A stretch of DNA of 64,000 bases, from the NCBI RefSeq assembly GCF_900215605.1, contig NZ_OBEL01000001.1, forward strand, positions 1 to 64,000, read 5' to 3'. Origin of the DNA: Cohaesibacter gelatinilyticus. GTDB taxonomy: Bacteria > Pseudomonadota > Alphaproteobacteria > Rhizobiales > Cohaesibacteraceae. The notes under the pieces were generated by a model that saw nothing but the letters and a program-made list of their open reading frames with translations, made no database searches and was not told the origin of the DNA. The position numbers were made by a program, and so were the translations under genes. Numbering within the stretch: the stretch's first letter is position 1; each line of letters opens with the position of its first letter. Shown here one piece after another: positions 1 through 64,000 of this stretch.

Positions 1-157
1 ATGAAAAAGGCCTCATAGAAGACCGCACTCGATTTACTTGGCTTATAATCAGAAAACGCTTGCATCACGGACGGCAACCATAGAAGTGGTTTAGTTGTGA
101 CATTTAGAGTGTCACAACAGATAGAATCCCGTATGGCTATCGAGAAGAATTTTGCGT

Positions 158-3001
158 CTATTGTCCATTCAAAAAGATGCCTGATCCCTGCCCCATGAAC
201 GTTCCACTTCCTCCACCTGAAAGCGGTAGTGAAGGTGGATCAACAGGGTCTACCAGGTTGTTGTTCAGCTCTTCCAGTGCGCCTTTTAGTTCTGATTGAA
301 CTTCAGCTGCAGCCGCACCTGTTTCAGATTGAAAACCATTTGAACTGGTGAAATTCTTATCCGCATCTGAACCACCTAACCAAGCCACAGCAATGATGCG
401 GCCTTGATCGTCTCGCAACATATCGGCAGTTGGCGGACTGGCTTTAAAATCTACGGCGATGCACAGGCCAAGCTTATCATCAGGCCCGAAAGGAGGAATG
501 ATGTCTCCCGTTGCTTGATCAAAATAGGTGGCATTTTCCGGAATGCCCAGACCATTGATCACGGTACCTGGCGATACTGACATTTGTGACGTACAGCCTA
601 AATTCGCCGCTTTTGTAACATCGACGACCAGCACACCAGCGATTGGACACTTTCCACCGCCTGCATCAAACTCCTGCTCGGTCGGTTCTATGGCCTCAAA
701 ATCCTTGATACCCTCTTTTAAATCCAAAGATACCAAATTGATGTCATTCGCGAACGGCTCAAGCGCCTTTAGCAACTCGGCATCCAACGCAGCCTGATCT
801 TCAGCGCTAAGTTTTTCAGTTGCATTCGAATTATTATCGACTTTGGTAGTTTCAGTTTTCACGGTTTTTGTAGTTTCAGTTTTCTCTGCTTCCGAGTTCA
901 CTGAATTGCTTTCAATTCCACCGCCATCTTTGAAACGGTCAGCACGCTCTTGTTCCGTCAATTCTCTTGCGGGTGGCGTTTCAGCGCCATCATCTTCCCG
1001 ACTGGATATTTCAATGCCACCAAATGGCAATTCGGCCTTTTCATCCGGACGACTGACGACCTCCATCTTTGGAGCTGTGTCAGCTTGGCTATTTGCAACA
1101 GGTTGATTAGCAGCCGTCTCTTCGGCCTCCATTCGCGTTATGTAGTTGCGGATACGATCGCCTAAACCACGAAACATTTCAGTTTCATCATTCAGCACAT
1201 TTCCCAGAAGTTCGGAACCGGAATCCAGTTCATCGTATTCAGACTCTCCGTAAAAAAGCTCATCGACGATCTCCCGATTAAATTTCTCGTTCGTGTCCAG
1301 GTCCAACTCCACATCCGTTTCGTATTCGTGAAAATTCTTCGCTGTAAAATCAGCGCGCTCTTCGACTTCTTTGATATGAGCGAAAATCTTAGCTTGAGTT
1401 TGAGGGTCAAGCTTTCTCAGATTCCGGGCAAAATACTCCTCCTTGGAAACGTCCCGGTTCTGATCCTTTGCAAATTGTTCCCGACCCGAAGACAACTCCC
1501 GCAGCGTTTTTCTCAGTTTCTGCTTCTCTTCCGACAGATAAGGTTCATAGTCGGTCTCTGACACTTCATCGCCATAACGTGAGGTGCTTTCTGTGGGCAC
1601 GTTTTCTACCAGTTTGGAACTCGTCTCTTCCGATTGTCCCATATGGCTTTTGATTCGATCACCCAGACCTCGGAACGTTTCAGTTTCGTTATTCAATGCA
1701 TTGGCGAGAAGCTCGAAACCGGAATCTAAGGCATCAAGCCCGGAATCCCCAAAAAAGAGCTCATTCGCAATCGCGAGATTCAATTTCTCGTTAGTGTCCA
1801 AGCCTTGTTCCAAATCCACTTCGTAATCGCGGAAAACCCTTGCGATATACCCGCTCCTTTCCTCCACCTCTTTGATGTGATTGAGAATGATATTTTGTAA
1901 ACGAGGGTCCAATTTTTTGAGATTCTTTGCAAAATACTCTTCTTTAGAGACTTCTCGCCCTTGCTCAGCCTCATATTCTTCTCGTCCGGCCGATAAATCG
2001 TGCAGAATATTTTTCAGGCCTTCTTTTGTCTCCAAAAGGGTGGTTTTGCTCGCGGTCCGGAAGGGATCGTCAGACACAAGGTTCAGGCCTAATTGCTCCC
2101 CAACCTTCTCTGCTAACTCTTTGCCTTTCACCAAATAGTCTATGGGGCAATATTGGTCTGCACGTTCTTGATCTCTCGGGGTGAGACTCTCTTTAGACTT
2201 ACATTCAAGGGCATTATATCCAACTTCCGGCAGTAAGTTCTTTCTCAAGATTTGTTTCATTTCGTTGAGAAAACTATTCACGGCATATCGTTGTAATACC
2301 AATGTGGCGCCGACTTTATCCAAATCGACATTGTAGCCACGCAAGGCTTTGTTTCGCGCTCTTTCAAGTTGATATGCAACCCTTTGCGCAGCCGACATCT
2401 GGGCTAATTCTTCTGCGCTTACCGGCTTGTCTAGAGGCGCTGCGTTGAATGCTATGTTCAACTTGCTTTTCCAAGTTGTTGCTCTCTGTTTCCAATCGTA
2501 AATCGCCTGAAAATAGAAACCGTCCAATTCATTCTGCGTGTCATTGACATATTTTGCGGCTGAAAGAACCACCTTCGCACGGTTTTCCCAAGCCCAATCA
2601 AAAGACTCGTTATCGCACCTGTTCTTTCTATCACGCAAAAGCAGGTCTTCAGTGTCTATAAGTTTGAAAAAGCGCAACATATCTTGATTGAGCTGCTTCA
2701 CAATCACGTCGTTTGTTTCTTTGAAAATTTGCTCCGGCTTTATGCCCAGCAATTGCCCCATCTTTCCGAAATCATCTGCCAAAGTATCCTGAAAGAGGTT
2801 GTCTTTCAGGCTGGAAATGCGTTGCTCCAAAAGGAGTACCAATCTTGCTTCGTCAGCATTTTGAACACCTTGGGCAAAAGAAATGGTTGGCGAGGCAAGT
2901 GAGATCACCAGGCTGAGCGCCGTCGCCGTTCGCATGAAACGCTTCAACACAAAACGTGATTTTTTGGAGTGCGATTTTTTAAGTTCAGAATGATTTCTCA
3001 C
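158..3001 (-). CDS. Large secreted protein with an internal ~128-residue duplication
   Basis: The 947-residue product starts with a long basic n-region and a hydrophobic stretch (about residues 24-44) ending in SFAQ, which reads as a Sec signal peptide, so an envelope or secreted location is likely. Residues 326-453 and 493-620 are a clear repeat: both contain VSKEEYFA, a LDP motif, HIKEVEER, LDTNEK, a LDSG motif and FRGLGDRI. The linkers are acidic and coiled-coil-like. Residues 640-760 are charged and low in complexity, and the C-terminus is glycine-rich (SGGGSGTFMGQGSG). I do not recognise a named family. It lies 12 bp downstream of the VWA gene on the same strand and is almost certainly co-transcribed with it, so the two may work together at the cell surface. 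Function unknown. Confidence 0.8.
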   Translation of the reverse strand: MRNHSELKKSHSKKSRFVLKRFMRTATALSLVISLASPTISFAQGVQNADEARLVLLLEQRISSLKDNLFQDTLADDFGKMGQLLGIKPEQIFKETNDVIVKQLNQDMLRFFKLIDTEDLLLRDRKNRCDNESFDWAWENRAKVVLSAAKYVNDTQNELDGFYFQAIYDWKQRATTWKSKLNIAFNAAPLDKPVSAEELAQMSAAQRVAYQLERARNKALRGYNVDLDKVGATLVLQRYAVNSFLNEMKQILRKNLLPEVGYNALECKSKESLTPRDQERADQYCPIDYLVKGKELAEKVGEQLGLNLVSDDPFRTASKTTLLETKEGLKNILHDLSAGREEYEAEQGREVSKEEYFAKNLKKLDPRLQNIILNHIKEVEERSGYIARVFRDYEVDLEQGLDTNEKLNLAIANELFFGDSGLDALDSGFELLANALNNETETFRGLGDRIKSHMGQSEETSSKLVENVPTESTSRYGDEVSETDYEPYLSEEKQKLRKTLRELSSGREQFAKDQNRDVSKEEYFARNLRKLDPQTQAKIFAHIKEVEERADFTAKNFHEYETDVELDLDTNEKFNREIVDELFYGESEYDELDSGSELLGNVLNDETEMFRGLGDRIRNYITRMEAEETAANQPVANSQADTAPKMEVVSRPDEKAELPFGGIEISSREDDGAETPPARELTEQERADRFKDGGGIESNSVNSEAEKTETTKTVKTETTKVDNNSNATEKLSAEDQAALDAELLKALEPFANDINLVSLDLKEGIKDFEAIEPTEQEFDAGGGKCPIAGVLVVDVTKAANLGCTSQMSVSPGTVINGLGIPENATYFDQATGDIIPPFGPDDKLGLCIAVDFKASPPTADMLRDDQGRIIAVAWLGGSDADKNFTSSNGFQSETGAAAAEVQSELKGALEELNNNLVDPVDPPSLPLSGGGSGTFMGQGSGIFLNGQ

Positions 3002-3013
3002 GGTGCATAATCC

Positions 3014-4741
3014 TTATGGAAACTCTATATTCAGTTCACGTATTTCACCGGGAACGACTTCAAACGTGCCGGTTTGGGTGAAATCATCCCCCAGCCGAAC
3101 TCTGAATCGATATGCACCTTGCGGCGCAACGCCTGAATATTTTGTTTGACCGGTGAAACCGATCTCGGTTGCGCTTCCGTTTTCATTCACCCGGTCCAGC
3201 CAAACACCACCAATCGGCAAACCTGATTTTGACGTGATATTATATTCAAAACGGCCAACATTCAGGATATAAGGGCCACTAATGGTTTCACCCGCTTTAA
3301 TTTCGATCGGAAACGTCATGTCAGCTCTGCCAATAACACCGCTTGGCGCGTACTGCACCAGCAAATTATATTTGCCAGGTTTTGCAGCCATTGGCTCATT
3401 TAGACCACCTGAGGCGATCGTAATCTCTGCGCCGGTTTTGATGTCCAACAGGCGATAAAACATGCTACGATTGATCTTACCACCTTTAAACAAAACAACG
3501 TCCGGCTGAACATATCCAATCCGTAGATCAAATTCGTAAATCGTTTCCTCACCAGCGACAATTTCTACCTCTGCAGATTCCAAGATCTGGTTATGTTTTG
3601 CAGTGACCTTATATTTCCCGGCTGGCAACCAAACTTTTCGGTCTTTAATACCGGTTTGCACGATTTGTTCTTGAGCTTCGCCATCAACAATCGGGAAGAA
3701 CTGGAAAAATGCGCCCTGTGCCTGTTTTTTATCATCCGTAGCATAGGCAGACACCACTGCGTTACCTGCGTTGAGATTTAACGCACCAATCTGTTCGCCG
3801 TTTTCATCAATTTCAATATTACCAACTGCAGTAACCACCGTTGAACCGAGGCGAGCGCCAGCTGCGTATTTACCCTTATCGAGCTTGAGCTCATTTTCTG
3901 AAGCAGCCCCAACGCCTCCGTAATAAGGTTTGCCATCCTTATAGACGTCCCAAAATACATCGAGGGGGTCAAGTCGCTCACATGTTTCGCAGAGTTTTGC
4001 ATAAAGATAGGCGCCTTTTGGTGCAACTGCCGGTGTACCGCCACCATCCGATCCCTGTCCACCTCCAGTAGATCCGTTGCCTGCATCATCAGTGCTCTGA
4101 ACTGCGGCCACTGTTTGTGCCAAAGCATCTTTGAGTTCATTTGCATTATTTGCACGGAAGAATTTTCCACCTGTCGCATCGGCTATGCATTGCAAGCTTT
4201 CAGATTCCTCCTTCGTGACATCAAAACCAACAACGTGAACATCAAATCCTGGATTAACAATTCCCAGTGAACGAGCCTGCGCACACGGATCAGCATCACA
4301 GGTCTCCAATCCATCACTCACCAGTACGACTGACGATTTTCCAGTGAAATATTCAACACTAAACGCACCTAAAAACAAAGCTTGGGATAACGGTGTCTTT
4401 CCGCGTGGTGTGATGTTTTGGACATGGTTAATCATTTGCTGTCTGTTGACAGGACCGGGCAATGCTAAAATCTCTATATCTTTACAATCATTTTTCCGAC
4501 GGTGACCATATGCCATCAATCCCATGTTAATGTTGGGGTCCAGATTTGTGATTAAATCTGTCATAACATCTTTGGCGATGGATATTTTTGCCGTGCCATT
4601 GATTTGACCCCACATGGAATTGGAGCCATCAAGCACGAACATAACCTCGTTTGCTTGCTCCGTTTGCTGAGATATTGCAAATCCCACAAAGGAAAGAAGT
4701 GCAATACCGCCAACTAGGGAGGTTTTTAAAAATCTATTCAT
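3014..4741 (-). CDS. Secreted von Willebrand factor A (VWA) domain protein
   Basis: The product is 575 residues with an N-terminal signal sequence (about 1-25, cleavage after FAIS or nearby). A VWA domain spans roughly residues 30-215 and carries the metal-ion-dependent adhesion site DGSNS (D38, S40, S42), so metal-dependent protein binding is likely. A Gly/Ser-rich linker (about 218-235) follows, then three or four beta-rich modules with repeated phrases of the type L-x-x-GKY-x-V and V-x-AGE, similar to carboxypeptidase-regulatory or Ig-like folds. No catalytic motif is visible. It is the first gene of a two-gene unit with the duplicated-domain protein and diverges from the HTH-YARHG gene. 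Role inferred: a surface or periplasmic binding scaffold. Confidence 0.85.
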   Translation of the reverse strand: MNRFLKTSLVGGIALLSFVGFAISQQTEQANEVMFVLDGSNSMWGQINGTAKISIAKDVMTDLITNLDPNINMGLMAYGHRRKNDCKDIEILALPGPVNRQQMINHVQNITPRGKTPLSQALFLGAFSVEYFTGKSSVVLVSDGLETCDADPCAQARSLGIVNPGFDVHVVGFDVTKEESESLQCIADATGGKFFRANNANELKDALAQTVAAVQSTDDAGNGSTGGGQGSDGGGTPAVAPKGAYLYAKLCETCERLDPLDVFWDVYKDGKPYYGGVGAASENELKLDKGKYAAGARLGSTVVTAVGNIEIDENGEQIGALNLNAGNAVVSAYATDDKKQAQGAFFQFFPIVDGEAQEQIVQTGIKDRKVWLPAGKYKVTAKHNQILESAEVEIVAGEETIYEFDLRIGYVQPDVVLFKGGKINRSMFYRLLDIKTGAEITIASGGLNEPMAAKPGKYNLLVQYAPSGVIGRADMTFPIEIKAGETISGPYILNVGRFEYNITSKSGLPIGGVWLDRVNENGSATEIGFTGQTKYSGVAPQGAYRFRVRLGDDFTQTGTFEVVPGEIRELNIEFP

Positions 4742-4826
4742 TTGCCCGCCGCTTTAAATATTCTGTTTTTCACACGATAATTTGATTACGTTACGAAAGG
4801 TTAGCAAGAAAAAATACATTGAGAAA

Positions 4827-4844
4827 TAGTGCGTGCACTATAAT
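4827..4844. promoter_or_regulatory. Dyad and -10-like element between divergent genes
   Basis: The perfect palindrome TAGTGCGTGCACTA (4827-4840) overlaps a TATAAT hexamer (4839-4844) in the 180-bp gap between the VWA gene and the HTH gene. A TTGAGA hexamer lies upstream but with only 14 bp of spacing, so the -35 assignment is weak. Binding and autoregulation by the adjacent HTH protein is an inference from position only. Confidence 0.4.
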
Positions 4845-4921
4845 TTGGAAAGAGAGATTGTTTTCCGGTAATTTCCAATAATTAATTATTTAAAACAGAT
4901 ATTTAGACGGTTATCACGATT

Positions 4922-5756
4922 ATGCTAGACACAGAGAATTTAACCTCATTTGGGAAATATTTTACGACCATCATGCGTGATCGCGGCTTTAAGTCTGATG
5001 AACAATTAGTCCGTAGAGCCATGCAAGTCCAAGAACATCTGACACCACGCGTTAATGTGCAACGTCGGACGATCAACAATTGGCGTAATGATAAAAGCAC
5101 CCCGCGTGATATTTCTGATCAACAATTTCAATTAGTGGCCCAGGCATTGAAATTGTCAGATCAGGAAATCCAAGCAATTGAAAATCTGATTAATGACGAT
5201 GCACCACCACAAAAACAACCAGGGGAGAACGAGCCTCAATTTGTTCAAGATAGGTACAAAATTAATTTCAAATATGTGGGTTTCGGCGGTATCTTTATTT
5301 TGTTTCTTGGTCTGGCTATCATTTTCTTGGTGATGAGCGAAAATCAAACAATCAGCTACGCCGATCAAATTCCACCCACGCAACTTCGAGTTTTTGAAGA
5401 TGGGTTTGTTTTACCTAATTCCGACAATCAAGTTATCAGTGAAATACAGCTTCAAGAATTATCCGGTTGGGAGCTTTACGTTTTGGGAGCTTTACGTTGC
5501 CAGAAATGAGATATTTGCACGCAAAGGTCGCCCTTTTGTCAAAGTGAGTTCCATGTGTTTGCAAAGACATTTCGACAGTTGGTCGAGATTAGAACAAAAT
5601 CCGAATGGCTGGTACAATAAGAAATCCGGAGATGTCCGACTGACAGATTTGGAATATCGAAATGCTGAAATCATCCGCAACTACGAATGCAAAGTAAGAG
5701 GTGAGAGGTGGTCCTGGAAATTCGGACCATGTGCTAAGGTGGATCGCCTGATATGA
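4922..5756 (+). pseudogene. Membrane-anchored HTH protein with YARHG domain, frameshifted by a 16-bp duplication
   Basis: The first frame (4922-5509) codes 195 residues: an XRE-like helix-turn-helix region (about 6-90, with RTINNWRNDKSTPR), a proline-rich linker, one membrane helix (about 117-138), then the start of a YARHG domain. At 5467-5498 a 16-bp unit occurs twice exactly in tandem. The second copy shifts the frame and leads to a stop at 5507-5509. Removing one unit joins GWELYV to ARNEIFARKGRPF and continues to a stop at 5754-5756, giving a complete 272-residue protein whose C-terminus matches the YARHG pattern, ending with the typical E-x-x-N-A-E-I-I-R-N-Y-E. Expected topology is a cytoplasmic DNA-binding domain and a periplasmic YARHG domain, so it could be a one-component membrane sensor. 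No strong ribosome site is seen. It may be a pseudogene, a reversible slippage mutant, or an assembly error. Confidence 0.85.
5467..5498 (+). repeat. Exact 16-bp tandem duplication
   Basis: The unit TTGGGAGCTTTACGTT occupies 5467-5482 and again 5483-5498 with no mismatch. Sixteen is not a multiple of three, so the duplication changes the reading frame exactly inside the YARHG domain of the surrounding gene. Confidence 0.95.
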
Positions 5757-5812
5757 AACCTGGATCCACCTTAAAAGGGCTGCAGCATGGTCCAAAATCC
5801 AGGACCACCTCT
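5704..5812. repeat. Long interrupted palindrome overlapping the 3' end of the HTH-YARHG gene
   Basis: Three nested arms pair: 5704-5718 with 5798-5812 (15 bp, perfect), 5724-5731 with 5786-5793 (8 bp), and 5735-5745 with 5763-5773 (11 bp), leaving a 17-nt loop at 5746-5762. The stop codon of the YARHG frame (5754-5756) lies in the loop. It may be a transcription terminator-like hairpin or a small palindromic mobile element. There is no T-tract directly after the outer stem, only CTTTT. Confidence 0.75.
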
Positions 5813-6048
5813 TTTGGATATGTCTGGACAACATTTCAGAGATTGATGCCTTTGCTTTTCAGATCTGGTTGGTATGTGCCATTACGGATTGACACATGGG
5901 GACAAGATCGAGTTGTAAAATCCACCAGCGGTCAACCGTCCGGAAAACCTTGCTATTGTGGGCTGGTCCGTGCAAAGACAGGACCGACAGGAAAACATCT
6001 TTGGCCATAGAGCTTCCAATTGCCCAAATGGCTGGATAAGGGAAGAAG

Positions 6049-6414
6049 ATGGATATGACTGAGGTTATCTATAAAATTTGTCCGCGTTCATTATGGCAAG
6101 CAGCCAAAAATGCAGGCCAATTCAAAGGAGCGCCAATTGATCTGGAGGATGGATACATCCACTTCTCCACCAGCAAGCAAGTGGTCGAGACCGCTCGCAA
6201 GCATTTCAAAGGGCAAGATGATCTACTTCTTCTGACTATCTCGGTTAAAGAGCTGGAAAATTGTCCTCATGAGATCAAATGGGAGCCATCCCGTGGCGGT
6301 GATTTGTTCCCTCATCTTTATGGTCCGATGCCATTGGATGCTGTCGTGAAAAGTGAAGAGCTTGCGATGGATGCTGAGGGATATCATCACTTTCCGGCTT
6401 TCGTTACCCAATAG
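6049..6414 (+). CDS. DUF952 family protein
   Basis: A 121-residue cytoplasmic protein of the DUF952 family. It has the family start (VIYKICPRSLW), the core LEDGYIHFSTSKQV and the C-terminal DLFPHLYGPMPLDAV. The biochemical role of the family is unknown. The conserved His and Ser/Thr of the YIHFST motif resemble ADP-ribosyl-transfer folds, but that is only a structural suggestion. A GGGAAGAAG element precedes the ATG at 6049. A second ATG two codons on (6055) is also possible. It lies 6 bp upstream of pyrD in the same direction and is likely in one operon with it. Confidence 0.85.
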   Translation: MDMTEVIYKICPRSLWQAAKNAGQFKGAPIDLEDGYIHFSTSKQVVETARKHFKGQDDLLLLTISVKELENCPHEIKWEPSRGGDLFPHLYGPMPLDAVVKSEELAMDAEGYHHFPAFVTQ

Positions 6415-6420
6415 GAGATC

Positions 6421-7524
6421 ATGATGGTTTGGAATCAGTCATTGGCACAAAAACTGCTTTTCTCCTTTGCACCGGAAAATGCGCACGGCCTAGCAATTGC
6501 TGCACTGAAAATGGGAATAGTCAAAGGGGATGATATTCCGCAAGACGAACGGCTCAAAGTGCGCTTGTGGGATTTGGATTTTCCCAATCCACTGGGTATG
6601 GCAGCGGGTTTCGACAAGAATGCTGAAGTGCCGGACTCGCTCCTTGGTCTCGGGTTTGGCTTCGCGGAGGTTGGCACGTTGACACCTTTGGCTCAGCCGG
6701 GCAATCCCAAGCCGCGCATGTTTCGTTTGGCCAAAGATGAAGCCGTCATCAACCGTCTTGGATTTAATAATGAAGGACATATGCCCGCGCGTCGTCGCCT
6801 GGAGCAACGAAAAGGCAATGGTGGAATTGTTGGTGTCAATGTTGGTGCGAACAAGGACAGCGATGATCGTGCCGGTGATTATGTAAAAGGCATTGAAGCC
6901 TTTGCAGATCTGGCGTCTTATTTCACGATCAATATCTCTTCTCCCAATACTCCCGGCTTGAGAGATCTGCAAGCGCGTGATGCATTGGATGATCTGTTGG
7001 CTCGTAGCCTTGGGAAACGGGATGAAATTATCGGGAAAATTGGTCGCAGGGTGCCTGTTTTGCTGAAAATAGCACCGGATGTTGATGAGTTTGGTCTGGA
7101 TGATATTTGCTCGGTGGCCATTGCGCGCGGAATTGACGGCATGATCGTGTCCAATACCACCCTGGACCGTTACGATAATTTGAAGGAAAGCACCAAGAAG
7201 AGCGAGGCAGGTGGGCTATCCGGTAAGCCGCTCTTTGAAAAATCAACCATCGCCTTGGCCAAAACCCGGCAGCGGGTAGGTGCGGATATGCCATTGATTG
7301 GTGTCGGTGGCATCCATGATGGCAAAAGCGCCATGGAGAAAATCCGTGCGGGCGCCAATCTGGTGCAATTCTATTCTGGCATGGTTTACGGCGGACCTGG
7401 TATGGTGGGCCAGATGATCAAGGAAATGGGTGATGCCCTGACCACAACCGATGTCCAGTCGATTGGTTCCTTAATTGGTCAATCCACCAAGGAATGGGCA
7501 GCAAAAGAGCTGATTAACGACTAA
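6421..7524 (+). CDS. pyrD: Dihydroorotate dehydrogenase (quinone), class 2
   Basis: Oxidises dihydroorotate to orotate with FMN and passes electrons to membrane quinone, the fourth step of pyrimidine synthesis. The 367-residue length, the N-terminal membrane-associating helices, the GMAAGFDKNAEV segment and NISSPNTPGLR (about 171-181, with the class 2 catalytic serine at about 174) identify the membrane-bound class 2 enzyme. C-terminal FMN-phosphate motifs GVGGI and GANLVQFYSGMVY are present. Two adjacent ATGs occur at 6421 and 6424 after AGGAGA; the second has the better spacing. It follows the DUF952 gene closely and precedes an arsC-like gene. Confidence 0.97.
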   Translation: MMVWNQSLAQKLLFSFAPENAHGLAIAALKMGIVKGDDIPQDERLKVRLWDLDFPNPLGMAAGFDKNAEVPDSLLGLGFGFAEVGTLTPLAQPGNPKPRMFRLAKDEAVINRLGFNNEGHMPARRRLEQRKGNGGIVGVNVGANKDSDDRAGDYVKGIEAFADLASYFTINISSPNTPGLRDLQARDALDDLLARSLGKRDEIIGKIGRRVPVLLKIAPDVDEFGLDDICSVAIARGIDGMIVSNTTLDRYDNLKESTKKSEAGGLSGKPLFEKSTIALAKTRQRVGADMPLIGVGGIHDGKSAMEKIRAGANLVQFYSGMVYGGPGMVGQMIKEMGDALTTTDVQSIGSLIGQSTKEWAAKELIND

Positions 7525-7564
7525 TCGGCAGGAATCGAATGATAAGAATAGCGGGACTTTATCG

Positions 7565-7906
7565 ATGACAACCATTTGGCATAATCCACGTTGCTCCAAA
7601 TCTCGCCAGACCCTGGCTCTGATTGAGGAAAAGGAAGGCACTCCAAATGTGCGCCTTTATCAGGATGAAGGACCAACTGCGGAAGAGATCAAAGTAGTGC
7701 TGACACAATTGGACATTGAGCCAAGGGCATTGATGCGCACAGGTGAGGCGCTTTACAAGGAGCTGGGGCTGAAAGACCAAAATGATCCTGATGCTCTGGT
7801 TCAGGCCATGGTCGATCATCCAAAACTGATCGAACGTCCCGTGGTGCTCAAGGATGGCAAAGCGGCGTTGGGCCGCCCACCCGAATCTGTGCTTGATATC
7901 TTGTAA
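7565..7906 (+). CDS. arsC: ArsC family arsenate reductase-like protein
   Basis: A 113-residue thioredoxin-fold protein of the glutaredoxin-dependent ArsC family. The catalytic loop HNPRCSKSRQ places the reactive cysteine at residue 10. The conserved arginine region IERPVVLKDGKAALGRPPE near residues 90-105 matches the family. It would reduce arsenate to arsenite or act on another oxyanion or thiol substrate. No ars regulator or arsenite pump is nearby, so the true substrate is uncertain; many chromosomal members of this kind are not in ars operons. It follows pyrD by 40 bp and converges with the MATE gene. Confidence 0.88.
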   Translation: MTTIWHNPRCSKSRQTLALIEEKEGTPNVRLYQDEGPTAEEIKVVLTQLDIEPRALMRTGEALYKELGLKDQNDPDALVQAMVDHPKLIERPVVLKDGKAALGRPPESVLDIL

Positions 7907-7950
7907 GCTGGTATCCGATCTCAGATTGTGAGAGTGACAGGTTGAGCTGG

Positions 7951-9315
7951 TTATTGACCGGTTTCGGCCTGTACTGTTCGAGACTTGCCAAAGACATCTT
8001 GGCTGCGTTTTGGCAATAGCAGCAAAAGCCCAAGCCCTCGACAGGCCAGAAAAATCAATAATGCTAGCCAAAGCCCGTCATTGCCAAGATCGGGCAGGAG
8101 CAACCAGGCTGCGAGCGCAAACGCCGCGCTGGAAACAAGTGACATGCTGCGCATATCCGCCGACCAGGTGGCCCCGACAAAAATCCCGTCCATCTGGAAT
8201 GCAAGTGTAGCGATAACAGGCGTAAGGGCCACCCAGATCAGATGGTTCCTGGCGACTTCTCTAACATCCAGGGCCGTCGTAAGCTGATCAATGAAAAACG
8301 GTCCAATAGTCAGGAAAATCAGGGTCAGTCCTGCTCCCAATCCCAAGCCCCAAACCAGACAAAGTCGAACGGAGCGATCAAACGCCCTGCGACTTCCGGC
8401 GCCGATTGCCCGACCTCCAAGTTGCTCAGCTGCCACGGCAATGCCATCCAGAAAAAAGCTGCCAATCATGAAAAGCGTCATCAGAAGCTCGTTCGCGGCC
8501 AGGATGGTATCTCCTTGGCGAGCGGAGAGGGATGTGAAGGCGCCAAATGCTAGAAGCATGACCAGCGAGCGGACAAAAATATCACCATTCAGCATCATGA
8601 AACGGCCAAAAGCGGCTCTGTTCATCAAGCGAGACATGGGTACTTGCCACTCGACCCCGATCAGTTTGCCTATCCAGATCAGACCTGCGATCACTGCCAC
8701 ATATTCTGCCAGAACTGTGCCCCAGGCTGCGCCAGCAACTCCCAATTCTTGCCCGAGAACGAACCAGACAGTTGAAGCGATGTTGACGCAGTTCAGCACG
8801 ATGAGCAGAACCATGCCAGAGCGAGAATATCCCATTCCGAACAGCCAGCCGAATATTACATAATTGGCGAGTGCTACAGGCATTGCCCAAAGGCGAATGA
8901 TTACATAATCGTTTGCTGCTTCATTGACGGCGTCGCCCCCACCCATGAGATCCAGAGCCGGGGAAAGCAATAGTGGTCCGGCAGCCATCATGATGAAGCC
9001 CAATAAAAAAGCCAACATAAGAGCGCGATAAAGAACGGCTCTTTGGGCGATTTTATCACCATTGCCGAGGGCTTGTGCAGCAAGCCCTGTTGTCCCCATA
9101 CGCAGAAAATTGAAACTTGTGGCCAGAAAGCTGATAAGCAAGGCACCAATTGCAATGCCGCCCATAAGGGCTGCCTCTCCCAATTGACCAATCACAGCCA
9201 TATCGACCATTCCGACAATGGGAACGGTGATCAGACCCAAAATCATGGGGATTGCGATAGCGAGCACCATTTTATGAGTCACGTCAAAATCGTTGGATGT
9301 CGGGGCAGAAGCCAT
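7951..9315 (-). CDS. MATE family efflux transporter (DinF-like)
   Basis: A multidrug and toxic compound extrusion protein with about twelve membrane helices arranged as two MatE halves. It opens with the typical IAIPMILGLITVPIVGMVDMAVIGQLG segment (positions about 18-44 of the chosen start). The frame remains open upstream to 9477, but that 54-residue extension is not family-like and its DNA holds a hairpin at 9419-9457. I therefore place the start at the ATG at 9315, giving 454 residues, close to the DinF length. Expected to export organic cations in exchange for sodium or protons across the inner membrane; substrate unknown. Convergent with arsC. Confidence 0.88.
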   Translation of the reverse strand: MASAPTSNDFDVTHKMVLAIAIPMILGLITVPIVGMVDMAVIGQLGEAALMGGIAIGALLISFLATSFNFLRMGTTGLAAQALGNGDKIAQRAVLYRALMLAFLLGFIMMAAGPLLLSPALDLMGGGDAVNEAANDYVIIRLWAMPVALANYVIFGWLFGMGYSRSGMVLLIVLNCVNIASTVWFVLGQELGVAGAAWGTVLAEYVAVIAGLIWIGKLIGVEWQVPMSRLMNRAAFGRFMMLNGDIFVRSLVMLLAFGAFTSLSARQGDTILAANELLMTLFMIGSFFLDGIAVAAEQLGGRAIGAGSRRAFDRSVRLCLVWGLGLGAGLTLIFLTIGPFFIDQLTTALDVREVARNHLIWVALTPVIATLAFQMDGIFVGATWSADMRSMSLVSSAAFALAAWLLLPDLGNDGLWLALLIFLACRGLGLLLLLPKRSQDVFGKSRTVQAETGQ

Positions 9316-9418
9316 GTTGAGGGGTCCATGGAAGCGGGGAGGAGAGCCTACAGATGAGAAGGCTCCGAGAGCGGAGCGAACTTTAGAAGCTACGCGGGAA
9401 AAAACAAGCCCCAAAAAA

Positions 9419-9457
9419 TTAGCCGCTACGCGAGAGGACCAAAACGCGTAACGGCTT
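9419..9457. repeat. Imperfect inverted repeat in the MATE leader
   Basis: AGCCGCTACGCG (9421-9432) pairs with CGCGTAACGGCT (9445-9456) with one mismatch, and flanking A/T extends it. A related CTACGCGGGA occurs about 30 bp away, nearer the gene. On the transcript of the MATE gene it would form a hairpin in the leader. Function not known. Confidence 0.5.
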
Positions 9458-9739
9458 AATGTTGCAAGCAGGGCCATAAAACCTTAAATGTCGATCATAT
9501 CAACATCAAGGGGAAGAGGGCGTCAGGCCTTCCTGCATGTATGAGTAACCGGACCAGATCGGTACTCTTAAAGAGGCTTGGATGCTCCAAACTGGTTGGT
9601 TCAGCTTGGCTTCCTGTGCATCCTGACCGTCTCTGTTGACATTAGTTTGACCTGAATAACTGCGGATGTCATCTTAAAACTCGGTAATGTGTCGGACAGG
9701 TCCAGTTAAGGTTTGAGAGACGACATCTGGTAGCAGAGT

Positions 9740-10021
9740 TCAGTCGAGATCTTTACGGGTCATTTTCATGAAACGTGAGAAGAGCCAGAGAGGCACGACG
9801 ATGATGGCACCGAGTAAGAAATATTCCACAGCCCAACCAATGGCGTCGAAACCCATCTGGTAGATACGTTCAAGCAGGTTGAAGAATTGCGTTACCAATT
9901 GCATGGGGTGCAGGTTCAGCGCACTCAGCACAATACCAACCACCAAAGACAAAACAGCAAGCCGTAGCACGACCGGTCCGGGAGCTCCTCCGAAAAAACG
10001 GCTGAGTTTGGATTGTGACAT
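9740..10021 (-). CDS. Small inner-membrane protein, DUF6460-like
   Basis: A 93-residue protein with two hydrophobic helices: about 16-38 (VVLRLAVLSLVVGIVLSAL) and about 62-80 (YFLLGAIIVVPLWLFSRFM). An N-terminal FFGGAPGPV motif precedes them. The pattern matches the small DUF6460 family that is common in Alphaproteobacteria; no function is known. A start at 10036 is possible, but the ATG at 10021 is preceded by GGAG at a good distance. The 260-bp gap between this gene and the MATE leader holds no gene that I can support. Confidence 0.7.
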   Translation of the reverse strand: MSQSKLSRFFGGAPGPVVLRLAVLSLVVGIVLSALNLHPMQLVTQFFNLLERIYQMGFDAIGWAVEYFLLGAIIVVPLWLFSRFMKMTRKDLD

Positions 10022-10237
10022 GACGCTAGGCTCCATAGTTAAAGAATGTCTTCAAAGATATGTCCAAAAAGGCTGTATTTATCTCATATTGAGCCATGTA
10101 ATCACTTTGAGTGATTGCTTCAACCTTTCATTAACGCCGAACGCGCTTTCTGACCGCCGAAAAGGCGAAAAAAGATGACACTCGATGGGAAGTCTGCTTT
10201 TGCTAAATCAGATTATTTCTGTTGTAAATTGTAACCA

Positions 10238-11167
10238 ATGCTGTTTGCAGAACACCGATTGCGGGGGCCAAAGGTGGATCGAACGGACCAAAACAGACTG
10301 GACCAGCTAATCCTGAAACTGGGAAGTATACAGAGCTGGCAAAAATTTATGATCATTGGCGGTATTCTGGCTTTTCTTGTTACCGGGATATGCGCTTCTA
10401 TGACTTTCTATGTAATGGGGGATCTGGGTGAGGAAGCATTAAGTCGTGCACTTATTCTGTCTACCATACTACCCCTTGCACTGATCACTTTTATCTGGAC
10501 CGGCTTCAATCGGGTTTTGGTCGTCATGACACGCGCCAATCAGAATTTACGTCGTGCGGCAGACGTCGATAGTCTCACCCGTTTGTGCAATCGTGCCGCA
10601 TTCTACCGCCGTGGGCGAGAAATTTTTGATCAGACAATATTGACCAATCTGCATGGTTCTCAGGGTTCACATTGCAGCCTTGACAAGAAAATGTCTCTGA
10701 TCATGATTGATATTGATCACTTCAAACGTATCAATGATCAACTTGGCCATCTGGCTGGTGATCAAGCTTTGTGCCATGTGTCGAAAATCATCAGCAACTG
10801 CTGCCGGGAAGCCGATATGCCAGCTCGTTGGGGCGGCGAGGAGTTCGCTATTCTGCTGGAAGATGCGGACCGTAAAGCAGCCCTCAATGTGGCTGAGCGT
10901 ATTCGTCAGGTTGCCGAAACAGAGCAATTTGTCTGGGAAGGGAAGCCGGTCTGCATTACTCTCAGTGCTGGGGTGACCGAATTCTCGACGCAGGATCAAA
11001 AACTCGAAGACATTGTTCTGAGAGCAGATTTGGCACTCTATCATGCCAAGGCAGCAGGTCGAAACAAGGTCCACGCACCATATATAATGGAAGAAGACCT
11101 GAAAGAGAAACACAAGCCGCACGATCTCCTGTCGATCGGAATGGGGCAACAGATCAGTAAAGCTTGA
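10238..11167 (+). CDS. Membrane-bound diguanylate cyclase (GGDEF)
   Basis: Makes cyclic di-GMP from two GTP. The 309-residue protein has two membrane helices (about 36-60 and 70-92) and a C-terminal GGDEF domain from about 105. The active-site signature is GGEEF at 199-203, and an RxxD inhibitory site (R190, D193) lies exactly five residues before it, so product feedback inhibition is expected. The metal-binding segment MIDIDHFKRIND is intact. No separate sensory domain is present beyond the short membrane region. It stands alone, convergent with the TIGR02186 gene. Confidence 0.93.
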   Translation: MLFAEHRLRGPKVDRTDQNRLDQLILKLGSIQSWQKFMIIGGILAFLVTGICASMTFYVMGDLGEEALSRALILSTILPLALITFIWTGFNRVLVVMTRANQNLRRAADVDSLTRLCNRAAFYRRGREIFDQTILTNLHGSQGSHCSLDKKMSLIMIDIDHFKRINDQLGHLAGDQALCHVSKIISNCCREADMPARWGGEEFAILLEDADRKAALNVAERIRQVAETEQFVWEGKPVCITLSAGVTEFSTQDQKLEDIVLRADLALYHAKAAGRNKVHAPYIMEEDLKEKHKPHDLLSIGMGQQISKA

Positions 11168-11231
11168 TCTCAATAAACCATATGTCGATTCAAGAATATT
11201 TGGAGAAGGGTTCCCAAGTACGGGCGCTTCT

Positions 11232-12035
11232 TCAGTTCTTGCGGAAGACAACTCCGGCAAACCAACCTGTCAACAGAGCGATCAACACTGAAACAAGGCC
11301 ATAGATCAGGCTACGTTTGTGTGCCAGAGAATAAGTCACCTGTTCAAATCCGTGCTTTGAAATATTGAGTGGTTCTGTGATTTGATCCAGAAGGGCGCCT
11401 CCACGGAAAAGATATAGTGAAACGTCATATTGACCGACGGGGATTTTGGCGGGAATTTTTATGCTGGAGCGAAACAGATTCTCCGACAGAAAGGAAATTG
11501 ACGAGAGATCGTCATAATAAAGCCCTTCCTGACGTCTTAGACGCAAGGCCGCTGCGCGAAATTCATCCAGTGCCATGCCCCCCTTGCTTGGTTTGAAACC
11601 ACTGGGAAGCAATAGATAATCTGTTCCCAGCTGATATTTTGCCAATAGATTGGGATGAGCGATTTCTTCCAATATTCGAGTGGATGTCAGAGCATAGAAA
11701 TTCGGTGCATTGGAATAGCTGCGACTGTGTTTGTTGATCCAAACCCCAATAATCTGTTCCTTGCGACGAGAAACCAGCTTCTGTTCCTTGCCGCGTACCA
11801 CAATGACCAGATCATATGGCTCTGCCCGAGATACGGTGCGCCCGTCGCGTTGTATCACACCAAAAACGACAATTTCCGAACCGGTGAAATTGGAGGTGAT
11901 CTTGATGGTACGTGATGAGAGGTCCGCGACAAGTTTCTCCGCCAGAGCCTGTTGGGTCTGCAACAGAAAGCTCAGGCAAATCCCAATAAACAGATGGAGG
12001 CCTTGGCGAGGAAAGAGGGTAGGCCCGGATATCAT
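11232..12035 (-). CDS. TIGR02186 family membrane-anchored protein
   Basis: A 267-residue protein with an N-terminal signal or anchor (about 8-32), a beta-rich extracytoplasmic domain (IKITSNFTGSEIVVFGVI, and the IGVWIN region) and one C-terminal helix (about 240-263) followed by RKN. This is the alphaproteobacterial TIGR02186 family, which is typically encoded next to a TauE/SafE permease, as it is here. Its ATG overlaps the stop of the permease gene by one base (TAATG), so translation is probably coupled. A helper role for the exporter is inferred. Confidence 0.87.
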   Translation of the reverse strand: MISGPTLFPRQGLHLFIGICLSFLLQTQQALAEKLVADLSSRTIKITSNFTGSEIVVFGVIQRDGRTVSRAEPYDLVIVVRGKEQKLVSRRKEQIIGVWINKHSRSYSNAPNFYALTSTRILEEIAHPNLLAKYQLGTDYLLLPSGFKPSKGGMALDEFRAAALRLRRQEGLYYDDLSSISFLSENLFRSSIKIPAKIPVGQYDVSLYLFRGGALLDQITEPLNISKHGFEQVTYSLAHKRSLIYGLVSVLIALLTGWFAGVVFRKN

Positions 12036-12970
12036 TATTTTCCTACCCCGCTGAGATTTGAAATTTCAATACTGAACGGATCATCGGGTTCCACAATAAG
12101 GTCCACAGCAAAGCGAATACCAACCATCAGTACCAGAATTCCCAACAGGGCACGGAGTTGTTCGGCCTTCAGTTTCTGACCGATTTGTGTGCCGAATTGT
12201 GCGCCTATCGTGCCGCCCACCATAAGAATCAGAGCCAGCACGATATCGACTGTCTGGTTGGTCATGGCGTGCAGAATGGTTGCGACTGCCATGGTCGCAA
12301 CAATTTGATAAAGAGAGGTGCCGATCACAACAGCAGTTGGAACGCGCAACAGATAAATAAGCGCAGGAACCAACATAAAACCGCCGCCAATACCCAGAAG
12401 GGAACCTAAAAAGCCGATGGTGCCGCCAAGAAACAGAACCGGTAGGACACTGACATAAAGCTTGGATTTCTTGAACCGCATTTTGAACGGTAGCCCATGG
12501 ATCCAGTTATGTTGCCCCGGTTTTCGCAAGGTGACTTTGCCACCATGTCGGGCACGCAATATGGCACGCACGCTTTCCATGACCATAAGCGTGCCGATGG
12601 CTCCTAGAAAAGTCACGTAGGATACGGAAATAATCAAATCCAGTTGCCCGGCAGATCGCAGAAGAGAGAACACTTTGACGCCAGCGAAGGAGCCGACAAT
12701 ACCGGCGGAAAAGAGAACTGTTCCAAGTTTTATATCCAGAGATCCGGTTCTCAAATAGGCCAAGGCACCGGTGGTGGATGAAGCCGTAATCTGAGCGGTA
12801 ACGGAAGCAACGGCAACAGCGGGCGAAATACCATAAAAAATTAGCAATGGTGTTAGCAGAAAGCCGCCACCAACACCAAAAATACCGGACAAAAATCCTA
12901 CTGCCCCGCCCATCGCGAAGATGACAAAGATATTGACGGGCAATTCCGCAATCGGCAAATAAAGTTCCAC
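12035..12970 (-). CDS. TauE/SafE family sulfite or sulfonate exporter
   Basis: A 311-residue inner-membrane permease with about eight helices. It shows the duplicated TauE/SafE signature GGAVGFLSGIFGVGGGFLL in the first half and GFLGSLLGIGGGFMLVPAL in the second. The family exports sulfite, sulfoacetate or related organosulfur anions; the substrate here is not fixed by the sequence. It is co-transcribed with the TIGR02186 gene. The 240 bp between it and the PodJ-like gene should contain its promoter. Confidence 0.9.
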   Translation of the reverse strand: MELYLPIAELPVNIFVIFAMGGAVGFLSGIFGVGGGFLLTPLLIFYGISPAVAVASVTAQITASSTTGALAYLRTGSLDIKLGTVLFSAGIVGSFAGVKVFSLLRSAGQLDLIISVSYVTFLGAIGTLMVMESVRAILRARHGGKVTLRKPGQHNWIHGLPFKMRFKKSKLYVSVLPVLFLGGTIGFLGSLLGIGGGFMLVPALIYLLRVPTAVVIGTSLYQIVATMAVATILHAMTNQTVDIVLALILMVGGTIGAQFGTQIGQKLKAEQLRALLGILVLMVGIRFAVDLIVEPDDPFSIEISNLSGVGK

Positions 12971-13209
12971 CGCGCGTCTCCAAACCGCTGGTTTGATGGA
13001 CTAGGCTATAAAGGGAGCACAATGAGAGGGGCGGGGTTAGACCGCACACCTGTCAAACTGCGTCAAAATGGCCAATTATTAACCGTCATCCTTCCCATAT
13101 CTGACCGGACTAAGTCAATGCAAACAAAGCCGAAGAGTGGCCTTTTTCGGGAAAATGCTATTCTGATGGGGGTCTGCTCAGACCGTGGCCCGAGCAGATA
13201 GAGATCAAG

Positions 13210-16200
13210 TTATCCCAAACGGATGGCAAGCGCTTGCATCAGAGCTGGTGACAGCTTGCCATCAATGGGGAAGCCAGCGCTTTTCTGGAAGTTGCGAATG
13301 GCGGTTCTGGTGCGTGGACCAATCTTGCCATCGGGTCGTCCTGTCTTGAAACCAAGCGCACTGAGCATTCCTTGCGCCTGTCGAATAATATCAGGACTAG
13401 GTTTGCCAGGATCTACCAGTTTGACACCAGCTTGTCCGGGAACCGCTCCTGCAGTCACGCGCCAGGCGTCAGGTATGGATGCCACCTGATTGGCTGAAGG
13501 CTTGGCCATTTTCGGAATCCATGCCTCTACGATGGCTTTGGCAGTTTTCAGCTGCGATCCGGTAAGGACGCGAGAAACTTCATCACGTTTTGCAGTTGCA
13601 CCTCGGTCGCCATTGTGAGCAGCAATGGCAAACCATTTATAGGACTGCACAAGGTCCTGCTTTACGCCCATACCACGTGCAAACAGAATGGCCAGATTAT
13701 ACTGACTATCCTTCAGACCATGGTCTGCGGCCTTGATGAACCAATCGCTTGCCTGTTTGAAGTCAGGCTTACCAAGGCCACCTTCGGCAAGGATGACAGC
13801 AAGGTTATGCATTGCCTTGACGTTGCCGGATTTGGCTGCACGCTCATACCACAGACGCGCAACCATGAGATCCTTCTTAACCCCGTGACCTTTCTCATAA
13901 AGATTGGCAAGGGAATATTGAGCTTGAGGCATCGATTGATTGGCTGCCTTCTCAAACCACTCAGCCGCCTTTTTCATATCTACGCTAACACCTTCGCCAA
14001 GGGTCAGGCGGCGACCCAACTCGAACTGTGCAAGAGAGTCTCCACCGTCCGCAGCAGTCATGATGGGTGACGTCGATACACCGGGAGACAAAAGGGAATT
14101 CATCTGTGCGGCAGATTGGATGGCACTGGAAACCGATGTTCCTGAACTCTGTGCCAAAGCTTCAGCATTCAAGGCCTTTGGCATTGGTTGTCTGGCAGCT
14201 TGTTGACCGAGACCTGGCAATTCGGAGCGATTGATCGCACTGGTCGGTGTCAGATCTATACCAGCATTGCCACTGATTCCGGCTTGAGGCTGTGCATTCG
14301 CGTGATCCTGCACCACTTCCGGACGTCGTGGACCCAATGCTTCTTGCTGCACTTTTCCTGCTTCAATGGTTGGTCCACTCGTCGCACCGGATGTAAGGCT
14401 TGGGGAGGAGAAGGCAATGGCACGATCAGCAGCCTCTCCAACGAGATCAGGAACCAGAGACCCGGAGGATGGGGTTATGCTCGACCCTTCCCCGATCTTT
14501 GGCACCTCTGCGCCTTTGGAGGCGGGCAGAGTAATTTGTGGTTCCAGATTTTCAGGGTTATCAATAGCGAGATTGCCACCATTCAAGACACCCGGAGTAA
14601 CATCACTCCGAGTGTTATCACTCTGTGCCTGTACCTTCGGAGTGGTATCATTGAACAACGCGTAGAGGCTGGACTCAGGGTTTTTGGCCATCTGCAGCGT
14701 TGTAATGGCGAGCAAGATTGCGGCCGCTGCTAACAAAAGAGGTCTGCTATTGCGTGATACGGTTTGACCGATGCGGCTGAACAGACTGTTCTTTTGACCT
14801 TGATCTTCATCGAGAAGAGCTCGTGCATCAGCTGAGGCCATGGCTGGATCAATCGCTTCGTCGGCCATCATGCGTAGCGCCTCAGCAGTATTCTCCTGAT
14901 CGGCCTTGTTCTGTTTGGCCAGGCGTGCAGCATCGGCAACAGCGGCACGCCGCTGCTTGCGATTCATTTTGGGTTCGTCGCCTTTTGGATCAGCCGAAGC
15001 TTGCCCTGCATCTTCCTTGGTTTTTCGTTTGCCTTTAAGACGATCCATCAGACTTTGGGCAACTGAACGATCGGTTTCAGCTTGCTCGCTTTCTCTGGCT
15101 GCGGCCTGAGCAGCCCGACGAGCGGCCGCAATGAAATCGGCCTTTGAAGCAGCACCGGATGCATTGCGTTGGGGGGATGGGCCCGTATCATCGCGAATGA
15201 TCTGTGCACCTTGTGCACGTACCGCTGGTGCTGCTTGCTGTTGGACACTGTCTTCAACAAGGCCCGGCTGCATATCTGGTTGAATTTGTGGAGCGGAGCT
15301 GGCGGCAGCCGTTGCCCGATTTCCTGCTTTCCCACTTAGTTGAATGGATGGAGCCGGTCTTGCTCCTCCATGAGCTACGGGTCTGGATGTTGCTGTGGCT
15401 GAAGCTGATGTTGCCTGTGGCGAAGAAGCAGTTCGGCCCATTGCAGCACGTTGGGCGAGCAATTGCTGTGCGCTCAGCGGCTTACCATCAGGTGTCTTGG
15501 TATTTGCAGGAGTTGGTGTTTCGCCGACCAGATCAGTTTGTTTTTTCTTTTTGCGACCAAGGAGGCGGCCAAGTCCGCCTTTGGCAGGCTTATCCTGTTC
15601 CCCGGATGGTTGGTCGGACGCATGGGTTGTCTGCTGGGCCATTTGAATGGCTGGTGGCATATCCCGTTCGCTTTTGCGAACCTGATCTTCCAATGAAGCC
15701 AAGCGATCTACAATGCCATTCAGAGTTTTAGAGACAGAATGAAGACCCTGTTGAGTGGCATCTTCTTTGGCTTGTGCCATTTGGCGCAAGCCATGCATGT
15801 CATCTTTCAGACCATCCAGAATGGCATCCAGAGTACTGTCACCTGAAGACGTACCCAATGGGCCAACTTGTTGCAAGGCACGCATGGCTGCAGCTTCGGC
15901 CAAGCTTTCGGTTTGCTCAAGCACGGCAGCTCCGCCACCAGTAGGAGTATTTTGGGGCTGTTGGGCAAGACGCTGAATATCCTGACCAAGCCGGTCTACA
16001 GCATCAAATCGGGATTGTGAACGATCAAACTGCTCCGCAAGGCTATCCAGTCTGCTGGTCAATGCTTCGAAATGTGCCGTGTCGTAAGGATCTCGTGTCG
16101 CGGCATCCAATCGATCAGCAAGGCCTGAAATCTGTGCTTCCAACCCGGCTAGAGCGCGTGGATCAAAGGCTGCTGAAGTCGTCCCGAGTGGCACACTGGC

Positions 16201-17907
16201 CTGCTGATCCAACTTCTGTGTCAAGTTTGCCAGGCGATCCTCAATGCCAGACAGGCCTGATGTTTCCATCTGGCGAGCAAGCATATCATCAATCCGTGCC
16301 AGCGTTTGCTCAACATGATCAAATCTGTTCTCGGAGTCCTGCCCCTCACGAAGACGTTGATCCAGCTCTGCGACCCGATCAGCCAAGGCGGCAAAAGTTT
16401 TTTCCTGGCTGACTTGTCCCTGTTCACCGACGAGGGATGCCAGGCTTTCTACCTGATTTGCCAATGCATCCAGAGGACCGCGGACATTATCGCTGCCATG
16501 TTCCAGACGATCGGCAAGAGAAACAAGCTGATCTTCCAAACGCATCAGGCGATCACTGGGATTGAGCTGCTCCAGCAATCCCTGCAAGCTTTGCAGACGA
16601 TAGTCGAGATCTTCAGAGTTGGAAGCGTTGGATGGCGTTTGCTGCTGACTTTCGCGAACATTGCTTTCCAGAGAGGCCAAGCGGTCTGCCAAGTTGGAGA
16701 TCTGACCTTCCAGGCTGGAAAAGTGCTGGGCTTGCGGAGCATTGTTCAGCATATTGCGCAGCATATCCAGCTGAGAAGATAGCTGGGCAAATTCCTCATC
16801 GTGATTGCGTAGAGGTAGCGTATCCAGTTTCTCCAGAATACGATCAAAATGCCCGTCAATAGTTGGATCCTGAGCTGGTTTATCCAACAACGCATGAATA
16901 TCGCGCAAAGCATCCTGAACCTTGGGGTCGGATCGTTCCTGTCCCAGCAATGTGCTCATGCTGTCTATGCGCCCTGAAAGCGATGCAATTTCATTCAAGG
17001 TTTGCTCGGTAGCACCGGAGAAATTGGCCTGTTCCAACAGTTCGCGTAAATTTGCGACTTCATCACGAAGGATTCCCAGAACGGCTTCATCATTTTCATG
17101 ACCATTTTCTGACAGGGAATGACTATCTGAATAATCCTCGTTAAGCGTGCGAGCTCGATCCATAATCTGGCGAATGGCATTATCCAGACTCGGTTTCTGG
17201 TCCCGTCCAGCTGCTGAAGAATGAATTTGAGACCCAGTACGAGCTTGGGCCTTATATATTCGTCCCGGACGAGCATGTGGTTCTTTCATCCGCGATCCAC
17301 CAGACATTCTGGGAGAAGCCAGAGCCGGCTCAGCAGCCATGTAACTTTCTTCCGAAGCATAATTTGCATCAGGGATATCCATGGAGAATGGGGCAGGCCT
17401 TGTATGGCGTGGCTCGCGTGATCGATCATCGAGAGCTTGGGTGACGCGAGAAATCTGCTCCTCGATTCTCTCCAGACGAGACATATATTGATCCTGATGC
17501 GAACGAGAATTTTGAGATTGACGGGCGTTCTGCGGACTTGCCTGACTTCTTGGCGGACGAGAGGCAGAGCCGGACTGATAGCTCGAGGATTGCGAAGGTC
17601 GTTCAAAAGAGCGACGATCAGCAAAACCAGGAGATCTTTGAGCACCGCGCCCGAATGGTCGCTCGCTGATATAATCCTGTTCATAGGATGGTCCATGCGG
17701 GCCAGCCATGATTTGCAGTTGGTTTTCAATGTCTTCAATCGCGTGCAGAAGGTCCATTCGGGATTGAGGATTATGACGGGGCTGACGAGAAGCAGGAGAC
17801 AATGGCATTCGTCGCTTTTGACGGCGACTGCGCGATCGAACAGGCCGACCAGCACTTTCGATGAAATCTCCCACGTCTCTTTCTGTCCGGAATGTCTCGT
17901 CAATCAT
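13210..17907 (-). CDS. podJ: PodJ-like polar localisation protein (coiled coil, TM, Sel1 repeats, peptidoglycan-binding)
   Basis: A very long protein, about 1,565 residues from the ATG at 17907 (a GTG at 17973 would add 22). Positions below are counted from 17973. The N-terminal two thirds is cytoplasmic: Arg/Ser/Pro-rich up to about 260, then long coiled coil with repeated short phrases (LADRL, LASLE). A basic KKKKQ patch and an Ala/Gln-rich region follow. A single membrane helix lies at about 1073-1095 (LLLAAAAILLAITTLQMA). The periplasmic part is a Ser/Pro-rich spacer, about four Sel1-type repeats (about 1298-1470, e.g. AQYSLANLYEKGHGVKKD) and a C-terminal peptidoglycan-binding domain (about 1525-1585). 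This order matches PodJ, a bitopic scaffold that marks the new or growing pole in Alphaproteobacteria. The symbol is assigned from architecture. Confidence 0.8.
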   Translation of the reverse strand: MIDETFRTERDVGDFIESAGRPVRSRSRRQKRRMPLSPASRQPRHNPQSRMDLLHAIEDIENQLQIMAGPHGPSYEQDYISERPFGRGAQRSPGFADRRSFERPSQSSSYQSGSASRPPRSQASPQNARQSQNSRSHQDQYMSRLERIEEQISRVTQALDDRSREPRHTRPAPFSMDIPDANYASEESYMAAEPALASPRMSGGSRMKEPHARPGRIYKAQARTGSQIHSSAAGRDQKPSLDNAIRQIMDRARTLNEDYSDSHSLSENGHENDEAVLGILRDEVANLRELLEQANFSGATEQTLNEIASLSGRIDSMSTLLGQERSDPKVQDALRDIHALLDKPAQDPTIDGHFDRILEKLDTLPLRNHDEEFAQLSSQLDMLRNMLNNAPQAQHFSSLEGQISNLADRLASLESNVRESQQQTPSNASNSEDLDYRLQSLQGLLEQLNPSDRLMRLEDQLVSLADRLEHGSDNVRGPLDALANQVESLASLVGEQGQVSQEKTFAALADRVAELDQRLREGQDSENRFDHVEQTLARIDDMLARQMETSGLSGIEDRLANLTQKLDQQASVPLGTTSAAFDPRALAGLEAQISGLADRLDAATRDPYDTAHFEALTSRLDSLAEQFDRSQSRFDAVDRLGQDIQRLAQQPQNTPTGGGAAVLEQTESLAEAAAMRALQQVGPLGTSSGDSTLDAILDGLKDDMHGLRQMAQAKEDATQQGLHSVSKTLNGIVDRLASLEDQVRKSERDMPPAIQMAQQTTHASDQPSGEQDKPAKGGLGRLLGRKKKKQTDLVGETPTPANTKTPDGKPLSAQQLLAQRAAMGRTASSPQATSASATATSRPVAHGGARPAPSIQLSGKAGNRATAAASSAPQIQPDMQPGLVEDSVQQQAAPAVRAQGAQIIRDDTGPSPQRNASGAASKADFIAAARRAAQAAARESEQAETDRSVAQSLMDRLKGKRKTKEDAGQASADPKGDEPKMNRKQRRAAVADAARLAKQNKADQENTAEALRMMADEAIDPAMASADARALLDEDQGQKNSLFSRIGQTVSRNSRPLLLAAAAILLAITTLQMAKNPESSLYALFNDTTPKVQAQSDNTRSDVTPGVLNGGNLAIDNPENLEPQITLPASKGAEVPKIGEGSSITPSSGSLVPDLVGEAADRAIAFSSPSLTSGATSGPTIEAGKVQQEALGPRRPEVVQDHANAQPQAGISGNAGIDLTPTSAINRSELPGLGQQAARQPMPKALNAEALAQSSGTSVSSAIQSAAQMNSLLSPGVSTSPIMTAADGGDSLAQFELGRRLTLGEGVSVDMKKAAEWFEKAANQSMPQAQYSLANLYEKGHGVKKDLMVARLWYERAAKSGNVKAMHNLAVILAEGGLGKPDFKQASDWFIKAADHGLKDSQYNLAILFARGMGVKQDLVQSYKWFAIAAHNGDRGATAKRDEVSRVLTGSQLKTAKAIVEAWIPKMAKPSANQVASIPDAWRVTAGAVPGQAGVKLVDPGKPSPDIIRQAQGMLSALGFKTGRPDGKIGPRTRTAIRNFQKSAGFPIDGKLSPALMQALAIRLG

Positions 17908-17973
17908 GATACTGGTCAAACCCAATTTTGATTGCTCAAGATTCCTCACGGCGCAATGGCCAGCAAGAATCAC

Positions 17974-18389
17974 AGCAATCGCGTACGAATAGCCTCTTTC
18001 TATGCACTTTCGAATTTTAGGGTAAATAAGCGGTTAATGATTCGTGCGAATTGCAAGAATTAGATCGTATCTTAAGATTTTGCTCACCATAAACTGTAAG
18101 GAATTAGAAAGAGATATGAGCTCGGAATTTGAGCTTTAACGAGGTTAAGATCTGCGATTTTACCTATTCGAGCTCTGCAGCTTTGGCTGGTAATAATTCG
18201 ATAACATTCAGATAAGATGAAAAATTGCCAAAAGTTGGTTGGTGAAAAGCGGCTTAGAATGATGCCTGTGACATGGATCAAAACTTAAGTATGGTATAAG
18301 GCCTAGTATGAAAAAGAGCGAGATAGGATGTGGCAAGGTCCTGTCAATCGTCGAGGGCAGGTGTAGTAATAGTTAAGGAGTAACAGCCC
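17974..18389. other. Non-coding gap between podJ-like gene and MerR gene
   Basis: About 400 bp of A/T-rich divergent upstream sequence. It should hold promoters for the PodJ-like gene and the MerR regulator. I see no convincing gene, repeat or RNA in it. A small frame at 18084-18281 on the minus strand lacks a ribosome site and any recognisable content. Confidence 0.5.
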
Positions 18390-18854
18390 GTGAACGAAGG
18401 CAAATTGGTTGAAACAGAAGGCGAAGATGTTCTTACAGCATCTACCAGTGATACAGGTCCGCTTTCTTACACAATCGGTGACCTCGCCAAGGAATTCGAT
18501 GTCACATTGCGAACCTTGCGCTTCTATGAAGACAAGAATCTACTGAATCCTCGCCGTGAGGGTATGACCAGGATTTATTCGCGAAGAGATCGGGCGCGCC
18601 TGAAGCTGGTCTTGATGGGAAAGAAGGTTGGTTTCTCGCTAACTGAAATAAAAGATATGTTGGATCTGTATGACCTTCGAGATGGTCAGGTAACGCAGTT
18701 GCGGGTTGCTCTCGGCCGTTTTACAGAACAGATCGAGGTTTTGCAGCGCCAGCGTGATGATGTGGATCGGGCGATTGCCGATTTGGAACGCACGGTTGCG
18801 GTGGTGTCCGGCATGTTGCGTGAAAAAGAGAAAACAGCAGGATCGGAAGACTGA
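18390..18854 (+). CDS. MerR family regulator of the beta-oxidation operon
   Basis: A 154-residue DNA-binding protein with a MerR helix-turn-helix at about 28-95 (YTIGDLAKEFDVTLRTLRFY, then the wing GMTRIYSRRDRARL) and a dimerisation coiled coil. It has no C-terminal metal-binding cysteines, so it is of the acyl-CoA or drug-sensing kind rather than a metal sensor. It starts with GTG at 18390; AAGGAG at 18375-18380 fixes this start. MerR proteins of this type (LiuR/FadP-like) repress fatty-acid or branched-chain amino-acid degradation genes, and the operon downstream fits. The likely operator is the palindrome at 19241-19256. Confidence 0.88.
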   Translation: MNEGKLVETEGEDVLTASTSDTGPLSYTIGDLAKEFDVTLRTLRFYEDKNLLNPRREGMTRIYSRRDRARLKLVLMGKKVGFSLTEIKDMLDLYDLRDGQVTQLRVALGRFTEQIEVLQRQRDDVDRAIADLERTVAVVSGMLREKEKTAGSED

Positions 18855-18920
18855 TCTTGCTGATCCGCAAAACTCCGGTACACGATTTCAAACATTTTGC
18901 ATTTTTGATCTCTTGTTTTA

Positions 18921-18952
18921 AAGCCCTGCTCCATTCATTGGGGTGGGGGCTT
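18921..18952 (+). terminator. Possible terminator after the MerR gene
   Basis: AAGCCC (18921-18926) pairs with GGGGCTT around 18946-18952, with an imperfect inner stem closing over TTCAT. The following T-tract is weak (TTAGGTGTTTT), so this is tentative. Confidence 0.35.
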
Positions 18953-19202
18953 AGGTGTTTTACTTAAGGAGCAAAGGTGTTGGCTGGTGCCAATTCAGCC
19001 AAATCGAGTGCATGGTCATCGATCAGTCTTGTGGTTTTTACAGTTAACGGGTTGATCCGTGGTTTCTGAAGATGTTTCCCCAAAATCTTGTATCTGCCTG
19101 ACTGAGCCAGAAAGTCAAATGCCCCCTACGTCATCTAAAGGAACTCGTACCAAATGACGGTGCGAACACGGCAAAGTTATGGGATTTTAGCCGTCTTTAC
19201 CT

Positions 19203-19256
19203 TGTCTCAATCTTTCCGAGCAGATATATAATATCTAACGCTTACGCGAACGTAAG
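19203..19256 (+). promoter_or_regulatory. Promoter and MerR-type operator of the fad operon
   Basis: A -35-like TTGTCT (19203-19208) and a perfect -10 TATAAT (19227-19232) are separated by 18 bp. Eight bases after the -10 is the palindrome CTTACG-N4-CGTAAG (19241-19256). It resembles the A/T-framed ACG-n-CGT operators known for LiuR/FadP-type MerR repressors. Its position over the start site suggests repression. The site lies 177 bp upstream of the acyl-CoA dehydrogenase start. The rest of the 578-bp gap between MerR and this gene holds nothing else that I can support. Confidence 0.65.
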
Positions 19257-19432
19257 GTGTGATTAAGTGCAGTTTATCTCCGCTAATGTCTGATGAACCG
19301 CAATAATGAGAGATCGCAATACAACTTCTCTCTGGACCTCACTCAAAACGAAGCTAAGCTTTGGTTATGCATATTCTGGCTTGCGGTGAATCGAAACTGC
19401 ATTGACCGGGCTGACAGGAGGAGAAATCGAGG

Positions 19433-21220
19433 ATGCAAGTCTATAAAGCGCCTGTTGAAGAGAGCCTGTTTTTGCTCAAGGACCTGTTTGGTCTGGAGCA
19501 ATTGACAAGCTTGCCCGGTTACGAAGAAGCAACAGAAGATCTGGTCGAGGCGATTTTGCGTGAAGGGGCAAAATTCTGCGAAGAGGTTCTGACCCCGCTC
19601 AACGAACCAGGAGATTCCAAGGGTTGCTCTCGAGCAGATAATGGATCGGTCCTGACCCCTCCAGGTTTCAAAGAAGCTTACCAGACTTATGCGCAAGGCG
19701 GATGGATGGGGCTTTCCGGCGACGTGGCTTATGGAGGGCAGGGGATGCCTTCGACCCTGTCGGTAATCATTAATGAATATATGGGGTCAGCCAATCTGTC
19801 CTTCTCAATGTATTCCGGTCTGACGCAAGGCGCATTTGCCGCCCTGAGTGTGCATGCCAATGACAAGATCAAGGCGCGCTTCCTGCCCAAAATGATGTCT
19901 GGTGAATGGACTGGCACCATGAACCTGACCGAAGCTCATTGCGGTACGGATCTGGGATTGCTGCGCACCAAGGCAGTTCCACAAGATGATGGCTCCTACA
20001 AGATTACCGGTACCAAGATCTTCATCTCCGCTGGTGACCATGACATGGCTGAGAATATCATCCATCTGGTCTTGGCCCGCATTGAAGGGGCGCCAGAAGG
20101 CACCAAGGGAATTTCGCTCTTTGTTGTGCCGAAGTTCATTCCAGATTCTGACAACAATCCCGATGAGGCGAATAGCCTTGAATGCGGTAAGATTGAAGAG
20201 AAAATGGGCATTCATGGCAATGCCACTTGCGTGATGAACTTTGATGGAGCCACTGGTTGGCTGGTTGGTGCAGAAAACCAGGGCCTCAAAGCCATGTTCG
20301 TGATGATGAACGAAGCGCGTCTCGGCGTTGCCGTTCAGGGTTTGACCCAGTCTGAAGCGGCCTACCAAAACGCGCGAGACTATGCTCTGGATCGTTTGCA
20401 AGGTCGTGCATTGACCGGTGCGAAAAATCCAGATGGTCCGGCAGATCCGCTGATTGTGCACCCCGATGTACGCCGCATGTTGCTGACCATTCGTTCTTTC
20501 AATGAAGCTGCCCGCGCCTTTGCGATCTATACCTCCATACAATCTGACATCGCCCACAAGAGTGAAGACGAAAAAGCCCGTCAGGCAGCAGCAGACAAGT
20601 TGGCCCTCTTCACGCCAGTTCTGAAAGGTGTACTCACCGATTGCGGGTTTGAAAATGCCGTCTTGGCGCAACAGGTTTTCGGCGGCCATGGCTTCATCGA
20701 AGAAACCGGTATCAGCCAATATGTCCGCGATGCCCGCATCACCATGATCTATGAAGGTGCCAATGGCATTCAGGCGCTTGATCTGGTTGGTCGCAAATTG
20801 ATGGCCAATGGTGGACGTGGCATCATGGGGCTATTCCAGGAGCTGGGCGGTTATATTCAGGAGCGTGCCGAAAAAGAAGATCTGGCTCCGTTCATTCTGC
20901 CATTGAAGCGTGGCGCGGAAGATTTGCAAAAGGCCACCATGTGGTTTGGTGAAAATGCCCTTGGCAACCCCGACCATGCGGGTGCTGGTTCGGTCGACTA
21001 TATGCATCTCTTTGGGCATGTCATGCTCGGCTATATGTGGGCGCAGATGGCAGAAATCGCGTTGACCAACAAAGATGAGAACCGCAAGGATTTCTTTGAA
21101 ACCAAGCTCACCCTGGCGAGCTTCTTCATGGAACGCGTGATGCCACAAACCACCATGCGCCTGAAACGCATTCAGGCCGGTGCTGATGTGACCATGGCGA
21201 TGTCCGCCGAAGCCTTCTGA
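19433..21220 (+). CDS. Acyl-CoA dehydrogenase (long form with C-terminal extension)
   Basis: FAD enzyme for the first step of beta-oxidation, acyl-CoA to trans-2-enoyl-CoA. The 595 residues include the N-terminal helical domain, the middle beta domain (MNLTEAHCGTDLGLLRTKAV, KIFISAGDHDMAENIIHLVL) and the C-terminal helical domain. QQVFGGHGFIEETGISQYVR leads into MIYEGANGIQALDLVGRKL, where the glutamate of YEG is the expected catalytic base. The length and the last ~130 residues match the subfamily with an extra C-terminal domain, common in Proteobacteria. AGGAGGAG precedes the ATG. It is the first gene of a three-gene operon with thiolase and FadB-type genes, under the MerR operator candidate. 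Confidence 0.93.
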   Translation: MQVYKAPVEESLFLLKDLFGLEQLTSLPGYEEATEDLVEAILREGAKFCEEVLTPLNEPGDSKGCSRADNGSVLTPPGFKEAYQTYAQGGWMGLSGDVAYGGQGMPSTLSVIINEYMGSANLSFSMYSGLTQGAFAALSVHANDKIKARFLPKMMSGEWTGTMNLTEAHCGTDLGLLRTKAVPQDDGSYKITGTKIFISAGDHDMAENIIHLVLARIEGAPEGTKGISLFVVPKFIPDSDNNPDEANSLECGKIEEKMGIHGNATCVMNFDGATGWLVGAENQGLKAMFVMMNEARLGVAVQGLTQSEAAYQNARDYALDRLQGRALTGAKNPDGPADPLIVHPDVRRMLLTIRSFNEAARAFAIYTSIQSDIAHKSEDEKARQAAADKLALFTPVLKGVLTDCGFENAVLAQQVFGGHGFIEETGISQYVRDARITMIYEGANGIQALDLVGRKLMANGGRGIMGLFQELGGYIQERAEKEDLAPFILPLKRGAEDLQKATMWFGENALGNPDHAGAGSVDYMHLFGHVMLGYMWAQMAEIALTNKDENRKDFFETKLTLASFFMERVMPQTTMRLKRIQAGADVTMAMSAEAF

Positions 21221-21303
21221 TTGCCTGCCTAGGCACTATAGTAGAATACAGCATCCAGCCGATATGCCGGGTGCACTTAGATCAAGATTGACGGAGAACC
21301 CAT

Positions 21304-22512
21304 ATGGCAGATGCATATATCTATGATCATGTGCGCACCCCGCGCGGGCGTGGCAAGGCTGATGGCAGCCTGCATGAAGTTCCGGCCGTGCAACTGGCGG
21401 CAGGAACTCTGAAAGCCATACAGGATCGCAACAATCTGGACACATCCTTGGTCGAGGATATCGTTCTGGGCTGCGTCGATCCAATTGGCGAAGCCGGTGG
21501 CGTTATTCCTCGCGCAGCAGCCTTCGCAGCTGATTACGCGCAGAGTGTTCCGGGTATGCAGATCAATCGCTTTTGTGCCTCTGGACTTGATGCCGTCAAC
21601 ATGGCAGCCAGCCAGGTAATGGCTGGCGCTCACGATATGACCATCGGCGGCGGGGTCGAAGCCATGTCCCGTCTTGGCCTTGGCTCATCCGGAGGCTCCT
21701 GGTTCATGGATCCTGGCGTCAACGTACCATCATACTTCATGCCTCAAGGCGTCTCTGCCGATTTGATCGCCACCAAATATGGGTTCAACCGTGATGAGGT
21801 TGATAGTCTGGCGGCGGAAAGTCAGAAGCGTGCGGCAAATGCTTGGGACAAGGGCTATTTCGATAACGCTGTTGTCCCGGTGAAGGATATCAATGGCGCG
21901 CTGGTCCTCGACAAAGATGAGCATATGCGCCCAGGGACTTCCAAGGAAGATCTGGCCGACCTCAATCCAAGTTTTGGCATGATCGGCGAGATGGGCGGCT
22001 TCAATGCTGTTGCATTGGATCGCTATCCGGAGTTGGAGCGGATTGATCATGTGCATCATGCAGGCAATTCATCCGGCATTGTCGACGGCGCTGCTGCTGT
22101 TCTCATTGGCAACAAGCGTGGCGGCAAGAATGCCGGGCTCAAACCTCGTGCAAAAATCCGTGCCTTTGCCAATATCGGTTCCGAGCCAGCTTTGATGCTG
22201 ACCGGACCCTGTGATGTGACCGATAAGCTTTTCAAACGCGCCCGTATGTCGATGGATGACATTGATCTGGTCGAGATCAACGAAGCCTTTGCATCTGTTG
22301 TGCTGCGTTATCAGCAATATTTCGATCTTGATCCAGCCAAGGTCAATGTCAACGGCGGTGCTATCGCCATGGGTCACCCATTGGGTGCCACTGGGGCAAT
22401 GATCCTTGGCACGGTACTGGATGAATTGGAACGCCGAGATTTGAACACCGCTCTCGTGACCCTCTGCATCGGGGCTGGCATGGGCACCGCAACCATCATC
22501 GAACGCGTGTAA
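21304..22512 (+). CDS. fadA: Acetyl-CoA C-acyltransferase (thiolase, FadA-type)
   Basis: Cleaves 3-ketoacyl-CoA with CoA to acetyl-CoA and a shortened acyl-CoA. The 402-residue protein has the acyl-accepting cysteine at position 91 in NRFCASGLDAVN, the NEAFA motif (about 326-330), the catalytic histidine in GHPLGATGA and the second cysteine in LCIGAGMGTA. It sits between the acyl-CoA dehydrogenase and the FadB-type gene, with 83 and 15 bp gaps, so one transcript is likely. The context supports beta-oxidation rather than polyhydroxybutyrate synthesis. Confidence 0.95.
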   Translation: MADAYIYDHVRTPRGRGKADGSLHEVPAVQLAAGTLKAIQDRNNLDTSLVEDIVLGCVDPIGEAGGVIPRAAAFAADYAQSVPGMQINRFCASGLDAVNMAASQVMAGAHDMTIGGGVEAMSRLGLGSSGGSWFMDPGVNVPSYFMPQGVSADLIATKYGFNRDEVDSLAAESQKRAANAWDKGYFDNAVVPVKDINGALVLDKDEHMRPGTSKEDLADLNPSFGMIGEMGGFNAVALDRYPELERIDHVHHAGNSSGIVDGAAAVLIGNKRGGKNAGLKPRAKIRAFANIGSEPALMLTGPCDVTDKLFKRARMSMDDIDLVEINEAFASVVLRYQQYFDLDPAKVNVNGGAIAMGHPLGATGAMILGTVLDELERRDLNTALVTLCIGAGMGTATIIERV

Positions 22513-22527
22513 GAGGAGGAACGAGAT

Positions 22528-24756
22528 ATGACTGATTACACCAATTTCTCCATCGCGATTGATGATGATGCTATCGCCCTTGTTACTTGGGATATGCCCG
22601 ATCGTTCCATGAATGTCTTCACCGTTGAAGTGATTCAGGAACTGGACAAACTGATTGATGATGTCACCGCGAACGATGCCATCAAAGGCGTGGTTTTCAC
22701 TTCCGGCAAAAGTCAGTTTTCCGGCGGAGCCGATCTGACCATGTTGGAAGGTCTGCTCAAGCAATATCATGTCGAGAAAGCCAAATCCGACGAGACGACT
22801 GCGGCAACCAACCTGTTCGAAGAAAGCCGCAAACTGACCCTCGTCTTCCGCAAGCTGGAAACATCCGGTAAGCCTTGGGTCTCGGCTATCAATGGAATTT
22901 GTGCTGGTGGAGCTTGCGAATTATCGCTCGCCTGTCATGGTCGTGTGATGACTGATAAGGACAGTGCCAAATTCGGCCTTCCAGAAGTCAAGGTTGGCCT
23001 CTTCCCGGGGGCTGGTGGGACCACCCGCATCTTGCGCATGATGGATACGCAAGCTGGCCTGCAGTTTCTGATGAAGGGCTCCATGCTGAACGGCAAACGG
23101 GCTTTGGCTGCCAAGATTGTCGATAAGGTTGCTCCAAATCATCGTCTGGTGCCTGAAGCCAAGAAGATGATCAAGGAAGGCCTGTCTGCAATCAAGCCTT
23201 GGGATCAGAAAGGTTTCAAGCTGCCGTCAGGCCGTGTTTACTCTCCTGCTGGTTTCCAGATGTGGCCAGCGGTCGGTGCTATCTATCGTCGTGAAACCCA
23301 CGATAATTACCCAGCCATTCGCTATATGGTACGCGCTGCCTATGAAGGTTTGTTGCTTGGTTTCGATGATGCACTGAAAGTGGAAAGCCGCTATTTCGCC
23401 AAGGTGATGGCGACGCCTGAAGCAGGCAATATGATCCGCTCGCTCTTCATCAATATGCAGGATCTCGGCAAAGGCGCGCGGCGTCCGGCTTCTGTCGGCG
23501 ACCAACGCCTGAAGAAGATCGCAGTGATTGGTGCTGGTTTCATGGGTGCTGGTATCGCTCATGTCTCTGCCAAAGCTGGGTTGGAAGTGGTTCTGGTTGA
23601 TCGCGATCAGGAAAGCGCTGATAAGGGCAAAGGCCATATTGAAGAGACATTGAAGAAAGCCATTGCCAAGGGTCGTAGCACCAAGAAAAAGGCGGAAAAG
23701 CTTCTGTCTCTGGTGACACCAACTGCCGATTATAATGATCTGAAAGGCTGCGATCTGGTGATTGAGGCGGTGTTTGAAAATCCGGCGCTGAAAGCCGAGA
23801 TCTTCGAGAAAGTGGAAGCCGTGGTCGGTCCGAGCTGCACGATTGCCTCCAATACCTCGACCCTGCCAATCACCGAACTTGCCAAGTCCATCAAAAGCCA
23901 GAGCAAGTTCATCGGCATCCATTTCTTCTCACCGGTTGATAGGATGATGCTCGTGGAGATCATCAAAGGCAAACGCACTGGTGAGAAAGCCATCGCCAAG
24001 GCGTTGGATTATGTCTCCATGATCAAGAAGACGCCGATCCTCGTCAATGATGGTCGCGGTTTCTATGCCAACCGTTCGGTTCTTGGCTATATCCGAGAAG
24101 GCCACCTGATGTTGACCGAAGGTGTACCAGCTCCGATGATCGACAATCTCGCCAAACAGGCAGGCATGCCGGTCGGGCCATTGGCACTGAATGATGAAGT
24201 GGCGCTGGAACTGGCCTGGAACATTCTGGACATGACCAAAAAGCAACTGGGTGACAAGGCTGTTGATCTCAATCAGCATGCTCTACTCAAAAAGATGGTT
24301 GTCGATGAAGGTCGTCTGGGCCGCAAGAACGGCAAGGGCTTCTACGATTATCAGGGGCGCAACAAGGCGCTGTGGCCGGGTCTGAAAGACATACCAGAGA
24401 CCATCTTGAACCCCGATAATCTTGACAAAGCCGAACTGAAGGATCGCTTCCTTGTAGCACAAGCTTTGGAAGCTGTACGGGTCTGGGAAGATGGGGTGCT
24501 GGAAGATGTGCGCGAAGGCGATGTCGGCTCCATTCTAGGCTTTGGTTTTGCACCTTTCACCGGTGGTGTTTTCTCATATATCGATACCATGGGCACACCA
24601 GCATTCCTTGAGAAATGCAAGAAACTGCATCGCAAATATGGTGATCGTTTCAAGCCAACCAAACTGTTGAAAGATATGGCGAAGAACAATGAGACTTTCT
24701 ATGGACGCTTCCCACCAGAGGGGGGCAAACCGACCAAGCGCGAAGCGGCGGAATAA
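22528..24756 (+). CDS. Enoyl-CoA hydratase / 3-hydroxyacyl-CoA dehydrogenase fusion (FadB/FadJ type)
   Basis: Bifunctional beta-oxidation enzyme of 742 residues. The N-terminal crotonase domain (about 1-300) has the oxyanion-hole segments SGKSQFSGGADLTML and INGICAGGACELSLACH, and the glutamate-containing GLPEVKVGLFPGAGGT. The NAD-binding domain starts near 330 with KIAVIGAGFMGAGIAH. The substrate-binding part contains SNTSTLPITEL, FIGIHFFSPVDRM with the catalytic histidine, and two C-terminal helical domains. RBS AGAGGAGG lies just before the ATG. It is the last gene of the operon and is followed by a terminator. Confidence 0.95.
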   Translation: MTDYTNFSIAIDDDAIALVTWDMPDRSMNVFTVEVIQELDKLIDDVTANDAIKGVVFTSGKSQFSGGADLTMLEGLLKQYHVEKAKSDETTAATNLFEESRKLTLVFRKLETSGKPWVSAINGICAGGACELSLACHGRVMTDKDSAKFGLPEVKVGLFPGAGGTTRILRMMDTQAGLQFLMKGSMLNGKRALAAKIVDKVAPNHRLVPEAKKMIKEGLSAIKPWDQKGFKLPSGRVYSPAGFQMWPAVGAIYRRETHDNYPAIRYMVRAAYEGLLLGFDDALKVESRYFAKVMATPEAGNMIRSLFINMQDLGKGARRPASVGDQRLKKIAVIGAGFMGAGIAHVSAKAGLEVVLVDRDQESADKGKGHIEETLKKAIAKGRSTKKKAEKLLSLVTPTADYNDLKGCDLVIEAVFENPALKAEIFEKVEAVVGPSCTIASNTSTLPITELAKSIKSQSKFIGIHFFSPVDRMMLVEIIKGKRTGEKAIAKALDYVSMIKKTPILVNDGRGFYANRSVLGYIREGHLMLTEGVPAPMIDNLAKQAGMPVGPLALNDEVALELAWNILDMTKKQLGDKAVDLNQHALLKKMVVDEGRLGRKNGKGFYDYQGRNKALWPGLKDIPETILNPDNLDKAELKDRFLVAQALEAVRVWEDGVLEDVREGDVGSILGFGFAPFTGGVFSYIDTMGTPAFLEKCKKLHRKYGDRFKPTKLLKDMAKNNETFYGRFPPEGGKPTKREAAE

Positions 24757-24784
24757 TAGGTTCAGCTACTGTACCAGAAACAAG

Positions 24785-24810
24785 CCAGCCTTCTTCTGGA
24801 GGCTGGTTTT
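24785..24810 (+). terminator. Terminator of the fad operon
   Basis: CCAGCC (24785-24790) pairs with GGCTGG (24801-24806) across a 10-nt loop, extended weakly by flanking A/T pairs, and is followed by TTTT. It lies about 30 bp after the FadB-type stop codon. Confidence 0.7.
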
Positions 24811-25043
24811 CTCTTGCAAATCACAGCCATGCAAAATCAGCAAGAACAGTCAGGCAGATTTGAACTACACTTCCTACTCTGCGTCCAGATCATCCGCTAG
24901 AGTGGACGTTTATCAGGAATCGAGCCGACCTTTCAAAAAGCCTTTCAAGCTGTCATCAAGCAAAATCTGCTGACCACAATAGCCTTGCTGTTGCGCCATC
25001 TCGCCTGAAATTTTCATCCGTAATCTGGTTTAAATGACGATTG

Positions 25044-25076
25044 CTCCGTCTGGTCGGTATCAGACGGAGTTTTCTA
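25044..25076 (+). terminator. Second hairpin terminator in the 24757-25216 gap
   Basis: CTCCGTCTG (25044-25052) pairs perfectly with CAGACGGAG (25061-25069) over an 8-nt loop, then TTTTCT. The 230 bp between this and the fad terminator contain no gene that I can support, so either read-through is being stopped or a short RNA is made here. Confidence 0.7.
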
Positions 25077-25216
25077 TTGAAGATACTTTTATTGATGGCT
25101 TGCATTTGGGATAGTGCTATTGTGAATAGAATTTAATTGACCTATCGGTATAGAATGTGGATACTTGATTCCAATTTAGCTCCAGCTGTCAAATGACAAG
25201 TTGAAAGGGCCTCTGG

Positions 25217-25843
25217 GTGGATCAAAAACCGCATATTGATTATTACTTTACGACCATTTCCTCTTTTGCCTATTTGGGCCATTGGGCGTTTCAGGAATTG
25301 GTCAAGCAAACGGGTTGCACGGTGAGTTATAAACCGGTGCAACTGGGTAAGGTTTTTGCAGCCAGTGGTGGATTGGGTTTTGGGGATCGCCATCCAGCTC
25401 GGCTGAGAACACGAAAGCTGGAATTGCAGCGCTGGAGTGCCAAACGCGGTCTGGATATGAACCTGGACCCGAAATACTTCCCGACCAATCCGGCATTGGC
25501 TGACTGTGCAGTCATTGTTCTGCAAAATAGAGGCATTGATCCTGCACCCTTCATGGGTGAAGTCATGCGCTGCGTCTGGGTGAAGGAGCAAGATATCGCT
25601 CAATCTGACACTGTGGCACATGCGCTTGCGGATTGTGGATTGGATGCTGCTTCAGTGCTCAGTGATTCCGGACAGCAGGAAATACTGGATCTCTATGAAA
25701 CAAATACCACGGATGGTATCGATCTCGATATCATTGGATCACCATCCCCTGTTTATCAGGGAGAAGCGTTTTGGGGGCAGGACAGGTTCGAGTTGCTGCG
25801 AGATGCAATAACCTCCGGTCGGCCACCATACGAAGCGGGCTAA
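25217..25843 (+). CDS. 2-hydroxychromene-2-carboxylate isomerase family (DsbA-like fold)
   Basis: A 208-residue thioredoxin/DsbA-fold protein of the HCCA isomerase / kappa glutathione transferase family. It opens with IDYYFTTISSFAYLGH, where the serine pair replaces the DsbA CxxC and would activate glutathione. Further family segments are RLRTRKLELQRWS and the C-terminal GSPSPVYQGEAFWGQDRF. It starts with GTG at 25217; no upstream ATG exists in frame. Substrate unknown: in naphthalene degraders this fold isomerises chromene carboxylates, but no such pathway is nearby. A strong terminator follows. Confidence 0.88.
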   Translation: MDQKPHIDYYFTTISSFAYLGHWAFQELVKQTGCTVSYKPVQLGKVFAASGGLGFGDRHPARLRTRKLELQRWSAKRGLDMNLDPKYFPTNPALADCAVIVLQNRGIDPAPFMGEVMRCVWVKEQDIAQSDTVAHALADCGLDAASVLSDSGQQEILDLYETNTTDGIDLDIIGSPSPVYQGEAFWGQDRFELLRDAITSGRPPYEAG

Positions 25844-25905
25844 CAGTCCCTGCCAAGAATAATAATAACCAGCCAGCCGCTTACTCCCCACCCAAGCGGC
25901 CAAAT

Positions 25906-25934
25906 AGCAGCCCTGAAGTCAGGGCTGCTTTTTT
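25906..25934 (+). terminator. Rho-independent terminator
   Basis: AGCAGCCCT (25906-25914) pairs perfectly with AGGGCTGCT (25921-25929) over a 6-nt loop and runs into TTTTTT. It ends the isomerase transcript. Confidence 0.9.
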
Positions 25935-26014
25935 ATGCTCCGTTGCAAAATTTAGGGGACTTTACGATAGAGTTGGATCTCGCCAAACTGTCATCAACAA
26001 GATGATGAGGACAT

Positions 26015-26614
26015 ATGATGGTGAAGACACTGTATTTGCCCGGAGCGGTCGGAAATGCGCAATTCTGGCACCCAGTCGCAGAGCGATTGGGTGGAGATTA
26101 TGAGCTGATTTCCTGGCCTGGTCTGGGAGAGGAACCGGCGTGTGAGCATATCAACTCCATTGATGATCTGGTTGATATGGTTTGTGAGAAGATTTCCGAA
26201 CCTGTCAATCTGGTGGCTCAATCCATGGGAGGCTATGTCGCAATCAAAACGGCATTGCGGCATTCCGATAAAATTCAGAAGCTGGTGTTGACCGTGGCAT
26301 CAGGGGGAGTGGAAGTTGCGGATCTTGGCGGCTCGAATTGGCGTGGGGACTATCGAGAAGCCTTTCCAAAGGCGGCCAGATGGATAGAGGAGCCAACCCT
26401 GGATCTAAGCGATGCAATCCGGCAACTTACCATCCCGGCATTGCTTATATGGGGGGATCAGGACCCGATCAGTCCAGTAGCAGTAGGTGAGCGCCTGAAT
26501 AAACTGCTACCCAACAGTCATCTTGAAATCATCGCTGGTGGAGATCATGATCTAGCCAAATTCCATGATAAAACTGTCGCTGCGCTCATCAAGGATCATC
26601 TCAATAAAACATAG
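26015..26614 (+). CDS. Alpha/beta hydrolase
   Basis: A small 199-residue serine hydrolase. The oxyanion-side motif is LPGAVGNAQFW near the start, the nucleophile elbow is AQSMGG (serine about 71), the acid lies in WGDQDPISP and the histidine in GGDHDLA, so the triad is complete. Lid helices between about 100 and 140 are short. Substrate unknown. A second ATG follows immediately (26018). It precedes a small coiled-coil exported protein. Confidence 0.88.
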   Translation: MMVKTLYLPGAVGNAQFWHPVAERLGGDYELISWPGLGEEPACEHINSIDDLVDMVCEKISEPVNLVAQSMGGYVAIKTALRHSDKIQKLVLTVASGGVEVADLGGSNWRGDYREAFPKAARWIEEPTLDLSDAIRQLTIPALLIWGDQDPISPVAVGERLNKLLPNSHLEIIAGGDHDLAKFHDKTVAALIKDHLNKT

Positions 26615-26727
26615 AGCCAATCTCGTGTCACCCTGCCATAGTCTTGGCGCATAGCCTTGCTAGACCATGGTGCGAATCGAGCGTCCTAACTAATCCATTA
26701 TCAGCCGTCCTTCGAGGGAGAGTTGAC

Positions 26728-27300
26728 ATGTCCTATCCTGTTGCAACGCTATTGAGCCTGACATTCTTGGCAACCAGTGCCGGGGTAACATCATCCTTGG
26801 CTGTTTCCAACGATGATGAAGCCAGTCAGCGCTACAGCTTTCAAACGATTGCGGGCGGAACCTTGCGTATGGACCGCCAGAGCGGGATTGTTGAATTGTG
26901 TGACAAGCAGGGGGCTGATTGGGTTTGCAGTGACTTGAAGGAGTTGCAGAATGCACAGGATCAGCAGGCAGCTTTATTGGATGAAATTACACGTCTGGCC
27001 AATCTTAATGCGATGCAGAGCAAGCAAATGCAGGATTTGCGTCAGCAGCTGGATAGTCTTTCGCAGCGCTTGGCAAAGTTGGAATCACACCCATCTGATG
27101 AGGCCATGCAGCCCAAAAGCCCGAATGCGCAACAACTGCCGAAAACTCCGGTGCCTGTTGAACCAGACAAGGGTTTGACCGAGCAGGATGAAGAGGGCGC
27201 CCATTTTGAAGAGTTTCTGGATCGCAGTGAGCGTTTGTTCCGCCACTTCTTTGGTTTGGTAAAGGAGTTCAAGCGTGATCTGGCAGACGAGCGAGCCTGA
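26728..27300 (+). CDS. Exported coiled-coil protein of unknown function
   Basis: About 190 residues from the ATG at 26728, which is preceded by GAGGGAGAG; the frame is open upstream to 26644 but that part looks untranslated. A signal peptide covers about 1-25 (LLSLTFLATSAGVTSSLA). A short beta hairpin segment follows with RYSFQTIAGGTLRMDRQSG and two cysteines (VELC, WVCSD). Next comes a coiled coil of about 55 residues (NAQDQQAALLDEITRLAN), a Pro-rich linker and an acidic amphipathic tail (FLDRSERLFRHFFGLVKEF). Not a family that I can name. It converges with the thioesterase gene, 24 bp away. Confidence 0.75.
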   Translation: MSYPVATLLSLTFLATSAGVTSSLAVSNDDEASQRYSFQTIAGGTLRMDRQSGIVELCDKQGADWVCSDLKELQNAQDQQAALLDEITRLANLNAMQSKQMQDLRQQLDSLSQRLAKLESHPSDEAMQPKSPNAQQLPKTPVPVEPDKGLTEQDEEGAHFEEFLDRSERLFRHFFGLVKEFKRDLADERA

Positions 27301-27323
27301 GAACCTCTTACGTAGCTTTGGAC

Positions 27324-28184
27324 CTATATTTCGATTTTTGAGCTGGACAGTGCGCGGATTGCTTCTTGAGCAAAGTCTGGAATTGCCTCCGATTTGCGGG
27401 TGGTATGATTAAGGATCATGGCCGTTGCTTCATTCACGGCGCAAAGTTTGCCGGTTTTGAGATTGAAAATATCATAGCGCTTGGAAAAGCTCTTCGAGCG
27501 GGACGCAATGAAGCTGGTACGCAATTCAAAGATATCCCCCAGTCTCAATGGCTCAAACACACTGAGGCGCATTTCTACTGCAACCCGGCCAAATCCGCGC
27601 TCACCGAGCCAACCGCCAGACAGACCGACCAGCTCCCAGGCATGGGACGCTGCATCCGAGACGCAGGAAATATAGGCTTGGTCCCTTGCCACGCCATCTT
27701 TGCCACAATGCTCTGCTCGCACCACGCCGCGTGAGGTAACCGGGAAGCCTTGAGCCTCGCGCACTTGGCGGGTGATATCTGTATCTTCCAAGGAATGCAG
27801 AAGAGAGCGGCTCACTGCTCTTGGATCAAGAGGTTCGGTAACATCAGAGAATTCGCCGATAGCCTGCTCAGAGTAATAGTCAATTGCCGTGGCTGCCAGT
27901 CGTCCGCTGTGGGTTTCAAGCATGATATGTTGCAAGACGGTCCCGCTGTCATCGCTGGAGACAAACGAAGACTGAATGGCCACCTGTTCTCCACCTCGTA
28001 ATTCTGCGTGATAGCGAACATGACGACGCGCACGCGGGCTGAGCTGCTCGTCCAATCCAATCAATGTCTGAAAAACCAAGGCCGCATCATCAAATTTTGA
28101 ATAATAGAATTGCACATTCATGTGGTCATTTTCATCACATTCCCAGGTATTGACGAAGGTCTGTAATGTTCGAAGAGCGGGCAT
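27324..28184 (-). CDS. Acyl-CoA thioesterase-like protein, tandem hotdog domains
   Basis: A 286-residue protein with two hotdog-type halves. The first starts TFVNTWECDENDHMNVQFYY, where the Asp-His-Met-Asn-x-x-x-Tyr pattern is the classic 4HBT thioesterase start. The second half has GERGFGRVAVEMRLSVFEPLRLGD. Members of this group hydrolyse short or betainyl-type CoA esters; the exact substrate cannot be read here. It lies near, but not in, the beta-oxidation operon. Downstream of the hydrolase gene on the same strand, 48 bp apart, so possibly co-transcribed. Confidence 0.8.
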   Translation of the reverse strand: MPALRTLQTFVNTWECDENDHMNVQFYYSKFDDAALVFQTLIGLDEQLSPRARRHVRYHAELRGGEQVAIQSSFVSSDDSGTVLQHIMLETHSGRLAATAIDYYSEQAIGEFSDVTEPLDPRAVSRSLLHSLEDTDITRQVREAQGFPVTSRGVVRAEHCGKDGVARDQAYISCVSDAASHAWELVGLSGGWLGERGFGRVAVEMRLSVFEPLRLGDIFELRTSFIASRSKSFSKRYDIFNLKTGKLCAVNEATAMILNHTTRKSEAIPDFAQEAIRALSSSKIEI

Positions 28185-28232
28185 GATTGGTCCTATTGTC
28201 TATAAATGATTGTATCGGCCTATTGGGGCTTG

Positions 28233-29249
28233 TTATGAGTTTTCTGATTGGGCTGAATCAAAGCATTGTTTTAGAAAATCTTCGCAATGGCGAAGCGCTT
28301 TGCGTCCCATCTCGATGTCGAAAAGCGGAAAGACATGACAGCCGCCTGGATAGAGTGCCAATTGGTTCGGGCTGGTTACAGTCTCCAATCGCTCATGAAG
28401 GAACAAACTGTCATCGAGCAACAGATCCTGGGTTCCCGCGGTGATCAGGCAAGGAGGAAGATGTGTAAGATCGCCATAAAGCGGTGAAATATCCGACTGG
28501 TACCAATCCATCTTGGCGGCATCGCCAGATAGATAGCGTTGCCTGAACTGGCCGATATCATCACTGTTTAAGACCAGCTTTTCCTCACCCCAATTGCGGA
28601 CAGATGGTGTCAGAGTCAAATCATAAACGCCACATACCAGATTGGCTCCACAAAAAGCATGGTTAAGATCTCTGGCCTTCAGTCTCAATAGCGTACAAAG
28701 CGAAAGATGAGCCCCGGCACTTTCGCCGCCAATTGCAAAACGAGTAATGCCATAACGCTCAGCACCTTCATTTAGGAACCAACGAGCTGCTGCTTCACAA
28801 TCATCTTGCGCAGCGGGGTATGGATGTTCTGGAGCAAGGCGATAATCGACAGAAATGCAAAGGCATGAACAGGCATTTGCAATCTCTTGTAGCATTGGAT
28901 CTTGCATGTCGGCAGCACCGAAGGTCCAGCCACCACCATGAATGTGTAAATAAGCGCTATCAACCTTTCGTCCATCTGACGGAAAGATAAGCCTCAGTGG
29001 AACGGGTGTTGTCGTGTCTTCGATAGTTAAGTTTTCGGCATGAGGAGAGTGCGGTTCAACAGGGAAAACACCTGCGCCATTTCTTCTTGCTTCCCGAATT
29101 TGGGGTTCAGTGAATTTCCAGATCCAGGGACCATTGCTGAGGGTCCCGATGATCCAGTCGTTCAGACGTATGACGTCTTCTTCAACAGGTGTTCGGGCTG
29201 CCAAAACCGCACCGGTATCGTAAGGAGATGGAGGAAAATTGAAAGACAT
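28233..29249 (-). CDS. Alpha/beta hydrolase of the hormone-sensitive-lipase (bHSL) type
   Basis: A 338-residue esterase/lipase. It carries the oxyanion-hole motif HIHGGGWTFG, the nucleophile elbow GGESAGAH, the acid in GTQDLLLDDS and the histidine in GGCHVFPLF, so a complete triad typical of the bHSL family. No signal peptide. Probable substrates are short-chain esters or lactones. Encoded upstream of the thioesterase on the same strand. Confidence 0.9.
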   Translation of the reverse strand: MSFNFPPSPYDTGAVLAARTPVEEDVIRLNDWIIGTLSNGPWIWKFTEPQIREARRNGAGVFPVEPHSPHAENLTIEDTTTPVPLRLIFPSDGRKVDSAYLHIHGGGWTFGAADMQDPMLQEIANACSCLCISVDYRLAPEHPYPAAQDDCEAAARWFLNEGAERYGITRFAIGGESAGAHLSLCTLLRLKARDLNHAFCGANLVCGVYDLTLTPSVRNWGEEKLVLNSDDIGQFRQRYLSGDAAKMDWYQSDISPLYGDLTHLPPCLITAGTQDLLLDDSLFLHERLETVTSPNQLALYPGGCHVFPLFDIEMGRKALRHCEDFLKQCFDSAQSENS

Positions 29250-29860
29250 GAAGCGCTCTCGATTGTGTTGTGAAAGGCAACCTAGCGCAAGGACGGAAAA
29301 CCAACAAGTGTTCGTATAATTCTTATCTCATGTGAAGAAAAGATACTGGACCAGCAGGCCGATTTTCAATGTTTGAGGCGTATCAGACTTTAGGATTAAG
29401 CTCGGATTCAGTTGAGAGATAGCAGTTTGAAAGACAAAAATGCCCAGAATGGCGTGTTTTTCTCCCCATGAGTTGGAGAATATTGAGAAAACGCAAGGAC
29501 TTTCTTTGGATACAGGGCTAACTTGATGCTTGGAACTTGCCAATTGCTCGCTGACATTCCATAGTTCAAAAGAATGAATATATGCTGATTTGTGTGGTGG
29601 AGTGCTTGGCCGGGGCCGCGCCATGTCAAGGAATTTCAACGCCTTAGGGTTTGCAATTCATAACCCTCTGTTATAGTGCATATCCTGAGGGCAGGGCTGA
29701 CCGGGTATGGTCTTGGTTTTCAAGACGGGTTGGTTACATCTTTTATGCGTGAGGCGAGCTGCAGAATTTGGCAGGTCTGTAAGAAGCTGTTTCACGAATT
29801 TTGCGAGCAGGCAAGATCATGATCGTGCCTGCTCCGGCAGCTGTTGGGGGAGGACCGAGA
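29250..29860. other. Non-coding gap upstream of the LuxR-type response regulator
   Basis: About 600 bp with several short frames on both strands (for example 29328-29639 minus) that have no ribosome site and no recognisable content. I see no RNA gene or repeat. The right end should hold the promoter of the response regulator. Confidence 0.5.
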
Positions 29861-30532
29861 GTGCAACAGGCGTCTCTGAATATTATCATCGCCGATGACC
29901 ATCCATTATTTCGTGGTGCTTTGCGCCAGACTTTGGAAACAATTTTCGAACAGATCGCTATCCATGAGGCCGGTACACTGGAAGAAGTCGGTGGCAAGCT
30001 GGAAATTTCTGACGATGTGGATCTGGTTCTGCTGGATCTCTCCATGCCCGGTGTTCGGGGCTTCTCCGGATTGCTGTATTTACGCGCTCAATATCCTTCC
30101 ATCCCGGTGGTGATTGTTTCTGCCAGTGAGGATGTACCAACCATTCGTCGCTGTATGGAATTTGGCGCCTCCGGCTTCATTCCAAAATCTCTGTCCATTG
30201 AAGCAATCGCGCAAGGTATTCGTGCAGTTTTGAACGGCGAAACATGGGTACCAGAGACCATTGATCTGAATTCACCTTATTCGGATGAGATCACCGATCT
30301 GGTAGAGCGTCTCAACACGCTTACACCTCAACAGGTGCGTGTATTGATGATGCTGTCTGAGGGCCTGCTCAACAAGCAGATCGCCTATGAGTTGAGTGTC
30401 TCCGAAGCAACGGTAAAGGCACATGTTTCAGCGATCTTGCAAAAGCTCAATGTCGATAGCCGTACGCAAGCTGTGATTGCTGCGGCAAAGATCGAAGCCG
30501 GGCAGTGGCAATCCGTTATGTCAACATCATGA
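29861..30532 (+). CDS. NarL/LuxR-type response regulator
   Basis: A two-domain regulator. The receiver domain has the acidic pair in IIADDHPLF, the phosphoacceptor aspartate in LVLLDLSMPG (about residue 59) and the lysine in FIPKS. The output domain is a LuxR helix-turn-helix (LTPQQVRVLMMLSEGLLNKQ through VKAHVSAILQKLNV). I set the start at GTG 29861 because GGGGGAGGA lies 6-7 bases before it and the receiver begins at once; starts at 29801 (TTG) or 29819 (ATG) only add an unlike extension. It converges with the large transporter-kinase gene, and the two are likely a signalling pair (inference from position and from similar ErcS/NahK-type neighbourhoods). Confidence 0.9.
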   Translation: MQQASLNIIIADDHPLFRGALRQTLETIFEQIAIHEAGTLEEVGGKLEISDDVDLVLLDLSMPGVRGFSGLLYLRAQYPSIPVVIVSASEDVPTIRRCMEFGASGFIPKSLSIEAIAQGIRAVLNGETWVPETIDLNSPYSDEITDLVERLNTLTPQQVRVLMMLSEGLLNKQIAYELSVSEATVKAHVSAILQKLNVDSRTQAVIAAAKIEAGQWQSVMSTS

Positions 30533-30554
30533 TCAGGACATAAGCTGGAGTTTT

Positions 30555-30588
30555 GAAACCCGTTGGCATCACCGACGGGTTTCTTTTT
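30555..30588. terminator. Terminator between response regulator and hybrid kinase
   Basis: GAAACCCGT (30555-30563) pairs perfectly with ACGGGTTTC (30575-30583), 11-nt loop, then TTTTT on the plus strand. It ends the response-regulator transcript and could also act on the convergent kinase transcript. Confidence 0.9.
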
Positions 30589-30607
30589 GCCCATGGAAGT
30601 GTGGATC

Positions 30608-33600
30608 TTATTCATCCAATGCTTCAGTTGCTTTTTCACGTTTTACCAAGCTATGCCATTGGTTCAAGAGCGCACGCAATTGAGCTGGTTTCACCGGCTT
30701 GTTAAGAACTTGCATGTCCTTGGAGCGAGCTTCATCACGAACATCTGCGGTGCGGTCAGCCGTAATCAGGCTGGCTGGCAAATCCTTACCCAGCTTCCAA
30801 CGCAGTTTGACGCACAGTTCTGTGCCCAACATCTCATCCAGATGATAATCCACGAGCAATCCGTCAGGTTTATGCTCCGCCTGTGCTACCAGTTTTTCGG
30901 CATCGGGAAGGTTGCCAGCTGTGATGACATGGCAACCCCAACCTTCCAGCATGGCACGCATACCCTCCAGAATGACAGGCTCGTTGTCAACGCAAAGCAG
31001 ACTGAGGCCGCTGAGCGGTTGATTGCCCAGGGCTTTGGGGGCTTCAAGGCGCCGCGCGCTATGAAGAAGACGAAAAGCAGGAATCGTTACAAAGAATGCG
31101 GAGCCTTTGTTAGGCTCGGAGCGCAATTCGATGGGATGTTCCAGAACACGGGAAATGCGATCTACGATAGACAAGCCAAGGCCCAGGCCAGCAGCGACTC
31201 TTGCTCCCTCGTCCAGACGCTGGAATTCCTGAAAAATTTCACTTTGCTTGGCTTCGGGAATACCAAGGCCGGTGTCATAGACACGTACTTCAATGGCGCC
31301 TTCCTTGCGACGGCATCCCACCACCACACGGCCCTCTGGGGTGTATTTGATGGCATTGGATATGAGATTTTGAAGGAGGCGGCGCAGCAAGTGCTTGTCG
31401 GATCTGACGTGAAGCCCGCAAGACAGGATTCGCAGATCAAGCCCTTTTTCTTCCGCCTGATGTTTGAAATCAATGCGGAAGCGATCCAGCAATTCATCAA
31501 TCGGGAAGGCAGAGAGCTGGGCTTTCATGGCACCGGAATCAAGACGTGCGATATCAAGCAAGGCTCCCAGAATATCCTCCACTGCTTCCATGGAGCTGTC
31601 GATATGTCTGGCCATCTGAGCTTCGTCCGGTTTTTTCAGATCGGGGTCCAGTCGATTAACCAGAGCTGTCGTGTAGAGCCTTGCAGCATTCAATGGCTGC
31701 ATGATGTCATGACCGGCTGCCGCCAAAAAGCGTGTCTTGGAGATATTGGCTTCTTCCGCTTCCTGTTTGGCAGTACGAAGCGCATCATTCACATGCATCA
31801 ATTCGCGTGTCCGGTCCTTGACCCGTCGTTCAAGTGTCTCATTGGCTCGCTCCAATGCTTTCTCCGCACGAACCCGCTCAGACACATCAGTAAAGGTGAT
31901 AACAATGCCTCCTTCTGGCATGGCATTGGAGCGAATATCCAACGTCAGACCGGAAAGCTTCATACTCTCCTGATAGGTTGCCAATTGCACAGCCAAAAGA
32001 TCAATTCGTTGATTGACCAATTGGTCTCGAGGGCCATCTCCCAATTCGCCCTGTTCAGCAATGTAATGCAAAATGGATAGGAGTGGAGTACCGACCTGAC
32101 CGAATTCTGGTGGGATATTGAGAAGATCCCGGAAAGGGCGATTCCAAAGGGTCAGGCGCAAATCATTATCGAACACCGCGATGCCTTGCCGAACATGATT
32201 GAGTGCAGTTTGCAACAGATCACGATTGTATTGCAGAGCTTCGGATGCATCATCCAGAAGCTTCATTGTTCCTTTGGGGGCGGTTTCTCGACGTTTGAGC
32301 AACAGGCTCATCAGAAGTCGCGAGGAGGCGGATCCAATGGCCGAAGCAAGCAATTGCTCTGCAAAACGCAGGAAATGAGGATCAACCTCCATATCTCGCT
32401 CATAGACCATATCCCGCTGTTGGGCATGAGCACGGAAAGAGCGCTCGGTTCGTTCGGCACCCAGATAACGCGCGACCATATCTTCCAGGTCTCCGACGCG
32501 AATGGTGCTGCGCCATAGGCGAAGAGCAGGAGGGGAGCGCAATTCATCCGGTACAAAGACATTGGCTTGCAATCGCTCGATCGGGCGAGGGGAACGAGAC
32601 ACGGAGCCGGCAGAATAAGCAATTACATTGAATAAAAGGCTCCAGAAAACACCGTGAACAAGCGGTGGCATATCTGTGCCGAACAGGGATTGTGGAGAGA
32701 GGAAATCCAGATGAAATGGGCCATCAGCCAAAAACCCCGCTGGCAACAGGCCGGATTGCGCGAACATTGGCAGCAGAAGTGTATAGCTCCAGACAAAGAA
32801 GCCCACGGAAAGACCCGCAATGGCACCACGTGCCGTTGCTCGTTTCCAGATCAGACCACCCAACAAGGCAGGCATGAATTGTGCCATTGCAGCAAAGGCC
32901 AAAAGTCCGATCTGGGCAAGGGCGGTATTATTGACCGCTGTTCGATAAAAGGCATAGGCGAGGGTGAAAACCAGCAGGATGGAAAGGCGCCTGACATTCA
33001 AAAGCAGTCGGCCCATATCTGGCGCGTCAATGGCATTGTCGGCATGTCGGCGTAAAATGAGCGGGATCACGATATCATTTGATATCATGATTGCCAAAGC
33101 GACCGAGGAGACAATGACCATTGCAGTGGCGGCTGATAGTCCACCAATGAAGGCAATCAATGTGACCAGGTCGGCTCCCGCTGCCATGGGCAATGTCAAA
33201 ACATAGCTGTCAGGGTCTATCACGTCACCAAAACGGATATTCCCTGCAAGAGCAATGGGAATGACAAAAAGGTTGATACCGATCAGATAGAGCGGAAACA
33301 TCCAGGTTGCGCGTTTAAGGGATTGTTCGGACGTGTTCTCGACGACTGCGACATGGAATTGTCGTGGCAGCAAAAGGGCAGCCCCGGCGGAAAGCAGGAT
33401 CAAAACCATCCAATTGATGGCATCAGGTCCACCATTTGGCCCCAGAATGGAAAGGTTTGCTTCCGCAGCCTGTGCCAAAAGATCGCGAGGTCCGTCAAAG
33501 ATCGAGAAAGTAACGAACAGGCCAACCACTATGAAGGCGATCAGCTTGATGATCGACTCGGTCGCTATTGCCAGGATGAGGCCGCCTTGATGTTCGGTGG

Positions 33601-34159
33601 CATCTGCATGGCGTGTGCCAAACAGAATGGCGAAAACTGCCATGGCTATGGCGACAAAGAAAGCAATATCAGCAAGCACCGGCAATTGACCGTCGACGAA
33701 TTTGATATGCATATGCGCCATCATGGTTGCAACCGATGTTGCCACCGCTTTCAGTTGCAAGGCGATATAGGGCATCGTGCCGACAACGGCGATCAATGTG
33801 GCGACGGCAGCAACTGCCTGACTTTTGCCATAACGCGCACCAATAAAGTCGGCAATGGATGTAATGCGTTCTGCTTTTGATAGCCGAATGATGCGGCGGA
33901 CCAATGGGTATCCAAGCGTGAAGACTATGATTGGGCCTACATAAACTGTCAGGAAATCAAGACCGGAAGATTTCGCCAGTCCAACCGATCCGAAGAAGGT
34001 CCAGGATGTGCAATAAACTGCAAGTGAAAGAGCATACAGATTGGGGTTGCGTTTATTGGGTGCCTGCACACGTGCACGATGGTCGCCATAGGATGCAATT
34101 ACGAATAACAAGCCGATATAAATCAGGGTCGTGACAACAACCATCCAACCTTGCAGCAT
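30608..34159 (-). CDS. Sodium/solute symporter-hybrid histidine kinase fusion with receiver domain
   Basis: About 1,183 residues from the ATG at 34159, which has AAGGAAAG before it (the open frame extends to 34204). About residues 1-500 are a sodium:solute symporter-like domain with roughly thirteen helices (e.g. YCTSWTFFGSVGLAKSSGLD, ADFIGARYGKSQAVA). A linker and a PAS domain follow (LDDASEALQYNRDLLQTALN onward), then a coiled coil (RVRAEKALERANETLERRVK). The HisKA motif is AAAGHDIMQPLNAARLY with the phospho-histidine, the ATPase domain contains LISNAIKYTPEG and AGLGLGLSIVDRISR, and the C-terminal receiver has its aspartate in LLVDYHLDE. This is the NahK/ErcS/CbrA-like architecture in which a transporter domain may sense or import a ligand. 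Ligand unknown. Confidence 0.92.
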   Translation of the reverse strand: MLQGWMVVVTTLIYIGLLFVIASYGDHRARVQAPNKRNPNLYALSLAVYCTSWTFFGSVGLAKSSGLDFLTVYVGPIIVFTLGYPLVRRIIRLSKAERITSIADFIGARYGKSQAVAAVATLIAVVGTMPYIALQLKAVATSVATMMAHMHIKFVDGQLPVLADIAFFVAIAMAVFAILFGTRHADATEHQGGLILAIATESIIKLIAFIVVGLFVTFSIFDGPRDLLAQAAEANLSILGPNGGPDAINWMVLILLSAGAALLLPRQFHVAVVENTSEQSLKRATWMFPLYLIGINLFVIPIALAGNIRFGDVIDPDSYVLTLPMAAGADLVTLIAFIGGLSAATAMVIVSSVALAIMISNDIVIPLILRRHADNAIDAPDMGRLLLNVRRLSILLVFTLAYAFYRTAVNNTALAQIGLLAFAAMAQFMPALLGGLIWKRATARGAIAGLSVGFFVWSYTLLLPMFAQSGLLPAGFLADGPFHLDFLSPQSLFGTDMPPLVHGVFWSLLFNVIAYSAGSVSRSPRPIERLQANVFVPDELRSPPALRLWRSTIRVGDLEDMVARYLGAERTERSFRAHAQQRDMVYERDMEVDPHFLRFAEQLLASAIGSASSRLLMSLLLKRRETAPKGTMKLLDDASEALQYNRDLLQTALNHVRQGIAVFDNDLRLTLWNRPFRDLLNIPPEFGQVGTPLLSILHYIAEQGELGDGPRDQLVNQRIDLLAVQLATYQESMKLSGLTLDIRSNAMPEGGIVITFTDVSERVRAEKALERANETLERRVKDRTRELMHVNDALRTAKQEAEEANISKTRFLAAAGHDIMQPLNAARLYTTALVNRLDPDLKKPDEAQMARHIDSSMEAVEDILGALLDIARLDSGAMKAQLSAFPIDELLDRFRIDFKHQAEEKGLDLRILSCGLHVRSDKHLLRRLLQNLISNAIKYTPEGRVVVGCRRKEGAIEVRVYDTGLGIPEAKQSEIFQEFQRLDEGARVAAGLGLGLSIVDRISRVLEHPIELRSEPNKGSAFFVTIPAFRLLHSARRLEAPKALGNQPLSGLSLLCVDNEPVILEGMRAMLEGWGCHVITAGNLPDAEKLVAQAEHKPDGLLVDYHLDEMLGTELCVKLRWKLGKDLPASLITADRTADVRDEARSKDMQVLNKPVKPAQLRALLNQWHSLVKREKATEALDE

Positions 34160-34492
34160 GCACTCTTTCCTTGTTTGAACCGGTATGTGACGGCATTCGG
34201 ACATAAGCTTATGATTCTATAGCATAGCATTTAACAGAGCTGCATTTTTTCCACGCCAACTGGTCGATAGACCAATCGCAAAGTCTTGAAATCCGCCAAA
34301 ATCACTAGCCTGATCCGCTCGCTTTCCCTCCCAGCTTTGCGTTTGGTCAAAGCGTTCGGAGACAAGGCTGGCTATTCTGCGTGAAAAATTGGCTGTTTCC
34401 TGCGTCTTCTCAGCTTGTGAGGACGTTGTATGGCAATCAGCTGAAGAGAAAAAATCTGTCGTATCTTGTCTCCACATGATGTTGAAAACGGG

Positions 34493-35854
34493 ATGACAGG
34501 ACAAACAAGAGACCGGGCGAGCATGACTGAGACTGGCTCCAAAGAACAAATGCATGGGCATCGTGGCCATCCGTCTATGGGTAGTGGGGAACCCAGAGAA
34601 TTCCGTCCTCTTAAGAATATCGATGTGCGGCTTATGTCCTTGTTGGATATGGCAGCCGATTCCATCGTTTTGATGGATGCACAATCCCGCATTCTGCTCT
34701 ACAACAAAGCCAGTGAAGCCCTGTTTGGTTTTACAGCAGAAGAAGTTATCGGGAAGAGTGTCAATATCCTGATGCCTCCCAAATACTCTCGCCATCATGA
34801 TGCCTATGTCGACACCTATTTGGAAACGGGACGGCATTCCATCATTGGCATTGGACGTGAAGTACAGGGTCGCCACAAAGATGGAACGGTATTTCCTTTC
34901 GATCTGTCCGTTGGAGTGGCGCAGACCGAAGACGGGCCGCAATTCATAGGTGTCATGCGGGATTTGAGAGAACGCAAGCAGGCGGAAGGACGTCTGCGCG
35001 ATCTCCAGGCCGAATTGAACCAGATGACCCGTATTAATGCGATGGATGAAATGGGGGCGACTGTCGCCCATGAACTGAACCAGCCTTTGACGGCCATCAT
35101 CCTTTATCTGCAGGCGATTGAACGTAAACTCATAAGCAGCCAGAAGAAGTCCGAAGACAGTCTGGATGCTGAGGATATTGAAAAACTGGTTGATCTATCC
35201 CGCAGAGCTATTCAGGAAGCTCAGCGAACGTCATCATTGTTGCAACGCATACGCTCCATCATTGAGAAGGAAGAGCCTGAACGGATTTTATGCGATATGG
35301 CAGCAATCATTGAGCGCGCCAAAAAATTGGCTCAGGTCGGTTTTGCGGTTTCAGATGTTGAAATCAAGGTTCAGTGCCAAGAGGTCTTGCCTCAAGTGCT
35401 GGTTGATCCGGTACAGATCGAACAGGTTTTCCTCAATCTGTTCCGAAATGCATTCCAAGCCATGCGCACGCAGGAATATCGATCCATTCACATAGACCTC
35501 TTGTTGAATCAAGCAAGTAGGGAAAGAAACTCCAAGCTCCAAATTCGTTTTACCGATAATGGCCCTGGCATCAAACCGGAACAGCGTGACTGTCTCTTCA
35601 GAGCGTTCTCAACTGCGCGACGGAATGGAATGGGATTGGGCTTGGCCATTGCTCGCTCGATCGTTCAGAATCATGGCGGTAGCCTCGAACTCGCTCCCTA
35701 TGATCCTCAAACCGCCGGTGCCTGTTTTGTCTTGTCTTTGCCTGTTGCTTTGGACCCGCCCGAGACCCGGATCGGGAAACAAAAGGATGAAACAGGGCAA
35801 CCTCTCTCCAATCTTTTGATCAAGCGCAAGACAGACGGGGGAGAGAATGTCTAG
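34493..35854 (+). CDS. fixL: Oxygen sensor histidine kinase FixL
   Basis: Heme-PAS sensor kinase, about 453 residues; the start is uncertain (ATG at 34493 or 34523; TTG at 34466 is unlikely). A single PAS domain (about 45-165) shows the FixL heme pocket: SRHHDAYV with the histidine next to the aspartate (about residue 102) as heme ligand, and IIGIGREVQG with the conserved arginine that responds to bound oxygen. The kinase part has VAHELNQPLTA with the phospho-histidine (about 193), and an ATPase domain with NLFRNAFQAM and GMGLGLAIARSIV. There is no membrane helix and only one PAS, so this is a soluble short FixL. It lies directly upstream of fixJ. Low oxygen should switch the kinase on. Confidence 0.93.
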   Translation: MTGQTRDRASMTETGSKEQMHGHRGHPSMGSGEPREFRPLKNIDVRLMSLLDMAADSIVLMDAQSRILLYNKASEALFGFTAEEVIGKSVNILMPPKYSRHHDAYVDTYLETGRHSIIGIGREVQGRHKDGTVFPFDLSVGVAQTEDGPQFIGVMRDLRERKQAEGRLRDLQAELNQMTRINAMDEMGATVAHELNQPLTAIILYLQAIERKLISSQKKSEDSLDAEDIEKLVDLSRRAIQEAQRTSSLLQRIRSIIEKEEPERILCDMAAIIERAKKLAQVGFAVSDVEIKVQCQEVLPQVLVDPVQIEQVFLNLFRNAFQAMRTQEYRSIHIDLLLNQASRERNSKLQIRFTDNGPGIKPEQRDCLFRAFSTARRNGMGLGLAIARSIVQNHGGSLELAPYDPQTAGACFVLSLPVALDPPETRIGKQKDETGQPLSNLLIKRKTDGGENV

Positions 35855-36016
35855 GAATTTGATAATTGAACCCCCAGTCTTATCAGGACTGGCTTGCTTA
35901 GCCACTGTTGCCAGAAAGCGAAACTGGCGCGCTCCAACAGGCCATGCCACCATGCGGGCTGGCAGCTGAAGTTGCCAACGGCCTGTTCGTCTGGCGCTTT
36001 CCATAAGGAATAAACA

Positions 36017-36634
36017 ATGACAACAAGTCTTCACCCAACGATCCATATCGTCGACGATGACCCTGCAGTTCGTGACGCTTTATCTGTCTTGTTTGAACTG
36101 GAAGGTTATCAGGTTGAAACCTTTGCCGACGGCGATGATTTTCTGGCCAGGTTAAAAGATATCTGCCCGTCTGCTGTTTTGCTTGATGTGCATATGCCGG
36201 GCCGTTCTGGTCTGCAGGTTCTGGAAGAAATGTCAGCTCGCCATTGCGGAGCACCTGTGCTTATCATTTCTGGCCAGGGCGATATTCCTATGGCCGTATC
36301 CGCTATCAAACAAGGTGCACATGACTTCATTGAAAAACCTTTTGATGGAACCGCTGTGGTTGAACGGATTGAGGCAATCATCGAAGCGGCCCATAAGGGG
36401 CTCAAGGAAGGTGAGAATAATCTCATCAACTGGACCTTCCCCGGTGCTGACAGCTTAACCCCGCGTGAGCGCGATGTTCTGCTGCAAATCACCCAAGGGG
36501 CATCAAACAAGGAAGCAGGGCAGAGCCTTGCCATTTCTCCTCGCACCATTGAAGTGCACCGTGCTCGTATCATGGAGAAACTGAAGGCCCGCAATACCGC
36601 AGATCTGGTGCGCATTGTTCTCACCGGCCATTAG
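36017..36634 (+). CDS. fixJ: Response regulator FixJ
   Basis: A 205-residue partner of FixL. The receiver domain has VDDDPAVRD, the phosphoacceptor D57 in VLLDVHMPG, and the lysine in FIEKPFD. The LuxR-type output is LTPRERDVLLQITQGASNKE to TIEVHRARIMEKLKARN. Phosphorylated FixJ typically activates fixK, which is the next gene. The 160 bp between fixL and fixJ are unusually long for such a pair and contain no gene. A hairpin terminator follows. Confidence 0.94.
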   Translation: MTTSLHPTIHIVDDDPAVRDALSVLFELEGYQVETFADGDDFLARLKDICPSAVLLDVHMPGRSGLQVLEEMSARHCGAPVLIISGQGDIPMAVSAIKQGAHDFIEKPFDGTAVVERIEAIIEAAHKGLKEGENNLINWTFPGADSLTPRERDVLLQITQGASNKEAGQSLAISPRTIEVHRARIMEKLKARNTADLVRIVLTGH

Positions 36635-36707
36635 ATTTCAGATCGCCAATGGCTTTGCACCTTGCTGGTGTCTATCAAACCGGTGGAATCCTTTCCGCCA
36701 AAAGATC

Positions 36708-36740
36708 AAGAGGTTGGTTCGATCCGGGCCAACCTCTTTT
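36708..36740 (+). terminator. Terminator of fixLJ
   Basis: AAGAGGTTGG (36708-36717) pairs perfectly with CCAACCTCTT (36729-36738) over an 11-nt loop, followed by TT. It separates fixJ from fixK, so fixK must have its own promoter in the 200 bp that follow (36741-36943). I see no FixK box there; a FixJ site could not be identified with confidence. Confidence 0.8.
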
Positions 36741-36943
36741 GAATTGCGAAAAAATTGCCTGCTTCCTACTACTTTTTTCGAATTTACCACTTTTCGATTA
36801 CACCCTTCGTAAAAATACGTGCTATAGCTATTCTTACAAGATGCAGATTGCGATAGATTAAGTGATGTCGTATAGGTGCATCAGATATCTCCGTAACACA
36901 AAGGTCAGTTCAGCTGGTGCTGGATGGATCTGGAAAGAGGGAT

Positions 36944-37669
36944 ATGTCACAAGAGCGCGTATTTTCAGTTGTGGACCCCTATATGCAGCCCAATGCAAGA
37001 ACAATGCAGACTTCTGAAAGTGCTTCGGCTGAAGCCAGAAATGGTATGTCTCGTCAGTTTTCTCGACATAAGCAGTTTCCGGCCCACGGAGTAATCTTTT
37101 TCGAAGGAGATCCGGCGAGCAATATCTACGAAGTCGCTTCTGGTTCTGTCATGCTCTACAAGCTGCTTCCCGATGGGCGTCGCCAAGTGGTTGAAATCCT
37201 CGGGCCTGGCGATTTGTTCGGTGTTCCCGCCGGCGAAGTCTATGATGTATCAGCAGAAACTCTAACGGAAACCCTTGTGCATCTGATGACGCGCAAGGAG
37301 GCTGAAAATTCGGACTCCATGCAAGAGCATATGAAAAAGTGCCTCGTATCTCAGGTGCAGAACCTTCATGAGCATGCCGTACTTTTGGGGCGTAAATCTG
37401 CTCACGAACGTGTTGCATCCTTCCTGATGCGCTTTGTTCCAAGCCGGGGTGATTTCACCTGTATTGGCCCTCAGGACGATGTAGATGAGTCTGTAGTAAC
37501 CCTTAATATGACACGTCAGGAGATTGCGGATTTCCTGGGCCTGACCATCGAGACCGTCAGCCGCGTTCTTTCTGACATGAAGCGCCGCAAGGTCATTACT
37601 ATGGAGAAACAGGACCGTATCCGTGTGATGAATGTGTGTGGGCTTTGCCATTTGACAGGTAAATATTGA
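36944..37669 (+). CDS. fixK: Crp/Fnr family regulator FixK
   Basis: About 241 residues from the ATG at 36944, which has GGAAAGAGGG before it (GTG at 36917 would add nine). A cyclic-nucleotide-binding-like beta barrel spans about 40-120 (FFEGDPASNIYEVASGSVML) and a Crp-type winged helix has TRQEIADFLGLTIETVSRVL, whose E-x-x-S-R reads the TTGAT half-site. No cysteine cluster is present in the N-terminal part, so it cannot carry the Fnr 4Fe-4S cluster; this makes it FixK-like and dependent on FixLJ. The C-terminus is odd: it ends VCGLCHLTGKY, a CxxCH sequence in a cytoplasmic protein. Its likely sites lie upstream of hemN, ccoN and perhaps hemA. Confidence 0.9.
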   Translation: MSQERVFSVVDPYMQPNARTMQTSESASAEARNGMSRQFSRHKQFPAHGVIFFEGDPASNIYEVASGSVMLYKLLPDGRRQVVEILGPGDLFGVPAGEVYDVSAETLTETLVHLMTRKEAENSDSMQEHMKKCLVSQVQNLHEHAVLLGRKSAHERVASFLMRFVPSRGDFTCIGPQDDVDESVVTLNMTRQEIADFLGLTIETVSRVLSDMKRRKVITMEKQDRIRVMNVCGLCHLTGKY

Positions 37670-37735
37670 TATAGATATTTATACGTATTTTTATTGGGAT
37701 ATCCACACGGATAGCGTTCAGAATAGTCCAAAATA

Positions 37736-37758
37736 AAACCCGCAAAATGCGGGTTTTT
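37736..37758. terminator. Bidirectional terminator between fixK and hemN
   Basis: AAACCCGCA (37736-37744) and TGCGGGTTT (37748-37756) form a perfect 9-bp stem with a 3-nt loop, and TT follows. It serves fixK, and through the A-rich side also the convergent hemN. Confidence 0.85.
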
Positions 37759-37796
37759 GTGTTTCTTGAACCAGTCTACAGCAGGTTTGTCTCCGA

Positions 37797-39149
37797 TCAG
37801 ACTGCGACGGAATGGCGACCTTTGCCTTTATGTAGATAGGCATCAAAGGCAGCTGCAACCAGACGAACCAATGGTCGTCCTTCATGGGTCACTTCGACAA
37901 TGTCACCATTGCGCTTTGCGACCCCGTCTTCGATCAATTCGTCAAGATAACTGTATGAACTGGCGCGGATGGCTTCCAGATTGACATTGAAGTCCTTGGC
38001 AACAGCTGCGATATCGACTGTATAAGCGGTCATGATGGACATGATGATTGCGGCGCGTGCACGGTCATCTGAATCCATGGCAAGTCCGCGAGCTATGGGG
38101 AGTTCTCCGCTTTCAACAGAACGTACCCAGCCACCAAAATCAGGACTGTTCTGAATATAGCCTTGCGGCATCTTGCCAATGGAAGAAGCGCCAAGACCGA
38201 TCAGGATTTCGGCTTCATCGGTGGTATAACCTTGAAAATTGCGTCGCATGGAACCTTCGCGAGCGGCAATAGCCAAAGGATCGTCGGATTTTGCAAAGTG
38301 ATCGAGACCAATCTTCTCAAAACCATAGTCTGCCAGTGCCTGACAGGCGTCATCAAACAAGGCAATCCGTTCTTCTGCGTTTGGCAGCAACTCCTCTTTG
38401 ATCAGTCGCTGATGTTTCTTCATCCATGGCACATGAGCATAGCCGAACAGAGCAAGGCGTGTCGGATTGAGGCTTGCGGTCAGATCAACAGAATTGCGAA
38501 TGGTTTCGCGGGTCTGATGGGGTAACCCATACATCAGGTCCAGATTGATTTCCTCAATGCCAACGGCGCGTAAGGCTTCAACAGATGCTTTGACAATCTC
38601 ATATGGTTGCACGCGACCAACGGCTTCCTGCACTTTGAGATCAAAATCCTGCACACCAAGACTGGTGCGATTAATGCCAGCGAGCCGTAAGGTCTCTGCC
38701 AGCTCTGGTGTCACCGTGCGTGGATCGAGCTCAATGGCATGTTCCATGTCATCCGTGAAAGTGAAATGCGTTTTCACAGCCTCTACAACCCGCAAAAAAG
38801 CGTCACGTGGCAGAATGGAAGGTGTACCGCCACCCCAGTGGATATGAGAGACAGGCTGTTGCTTGGGTAGTTTTGACGCAACAAGCTCCACTTCGCGAAC
38901 CAGCATATCCGCGTAATCCTGAAGTGGCTTTTCTTTTTGCGTGATCTTGGTATAGCAACCGCAATAATGGCACATGGACTGGCAGAAAGGGACATGCAGA
39001 TACAATGAGATCGGCACTGATGGGTCCACACTTTTTAGCCATTCAGCATAGATGTCTCGTCCAAAGTCGGCGTCAAAATGCGGAGCAGTGGGATACGAGG
39101 TGTAACGCGGCACAGCACGCGTTGCATATTTCAAGGTCACGTTGGTCAT
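37797..39149 (-). CDS. hemN: Oxygen-independent coproporphyrinogen III oxidase
   Basis: Radical-SAM enzyme that converts coproporphyrinogen III to protoporphyrinogen IX without oxygen. The cluster motif is FCQSMCHYCGCY (CxxxCxxC), followed by the SAM-binding HIHWGGGTPS and the family segment GVQDFDLKVQEAVGRVQPY. The ATG at 39149 gives 450 residues, close to the usual HemN length. The frame is open to a TTG at 39197, but the FixK box occupies 39184-39197, so the internal ATG is the start. Convergent with fixK; expected to be induced at low oxygen. Confidence 0.95.
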   Translation of the reverse strand: MTNVTLKYATRAVPRYTSYPTAPHFDADFGRDIYAEWLKSVDPSVPISLYLHVPFCQSMCHYCGCYTKITQKEKPLQDYADMLVREVELVASKLPKQQPVSHIHWGGGTPSILPRDAFLRVVEAVKTHFTFTDDMEHAIELDPRTVTPELAETLRLAGINRTSLGVQDFDLKVQEAVGRVQPYEIVKASVEALRAVGIEEINLDLMYGLPHQTRETIRNSVDLTASLNPTRLALFGYAHVPWMKKHQRLIKEELLPNAEERIALFDDACQALADYGFEKIGLDHFAKSDDPLAIAAREGSMRRNFQGYTTDEAEILIGLGASSIGKMPQGYIQNSPDFGGWVRSVESGELPIARGLAMDSDDRARAAIIMSIMTAYTVDIAAVAKDFNVNLEAIRASSYSYLDELIEDGVAKRNGDIVEVTHEGRPLVRLVAAAFDAYLHKGKGRHSVAV

Positions 39150-39183
39150 GGCTGCATTTAGCTCCCCAGCACCAAAAACGGCT

Positions 39184-39197
39184 TTGACTTCAGTCAA
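39184..39197 (-). promoter_or_regulatory. FixK/FNR box upstream of hemN
   Basis: TTGAC-TTCA-GTCAA (39184-39197) is a perfectly symmetric anaerobox of the Crp/Fnr type, and the flanking T and A extend it to 6-bp arms. It ends 35 bp before the hemN start codon. Activation by the nearby fixK product is inferred. Confidence 0.85.
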
Positions 39198-39277
39198 ACC
39201 TTACCGATTTGTCATATGGAACAGTGCGTATATATCGCTTTCATGCCACCGATTTCCAACGCAAGACCAATCAAGGA

Positions 39278-40432
39278 CTATCGAGAAAAAACTGCATTGG
39301 TGGTTGTGGTGAGAATGCGCAGGGGAAGGGTTGCAGTATTGGCGACCTGACTGCCAAGGCTTTGTTGTTTGACACCTGCTTCCAGGGCCTCCAACGGACT
39401 TTCTTCTTGTAGACCTTTCAGAAGATTGACCAAGGCAGGAGAGGTCGCGACAGTAAAATGGTTCAGGCTGTCCCCACCTTTGAAATCGGTGACGTCAACG
39501 ACACTGATACCTGGATGCGCGATTTTTTCCAAATCAATGTTATTGCCAATGCGCTGTTCTTTGCCAGTGAGAAAACTGGATATTTCAAGCGCTTCATCTT
39601 TTTGCGAGGCGAAAATCATGAAAGGGCGTGGCAAGGGGCGAATGTGATCCAGTTGATTGTTAAATACATCGATATCAATATCAGGAGAGAGCAAAATAAC
39701 TCCATTCACCTTGGAAAGTATCGATTTGCGACCGCTGATGTGGATTTGGCGCAAGCTTTCCATAAGCAAGCTTGATCCCATGGAGTGGGCTACAAGTGTA
39801 ATTTGATCGACGCCAGATTTGTGTAGCTGTTCAATGACATTGACCAGATTGTCTCTGGATACGATCACGCTATCGCGGTCATAAACATAAAGGCCGGTTT
39901 TCCCTGCGCTTGGCCAGGAAAACAAAACCATGGGTGAGGGCATTTCATAATCATGGCGCAACTGGGCCACTCGATAGAGACCCTCGGCAAAATTGGTATT
40001 GTAGCCATGGATGAAAAGAATGACCTCCTTCTTGCCGCCGGGAGTAAAGGACTGACTTTTGATGAGATCTTGCGATAGTGACGCGCGAAAATCTTGTGGT
40101 GACGACAGAAGGGCACTTTTGGCCGTCACGAAATGACGGGTCGGATTGACTTTGCCCGTGGCCCATTCAATCTCGCCAACTTTATGATTGGGAGGAATGC
40201 TGATCTCAAAGCGGCCATAGGAGATTTCTTCGCTGCGCTCAGGTCCGAAGGACAGGTATTTTGTTCCTTCTTCTCGCTGTCGGTTGGTGGCGACAAAAAC
40301 AGTTTTCAGTTCAATATCAGCAATTTGGGGTATATCAGGCGTGGCATGGCTCAGGCTCCCTCGTGAAGCACACCCTGCCAGAAAGATCATCAGAAGCAGC
40401 ACCAAAGGGAATGTAACCACTGAACGATCCAT
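39278..40432 (-). CDS. DUF900-type alpha/beta hydrolase lipoprotein
   Basis: About 384 residues from the ATG at 40432 (open to 40480). The N-terminus has a lipoprotein signal ending in the lipobox LAGC, so it should be anchored to a membrane by an acylated cysteine. The mature protein starts with the family segment VFVATNRQREEG and has the hydrolase core ILFIHGYNTNFAEG, FSWPSAG, a nucleophile elbow VAHSMGSS and a late HFTVATSP segment with a candidate histidine. This matches DUF900 (alpha/beta hydrolase of unknown function). It lies alone between hemN and the decayed GFA gene. Confidence 0.87.
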   Translation of the reverse strand: MDRSVVTFPLVLLLMIFLAGCASRGSLSHATPDIPQIADIELKTVFVATNRQREEGTKYLSFGPERSEEISYGRFEISIPPNHKVGEIEWATGKVNPTRHFVTAKSALLSSPQDFRASLSQDLIKSQSFTPGGKKEVILFIHGYNTNFAEGLYRVAQLRHDYEMPSPMVLFSWPSAGKTGLYVYDRDSVIVSRDNLVNVIEQLHKSGVDQITLVAHSMGSSLLMESLRQIHISGRKSILSKVNGVILLSPDIDIDVFNNQLDHIRPLPRPFMIFASQKDEALEISSFLTGKEQRIGNNIDLEKIAHPGISVVDVTDFKGGDSLNHFTVATSPALVNLLKGLQEESPLEALEAGVKQQSLGSQVANTATLPLRILTTTTNAVFSR

Positions 40433-40609
40433 ATGAATGCCGGAAGGGTGGTGAATTGGCCCCATGAAATACAGCCTCAATTGCGCAAAATACCTGACTG
40501 AGCTTTACAAAGCAAAACGATGATCTGCATGGTCATCGAACATCAGCGCACTATAATGCATCTTTGATAGAAGCGAATAACTTTTTGTTACGACGACCAA
40601 CAGCTTGGC

Positions 40610-40967
40610 TCATTGAGTGTTGAGGCCGGGGATGTCTTTCATATTCTGCAACCAAGGAAGGGATGAGCGGAGGAATTTCTGGATTTTGGGAAGCAGGTCA
40701 GTCTTTTCCTTCATGACCCCGACACGCAGATTGTAGATTTTGGGCTCGGGACCCTCTCCGGTAGCATGGATGGCGGAACCGCAGGTGCTGCAGAAGGCCT
40801 GCTCTCGCCGTGCGCCGCTAGAGCCAATTTTTATGTAGGTCTTGATGCCTGAGCCTGAAAAGCAAATATCGTCACTGGGTGTTGGAACAAAGGTGCGAAA
40901 AGCAGTGCCTGAAATCGTTTGGCGGTCTTCGCAGTGACAGATCGTGACTGTGGCCAGAAACTTTCAT
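40610..40967 (-). pseudogene. GFA-family (CENP-V/GFA) gene, broken by an internal deletion and frameshift
   Basis: Downstream of the first few codons, a continuous frame reads ATVTICHCEDRQTISGTAFR, then FCSTCGSAIH and on to a stop at 40610. This is the zinc-binding core and C-terminus of a glutathione-dependent formaldehyde-activating-like protein. That frame has a TGA just before it and no start. The ATG at 40967, with GAGGAG nearby, begins MKVSG in another frame and soon stops. The normal GGCHCGAVR zinc motif between the two pieces is missing. The simplest reading is a deletion of the N-terminal motif that also shifted the frame. The second cysteine of the CHCxxC motif is also replaced (CHCEDR), so the gene is decayed. 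Confidence 0.75.
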
Positions 40968-41004
40968 ATGGATACTCCTCGCGTAAGAATTAAGGATTGC
41001 CGGT

Positions 41005-41337
41005 TCAGTGCCCAACGCTGTTTGAGAAGCGATTTATGATGATCACTCCGGCTAAAATGAGACCGATACCCAGTAATGCAGGTCCATCCAGCGATTGTTT
41101 GAAGATAAAATATCCGATTGCTGAAATCAGGACGATTCCAGTTCCAGACCAAATGGCATAGGCCACACCGACGGGAATTGTTTTCAGAGCAAGCGAGAGC
41201 AAGAAGAATGAAATGGCAAAGGCAAACAGGCTCAATGCAGTCGGAACAGGTTTGTTGAAGCCATCCGACAAATTCAATGCTGATGTTCCCAATACCTCGC
41301 AAAAAATCGCAAAACCAAGATAAAGCCAGTTCAACAC
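41005..41337 (-). CDS. Small multidrug resistance (SMR) efflux protein
   Basis: A 110-residue protein with four membrane helices, as in EmrE/SugE. The membrane glutamate falls exactly at residue 14 (GFAIFCEVLGTSAL) when the GTG at 41337 is used as start; AAGGAA lies just upstream. Later motifs are PVGVAYAIWSGTGIV and GIGLILAGVIIIN. The frame is open upstream to 41634, but that stretch shows no protein-like features. Expected to export quaternary cations or guanidinium by proton antiport as a dimer. It lies divergently upstream of ccoN with a long shared gap. Confidence 0.88.
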   Translation of the reverse strand: MLNWLYLGFAIFCEVLGTSALNLSDGFNKPVPTALSLFAFAISFFLLSLALKTIPVGVAYAIWSGTGIVLISAIGYFIFKQSLDGPALLGIGLILAGVIIINRFSNSVGH

Positions 41338-41712
41338 ATTGTTCCTTATGTTCAATGATGCAGGTGTTCGGTCATAGCCGACCTTCACTTTGCTGTCGAG
41401 GAATTTGGAAAAGGTGTGTGCGGGCGACGGATTGGGTGCGAGCAGCGCGTTCAAACAGACCAGTATGGACAAAATGATTCTGCGTATTCTGTCATGATAA
41501 TCGCGAAATTCCGCTCTTCCATTTTGATGAAAGCGGACTTTACATCCGAAAATACCACGTTGAGCTATGAGTCTTTGGGCTAGCAGTTGAAAGAAAGTGC
41601 ATATCACATGCACATTTTTTTTAACCGCTTTCATCGCGGGGATGAGGCGTAAATTTGCGTATTATGATGAATAACGCAATGAATTATATATATTTTTCAT
41701 TGTGTCAAAATT

Positions 41713-41726
41713 TTGATGGCCGTCAA
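41713..41726 (+). promoter_or_regulatory. Distal FixK/FNR box upstream of ccoN
   Basis: TTGAT-GGCC-GTCAA (41713-41726) matches the TTGAT-N4-ATCAA anaerobox with one usual substitution. It lies 136 bp before the ccoN start and 61 bp centre-to-centre from the proximal box. Confidence 0.75.
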
Positions 41727-41773
41727 GAGTGTGACTACGAGTCGCACCTTGTAAGCGGTTCAGCCCCTTCACG

Positions 41774-41787
41774 TTGATATGAGTCAA
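41774..41787 (+). promoter_or_regulatory. Proximal FixK/FNR box upstream of ccoN
   Basis: TTGAT-ATGA-GTCAA (41774-41787) is a near-perfect anaerobox 75 bp before the ccoN start, suited to class II activation of a start site around 41822. Rest of the gap 41338-41712: nothing else identifiable. Confidence 0.85.
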
Positions 41788-41862
41788 AGCGTATGAAACC
41801 ACTGAACCATAGGGTCGGTTGACCCTTATTGGGGGAAGTGCGTTCCTAGATGGGACTGAAAG

Positions 41863-43494
41863 ATGGCTCACACAATTAAAAGACTCTCTGTAGAAGAAGG
41901 CTTGTTTGCGGTATTCCTGACCGCCCTTGCCTTCGCTTGCCTGGCTATCGCTGCAAAGGCGGTTGATGGTGTCATGGCGTTTCACGCGACCGTCGGTCTG
42001 ATATTCTCAGCACTCGGCGTGTTCCTTATTTTCAATGCCTATTTCAAACGTCCTGCGGACGTTGATGAATCAGGCTATAACCTTGGCCCGATCAAGTTTG
42101 CCTCTGTTGCGGCAATGTTCTGGGGTATTGCTGGTTTTGTGGTCGGTGACTTGATCGCATGGCAGCTGACCTTCCCGGTACTGAACTTTGATCTGGAATG
42201 GACCAGCTTTGGCCGCTTGCGTCCGCTGCATACTTCTGCAGTGATTTTCGCTTTCGGTGGTAACGTGCTGCTCGCTACCTCATTCTATGTGGTACAGCGC
42301 ACCAGCCATGCACGCCTGCCAGGCCGTGTATCTCCATGGTTTGTCATTCTGGGCTATAATGCATTCATCGTGATTGCCGGTACCGGTTATCTGTTTGGTG
42401 CGACCCAAGGTAAAGAATATGCTGAACCAGAATGGTATGCCGATCTGTGGCTGACCATCGTCTGGGTTGCCTACCTGCTGGTGTTCCTTGGCACAATCTG
42501 GAAGCGCCGTGAGCCTCATATCTATGTGGCAAACTGGTTCTATCTGGCCTTTATTGTGACCATTGCAATGCTGCATCTTGGTAACAATATCTCCATCCCC
42601 GTTTCCATATTCGGCATCAAATCCTATCAGCTTTTTGCTGGTGTTCAGGATGCCATGGTTCAGTGGTGGTATGGTCATAATGCAGTGGGCTTCTTCCTGA
42701 CTGCTGGCTTCCTTGCCATCATGTATTATTTCATTCCAAAGCGCGCAGATCGCCCGGTTTACTCCTATCGTCTGTCCATCGTGCACTTCTGGGCTCTGAT
42801 CTTCCTGTATATCTGGGCAGGTCCACACCATTTGCACTATACCGCGCTTCCTGATTGGGCACAGACACTGGGTATGACCTTCTCGATCATCCTGTGGATG
42901 CCGTCCTGGGGTGGTATGATCAACGGTCTGATGACCCTCTCCGGCGCCTGGGACAAATTGCGCACTGACCCGGTTCTGCGCATGATGGTGGTTTCCGTTG
43001 CATTCTATGGCATGTCTACCTTCGAAGGGCCGCTGATGTCCGTGAAGGCCGTGAACTCCCTGTCACACTATACCGACTGGACTATCGGTCATGTGCATTC
43101 CGGTGCTCTGGGCTGGGTTGGTTACATTTCCTTCGGTGCTATCTACTGCCTGATTCCATGGCTTTGGAACCGCAAGAAACTGTATTCCGATCGTCTGGTG
43201 GAATGGCACTTCTGGGTATCTACCCTGGGTATCGTTCTCTACATCACTTCGATGTGGGTGTCCGGCATCATGCAGGGCCTGATGTGGCGTGCATATGACA
43301 AGCTTGGTTTCCTTGAATACTCCTTCATCGAATCCGTGGAAGCGATGCATCCGTTCTATATGATCCGTGCAATTGGTGGCCTTATGTTTGTCGCTGGTGC
43401 CCTGATCATGGCCTATAACCTCTGGATGACCGTAAAAGTTGGTGAAAAAGCAGAAGTAGATGCTGCTGATCCATCTTTGGTCCCTGCAGAATAA
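41863..43494 (+). CDS. ccoN: cbb3-type cytochrome c oxidase subunit I
   Basis: Catalytic subunit of the high-affinity oxidase in the inner membrane; it reduces oxygen at a heme b3-CuB centre and pumps protons. The 543-residue protein has about twelve or more helices. Visible ligands are H123 in [14 protein letters not shown] (low-spin heme), [10 protein letters not shown] (CuB ligand), GPHHLHYT (CuB pair) and [14 protein letters not shown] (heme ligands). The size and motifs are those of CcoN, not of aa3 oxidases. First gene of ccoNOQP, preceded by two FixK boxes. Confidence 0.97.
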
Positions 43495-43506
43495 GGAACG
43501 GCAATC

Positions 43507-44241
43507 ATGTCTATGTTTAACAAACACGCTGTTCTTGAAAAGAATTCCATCCTGCTTCTTGTTGGTATCCTCATTGTGATTGCCATCGGTGGCTTGGTGG
43601 AGATCGTTCCGCTCTTCTATCTCAAGAGCACCATTGAGAAGGTGCAGGGCATGCGTCCTTACACCCCTCTCGAACTTGCTGGTCGTAACGTTTACATTCG
43701 TGAAGGCTGCTATCTGTGTCACTCACAGATGATCCGCCCGATGCGTGATGAGATTGAACGCTATGGTCACTATTCTCTGGCAGCTGAGTCCATGTACGAT
43801 CACCCGTTCCAATGGGGTTCCAAGCGTACAGGTCCTGATCTTGCTCGTGTTGGCAACAAATATTCTGACCTTTGGCACGTAAACCATCTGATCGATCCTC
43901 GGTCTGTGGTGCCTGAATCTGTCATGCCTGGCTATCCATTCCTGGCAAAGGCAGAACTCAAGGTTCCGGATATTTCTGCCGACCTGAAAGTCAATCGTTT
44001 CGTTGGTGTACCATACACTGATGAGCAGATTGCCAACGCCAAGGCCGATATGATGGCTCAGGCAAATCCTGATGATGACAATGTGGATGCTCTTGAAGAG
44101 CGCTATCCAGGTGTCATGATCCGTGATTTCGATGGCAATCCTGACGAAGTGACGGAAATGGACGCGATGGTTGCCTATCTGCAAATGTTGGGCACCTTGG
44201 TAGATTTCTCAATCTATGATGACAAGGCAGACCTTCGCTAA
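43507..44241 (+). CDS. ccoO: cbb3-type cytochrome c oxidase subunit II
   Basis: Membrane-anchored monoheme cytochrome c, 244 residues. One N-terminal helix (about 14-37), then the heme site C68-Y-L-C71-H72 in [14 protein letters not shown], and a distal methionine in SVMPGYPF. It passes electrons to CcoN. RBS AAGGAA precedes the ATG. It follows ccoN by 12 bp. Confidence 0.97.
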
Positions 44242-44252
44242 GGAGCGAGTTC

Positions 44253-44405
44253 ATGTCGACCTATGAAACTTTAGCTAACTTCGCGCAGACATGGGGCTTG
44301 CTCTATTTCGTGCTGATCTTTGCCGGTGTCCTGGTATACGCCTTATGGCCATCCAACAAGGATAAGTTCAACGAAGCGTCTCACGTGCCGCTGCGGGAGG
44401 ACTGA
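44253..44405 (+). CDS. ccoQ: cbb3-type cytochrome c oxidase subunit CcoQ (FixQ)
   Basis: A 50-residue protein starting MSTYETLANFAQTWGLL, with one membrane helix (about 15-33) and the family end WPSNKDKFNEASHVPL. It stabilises the oxidase complex. AAGGAG lies before the ATG. The gene fits exactly between ccoO and ccoP (11-bp and 2-bp gaps). Confidence 0.95.
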   Translation: MSTYETLANFAQTWGLLYFVLIFAGVLVYALWPSNKDKFNEASHVPLRED

Positions 44406-44407
44406 GA

Positions 44408-45283
44408 ATGAGTGAACATAACAAGGAAATGGACCACATCACCGGCGTCGAGACGACGGGTCACGAGTGGGATGGTCTGAAAGAGTTGAATAATCCTCTG
44501 CCACGCTGGTGGTTGTGGACATTCTATATCACTATCGTTTGGGCGATCGGTTACTGGGTAGCTTACCCGGCATGGCCATTGGTCAGCGATTACACCAAAG
44601 GCATGTTGGGTCATTCCAACCGTGCCGAAGGTCTGGAAGCATACAACCAGTTGATGGCTGCGCGTCTGGAAAAGGGTGCTGGCCTGAAGGACGCAACCGT
44701 CGATGAGATCCTCGCTAACGATGATCTTCGTGCCTTTGCTGAGGCACAGGGCGCTGCCGCCTTCGGTGACAACTGCTCTGCATGTCACGGCTCCGGTGCT
44801 GCTGGAACCACCGACTATCCAAACCTGGTGGACGATGACTGGCTTTGGGGTGGTAGCGTTGATGCCATTCACGAAACCATTCGCGTTGGTATCCGTTCCG
44901 GTCACGATGATGAACGTGCTGGCGACATGACCGCATTCGGTCGTGATGAGATCTTGGAAAAAGAAGATATCCTCACCGTTGCCAACTATGTGATGTCTTT
45001 GTCTGGCATGCCAACCGATGATGGCGCTGATCTGGAAGCAGGCAAGGTTCTGTTCGAAGAGAATTGTGCATCTTGCCATGGTGAAGATGCAAAAGGCCTT
45101 CAGGAACTGGGTGCTCCAAACCTGACTGATGCCATCTGGCTCTATGGTGGCGATCGTGCAACCATCATCGAAACCATTACCAATGGTCGTATGGGCGTGA
45201 TGCCTGCTTGGGAAAAACGTCTCGATCCTGTGACGGTAAAATCCCTGGCGGTCTATGTCCACACCCGTGGTGGTGGTCAGTAA
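44408..45283 (+). CDS. ccoP: cbb3-type cytochrome c oxidase subunit III (diheme)
   Basis: A 291-residue diheme cytochrome c. The N-terminal GHEWDGLKELNNPLPRWWLW segment and one helix (about 33-56) are typical. Two heme sites are visible: C123-S-A-C126-H127 and C220-A-S-C223-H224. It accepts electrons from soluble cytochrome c and passes them to CcoO. Last gene of ccoNOQP, followed by a strong terminator. Confidence 0.97.
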   Translation: MSEHNKEMDHITGVETTGHEWDGLKELNNPLPRWWLWTFYITIVWAIGYWVAYPAWPLVSDYTKGMLGHSNRAEGLEAYNQLMAARLEKGAGLKDATVDEILANDDLRAFAEAQGAAAFGDNCSACHGSGAAGTTDYPNLVDDDWLWGGSVDAIHETIRVGIRSGHDDERAGDMTAFGRDEILEKEDILTVANYVMSLSGMPTDDGADLEAGKVLFEENCASCHGEDAKGLQELGAPNLTDAIWLYGGDRATIIETITNGRMGVMPAWEKRLDPVTVKSLAVYVHTRGGGQ

Positions 45284-45290
45284 AAAATAC

Positions 45291-45320
45291 GAAAAGCCAG
45301 CCCGTAGCGGGCTGGCTTTT
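45291..45320 (+). terminator. Terminator of ccoNOQP
   Basis: AAAAGCCAGCCC (45292-45303) pairs with GGGCTGGCTTTT (45309-45320) with a 5-nt loop; the stem includes the A and T tracts, so it could work in both directions. Confidence 0.92.
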
Positions 45321-45686
45321 CACTTTCCCGTCTCGTGAATTCAGGGCATACAAGTCTGCTTTGACCGAAGCATTTAAAACCGTGAAATATATCAGGATGA
45401 GAACGGGAAGACTATTTGCAAAGGCCGGTCAAAAAGAGCATCCGCATGAAGAGATGCTTTTTCTGTCAGTCCTTTGAAATAAAAGGATGAATTGGATCAG
45501 TATGGCTGGGCAAGTCGTTTGCGACCAATTGCCGACATATGCTATGATGAGCGACAATATGTCTCGGTATTTCCCCTGGAAACTTGCATTAATTCGAACA
45601 GATTTAATCTATGTCATAGGAATGGACGAATTGCCTCATTATACATGAACCAGAATACTGGTAAATTATATGCCGGTTATTGCGGC

Positions 45687-45790
45687 GTGTTCCCGAAAAG
45701 TTGGACGACTTTTCGGATCAGAGCTCGCTTCAAGAAAGAGTGGGTTCCTGAAAAGTAGGACGACTTTTTGGATCAGAACTCACTTGAAGA
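45687..45790. repeat. Two imperfect 49-bp direct repeats, each with an inner dyad
   Basis: Copy A (45687-45735) and copy B (45742-45790) share GAAAAGTNGGACGACTTTT, then GGATCAGA, CTC and CTT-AAGA, with only a few differences, at a 55-bp period. Each has an inner palindrome around GGACGA (GAAAAGT / ACTTTTC). They look like the short dispersed palindromes found between genes in Rhizobiales genomes. The second copy ends 24 bp before the ccoG start. The rest of the 530-bp gap (45321-45686) holds no gene that I can support. Confidence 0.8.
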
Positions 45791-45814
45791 TAAGTTGCTT
45801 CGAGGAGAAGTGTT

Positions 45815-47269
45815 ATGAAGGCTGATGCCCAAGGGACCAGCGCGGGCGACCATCAACCGCTGTATGAGAAGGCCAAAAAGGTTTTCCCCCAAAGTGTGAG
45901 CGGTACTTTCCGCTCCATCAAATGGGCCTTTATGGCGGTAGCACTGGGATTTTACTATTTCACTCCATTCATCCGATGGGACAGAGGTCCTGGTGCTCCG
46001 GACCAGGCCGTGTTGATTGATTTTCCAGCGCGTCGTTTCTATTTCTTTTTCATCGAGATTTGGCCACAGGAAGTTTATTATCTGACTGGCTTGCTCATTC
46101 TCGCTTCGATCATGTTGTTCTTGATGAACGCACTGGCGGGTCGCGTGTGGTGTGGCTATATGTGCCCCCAGACTGTCTGGACCGACTTGTTCTTCATGGT
46201 TGAACGATGGATCGAAGGAGATCGTCGTGTCCAGCTGAAAAACCAAAGCAAGCCAATGACGGCCAAACGTGTTGGCCAGAAAATCGCCAAACATATAGTT
46301 TGGCTGATGATAGCCTGGTGGACTGGCGGGGCTTGGGTTCTGTATTTTGCCGACGCTCCGACACTGGTCAAGGAACTGGCCTTTGGCGAAGCACCTATGG
46401 TGGCTTATGTTTGGATCGGCATACTGACGGCAACCACTTATGTGTTGGCAGGCCATATGCGCGAACAAGTTTGCGTCTATATGTGTCCATGGCCACGTAT
46501 TCAGGCTGCCTTGACCGACGAATGGGCATTGAATGTCACCTACCGTACCGACCGTGGTGAACCGCGCGGTTCATTGAAACGAATGAAGCAGCGTGCAAAG
46601 GAAGGGCTACCAGCGGGGGATTGCGTTGATTGCGGGCAATGTGTCGCGGTCTGTCCAACCGGAATTGATATTCGCGATGGGGCACAATTGTCTTGTATTC
46701 AGTGCGGTCTTTGTATCGATGCCTGTGATGCGGTGATGAAGAAAATCGGCAAGCCACGCGGCTTGGTTGATTATGATACCGATATCAATATTCAGCGCCA
46801 TCTGGAAGGCAAAGACTCGATCTACAAATTCGTGCGTCCTCGTACCATCATCTATGTTACAATGATCCTCGGTATCTGCGCATTGATGCTCGGTACATTG
46901 ATCAACCGCCAATTGGTTGATCTCAATGTATTGCATGATCGAAATCCGCTCTATGTCGCTCTGTCCGATGGTTCCATTCGGAATGGTTACACCATCCGCC
47001 TGATCAACAAGGCAACCACTCCGAAGAATTTCGAGCTTTCCCTGGAAGGTGCACCGGAAGGATTCCTCATGAAAGCTGTCGGGGTTAAATCTGAAGATCC
47101 TCAAAAGATGATCGTTCCGATAGACGCGGATATTACCAAAGAGCTTCGTGTTCAAGTCTTCGCACCAAAGGGGGAGAAACTTTCGAAATCCGATCCATTG
47201 GTGTTCCGTGTCAAGGATCCGGAAACCGGTGAGGCCGAGAATGTGAGCGATTACTTCAAGGCGCCATAA
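45815..47269 (+). CDS. ccoG: Cytochrome c oxidase accessory protein CcoG (RdxA/FixG)
   Basis: A 484-residue membrane ferredoxin needed for cbb3 oxidase assembly, thought to reduce copper for the CuB site. It has about five helices and an early loop MCPQTVWTD. Two 4Fe-4S sites are visible: CVDCGQCVAVCPTGI and CIQCGLCIDACD. A C-terminal beta domain (FixG Ig-like, about 385-480) lies in the periplasm. No FixK box was found right upstream. A terminator follows, so ccoH has a separate start. Confidence 0.96.
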   Translation: MKADAQGTSAGDHQPLYEKAKKVFPQSVSGTFRSIKWAFMAVALGFYYFTPFIRWDRGPGAPDQAVLIDFPARRFYFFFIEIWPQEVYYLTGLLILASIMLFLMNALAGRVWCGYMCPQTVWTDLFFMVERWIEGDRRVQLKNQSKPMTAKRVGQKIAKHIVWLMIAWWTGGAWVLYFADAPTLVKELAFGEAPMVAYVWIGILTATTYVLAGHMREQVCVYMCPWPRIQAALTDEWALNVTYRTDRGEPRGSLKRMKQRAKEGLPAGDCVDCGQCVAVCPTGIDIRDGAQLSCIQCGLCIDACDAVMKKIGKPRGLVDYDTDINIQRHLEGKDSIYKFVRPRTIIYVTMILGICALMLGTLINRQLVDLNVLHDRNPLYVALSDGSIRNGYTIRLINKATTPKNFELSLEGAPEGFLMKAVGVKSEDPQKMIVPIDADITKELRVQVFAPKGEKLSKSDPLVFRVKDPETGEAENVSDYFKAP

Positions 47270-47287
47270 TCAACAATCAAAACGACC

Positions 47288-47322
47288 AAAAGCCGACTGT
47301 TTGTTTCACAGTCGGCTTTTTT
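47288..47322 (+). terminator. Terminator after ccoG
   Basis: AAAAGCCGACTGT (47288-47300) pairs perfectly with ACAGTCGGCTTTT (47308-47320) across 7 nt, followed by TT. The rest of the gap up to ccoH holds nothing that I recognise. Confidence 0.92.
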
Positions 47323-47565
47323 GATTGGAGGTATCCAGTCGACGATCCAGTAGAGTGTGTTCCTGAAAGCAGCATCATTTTTCAGATTGGAGAGCGCTCA
47401 GACACAAGGAGCCAGATCCTTGCTGATGATGCAGTGATCGTTACAAAGAATTTAGGAAATGCCAGCGGTCCAAATGTGCGAAAAGACTTTTCCTGATCGA
47501 CGAAAATCGGTATGAAAGGCCAGCATAAACGGTCCAAAAGGCAGAAGTGCCAAGGAAAGAAAAGC

Positions 47566-48066
47566 ATGGCAAATCAACAGCAAAAACCTCAAAAGGAATT
47601 GACTGGCAAACATGTCCTGATGTGGGTGCTCGGCTTCTTTGGTGTGATGTTCATCGCCAATGGTTTTTTCGTCTATTATGCCAATATTTCCTGGCCAGGC
47701 GTGGAAGTTGAGAGCTCCTACAAGGAAGGCCAGATTTATGATCAGAAACTGGCCGAGGCGAAAGAACAGCAGTTGCGTGCATGGCATATCGATGCGCAAC
47801 TCAAGCGTTCCGCAGGTGATGTGCTTCTGGTCATCGAAGCCAAAGACAAGCTCGGAAATGCTCTGAACGGTCTTTTGATCAAGGCCGAAGTTGGTCGCCC
47901 AATCACCGAAGCGCAGGACCATAAACTGGATCTGACAGAAAAGGGCGATGGCATTTATATGACATCGCTGGGTTCTCTTGATTCAGGCCGTTGGCGGGTC
48001 AAGCTTGAAGCTTTCGAGAAAGACGTGCTCAAGTTCAAATCTGTTGGGCAGACGACACTGGAATAG
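47566..48066 (+). CDS. ccoH: cbb3 oxidase assembly protein CcoH (FixH)
   Basis: A 166-residue membrane protein from the ATG at 47566, with AAGGAAAG just before it (the frame is open to 47512). One helix at about 17-40 (VLMWVLGFFGVMFIANGFFVYY) and then a periplasmic FixH domain with ITEAQDHKLDLTEKGDGIY and SGRWRVKLEAF. It acts with CcoG, CcoI and CcoS in maturation. It precedes ccoI by 37 bp. Confidence 0.92.
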   Translation: MANQQQKPQKELTGKHVLMWVLGFFGVMFIANGFFVYYANISWPGVEVESSYKEGQIYDQKLAEAKEQQLRAWHIDAQLKRSAGDVLLVIEAKDKLGNALNGLLIKAEVGRPITEAQDHKLDLTEKGDGIYMTSLGSLDSGRWRVKLEAFEKDVLKFKSVGQTTLE

Positions 48067-48103
48067 TGACCCAAGCCAATCGATCTGTCAGGAAAATGCT
48101 TTG

Positions 48104-50359
48104 ATGCAACAAGTAGAACGTGACTGGAGCGCTTTCTCGGAAGAATTGCCCAATGGCAATGAGCAAATTGCTCTGGCCGTTGAAGGCATCTATTGCCCTG
48201 CATGCATGACCCGTATCGAACGCGGATTAACAGATTTGGAGGGTGTTGAACGGGCGCGAGTCAACCTGTCTTCTCATCGCCTGTCCGTTGTCTGGGATCC
48301 CGAACAGCTCGATCCTTCAATCCTGCTGGAACGTCTGGCAGATCTCGGATATGGTGCCCATCCATTTGATCCAGCAGCGGTAAAAAACGAAGAGAAAAAA
48401 GAAAATTCCCGTATTTTGCGGGCACTGGCTGTTGCCGGATTTGCCGCAATGAATGTGATGTTGCTATCCATTTCCGTGTGGTCCGGGAATGTCTCGGATA
48501 TCTCTGCCGAGACGAGAGATTTCTTTCACTGGTTATCTGCCCTGATAGCACTGCCGGCTGCCGCCTATGCTGGCATTCCTTTTTTCAGTTCAGCATGGAG
48601 GGTATTGCGCAAAGGGCATCTGAATATGGATGTACCGATCTCGATCGGTGTCATTCTCGCTTTGCTTCTGTCCATTTTGCAAACCGCTCAGCATGAAAAA
48701 GAGGTCTATTTTGAATCGGCCTTGATGCTGCTTTTCTTCCTGCTGATTGGCCGTTGGCTGGATCAGATGATGCGAGTCAAAACCCGTGCCTTCGCCGAAA
48801 ACCTTACCGCCTTGAAAGCTGAGACAGCTATGAAGTTGTTTGAGGATGGTGCTTTGCGGGAAGTGCCGCTTTCCAAGATCGAAGCGGGCGACCGAGTATT
48901 GGTACGTCCCGGCGAGAGGGTGAGCGTTGATGGATCCGTCCTGGAAGGCAATTCTCAAGTTGATCAAAGCCTTGTAACCGGTGAAACCACGCTGATAGAC
49001 GTTGAAAAAGGCGACAGCGTTTATGCAGGTACTCTGAATGGTGAGGGGGCACTGACCATCAAGGTGACTGCTGCTGCCAAGGGTACCTTGCTGGATGAGG
49101 TCAATCGTCTGATCGATGACGCGATGGAGGCAAAATCTCGCCATCGTCAGTTGGCAGACCGGGCAGCTGAGCTTTATGCGCCAATCGTTCATACCGCAGC
49201 TGCAGCAACTTTCACTGGCTGGTGGCTCTGGGGGATTGGTTGGCAACCATCATTGGTGATCTCTATTTCCGTGCTAATCATCACCTGCCCCTGCGCCTTG
49301 GGATTGGCCATTCCAGCGGTGCAAGTCGTTGCATCAGGATCGCTTTTCCGTAATCAGGTTCTGCTGAACCGCTCAGACGCATTGGAGCGGCTGTCCAAGG
49401 TTGATACCATTGTCTTCGATAAGACTGGCACTCTGACACGTCCCATGCCGGGCATCGCCAATAGAGAAGATTGCAATCCCGATCATATTAATCTCGCAAT
49501 CGCGTTGGCCAAAACATCCAGCCATCCTTTGTCCACTGCACTGGCTGCATTGGATCGTAAGATTGAGCCGATTGCAGATGTGGTCGAGGAAAAAGGTAAA
49601 GGCCTGGTCGCGCAAGATGGGAATGGCAAGACCATTCGTCTCGGATCTCCCTCCTTCTGCGGTGCGCAGGAACTAGCCAAATCTGTGAGTGCTGACTACC
49701 CTCTCGCTTCCTTGATCGCATTTTCCCGAGAAGGGGAGGAGCCATCCGTCTTTGCCCTGTCACAGCAATTGCGGAGTGATGCAAAACATGTCGTCTCAAA
49801 GCTTCAAGAGTCAGGACGCGAAATCATCATTCTCTCGGGCGATCAGCCAGCCGCAGTTGAAGCAATGGCGCACCAATTGGATGTTGAGCGGTTCGAAGCT
49901 GGCATTGATCCAACCGAGAAAATTGCTTTCATTGAAAAACTGAAAGAGAATGGCAAGACCGTCTTGATGGTCGGTGATGGCATCAATGATGCGCCAGCCT
50001 TGGCCGCTGCTCATGTCTCATTGTCGCCGGTAACGGCTGCTCATGTCAGTCAGGCTGCCTCCGATGCCCTTTTCCTTGGCGAGAAGCTGGAGCCGGTGCT
50101 GCATGCTTTGGACATTGGTGCCCGCGCGCGCAAAATCATGGAACAGAATTTGGCGTTGGCTACTCTATATAACATTATTGCAGTGCCATTTGCAGTTGCC
50201 GGTTTTGTAACGCCATTGATCGCAGCATTGGCCATGTCCGGTTCGTCACTGGTCGTCACGATTAACGCCCTGCGTGCGCGTGCCAGATCAGATAAATGGT
50301 TTGCCGATAATTTGGCAGCCGATGAGGCCTATGCCGACCAGCAACCAAAGTTGGGCTAG
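48104..50359 (+). CDS. ccoI: Copper-transporting P-type ATPase CcoI (FixI)
   Basis: P1B-type ATPase that delivers copper for the cbb3 oxidase. From the ATG at 48104 (AGGAAA upstream) it has about 751 residues. An N-terminal metal-binding domain has C31-P-A-C34. Eight helices are expected, with the ion site ITCPCALGLAIP. Further motifs are the phosphorylation site FDKTGTLTR, LVTGETT, SSHPLSTA and GDGINDAPAL. The frame also reads open from 47978 but overlaps ccoH there. Part of ccoHIS. Confidence 0.96.
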   Translation: MQQVERDWSAFSEELPNGNEQIALAVEGIYCPACMTRIERGLTDLEGVERARVNLSSHRLSVVWDPEQLDPSILLERLADLGYGAHPFDPAAVKNEEKKENSRILRALAVAGFAAMNVMLLSISVWSGNVSDISAETRDFFHWLSALIALPAAAYAGIPFFSSAWRVLRKGHLNMDVPISIGVILALLLSILQTAQHEKEVYFESALMLLFFLLIGRWLDQMMRVKTRAFAENLTALKAETAMKLFEDGALREVPLSKIEAGDRVLVRPGERVSVDGSVLEGNSQVDQSLVTGETTLIDVEKGDSVYAGTLNGEGALTIKVTAAAKGTLLDEVNRLIDDAMEAKSRHRQLADRAAELYAPIVHTAAAATFTGWWLWGIGWQPSLVISISVLIITCPCALGLAIPAVQVVASGSLFRNQVLLNRSDALERLSKVDTIVFDKTGTLTRPMPGIANREDCNPDHINLAIALAKTSSHPLSTALAALDRKIEPIADVVEEKGKGLVAQDGNGKTIRLGSPSFCGAQELAKSVSADYPLASLIAFSREGEEPSVFALSQQLRSDAKHVVSKLQESGREIIILSGDQPAAVEAMAHQLDVERFEAGIDPTEKIAFIEKLKENGKTVLMVGDGINDAPALAAAHVSLSPVTAAHVSQAASDALFLGEKLEPVLHALDIGARARKIMEQNLALATLYNIIAVPFAVAGFVTPLIAALAMSGSSLVVTINALRARARSDKWFADNLAADEAYADQQPKLG

Positions 50360-50386
50360 CGCCCTTTTGCTTGAAAGGACAAGACC

Positions 50387-50611
50387 ATGTCTTCCCTGCT
50401 ATTGTTGATTCCCGTTGCTCTGGGCCTGGGCCTGTTGGGACTGATAGCATTTTTGTGGTCCCTGCGAGACAACCAATATGAGGATGTCGAGGGGGCAGCT
50501 TACCGCATTCTGCTTGACGACGATCTGTCACCGGAAGAGCAGGCGAAAATCAATGCTGTTGAAAGCAAATCTGAGCCAGCTGCGGACAAAACTGATAAGA
50601 AAGACGCTTGA
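50387..50611 (+). CDS. ccoS: cbb3 oxidase maturation protein CcoS
   Basis: A 74-residue protein with one N-terminal helix (LLLLIPVALGLGLLGLIAFLW) and the family motif RDNQYEDVEGAAYRILLDDD. It helps cofactor insertion. Its stop overlaps the start of the LysE gene (TGATG). Confidence 0.95.
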   Translation: MSSLLLLIPVALGLGLLGLIAFLWSLRDNQYEDVEGAAYRILLDDDLSPEEQAKINAVESKSEPAADKTDKKDA

Positions 50612-51246
50612 TGCTGCTGCCCATCGATACGCTCGTCCTGTTTTTTATGACTGCTGTTGCTCTGGGCTTTGCACCAGGACCCGATAATATCTTCGTACTG
50701 ACCCAATCAGCTCTCTATGGCCGCTTGTCGGGTATTGTGGTCACATTGGGCCTATGTACCGGCTTGATCGTTCACACCTTGGCTGTGGCGCTGGGTGTCG
50801 CGGTGATCTTTCAAACGTCAGAGATGGCTTTCACACTGTTGAAGACAATTGGCGCTGCCTATTTGATCTATTTGGCATGGGGCGCATGGAGAGCCGGGGC
50901 AAGCGAACTGCCTTCAGGGCAAGCTAAGCAAAATGGACCAAGTTTCAAAAAACTTTACCTGCGTGGTATCGTGATGAATATCACCAATCCCAAAATAGCC
51001 ATCTTCTTCATGGCCTTTCTGCCCCAGTTTGCGGATCCATCGCGTGGCCTATTGAGCTATCAGTTGATCGAGTTGGGCCTTGTTTTCATTGTGGCAGGGC
51101 TGGCAGTCTTCTTCTCCATTGCCTGGAGTGCGGGATTCCTGGGTGCAAAAATGCGCAAGTCCCCTTCCATGCAGCAAATCATGAATCGATTTGCAAGTGT
51201 CATATTCATCGGCCTTGCAGTTCGGTTGGCATTGGCAGAGCGGTAA
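50611..51246 (+). CDS. LysE/RhtB family amino-acid exporter
   Basis: About 211 residues with six helices. Typical motifs are ALGFAPGPDNIFVLTQSALYG near the start, LLKTIGAAYLIYLAWGAWR, and the MNITNPKIAIFFMAFLPQF segment. Substrate unknown (amino acids or derivatives). The ATG at 50611 shares its A with the ccoS stop, so it is translated with the ccoHIS operon, although no oxidase role is known for this family. Confidence 0.9.
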   Translation: MLLPIDTLVLFFMTAVALGFAPGPDNIFVLTQSALYGRLSGIVVTLGLCTGLIVHTLAVALGVAVIFQTSEMAFTLLKTIGAAYLIYLAWGAWRAGASELPSGQAKQNGPSFKKLYLRGIVMNITNPKIAIFFMAFLPQFADPSRGLLSYQLIELGLVFIVAGLAVFFSIAWSAGFLGAKMRKSPSMQQIMNRFASVIFIGLAVRLALAER

Positions 51247-51259
51247 GGGCGAGCTCTCA

Positions 51260-51682
51260 CTAAATCTTGCGGCGATAGCGAGAGCTGTTGGTTGGCTTGG
51301 AACCATCCGGCAGAATGATGGTTTGCGTCAACACCATGTGCTTGCCGCCGTCTACCAATGTGCGTGTGGCAATCATCAGCTCAACACCTTTCAGATAGGC
51401 CGAACTATTGAGCTTGGTAGGAGAAGGCGCATCAAGGCTGAGATGATCAGCCAGCTCGCCACCGCTATAGGGGCGAGGTTCCCCATCGGGAATGCCGCGA
51501 AAACTGAGATTGAAAATCTCGCCTTCCACATCGACCCACTTCATATGAAAGACCAGTTCCTCGCCCTCTCGCTCGATGCGATAACTGCCGGAGCGAGGTG
51601 GGGAGCCTTGCTCATAATGGCATCTGTCCACTTCCAGAACCCAATCTCCGATAAATCGCTCTCCGGCTGTGGCAATGCTCAT
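51260..51682 (-). CDS. Conserved protein of unknown function, beta-barrel-like
   Basis: About 140 residues from the ATG at 51682, which has AGGAG at a good distance (the frame is open to 51721). It has no signal peptide or membrane helix. The sequence alternates beta strands: FIGDWVLEVDRCHYEQG, SGSYRIEREGEELVFHMKWV, and a C-terminal MVLTQTIILPDGSKPTNSSR. It may be a lipocalin-like small barrel; I cannot name the family. It lies downstream of hemA, but a terminator separates them. Confidence 0.65.
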   Translation of the reverse strand: MSIATAGERFIGDWVLEVDRCHYEQGSPPRSGSYRIEREGEELVFHMKWVDVEGEIFNLSFRGIPDGEPRPYSGGELADHLSLDAPSPTKLNSSAYLKGVELMIATRTLVDGGKHMVLTQTIILPDGSKPTNSSRYRRKI

Positions 51683-51760
51683 ACTCGGGCTCCTGATTGT
51701 TTCCGGATGGTGTGCAGTCAATGCCCTCCTTGTAAGGTAAGCACAGCTTCAGGAAAAGAC

Positions 51761-51803
51761 AAAAAGAAACCCCCGGCCTCCTGAAGGAGGGCGAGGGCTT
51801 TTG
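51761..51803 (-). terminator. Terminator of hemA
   Basis: Reading the minus strand, AAAAGCCCTCGCCCTCC pairs imperfectly with GGAGGCCGGGGGTTT over a TTCA loop, and TCTTTTTG follows. It lies about 25-65 bp after the hemA stop. Confidence 0.7.
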
Positions 51804-51826
51804 GTCTGTTGATCGGATAATAAAGC

Positions 51827-53113
51827 CTAGCCGCCAGCAGCTTCGAAAACCTGTTGCTCTGGCTGCTTGTTGATGTCATACACTGCGCCCGGAGCAATGA
51901 AGGACAGGCCCAGTCGAGCCCAAACGTCGTTGAGAGCGTCTACCAGGTCATCAATCAGAGCATCCTCATGGAATGGGGTCGGTGTGATCCGCAGACGTTC
52001 AGTACCCCGTGGAACGGTAGGATAGTTGATGGGCTGGATATAGATGCCATGCTCTTCAAGCAACATGTCGCTGGCTTTTTTGCAGAGATCCGGGTCGCCA
52101 ACGAATATTGGTACGATATGGGTTTCAGATGGCATGACAGGAAGACCAGCCTCTGAGAGTTTCTTCTTGGTGCTGGCTGCCTGACGCTGCTGACCTTCAC
52201 GCTCGGTTTTACTGTTTTTCAGATGGCGAACAGACGTGCTTGCGGCAGCTGCGATGGCAGGGGGCATTGCAGTGGTGAAGATGAAACCTGGCGCATAAGA
52301 GCGTACCGCGTCAATGATGCAAGCCTTGCCGGTGATATAACCACCAAGTGTGCCATAAGCTTTGGCCAGAGTGCCTTCAATCACATCAATACGATCCATC
52401 AGGCCTTCACGTTCGCAGATACCAGCGCCGCGTTCCCCATACATGCCAACCGCATGAACTTCATCGATATAAGTCATCGCATTATATTTGTCGGCCAGAT
52501 CGGCAATTTGCTCAATCGGAGCGATATCACCATCCATGCTATACACGGATTCAAACACGATCAGCTTGGCGCGGTCGTTCCCGGCAGCCTTGAGCAATTC
52601 TTCCAGATGTTCGAGATCATTATGACGCCAGACCTGCTTTTGCATGCCGGAGTTCTTCACACCAGCAATCATGGAAGCATGGTTCAACGCGTCAGACAGG
52701 ATCAGGCAGTTTGGTAGCAATTTGGCAATGGTAGAAATTGCAGCCTCATTGGAAACGAAGCCGGAGGTGAAAGCCAGAGCGGCCTCTTTTTGATGCAGAT
52801 CCGCAAGTTCGGCTTCCAGTTCTACCAATGGACGATTGGTTCCGGAGATATTGCGTGTGCCGCCAGCACCGGATCCCATCTTCTGGGCCGTGTCAGTCAT
52901 GGCCTTGATCACATCCGGATGCTGTCCCATGCCAAGATAGTCATTGGAACACCACACAAGAATTTCCCGTTCCAATCCATTTTCGGCACGCCAGATCGCA
53001 CGTGGAAATTTGCCCGCCTGCCGTTCCAAGTCGGCAAAAATACGGTAGCGCTTCTCGGTTTTCAAAGAAGCAAGAGCATTTTCGAAGATCTCATGGTACT
53101 TCATTTTGGGCAT
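51827..53113 (-). CDS. hemA: 5-aminolevulinate synthase
   Basis: PLP enzyme that joins glycine and succinyl-CoA to 5-aminolevulinate, the C4 route used by Alphaproteobacteria. The 428-residue protein shows [43 protein letters not shown] and the PLP lysine in [16 protein letters not shown]-terminal [20 protein letters not shown] is characteristic. The start may be ATG 53113 or 53104. An imperfect FixK box lies 130 bp upstream, which fits oxygen control together with hemN. Confidence 0.96.
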
Positions 53114-53242
53114 CCGCTGTTTTTATAAGGTCCGGTCAGGATACCGAAAGGTCCTGAGTGCTAAGCCAAAAATATGGGAGCTGGGGTCAAGGTCCTGTCC
53201 CGTTTTTCATGGCCACTCTGCCTTGCACTTTGGTCCGTTGCA

Positions 53243-53256
53243 TTGAGGTTTGTCAA
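53243..53256 (-). promoter_or_regulatory. Possible FixK/FNR box upstream of hemA
   Basis: TTGAG-GTTT-GTCAA (53243-53256) differs from the anaerobox at one inner base. It lies 130 bp before the hemA start. The same 473-bp gap (53114-53586) also has a 14-bp palindrome TTACAAATTTGTAA (53269-53282) and an inverted repeat TGCATAG/CTATGCA (53473-53499) nearer the response regulator; no gene is supported in it. Confidence 0.45.
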
Positions 53257-53586
53257 TTCCGCGCCGCCTTACAAATTTGTAATGACAAGGCAATTCACGT
53301 TCAGTTGCGGCCAAAGAGCGGTCGAGTGCAGGCCATGATTAAACATAACCGAGCAGGAAAAGGAACGCCAATTCTTTGTTCTCTTGTATTTTCATCTTTG
53401 GACAGCCTCAAAAAGGTTAATGAGTTGTTACTAACTAATTGATGGGATCGTAAAGATTCATAAAGGCTTTCCTGCATAGACTGACCGGTAAACTATGCAT
53501 CATGTCCAAAAGTCTCAAGGATTACCCCCGACCAAGAAGTGCAACAAACTGTCGGGACCTTGTGAGGATGAGAAGGAAGAACAATT

Positions 53587-54111
53587 ATGTCGGTCACAGT
53601 CCTGTCAGCTTTGAGGGTGCTGGTGATTGAAGACAGTCCCTATATGCGCACAATCATTCGCACCATCCTTCAAGGGTTGGGTGTCAGAGAGATCTTTGAA
53701 GCAGAAGATGGGGGCGTTGGTCTGGAAAAGCTGGAACAGCTTTCCCCTGATCTGCTCATCATAGATTGGGTCTTACCCATTCTGGATGGGCCGGAATTGG
53801 TGCGTCTGGTTAGAAATCCTAATCACTCCATGGGTACCGTGCCCATTATCATGATCTCCTCCTTTGCGGAAAAACACCGCATTGTTGAAGCCAAGCAATT
53901 GGGCGTGCATGAGTTTTTGCGCAAGCCATTTTCTGCGAAAGATATGTATCTGCGTATTCTGGCTGCAGTCTCCATGGACCGCCCATTTGTACGTACTGAT
54001 ACCTATTACGGGCCAGCTCCGCGTGAGGTCGTCAACCGCCGTGCCAATGATAGTGGAATAGGTGATCTCGGGTCCGCCGGTATGACGGTCCCTAGTGCCT
54101 TTGGTGCCTGA
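53587..54111 (+). CDS. Stand-alone CheY-like response regulator
   Basis: A 174-residue receiver protein: VIEDSPYMRTIIRTIL at the start, phosphoacceptor D60 in LLIIDWVLPILDG, a threonine/serine switch in IIMISSF, and the lysine in FLRKPFS. A C-terminal tail (about 135-174) contains RPFVRTDTYYGPAPREVVNRR, a short extension seen in alphaproteobacterial members of this kind. No DNA-binding domain. AGGATGAGAAGGAAG lies before the ATG. Partner kinase unknown. Confidence 0.88.
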   Translation: MSVTVLSALRVLVIEDSPYMRTIIRTILQGLGVREIFEAEDGGVGLEKLEQLSPDLLIIDWVLPILDGPELVRLVRNPNHSMGTVPIIMISSFAEKHRIVEAKQLGVHEFLRKPFSAKDMYLRILAAVSMDRPFVRTDTYYGPAPREVVNRRANDSGIGDLGSAGMTVPSAFGA

Positions 54112-54134
54112 ATTCCCAAGCCCGCGCTCAATCT

Positions 54135-54602
54135 CTAACCACGTCCGCGATAGGTCGGAACGTCTTGTGGTGGGATCCAGACATGATCGGGCGCATCTGC
54201 AGTCTGATAGAAAACATCAATTGGAATGCCACCGCGTGGATACCAATAGCCGCCGATTCGAAGCCATTTGGGATCCAGTAATTCTTCCAACCGACGCCCG
54301 ATGGAGACCGTGCAATCTTCATGGAAGGCTCCGTGATTGCGGAAAGATCCCAGGAACAGTTTCAGAGACTTGCTTTCCACCAACCAATCTCCCGGGATGT
54401 AATCAATCACCAGATGAGCGAAATCAGGCTGGCTGGTAAGCGGGCAAAGGGACGTGAATTCGGGGGCAGTGAAGCGAACTGCGTAATCAATGTCGGATTG
54501 CGGATTGGGTACCTTCTCGAGTATGGCGTCTTCGGGATTGTCCGGCAACTTTGTCTCGCTGCCCAACTGGGTGAGGTTTTTATAAATATCCTGATTGGAC
54601 AT
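54135..54602 (-). CDS. queF: 7-cyano-7-deazaguanine reductase (preQ0 reductase)
   Basis: NADPH enzyme that reduces the nitrile of preQ0 to the amine of preQ1. About 155 residues, the short type I form. The active-site cysteine is in [14 protein letters not shown], and the QueF motif is [20 protein letters not shown]. The start is taken as ATG 54602 (54617 possible). Last gene of queC-D-E-F. Confidence 0.95.
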
Positions 54603-54629
54603 GATGTATTCCTTCATGAAATTTCCGGT

Positions 54630-55349
54630 CTAAACGCCACGTTTGTTACCCCAGAGCAGCACATGCAATTGGGGTAGAATGCGCGGGGCGAACCAGCCAT
54701 CATTCAATGTCTTGTCAACGAGCCATTCCATCCGGTCCAGTATACCCTGCATGTCGATGCGAGCGTCCGGTTCATCCGGTGGAGGAGGTGTGTGGTTGCC
54801 GGGCTGAATGTAGAGAGGCAGGGATGAATAGCGATCCGCAACGCCTTTGGCCCAGCGATAATCCTCATCATCAAAGATGACGATTTTCATTGCTGTTCTG
54901 GCTTGCTGGGCTGCCCTCACACAGGCTTCAAATGCATCCCAATCCACAACCTGATCAGAGGAAGGTGGCTTCGGGCTTAGGATCAGAAGATCGAGATCTT
55001 TGAACCAGTCTTGGGTGATGGAGCCTTGGGTCTCCAAAGCGAAGCGATAGCCTTGCTTCTTGCCCATTTCAATTAATGGACCAAAATCTTGGATCGCCGG
55101 ATTCCCCCCAGACAGAGATACGGTCAAAGGTTTTCCCTTGGAGAGCTTAATGATTTTCTCGAAAATCTCATATGCGTCCATTGGTAACCAATCAGCGCGA
55201 TAGTCCGAATCCACTGCATGCAAACTGTCACACCAGGAACAACGATAATCGCAGCCACCAGTACGCACAAAAACGGTTGGTTCCCCAATCAGAGCGCCTT
55301 CACCTTGAATGGTAGGACCGAAGATTTCGGAGACACGAATCTTGCTCAT
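54630..55349 (-). CDS. queE: 7-carboxy-7-deazaguanine synthase
   Basis: Radical-SAM enzyme that turns CPH4 into 7-carboxy-7-deazaguanine. A 239-residue protein with [20 protein letters not shown], the cluster motif [12 protein letters not shown] and the SAM-binding [13 protein letters not shown]. Its start overlaps the queD stop by four bases (ATGA). Confidence 0.95.
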
Positions 55350-55726
55350 GCGTCATCACCATTGCTGATGACAGGACGATATTCTGCCCATGTCTTTGGT
55401 GTCTCGCTAACGCGCATGGCGCTGACTTGAGGCCAGCGCGCTTTTGCCCAATCAAAAAGATGCTTGGCGAGCAGCTCGGATGTCACCATGTCATGGCCGA
55501 GTACATCATTGAGATGCCGATGATCCAGATGGTCATCGATATAGGCCTTCAGGGGTGAGAGCTCACGATAATCCAGCACAAAGCCATGTTCATTGTGATC
55601 AGGAGAGGATAGCTCGATCTCGGCAATATAGTTATGACCATGCAGTCGCGCGCATGGATGATCATCCGGCAGACCACAAAGTTGATGGCTTGCCGAAAAA
55701 TGAAACTCTTTTGTGATGCGAAACAT
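55346..55726 (-). CDS. queD: 6-carboxy-5,6,7,8-tetrahydropterin synthase
   Basis: Converts dihydroneopterin triphosphate to CPH4. The 126 residues have the zinc histidines in FSASHQL and LHGHNY, the catalytic cysteine in HPCARLHGH, and the DHRHLND motif. Overlaps queC by one base and queE by four. Confidence 0.95.
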
Positions 55727-56439
55727 CAGGCGGATGTCTCCTGCTTGGGGGCTGCATCCAAAGCCGATTTCCAGAAATCCGCGTCGAGATATTCGGTTGG
55801 ATCTTCAATTCCGGCGACAAAGAAGGCTTCCCGTCGCTCTACACAGGTGCCGCATCGCCCACAATGTGCATCACCACCCTTGTAACAAGACCAGGTCAGT
55901 TCAAAGGGCGTTTCGTACTTCGCCCCTTCTGTGACAATGGCGGATTTTGGCTTATGTACGAACGGAGAATAGAGCGAAACGCTGGCATATCCGTCCAAGG
56001 CTTTCTTTTGCATATCTTCGAAGGCTTGCACGAAATCGGGACGGCAGTCGGGATAGATGAAGTGATCTCCACCATGCACTGCAGTGGCGACCGCATCGGC
56101 GCCCTTTGCAGCTGCAATGCCGAAAGCAATAGACAGCATGATGGCATTGCGGTTGGGCACCACAGTTGTCTTCATGCTGCCTTCTTCATAATGCCCTTCG
56201 GGCACATCAATATCATCAGTGAGGGCAGAGCCGCTCAAATGTTTTCCCATTGCACTCATGTCAATGAGATCGAAAGGGACGCCAAGTCGTTTGGCGCATT
56301 GCTCGGCATAATCAAGCTCACATTTGTGACGCTGGCCATAATCAAAGGAGATCAGGCCAACAAGCTCCTGTTCCGCAGCCACTTTATGGGCAAGCGAAAC
56401 GGAGTCCAGTCCGCCAGAGCAGACAACGAGGACTTTCAT
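55726..56439 (-). CDS. queC: 7-cyano-7-deazaguanine synthase
   Basis: ATP-dependent nitrile former giving preQ0. The 237-residue protein has the PP-loop VVCSGGLDSVSLA at the start and a C-terminal zinc site CYKGGDAHCGRCGTC. First gene of the operon; its ribosome site is the tail of a preQ1 riboswitch. Confidence 0.96.
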   Translation of the reverse strand: MKVLVVCSGGLDSVSLAHKVAAEQELVGLISFDYGQRHKCELDYAEQCAKRLGVPFDLIDMSAMGKHLSGSALTDDIDVPEGHYEEGSMKTTVVPNRNAIMLSIAFGIAAAKGADAVATAVHGGDHFIYPDCRPDFVQAFEDMQKKALDGYASVSLYSPFVHKPKSAIVTEGAKYETPFELTWSCYKGGDAHCGRCGTCVERREAFFVAGIEDPTEYLDADFWKSALDAAPKQETSA

Positions 56440-56446
56440 GTCAGGG

Positions 56447-56484
56447 TTCCTTGTTTTAGCAAACCGGGTAGGCTGCGACCGGTT
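56447..56484 (-). promoter_or_regulatory. preQ1-I riboswitch controlling queCDEF
   Basis: On the minus strand the leader reads a 6-bp P1 stem (AACCGG, 56484-56479, with CCGGTT, 56467-56462), an 11-nt loop TCGCAGCCTAC, and the A-rich tail TGCTAAAACAAGGAA. Size, the UCGCAG loop start and the AAAACAAGG tail match the short preQ1-I aptamer of the translational (Thermoanaerobacter tengcongensis) type. CCU in the loop can pair with AGG in the tail, which is also the queC ribosome site 7 bases before the ATG. Bound preQ1 should therefore block translation: feedback by the operon's product. Confidence 0.87.
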
Positions 56485-56565
56485 GTTCAGATCATCTGAA
56501 CGGCCCTCCCCATAACAGTCGTGAGGGCAGAGGAAAAGATGGAAAATTGAAAATTGGAACAGTTT

Positions 56566-56632
56566 TTTGAGCGTGTTACTGAAAAGGGTGTGCGGTTTTC
56601 GAAAAGTATATGTTTGGAAACAATGCTCTAGC
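56566..56632. repeat. Dispersed intergenic palindrome (Rhizobiales type)
   Basis: GAAAAGGGTGTGCGGTTTTCG, a nearby GAAAAGT and the end AAACAATGCTCTAG resemble a short palindromic repeat scattered through Rhizobiales genomes. Its end overlaps the stop codon of the helicase gene (56628). Identification is from memory of the pattern. Confidence 0.5.
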
Positions 56633-57728
56633 GCACAATGGTCAGTTCTTCAGCTGCTCGGGTTACGCCTGTATAGAGCCAGCGCTGGCGATGCTCACGA
56701 AAAGCCCAGCTTTCATCAAACAGCATGACTTTGTCCCATTGCGACCCCTGTGCTTTATGCACGGTCAGCGCGTAACCATAGTCAAAGCTGTCACCACGCT
56801 TGCGAACAGACCATGGCAACTCGCCTTCATGCTCTTCAAACAAAGCCTTGGGCAATTTCAGTTTCACTCGACCAGATAGTTCATGACCACCTTCTGGGGA
56901 AACCCGCAATTTGATTTCTTTGCCAGTGCGAGATGTAATCTTGTCGACGATCCAGATGCCACCATTGAGCAAGCCCTTCTGATGATTGTTACGAAGGCAA
57001 ACCAGCTTGTCGCCAACCAGGGGATAGTCGCCCTCAAAAGCACGCAGCTCGCGCAGGCGCTTGTTGTAATTGTGCCGTGTCTTGTTTCTGCCGACCAGAA
57101 CCTGATCAGCTTCCAGCACATCATCTGTATCCAATTGACGTTTTGAGATGACTTTCACCGAGCCAAAATCACCAAAGTCGATATCCTTGCCTTCGCGCAC
57201 ATCCTGCGCCAGACGGATAATGGGATTGTCCTCTGCTTGTCGGTGAATCTCGGTCAGCATGACATCTGGCTCGGCCTCGGTAAAGAAACCACCACCTGAA
57301 ACAGGAGGAAGCTGGGCCGGGTCGCCCAAAACCAGAACGGGTTTGCCAAAGGAGAGAAGATCTGAACCAAGAACTTCATCCACCATGGAACATTCATCAA
57401 TAACGATCAGATCAGCATCGTGAGCCGGGCTATCGCGATTGATGACAAAGGCCGGAACATCCTCTTCGCTTTCCTTATCATCAGGTCGATAGATCATCGC
57501 GTGAATGGTACTGGCCCCGTAGCAACCCTTTTGGCGCAGAACCTGGGCAGCTTTGCCGGTAAAGGCACCAAACAGAACTTCTCCATCCACATGCTCAGCC
57601 AAATGTTTGGCTAAAGTGGTCTTGCCGGTGCCTGCATAACCAAACAGGCGAAAAATCTGCGGTTCACCCTCTTTAATCCAGTCAGAAACAGCCTGAAGGG
57701 CATTATCTTGCTGAGTGGACCAATCCAT
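56628..57728 (-). CDS. RecD-like ATP-dependent DNA helicase
   Basis: About 366 residues from the ATG at 57728 (the frame is open to 57836). Walker A GYAGTGKTT lies at about 30-38, Walker B is DLIVIDECSMVDE, and later motifs are GDPAQLPPVSGG, LTEIHRQ and the UvrD-C-type ALTVHKAQGSQWD. A small single-unit superfamily 1 helicase of the RecD/Dda kind, 5'-3' by family, not part of a RecBCD set. Function in repair or phage-like recombination not known. Confidence 0.9.
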   Translation of the reverse strand: MDWSTQQDNALQAVSDWIKEGEPQIFRLFGYAGTGKTTLAKHLAEHVDGEVLFGAFTGKAAQVLRQKGCYGASTIHAMIYRPDDKESEEDVPAFVINRDSPAHDADLIVIDECSMVDEVLGSDLLSFGKPVLVLGDPAQLPPVSGGGFFTEAEPDVMLTEIHRQAEDNPIIRLAQDVREGKDIDFGDFGSVKVISKRQLDTDDVLEADQVLVGRNKTRHNYNKRLRELRAFEGDYPLVGDKLVCLRNNHQKGLLNGGIWIVDKITSRTGKEIKLRVSPEGGHELSGRVKLKLPKALFEEHEGELPWSVRKRGDSFDYGYALTVHKAQGSQWDKVMLFDESWAFREHRQRWLYTGVTRAAEELTIVR

Positions 57729-57945
57729 ATACGTTACCTGCCGGAAAAAGAGCGGATCAAGGCATGTGACGGTGGTCAAACAAGCAAATCCGCAGTCTGT
57801 CAAATCATGAGAACAGACTGCGAAAATGCGCCTCATATTGCAAGAGACTTTAGAGACCTGTCCATAATTCCGAACGTAATTCGAAGCGGAATGAGTGGTG
57901 ACGTTGTGGACAGAAGAATGTTTGAGCTAAAGCCTCGGAAATGAC

Positions 57946-58626
57946 TTAGGCAATCGCTTTTGTTTCTTCGGATACATCAAGCCAGATCAGATCGGATGCA
58001 CTATCTTGCGTTTCCCGTCCCATCGTCTCGATCACTCTTGAGAGTTCGGGGCTGAGGGAATGAAGAGACATAGCTGTTAGTTGAACAAGTCGCCTCGGAG
58101 TCTGATCCATTTTGGAATACTGATTGATACCAAAAAGCGTAACAATCATGTGCTGAATGGCATCATCCTTGTTGGTGATTCTGACATTGGTGTTATCTAA
58201 TAATGCTTGCCAGTGGTGATCCAATCCTTCAATCAGATTAAGATAGCGGTCATGGAAAATTTCATAAATCTGACCGTCCTCCGCGCTCAGTTCACTCATG
58301 CTATTAAAGAACAGGCAGCCACGTCCTTTGGCATTCTGGGCAAGAAAATAGCAGAATTCAGTAAAGAAGCGAGCCAGATAGTCCAGAGCCTGAGCTGAGG
58401 AAACATTCTGTTCCATCTTGCCTATTGGTGAATGCTTCCAATAGCGCTGAAGGATCAGAGATAAGACATATTCACGGGATGAGAAGCTATTATAGAAGCT
58501 GGATCGTTGGATATTCATGCTTTCTACCAGTGAACTGATGGATGTGCGATGAATGCCCTGCGACCAGAAACAGTTTTCAGCAGACAAGAGAACGGTTTCC
58601 TGATCAAATTTTTTTGGTCGGCCCAT
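57946..58626 (-). CDS. TetR family transcriptional regulator
   Basis: A 226-residue regulator with an N-terminal helix-turn-helix (about 10-56: FDQETVLLSAENCFWSQG, TSISSLVESMNIQRSSFYNSF) and a C-terminal ligand domain with NAKGRGCLFFNSMSEL, a segment seen in AcuR/NemR-like members. Target unknown. It is transcribed in the same direction as the helicase. The 308-bp A/T-rich gap behind it (58627-58934) should contain its promoter; I see no gene in that gap. Confidence 0.9.
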   Translation of the reverse strand: MGRPKKFDQETVLLSAENCFWSQGIHRTSISSLVESMNIQRSSFYNSFSSREYVLSLILQRYWKHSPIGKMEQNVSSAQALDYLARFFTEFCYFLAQNAKGRGCLFFNSMSELSAEDGQIYEIFHDRYLNLIEGLDHHWQALLDNTNVRITNKDDAIQHMIVTLFGINQYSKMDQTPRRLVQLTAMSLHSLSPELSRVIETMGRETQDSASDLIWLDVSEETKAIA

Positions 58627-58934
58627 GGGTTAAGCTCTCCCTGCAATTTAAAAGTGTAAAATATATTTAATAACTTTATCTAGAAATTTCTTGGACTGCA
58701 ATGACCAGAGCATGGGAATTATAGAATTGGTGTAGTTGAGCTAAAAATTCAAAAATAAAAAATATAATAGAGTGGAAGTAAAATGTGGAAGATTTTTAAA
58801 AATGAGTAGAATTGATGAGGTTTGAACACGCTAATAGTTTTTGATGCATGTAAGATGCATCTCATCTAAAGCATTGCAAAAACTTGAAGTTATTCATCTA
58901 TCACTAGTTTTAACATTGATAAAAGTGTTAATGC

Positions 58935-60023
58935 TTAATTGAACAGCTGGTCAAGAATTTTAGGGAACAACTCGGCCTTCATATGATCCATCAGCAAATT
59001 TTGTTCTCGAGAGGACATCAGAAACCCTGTGGGTAAACCAAATGCTCCCATCGTCCACCGCCGCGCATTGGGGCAAGGAAGAGAATCAAAGCGTTTATGG
59101 AAGTATGATAGTTCCGGAAGACTGCGATAGGTCTGGAAAACCGCAAATCCCGATGAGCGCAATTCATCAAAGCACTCGCTTCGCATAGGTGGGGGAACAT
59201 GGACAGGCATGGAAGTTTGCCCAAGACTGTTTGACTTCCTCGGCTTTAGCATGCGAAGGGGCGCTTGTCGAAATGCTGCTTGATATGTCGAGATCTGCCT
59301 CTCCAGTCTTCGTTGCTGGTGGGAAAGATCATCAAGCATTGCAGCAAGTGGTGTTGTGCCAGCTTCATCAAGGGAGCCCAGCAGGCCAAGCAGGACACCT
59401 GAACCAAGGTGCAAGTCAATCCAGTGATCCTGATCATCTCTTCTCGCCCAGCGAGCCAGTCGCTCCATTTTGTCCTCATGCTGGGAGAGAATTAAGGTTG
59501 GAAACTTGGCTTCCAATTCACGTGATTGGGGAGGGCAAGTGATCAGATAGTCGCAATGTCGAGCATTTTCTTGTGCCGCAGATTGATTGACCGCAAGCGT
59601 CAGAAATGCATCAGATCCATCTTCGATAAGTGTGATCTTATGATCTCGTAGTTTGGCGTACAGATCAGCACTGTCAAAGATTTGACCATAAAGATGACTG
59701 ACGATCACAGCTTTGGTATTATCGGTTACAGCGCGTTCGATGGCACGATGGCTAGCGAGCAGACTGTCCGATTCCACATCGACAAAAACGGGTTTTGCCC
59801 CTACAAGAATGATTGCTTCCGCTAACGATGCGGGAGCCAATGCAGGGATTATGACCTCGTTTTCAGAGCCAACTCCGCTTTCCAAAAGGCAAGCCAGAAT
59901 TGCCTGTGACCAGTTTTGAGCCAGCTGAATGCGGCTTTGTCCCAACAGATTGCAGAGTCTTTGCTCAACAGGCTCCAGGGATGCCAGGTTGGATGAAGGC
60001 TCGAAAGAGGATAACAGGCTCAT
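58935..60023 (-). CDS. DegT/DnrJ-fold aminotransferase-like protein, apparently lacking the catalytic lysine
   Basis: About 362 residues from the ATG at 60023 (a TTG at 60086 is possible). The N-terminal half follows the DegT/DnrJ/EryC1 pattern closely: EVIIPALAPASLAEAIILVG, AKPVFVDVESDSL, TKAVIVSHLYGQ and LIEDGSDAF, where the aspartate would face the PLP ring. Where the family has the PLP lysine just before a glycine pair, this protein reads ITCPPQSRELEAKFPTLIL; no lysine aligns and the glycines are gone. It may be a non-catalytic or sugar-binding relative. C-terminal half is divergent. Neighbours give no pathway. Confidence 0.7.
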   Translation of the reverse strand: MSLLSSFEPSSNLASLEPVEQRLCNLLGQSRIQLAQNWSQAILACLLESGVGSENEVIIPALAPASLAEAIILVGAKPVFVDVESDSLLASHRAIERAVTDNTKAVIVSHLYGQIFDSADLYAKLRDHKITLIEDGSDAFLTLAVNQSAAQENARHCDYLITCPPQSRELEAKFPTLILSQHEDKMERLARWARRDDQDHWIDLHLGSGVLLGLLGSLDEAGTTPLAAMLDDLSHQQRRLERQISTYQAAFRQAPLRMLKPRKSNSLGQTSMPVHVPPPMRSECFDELRSSGFAVFQTYRSLPELSYFHKRFDSLPCPNARRWTMGAFGLPTGFLMSSREQNLLMDHMKAELFPKILDQLFN

Positions 60024-60177
60024 GATAATGTCTGTCTGCCGAATAAACGAAATCAGTTTGAGAGCAGTATAGATGGGAACAGCCAAATTATGGTTAAAGC
60101 GCGTGCTGCCAAAGCGCTCAAATGGCGGCTTTTGTGATCATGATGAATAAAGTCTTAAGCGGGTGGCGATGAACCGA

Positions 60178-61083
60178 TCACTCAAAATCCCTGGGCTCAA
60201 GTGGAGCAAGATAACCCTCGACCGCATGGACCTGTTCGCGGAACTGTTTCAGATTATCCACGACCTTATGCCCACCTTGCTTGGTCGCTTCAGCAAGGAT
60301 CAATTCGCACACAGATGCAGCAGGTACCAGAGATGGTAGCAATTGCGGTCCACCCATGGGGACAAACAGTCCCATATCGGCATGAGGCACGGCTGGAGAG
60401 GACATGACGTCGGTAATAACGATGACCTTGCAGCCTCTTTTCTTGCCAACTGTGAGCAGGCGCTCGCCTTCGGAAGCATAAGGAGCGAAAGTGAATAGAA
60501 TGATCAGATCCCGGCTATCCGCCTGACCCAGAATATCGAAATGCGATCCATCCGGGCTTTCCAGCAATTGGATGGATGGTACAGCAATTTTCCCTGCATA
60601 GGCCAGATAGTGAGCAAAGGCGAAAGAAGAGCGATAACCAGCGACATAAACCCGATTTGCAGACAGGATTGCAGTGGCAATCTGCTGGACCACCTTATGG
60701 GTATCTGGTTGAAACAGGCTCTTCAGATTGGATAAGGTCGCTTGACCTATTTCCAGAAAGACCCGGCTTTCTTCTCCCCATCGGGCATCTTCTTGCAACA
60801 GGGCTGCCGCTCTATCTTCGAACCGCAGTTCCTTGCTCTGAACAGCATTCTGAAAAACCTTGCGAAATGGTTCGAAGGTTGCAAAGCCAGCAGTCTGAGC
60901 AAGGCGTACTATGGTTGATGGATGAACGTCGGCGGCTTTTGCAAGCTGGCGCACAGATTTGAATGCAACATCTCCCGGATGCTCGAGCACATAAGAGGCA
61001 GCAATTTTCATCTGCGGCGACATTTGCGCATAATTGTCCCACAATTTTTGACGCAAATCGTCAAGTTTCATGTTGTCGCTCAT
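60178..61083 (-). CDS. RpiR/MurR family transcriptional regulator
   Basis: A 301-residue regulator with an N-terminal HTH (about 10-80: KIAASYVLEHPGDVAFKSVR, HPSTIVRLAQTAGF) and a SIS sugar-phosphate-binding domain (about 125-265: VYVAGYRSSFAFAHYLAYAG, LIILFTFAPYASEGERLL). It should sense a phosphorylated sugar or related metabolite. It diverges from the Nudix/aldehyde dehydrogenase side, and the shared 260-bp gap has a small TGCGT-N6-ACGCA dyad (61243-61258) that could be an operator. Confidence 0.9.
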   Translation of the reverse strand: MSDNMKLDDLRQKLWDNYAQMSPQMKIAASYVLEHPGDVAFKSVRQLAKAADVHPSTIVRLAQTAGFATFEPFRKVFQNAVQSKELRFEDRAAALLQEDARWGEESRVFLEIGQATLSNLKSLFQPDTHKVVQQIATAILSANRVYVAGYRSSFAFAHYLAYAGKIAVPSIQLLESPDGSHFDILGQADSRDLIILFTFAPYASEGERLLTVGKKRGCKVIVITDVMSSPAVPHADMGLFVPMGGPQLLPSLVPAASVCELILAEATKQGGHKVVDNLKQFREQVHAVEGYLAPLEPRDFE

Positions 61084-61343
61084 CTATTGCTGGTTCGGTC
61101 CGGTTCGCTATTGTCATACAAAAGCATGAAGAGTGATGTAAAGGCAGATACCAAATCCTGCTCCATACAATATCGGTAAATCCATCATTTGAATGTTGCA
61201 CAACATCCCGTTGCGGCTAGTCTAGCAAAAACTGTTTGGTTTTGCGTTAATCGACGCAGAAATGATTCAAGCTTCCCGGCGTGAGATCGATCTGGCTGTA
61301 ATGATTAAATCTGAAGACATGTGATGGAAATGGATGGAAGACG

Positions 61344-61973
61344 ATGTATGAAAAACCCAATGACCGCTTCCTGCCATCAACTTATCGTGCAAAGGCAGTG
61401 CTGGCACGAAGCACATCTCTGCTGAAAAGCTGGATCAATATCGCGGCCATTGAAGTTGCCTTCACACGCCGTGATGCAAAGCGCCAATCCATGACTCGTG
61501 AAGTGCACGATCATGGCCGTGTGGTTTGTGTTCTCCCTGTTGATCGTGAGCGTCGCGTGGCTTTGTTGGCGCGACAATTGCGCGTTCCATTGGTTGTCAC
61601 AGGGGAGACCGATCCATTGCTTCTGGAAGCGGCTGCTGGCCTCATCGATGAAGGGGAAACGCCAGAACAGGCAGTTGTAAGGGAAGGGGAAGAAGAGCTT
61701 GGCTTCAAACTCTCAAGTCTTTATCTCGTTGCACACGCCTATTCTAGTCCCGGCTCGCTGACCGAAAAACCCTATCACTTTCTGGCGAGCTATAGCTTGA
61801 CAGACAAAATCGGCAATGGAGGCGGGCTGGAAGCCGAAGGTGAAGATATCGAGGTTGAGGAAATAGCACTGGATGAGTTGGGGGAAGCGGTTTTGCAAGG
61901 CAAACTCCGAGACATGAAAACCATCATCCTCATCCAGCATCTTATGCTGAGTGAGCCGGAGTTATTCTTCTAG
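61344..61973 (+). CDS. Nudix hydrolase
   Basis: A 209-residue hydrolase with a complete Nudix box at about 99-121 (GLIDEGE, then REGEEELGF), following the ADP-ribose pyrophosphatase-like pattern (AAAGLIDEGETPEQAVVREG, SSPGSLTEKPYHFLA). It splits nucleoside diphosphate-linked substrates, perhaps ADP-ribose or a nucleotide sugar. Stands before the aldehyde dehydrogenase with a 185-bp gap. Confidence 0.9.
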   Translation: MYEKPNDRFLPSTYRAKAVLARSTSLLKSWINIAAIEVAFTRRDAKRQSMTREVHDHGRVVCVLPVDRERRVALLARQLRVPLVVTGETDPLLLEAAAGLIDEGETPEQAVVREGEEELGFKLSSLYLVAHAYSSPGSLTEKPYHFLASYSLTDKIGNGGGLEAEGEDIEVEEIALDELGEAVLQGKLRDMKTIILIQHLMLSEPELFF

Positions 61974-62158
61974 GTGAATTGCTGCCTCAGAAACCAAGAT
62001 CAACAACAGAGCACCTTTTCAATATGACTTGGGAGACGAAATGGGGAAACCCACAGGTCGTTCTGCAAGAGCTTGCCCTTTGTCCAGAACAGGGCCAAAC
62101 TTCGCTCGAAATGCAAATAACCCACCTTACTGTTTCCAGCTGAAAGGCGTTCTCCGCC

Positions 62159-63670
62159 ATGGTTGATCTCGCAGAATTCGAAAACCATTCTGATAATCTT
62201 GCCAATCGCTCAAGAGTGATCGCACAGGAACGCACCTGGAGCAATGTGATTGATGGCAAATTCGAGCCTTCTGTTACCGGGCGGGTCATCAACATGGTCT
62301 GCCCCTCTGACGGCAAGACCTTTTGCATGATCGCTCACTCTGGACTGGAAGATATCAATGCAGCAGTTGATGCGGCAAGACGAGCATTCGAGGATGGTTT
62401 GTGGTCACGTATGCCAGCTCTGGAACGCGGTCGAATTCTGCGCCATCTGGCGCAACGTATTCATGCCAATTTTGAAGATTTGGCAGCACTGGAAAGTCGC
62501 GACACTGGTAAACCTCTGAGTCAGGCAGAAGCTGACATTACCGCAACGGCGCGCTATTTTGAATATTACGGGGGAGCCGCAGACAAAGTGCATGGGGAGA
62601 CCATACCGCTCCCCAACGGCTTTACGGCCATGACATTGCGTGAACCTCATGGCGTCGTCGGATCCATTATTCCGTGGAATTATCCAGCGCAGATCATGGG
62701 GCGCGTTGTCGGAGCCGGACTTGCAATGGGCAATTGTCTGGTGATCAAGCCAGCGGAAGATGCCTGTCTATCAATCTTGCGTATAGCAGAGCTGGCATTG
62801 GAAGCAGGTGTGCCGCCAGGTGTTCTCAATGTTGTGACGGGCACAGGCGAGGAAGCCGGTGCCTTGCTTGCCTCTCATCCGGGGTTGGATTTCATCACTT
62901 TCACCGGTTCCCCGGAGGTTGGGACGCTTATTCAGCGTGCCGCTGCAGGCAACCATATTGGTTGTACTTTGGAACTTGGCGGCAAAAGCCCGCAAGTCCT
63001 GTTTGATGACGCGGATCTTGAGGCTGCCATGCCTGTAATTACCAATGCGATCATTCAGAACGCCGGGCAAACCTGTTCCGCTGGATCGCGTTTGTTGGTG
63101 CACAAAGACAAATGGGATGAAGTGCTGGAGAATCTGGTCAGGCGTTTTGACAATCTTGTCGCCAATGCCCATCACGTGAATGCGGATCTGGGGCCTTTGG
63201 TGACCCGCAATCAGGCTGAACGCGTGGCCGGATTCATGGATCTGGCAGATGATGCAAATATCCCGGTGCTGGCTGCTGGCAAGATTGCTGAAGATGCACC
63301 GGAAGGGGGCTATTATGCTGCGCCCACCTTGTTTGGGCCGGTTCCAAGCGACAGTGCATTGGCGCAAGAGGAGGTTTTCGGTCCGGTTCTCTCCATGTTG
63401 CCTTTCAGTGATGAGGAAGAAGCCGTAAAGCTTGCCAATGACACGCCCTACGGATTGGTGGCAGGACTTTGGACAAGAGATGCGGCACGCTCCATGCGAT
63501 TGGCGCGCTCCATTCGCGCTGGACAGGTCTATATCAATGGCTATGGCGCAGGTGGCGGCATCGAATTGCCCTTTGGTGGCTTCAAGAAATCCGGGCACGG
63601 TAGGGAAAAGGGTTTTGAAGGTCTTTATGAATTCTCAGCCACCAAAACCATTGTCATGAACCACGGATAA
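62159..63670 (+). CDS. NAD(P)-dependent aldehyde dehydrogenase
   Basis: Oxidises an aldehyde to the acid. The 503 residues carry IIPWNYPAQIMGRVVGAGLA, the nucleotide loop FTGSPEVGTLI, catalytic E272 in TLELGGKSPQ and catalytic C306 in GQTCSAGSR, and PFGGFKKSGHGREKG at the end. Similar to betaine-aldehyde or gamma-glutamyl-type enzymes; the substrate cannot be fixed. It is followed by a short-chain dehydrogenase 12 bp on, probably the same operon. Possibly controlled by the RpiR regulator nearby (inference). Confidence 0.93.
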   Translation: MVDLAEFENHSDNLANRSRVIAQERTWSNVIDGKFEPSVTGRVINMVCPSDGKTFCMIAHSGLEDINAAVDAARRAFEDGLWSRMPALERGRILRHLAQRIHANFEDLAALESRDTGKPLSQAEADITATARYFEYYGGAADKVHGETIPLPNGFTAMTLREPHGVVGSIIPWNYPAQIMGRVVGAGLAMGNCLVIKPAEDACLSILRIAELALEAGVPPGVLNVVTGTGEEAGALLASHPGLDFITFTGSPEVGTLIQRAAAGNHIGCTLELGGKSPQVLFDDADLEAAMPVITNAIIQNAGQTCSAGSRLLVHKDKWDEVLENLVRRFDNLVANAHHVNADLGPLVTRNQAERVAGFMDLADDANIPVLAAGKIAEDAPEGGYYAAPTLFGPVPSDSALAQEEVFGPVLSMLPFSDEEEAVKLANDTPYGLVAGLWTRDAARSMRLARSIRAGQVYINGYGAGGGIELPFGGFKKSGHGREKGFEGLYEFSATKTIVMNHG

Positions 63671-63682
63671 CGGGCAAATATA

Positions 63683-64000
63683 ATGACAGATCAGAAAGCA
63701 ATGGGGCGTCTGGCCGACAAGGTTGCTATTATCACAGGTGCAGCCTCAGGCTTCGGCGAAGGTATGGCGCGCAGATTCGCTCAGGAAGGAGCGAAGGTTG
63801 TGGTTGCAGACCTCAATGATGAGGGCGCTCAAAAGGTTGCTGATGAAATTGGTGGCGTTGCAGTTGGCGTTGATGTGACCAAGGCAGCAGATATCGACAA
63901 GATGGTGGAAGCGGCACTTGAATTGGGCAGCCTGGATATCCTGATCAATAATGCAGGCTTCACCCATCGCAATCAGCCCATGCTGGATGTCGATGAGGAG
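63683..64000 (+). CDS. Short-chain dehydrogenase/reductase, cut by the window end
   Basis: The first 106 codons of an SDR, starting at ATG 63683. The NAD-binding TGAASGFGEG and the NNAG motif (LDILINNAG) are present; the catalytic Tyr-x-x-x-Lys would lie beyond the window. Likely co-transcribed with the aldehyde dehydrogenase and acting on a related alcohol or ketone. Confidence 0.9.
   Translation, partial: MTDQKAMGRLADKVAIITGAASGFGEGMARRFAQEGAKVVVADLNDEGAQKVADEIGGVAVGVDVTKAADIDKMVEAALELGSLDILINNAGFTHRNQPMLDVDEE

Follow-up and report, generated by a model that had tools for sequence, protein, structure and literature searches.

Near one end of the window, by which we mean the whole 64,000-nt stretch of Cohaesibacter gelatinilyticus DNA analysed here, lies a gene for a putative membrane-anchored one-component regulator whose reading frame is broken by a short tandem duplication. 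The frame opens at an ATG at 4922, runs to a stop (4922..5509, forward strand) and encodes 195 residues, comprising an HTH-like N-terminus, a hydrophobic segment and a presumed periplasmic stub. Most of a YARHG domain follows out of frame in 85 stop-free, conserved codons (5499..5756, forward strand). Divergent from the regulator is an open frame for a 575-aa VWA-domain protein (3014..4741, reverse strand), past which lies an open frame for a 947-aa protein (158..3001, reverse strand). A 109-nt imperfect inverted repeat, predicted to form a strong hairpin, overlaps the 3' end of the regulator gene (5704..5812).

The break was read directly from the sequence. The 16-bp unit TTGGGAGCTTTACGTT occurs twice without mismatch (copy 1, 5467-5482; copy 2, 5483-5498), and this exact, frame-breaking tandem (5467..5498, forward strand) sits inside the YARHG domain, as the preliminary description of this DNA had stated. 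The two-copy protein was said there to end at residue 195 after LGALRCQK and the single-copy protein to have 272 residues; the ORF and its last residues bear out the former, and the lengths of the two pieces (187 + 85) the latter. As the repeat run in the window is 32 bp, exactly two units, the junction retains no microhomology to have guided the first duplication. Simulation led us to reject chance as the source of the repeat: 20 first-order Markov sequences of 64 kb each, scanned over periods 8-400, contained no exact tandem with a period of at least 12. A local fold at the duplication was also rejected, since 5440-5530 folded no better than shuffled sequences (z -0.5).

In the adjacent frame, the mechanical ORF 5394-5756 matched YARHG (PF13308) at 31.4 bits (cut-off 27), placing the out-of-frame remainder in this domain family; two intact homologues, a paralogue in the same genome and a protein from a Rhizobiaceae MAG, scored 40.1 and 38.8 bits. 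The N-terminus fell outside the Cro/C1-type HTH family and is HTH-like only, with HTH_3 scores of 12.4 bits (window protein) and 14.7 bits (MAG homologue) against a cut-off of 23, and no HTH_3 match listed for the paralogue. This part is conserved, at 48% and 57% identity to the relatives. Of the membrane HTH-YARHG protein proposed in the preliminary description, the YARHG domain and the hydrophobic segment were thus upheld, whereas the HTH assignment was weakened to a resemblance. The top hydrophobic 21-residue segment, a presumed membrane helix, spans residues 119-139 (5276..5338, forward strand; mean hydropathy 2.58), and lies at residues 123-143 in the paralogue and 121-141 in the MAG homologue (mean hydropathy 1.9-2.6), these positions being the best 21-residue window of each protein taken alone rather than a topology prediction. 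With this segment between its DNA-binding-type and sensor parts, the protein has the layout of a membrane-tethered one-component regulator. We infer a cytoplasmic HTH-like part that would bind DNA, one membrane helix and a periplasmic YARHG domain. The protein had no NCBIfam match above cut-off and no PDB sequence match at 0.1. Elsewhere in the genome, a 96-aa ORF (L001:1456-1746; C1:1872761-1873051) gave a third YARHG match (56.9 bits).

Both intact homologues are 271 aa long. The paralogue lies on contig C2 of the same genome (42% identity over residues 7-187), and the MAG homologue shares 44% identity in its best segment. The preliminary description had proposed a comparison with relatives, and in this comparison both (2/2; N part 40-48% identical) held a single copy of the 16-bp segment, with no repeat at the site and neither with the two-copy frame. 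The two-copy form is therefore derived. Over 79 codons, the out-of-frame remainder was 62% and 67% identical to the two intact proteins, with 0.23 and 0.21 nonsynonymous and 0.86 and 0.88 synonymous changes per site; the intact proteins compared with each other gave 65% identity, 0.26 and 0.89, respectively. Several stops occurred in the remaining two frames of this stretch. Because conservation past the break matches that between the intact relatives, the break is recent, in keeping with the earlier claim of a recent event. Synonymous sites are saturated, so this conservation shows only that constraint persisted until recently. An AlphaFold prediction for the MAG homologue, run with three rows, was of low quality (pLDDT 38.8) and therefore left unused.

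The end of the gene departs from its relatives. Both intact homologues carry C-terminal cysteines at 210, 254, 263 and 270; the window remainder has three of these, the third being without a counterpart, and seven residues past the last cysteine versus one in the intact homologues. The inverted repeat overlapping this tail has perfect outer 15 bp and 71% identity to its own reverse complement, and the surrounding 131-nt stretch folds at -65.6 kcal/mol (z -8.4). A terminator-like site (5788-5807) lies in the right arm of the hairpin, in a region holding four such sites versus 1.1 expected. No further copy of the hairpin was found in the genome, and it had no Rfam match at the gathering threshold. 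The earlier assertion that the single-copy protein would carry no other defect was accordingly overstated, given the absent third cysteine, the different end and the inverted repeat across the tail. These tail differences could be neutral for the protein.

The regulator was absent from all 17 other genomes of the genus searched with an alignment model (E up to 0.001; one genome 64% complete). The single protein gave a weak match to a 712-aa frame of one congener (G006; E 5.8e-4, 27% over residues 95-178), which the alignment model did not recover. Wider draws of genomes were searched at E up to 1e-10, with at most six candidates scored per genome, the own genome included and overlap between draws possible. 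At the order level, 3/397 genomes matched, namely the own genome and two with partial matches (model positions 166-257 and 148-262 of 274). The class (1/385) and phylum (1/398) draws each returned the own genome, and no further full-length relative. Plasmids gave no match at 1e-5, and a scan of genome contigs, which may omit records close to the source genome, reduced 37 candidate stretches to one relative. The G+C content of the gene was 0.42 versus 0.50 in a sample of the genome. Without a match in the 17 congeners by the alignment model and AT-richer than the genome sample, the regulator is therefore regarded as accessory. The DUF952 gene just 3' of the cassette was found in 15/17 other congeners. 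At all 15 of these loci, blastn matched window DNA past DUF952 (mostly pyrD; into arsC in three), and at none of them (0/15) did it match cassette DNA, a comparison made at the DNA level over ~1.5 kb each side. In the closest congener, a different gene lies 5' of DUF952.

In both the window and the paralogous cassettes, the regulator gene diverges from a VWA gene; this arrangement recurs in the MAG, where the VWA gene was recognised by eye and is partly masked. Another congener (G008, L056) encodes a near full-length VWA homologue (residues 12-574, 43% identity) and had no regulator match. Comparison of the three upstream regions yielded a shared motif, CGGWAATTTCCA, chosen without a shuffle control and present in each divergent VWA/regulator promoter (window 4742-4921; L015:18832-19194; L004:2836-2985). 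The window bears the operator-like motif CGGTAATTTCCA (4866..4877, forward strand), whose counterpart in the paralogue and the MAG homologue is CGGAAATTTCCA; the 14-bp blocks TCCGGTAATTTCCA, TCCGGAAATTTCCA and TTCGGAAATTTCCA begin 58, 48 and 64 bases 5' of the regulator start codon, respectively. Nine exact CGGWAATTTCCA sites occur in the genome, two before regulator genes and seven inside mechanical ORFs (123-562 aa), and the reversed pattern has no occurrence there. As the seven remaining sites lie inside ORFs, no wider regulon is claimed. Common to 3/3 upstream regions, CGGWAATTTCCA is a candidate and likely operator of the regulator, which would then regulate its own gene. The pair of regulator and VWA genes, together with this operator-like motif, offers a testable lead on what the YARHG domain may do, and the surroundings of the cassette are possibly worth more than the repeat itself.

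The retention of this upstream motif, along with an intact HTH-like part and hydrophobic segment and the conservation of the former, would also suit a truncated protein that works as a variant in its own right, that is, a membrane-tethered, sensorless DNA-binding part acting constitutively at the shared motif. However, the short form occurs in neither relative and constraint on the remainder is unrelaxed, so there is no hint of long use of the short form, and we give this explanation hardly any credence.

To place the duplication in its genomic setting, exact tandems were surveyed in 864 kb (the window plus 40 stretches, ~17% of the 5.2 Mb genome; tandems spanning stretch edges would escape the survey). 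Sixteen rows had a unit of at least 10 bp, and in 5/16 the unit was not divisible by three. By our own reading of the ORFs, the window case alone breaks a gene, a reading that covers units of at least 10 bp; a further 21 rows had 8-bp units, which would shift a frame too. Other tandems whose unit length is not a multiple of three were found with no overlying ORF of 60 aa (L020:717-738), at the stop codon of a 220-aa ORF and covered by an opposite-strand ORF of 126 aa (L028:1861-1893), and inside a frame that stays open (L043:13-32). A 52-bp unit repeated five times begins just 3' of the stop of a 137-aa ORF, with mechanical ORFs of 95 and 77 aa entering it (L017:443-703; C1:64443-64703). This exact unit contains CCCGAAAAGTTGCAGACTTTTCGG, and in the paralogous cassette the interval separating the VWA gene from the regulator gene has a similar string, CCCGAAAAGTTGCAGACTTTT. 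Exact 18-bp units (GGCGGTGGAAACGGCAAT and variants) form several arrays at L033:2925-4340 (C1:386925-388340). The idea of an error-rich or repeat-rich genome was rejected, as the 864 kb gave no sign of either.

An error in assembly or sequencing, or a mutation acquired by the cultured isolate, would leave the remainder conserved, as it is here, and the duplication lies ~5.5 kb from a contig end in an assembly of 15 contigs. Against this, an exact 16-bp doubling is, as a matter of general knowledge, atypical of sequencing errors, and no similar gene-breaking tandem was recognised in the 864 kb. We consider an origin of this kind rather unlikely.

The two-copy form is probably an ordinary recent loss-of-function (or sensor-blind) allele of an accessory membrane regulator and not an evolved switch. 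A short tandem duplication would have arisen recently inside the accessory gene for the membrane-anchored one-component regulator, shifting the frame and thereby cutting off the YARHG sensor domain. Because the same genome also encodes an intact paralogue, itself paired with a VWA gene, the loss may be tolerated. On this reading, signalling would be lost, the paralogue would make the loss bearable and programmed switching would be absent. No decay is seen in the remainder outside the tail, and the allele is therefore possibly too young for a settled loss. On this reading, the locus is an example of a single short duplication silencing an accessory sensor with the remainder still readable.

The preliminary description had instead proposed an on/off switch, reversible by RecA-independent slippage. 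Slippage between the copies would then toggle the YARHG sensor as at a contingency (phase-variation) locus. The perfect copies, the frame-breaking length of the unit and the conserved downstream frame are consistent with this, and reversal of a perfect 16-bp tandem by slippage can in principle occur. However, the repeat is absent from the site in 2/2 intact homologues, the junction is without microhomology, there are just two copies and one known allele, the tail of the protein is altered too, and the surveyed 864 kb held no second gene-breaking exact tandem (unit of at least 10 bp, by our reading). The switch claim was not upheld, and phase variation is judged unlikely. More ambitiously, the locus may represent a little-described one-component system, in which an HTH-like/YARHG regulator reads the envelope and controls itself and the divergent VWA gene via CGGWAATTTCCA, with the sensor of one cassette toggled by a reversible 16-bp duplication; this full proposal strikes us as very unlikely. 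Were the switch true, a reversible duplication would be tied to an envelope-sensing regulator.

Regulators of the CadC type combine a DNA-binding part, a single membrane helix and a periplasmic sensor in one chain. The present regulator would share this three-part layout, by which alone the two are compared, whereas the CadC-type sensor domain is other than YARHG. Such membrane-integrated regulators are named in a survey of YARHG domains. One protein in that survey, combining a YARHG sensor with a zinc ribbon, was put forward as a membrane-tethered transcription factor, and peptidoglycan was the suggested ligand (PMC3355149). The surveyed protein resembles ours in its intracellular DNA-binding-type domain, its membrane helix and the YARHG domain outside; it differs in having a zinc ribbon, where our regulator has an HTH-like N-terminus and a divergent VWA neighbour. 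The term helix-turn-helix is absent from the survey text (PMC3355149).

As for the duplication, tandem-repeat copy number is reported to be phase-variable in Mycobacterium tuberculosis promoters (PMC12817950), and longer repeats are readily lost, with 101-bp tandem repeats deleted without RecA in Escherichia coli (PMC8378479) and 38-bp direct repeats deleted in Mycobacterium smegmatis (PMC3519483), all of which would favour phase variation. The literature consulted on tandem duplication and RecA-independent deletion gave no rate for repeats of only 16 bp. The phcA case (Poussier 2003) is a further lead. Phase variation by spontaneous sequence duplication has been reported for pneumococcal capsule genes (Waite 2001, 2003, cited in PMC4022640), which also speaks for a switch. 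There, as here, a duplication within the coding sequence inactivates it, but phase variation was reported in that system, whereas our locus has a single known allele and its reversal is hypothetical. In lrp of Xenorhabdus nematophila, three spontaneous mutations were tandem duplications of 26-116 bp; phenotypic reversions in eight tested isolates were in no case genetic and phase variation was rejected, the eight being a set that may or may not have included the duplication alleles (PMC6786866). This lack of genetic reversion argues against a switch at our locus. Both cases concern a regulator gene inactivated by a tandem duplication, the Xenorhabdus ones differing in their longer 26-116 bp units, in coming from cultured isolates with known phenotypes and in having been judged not to be phase variation.
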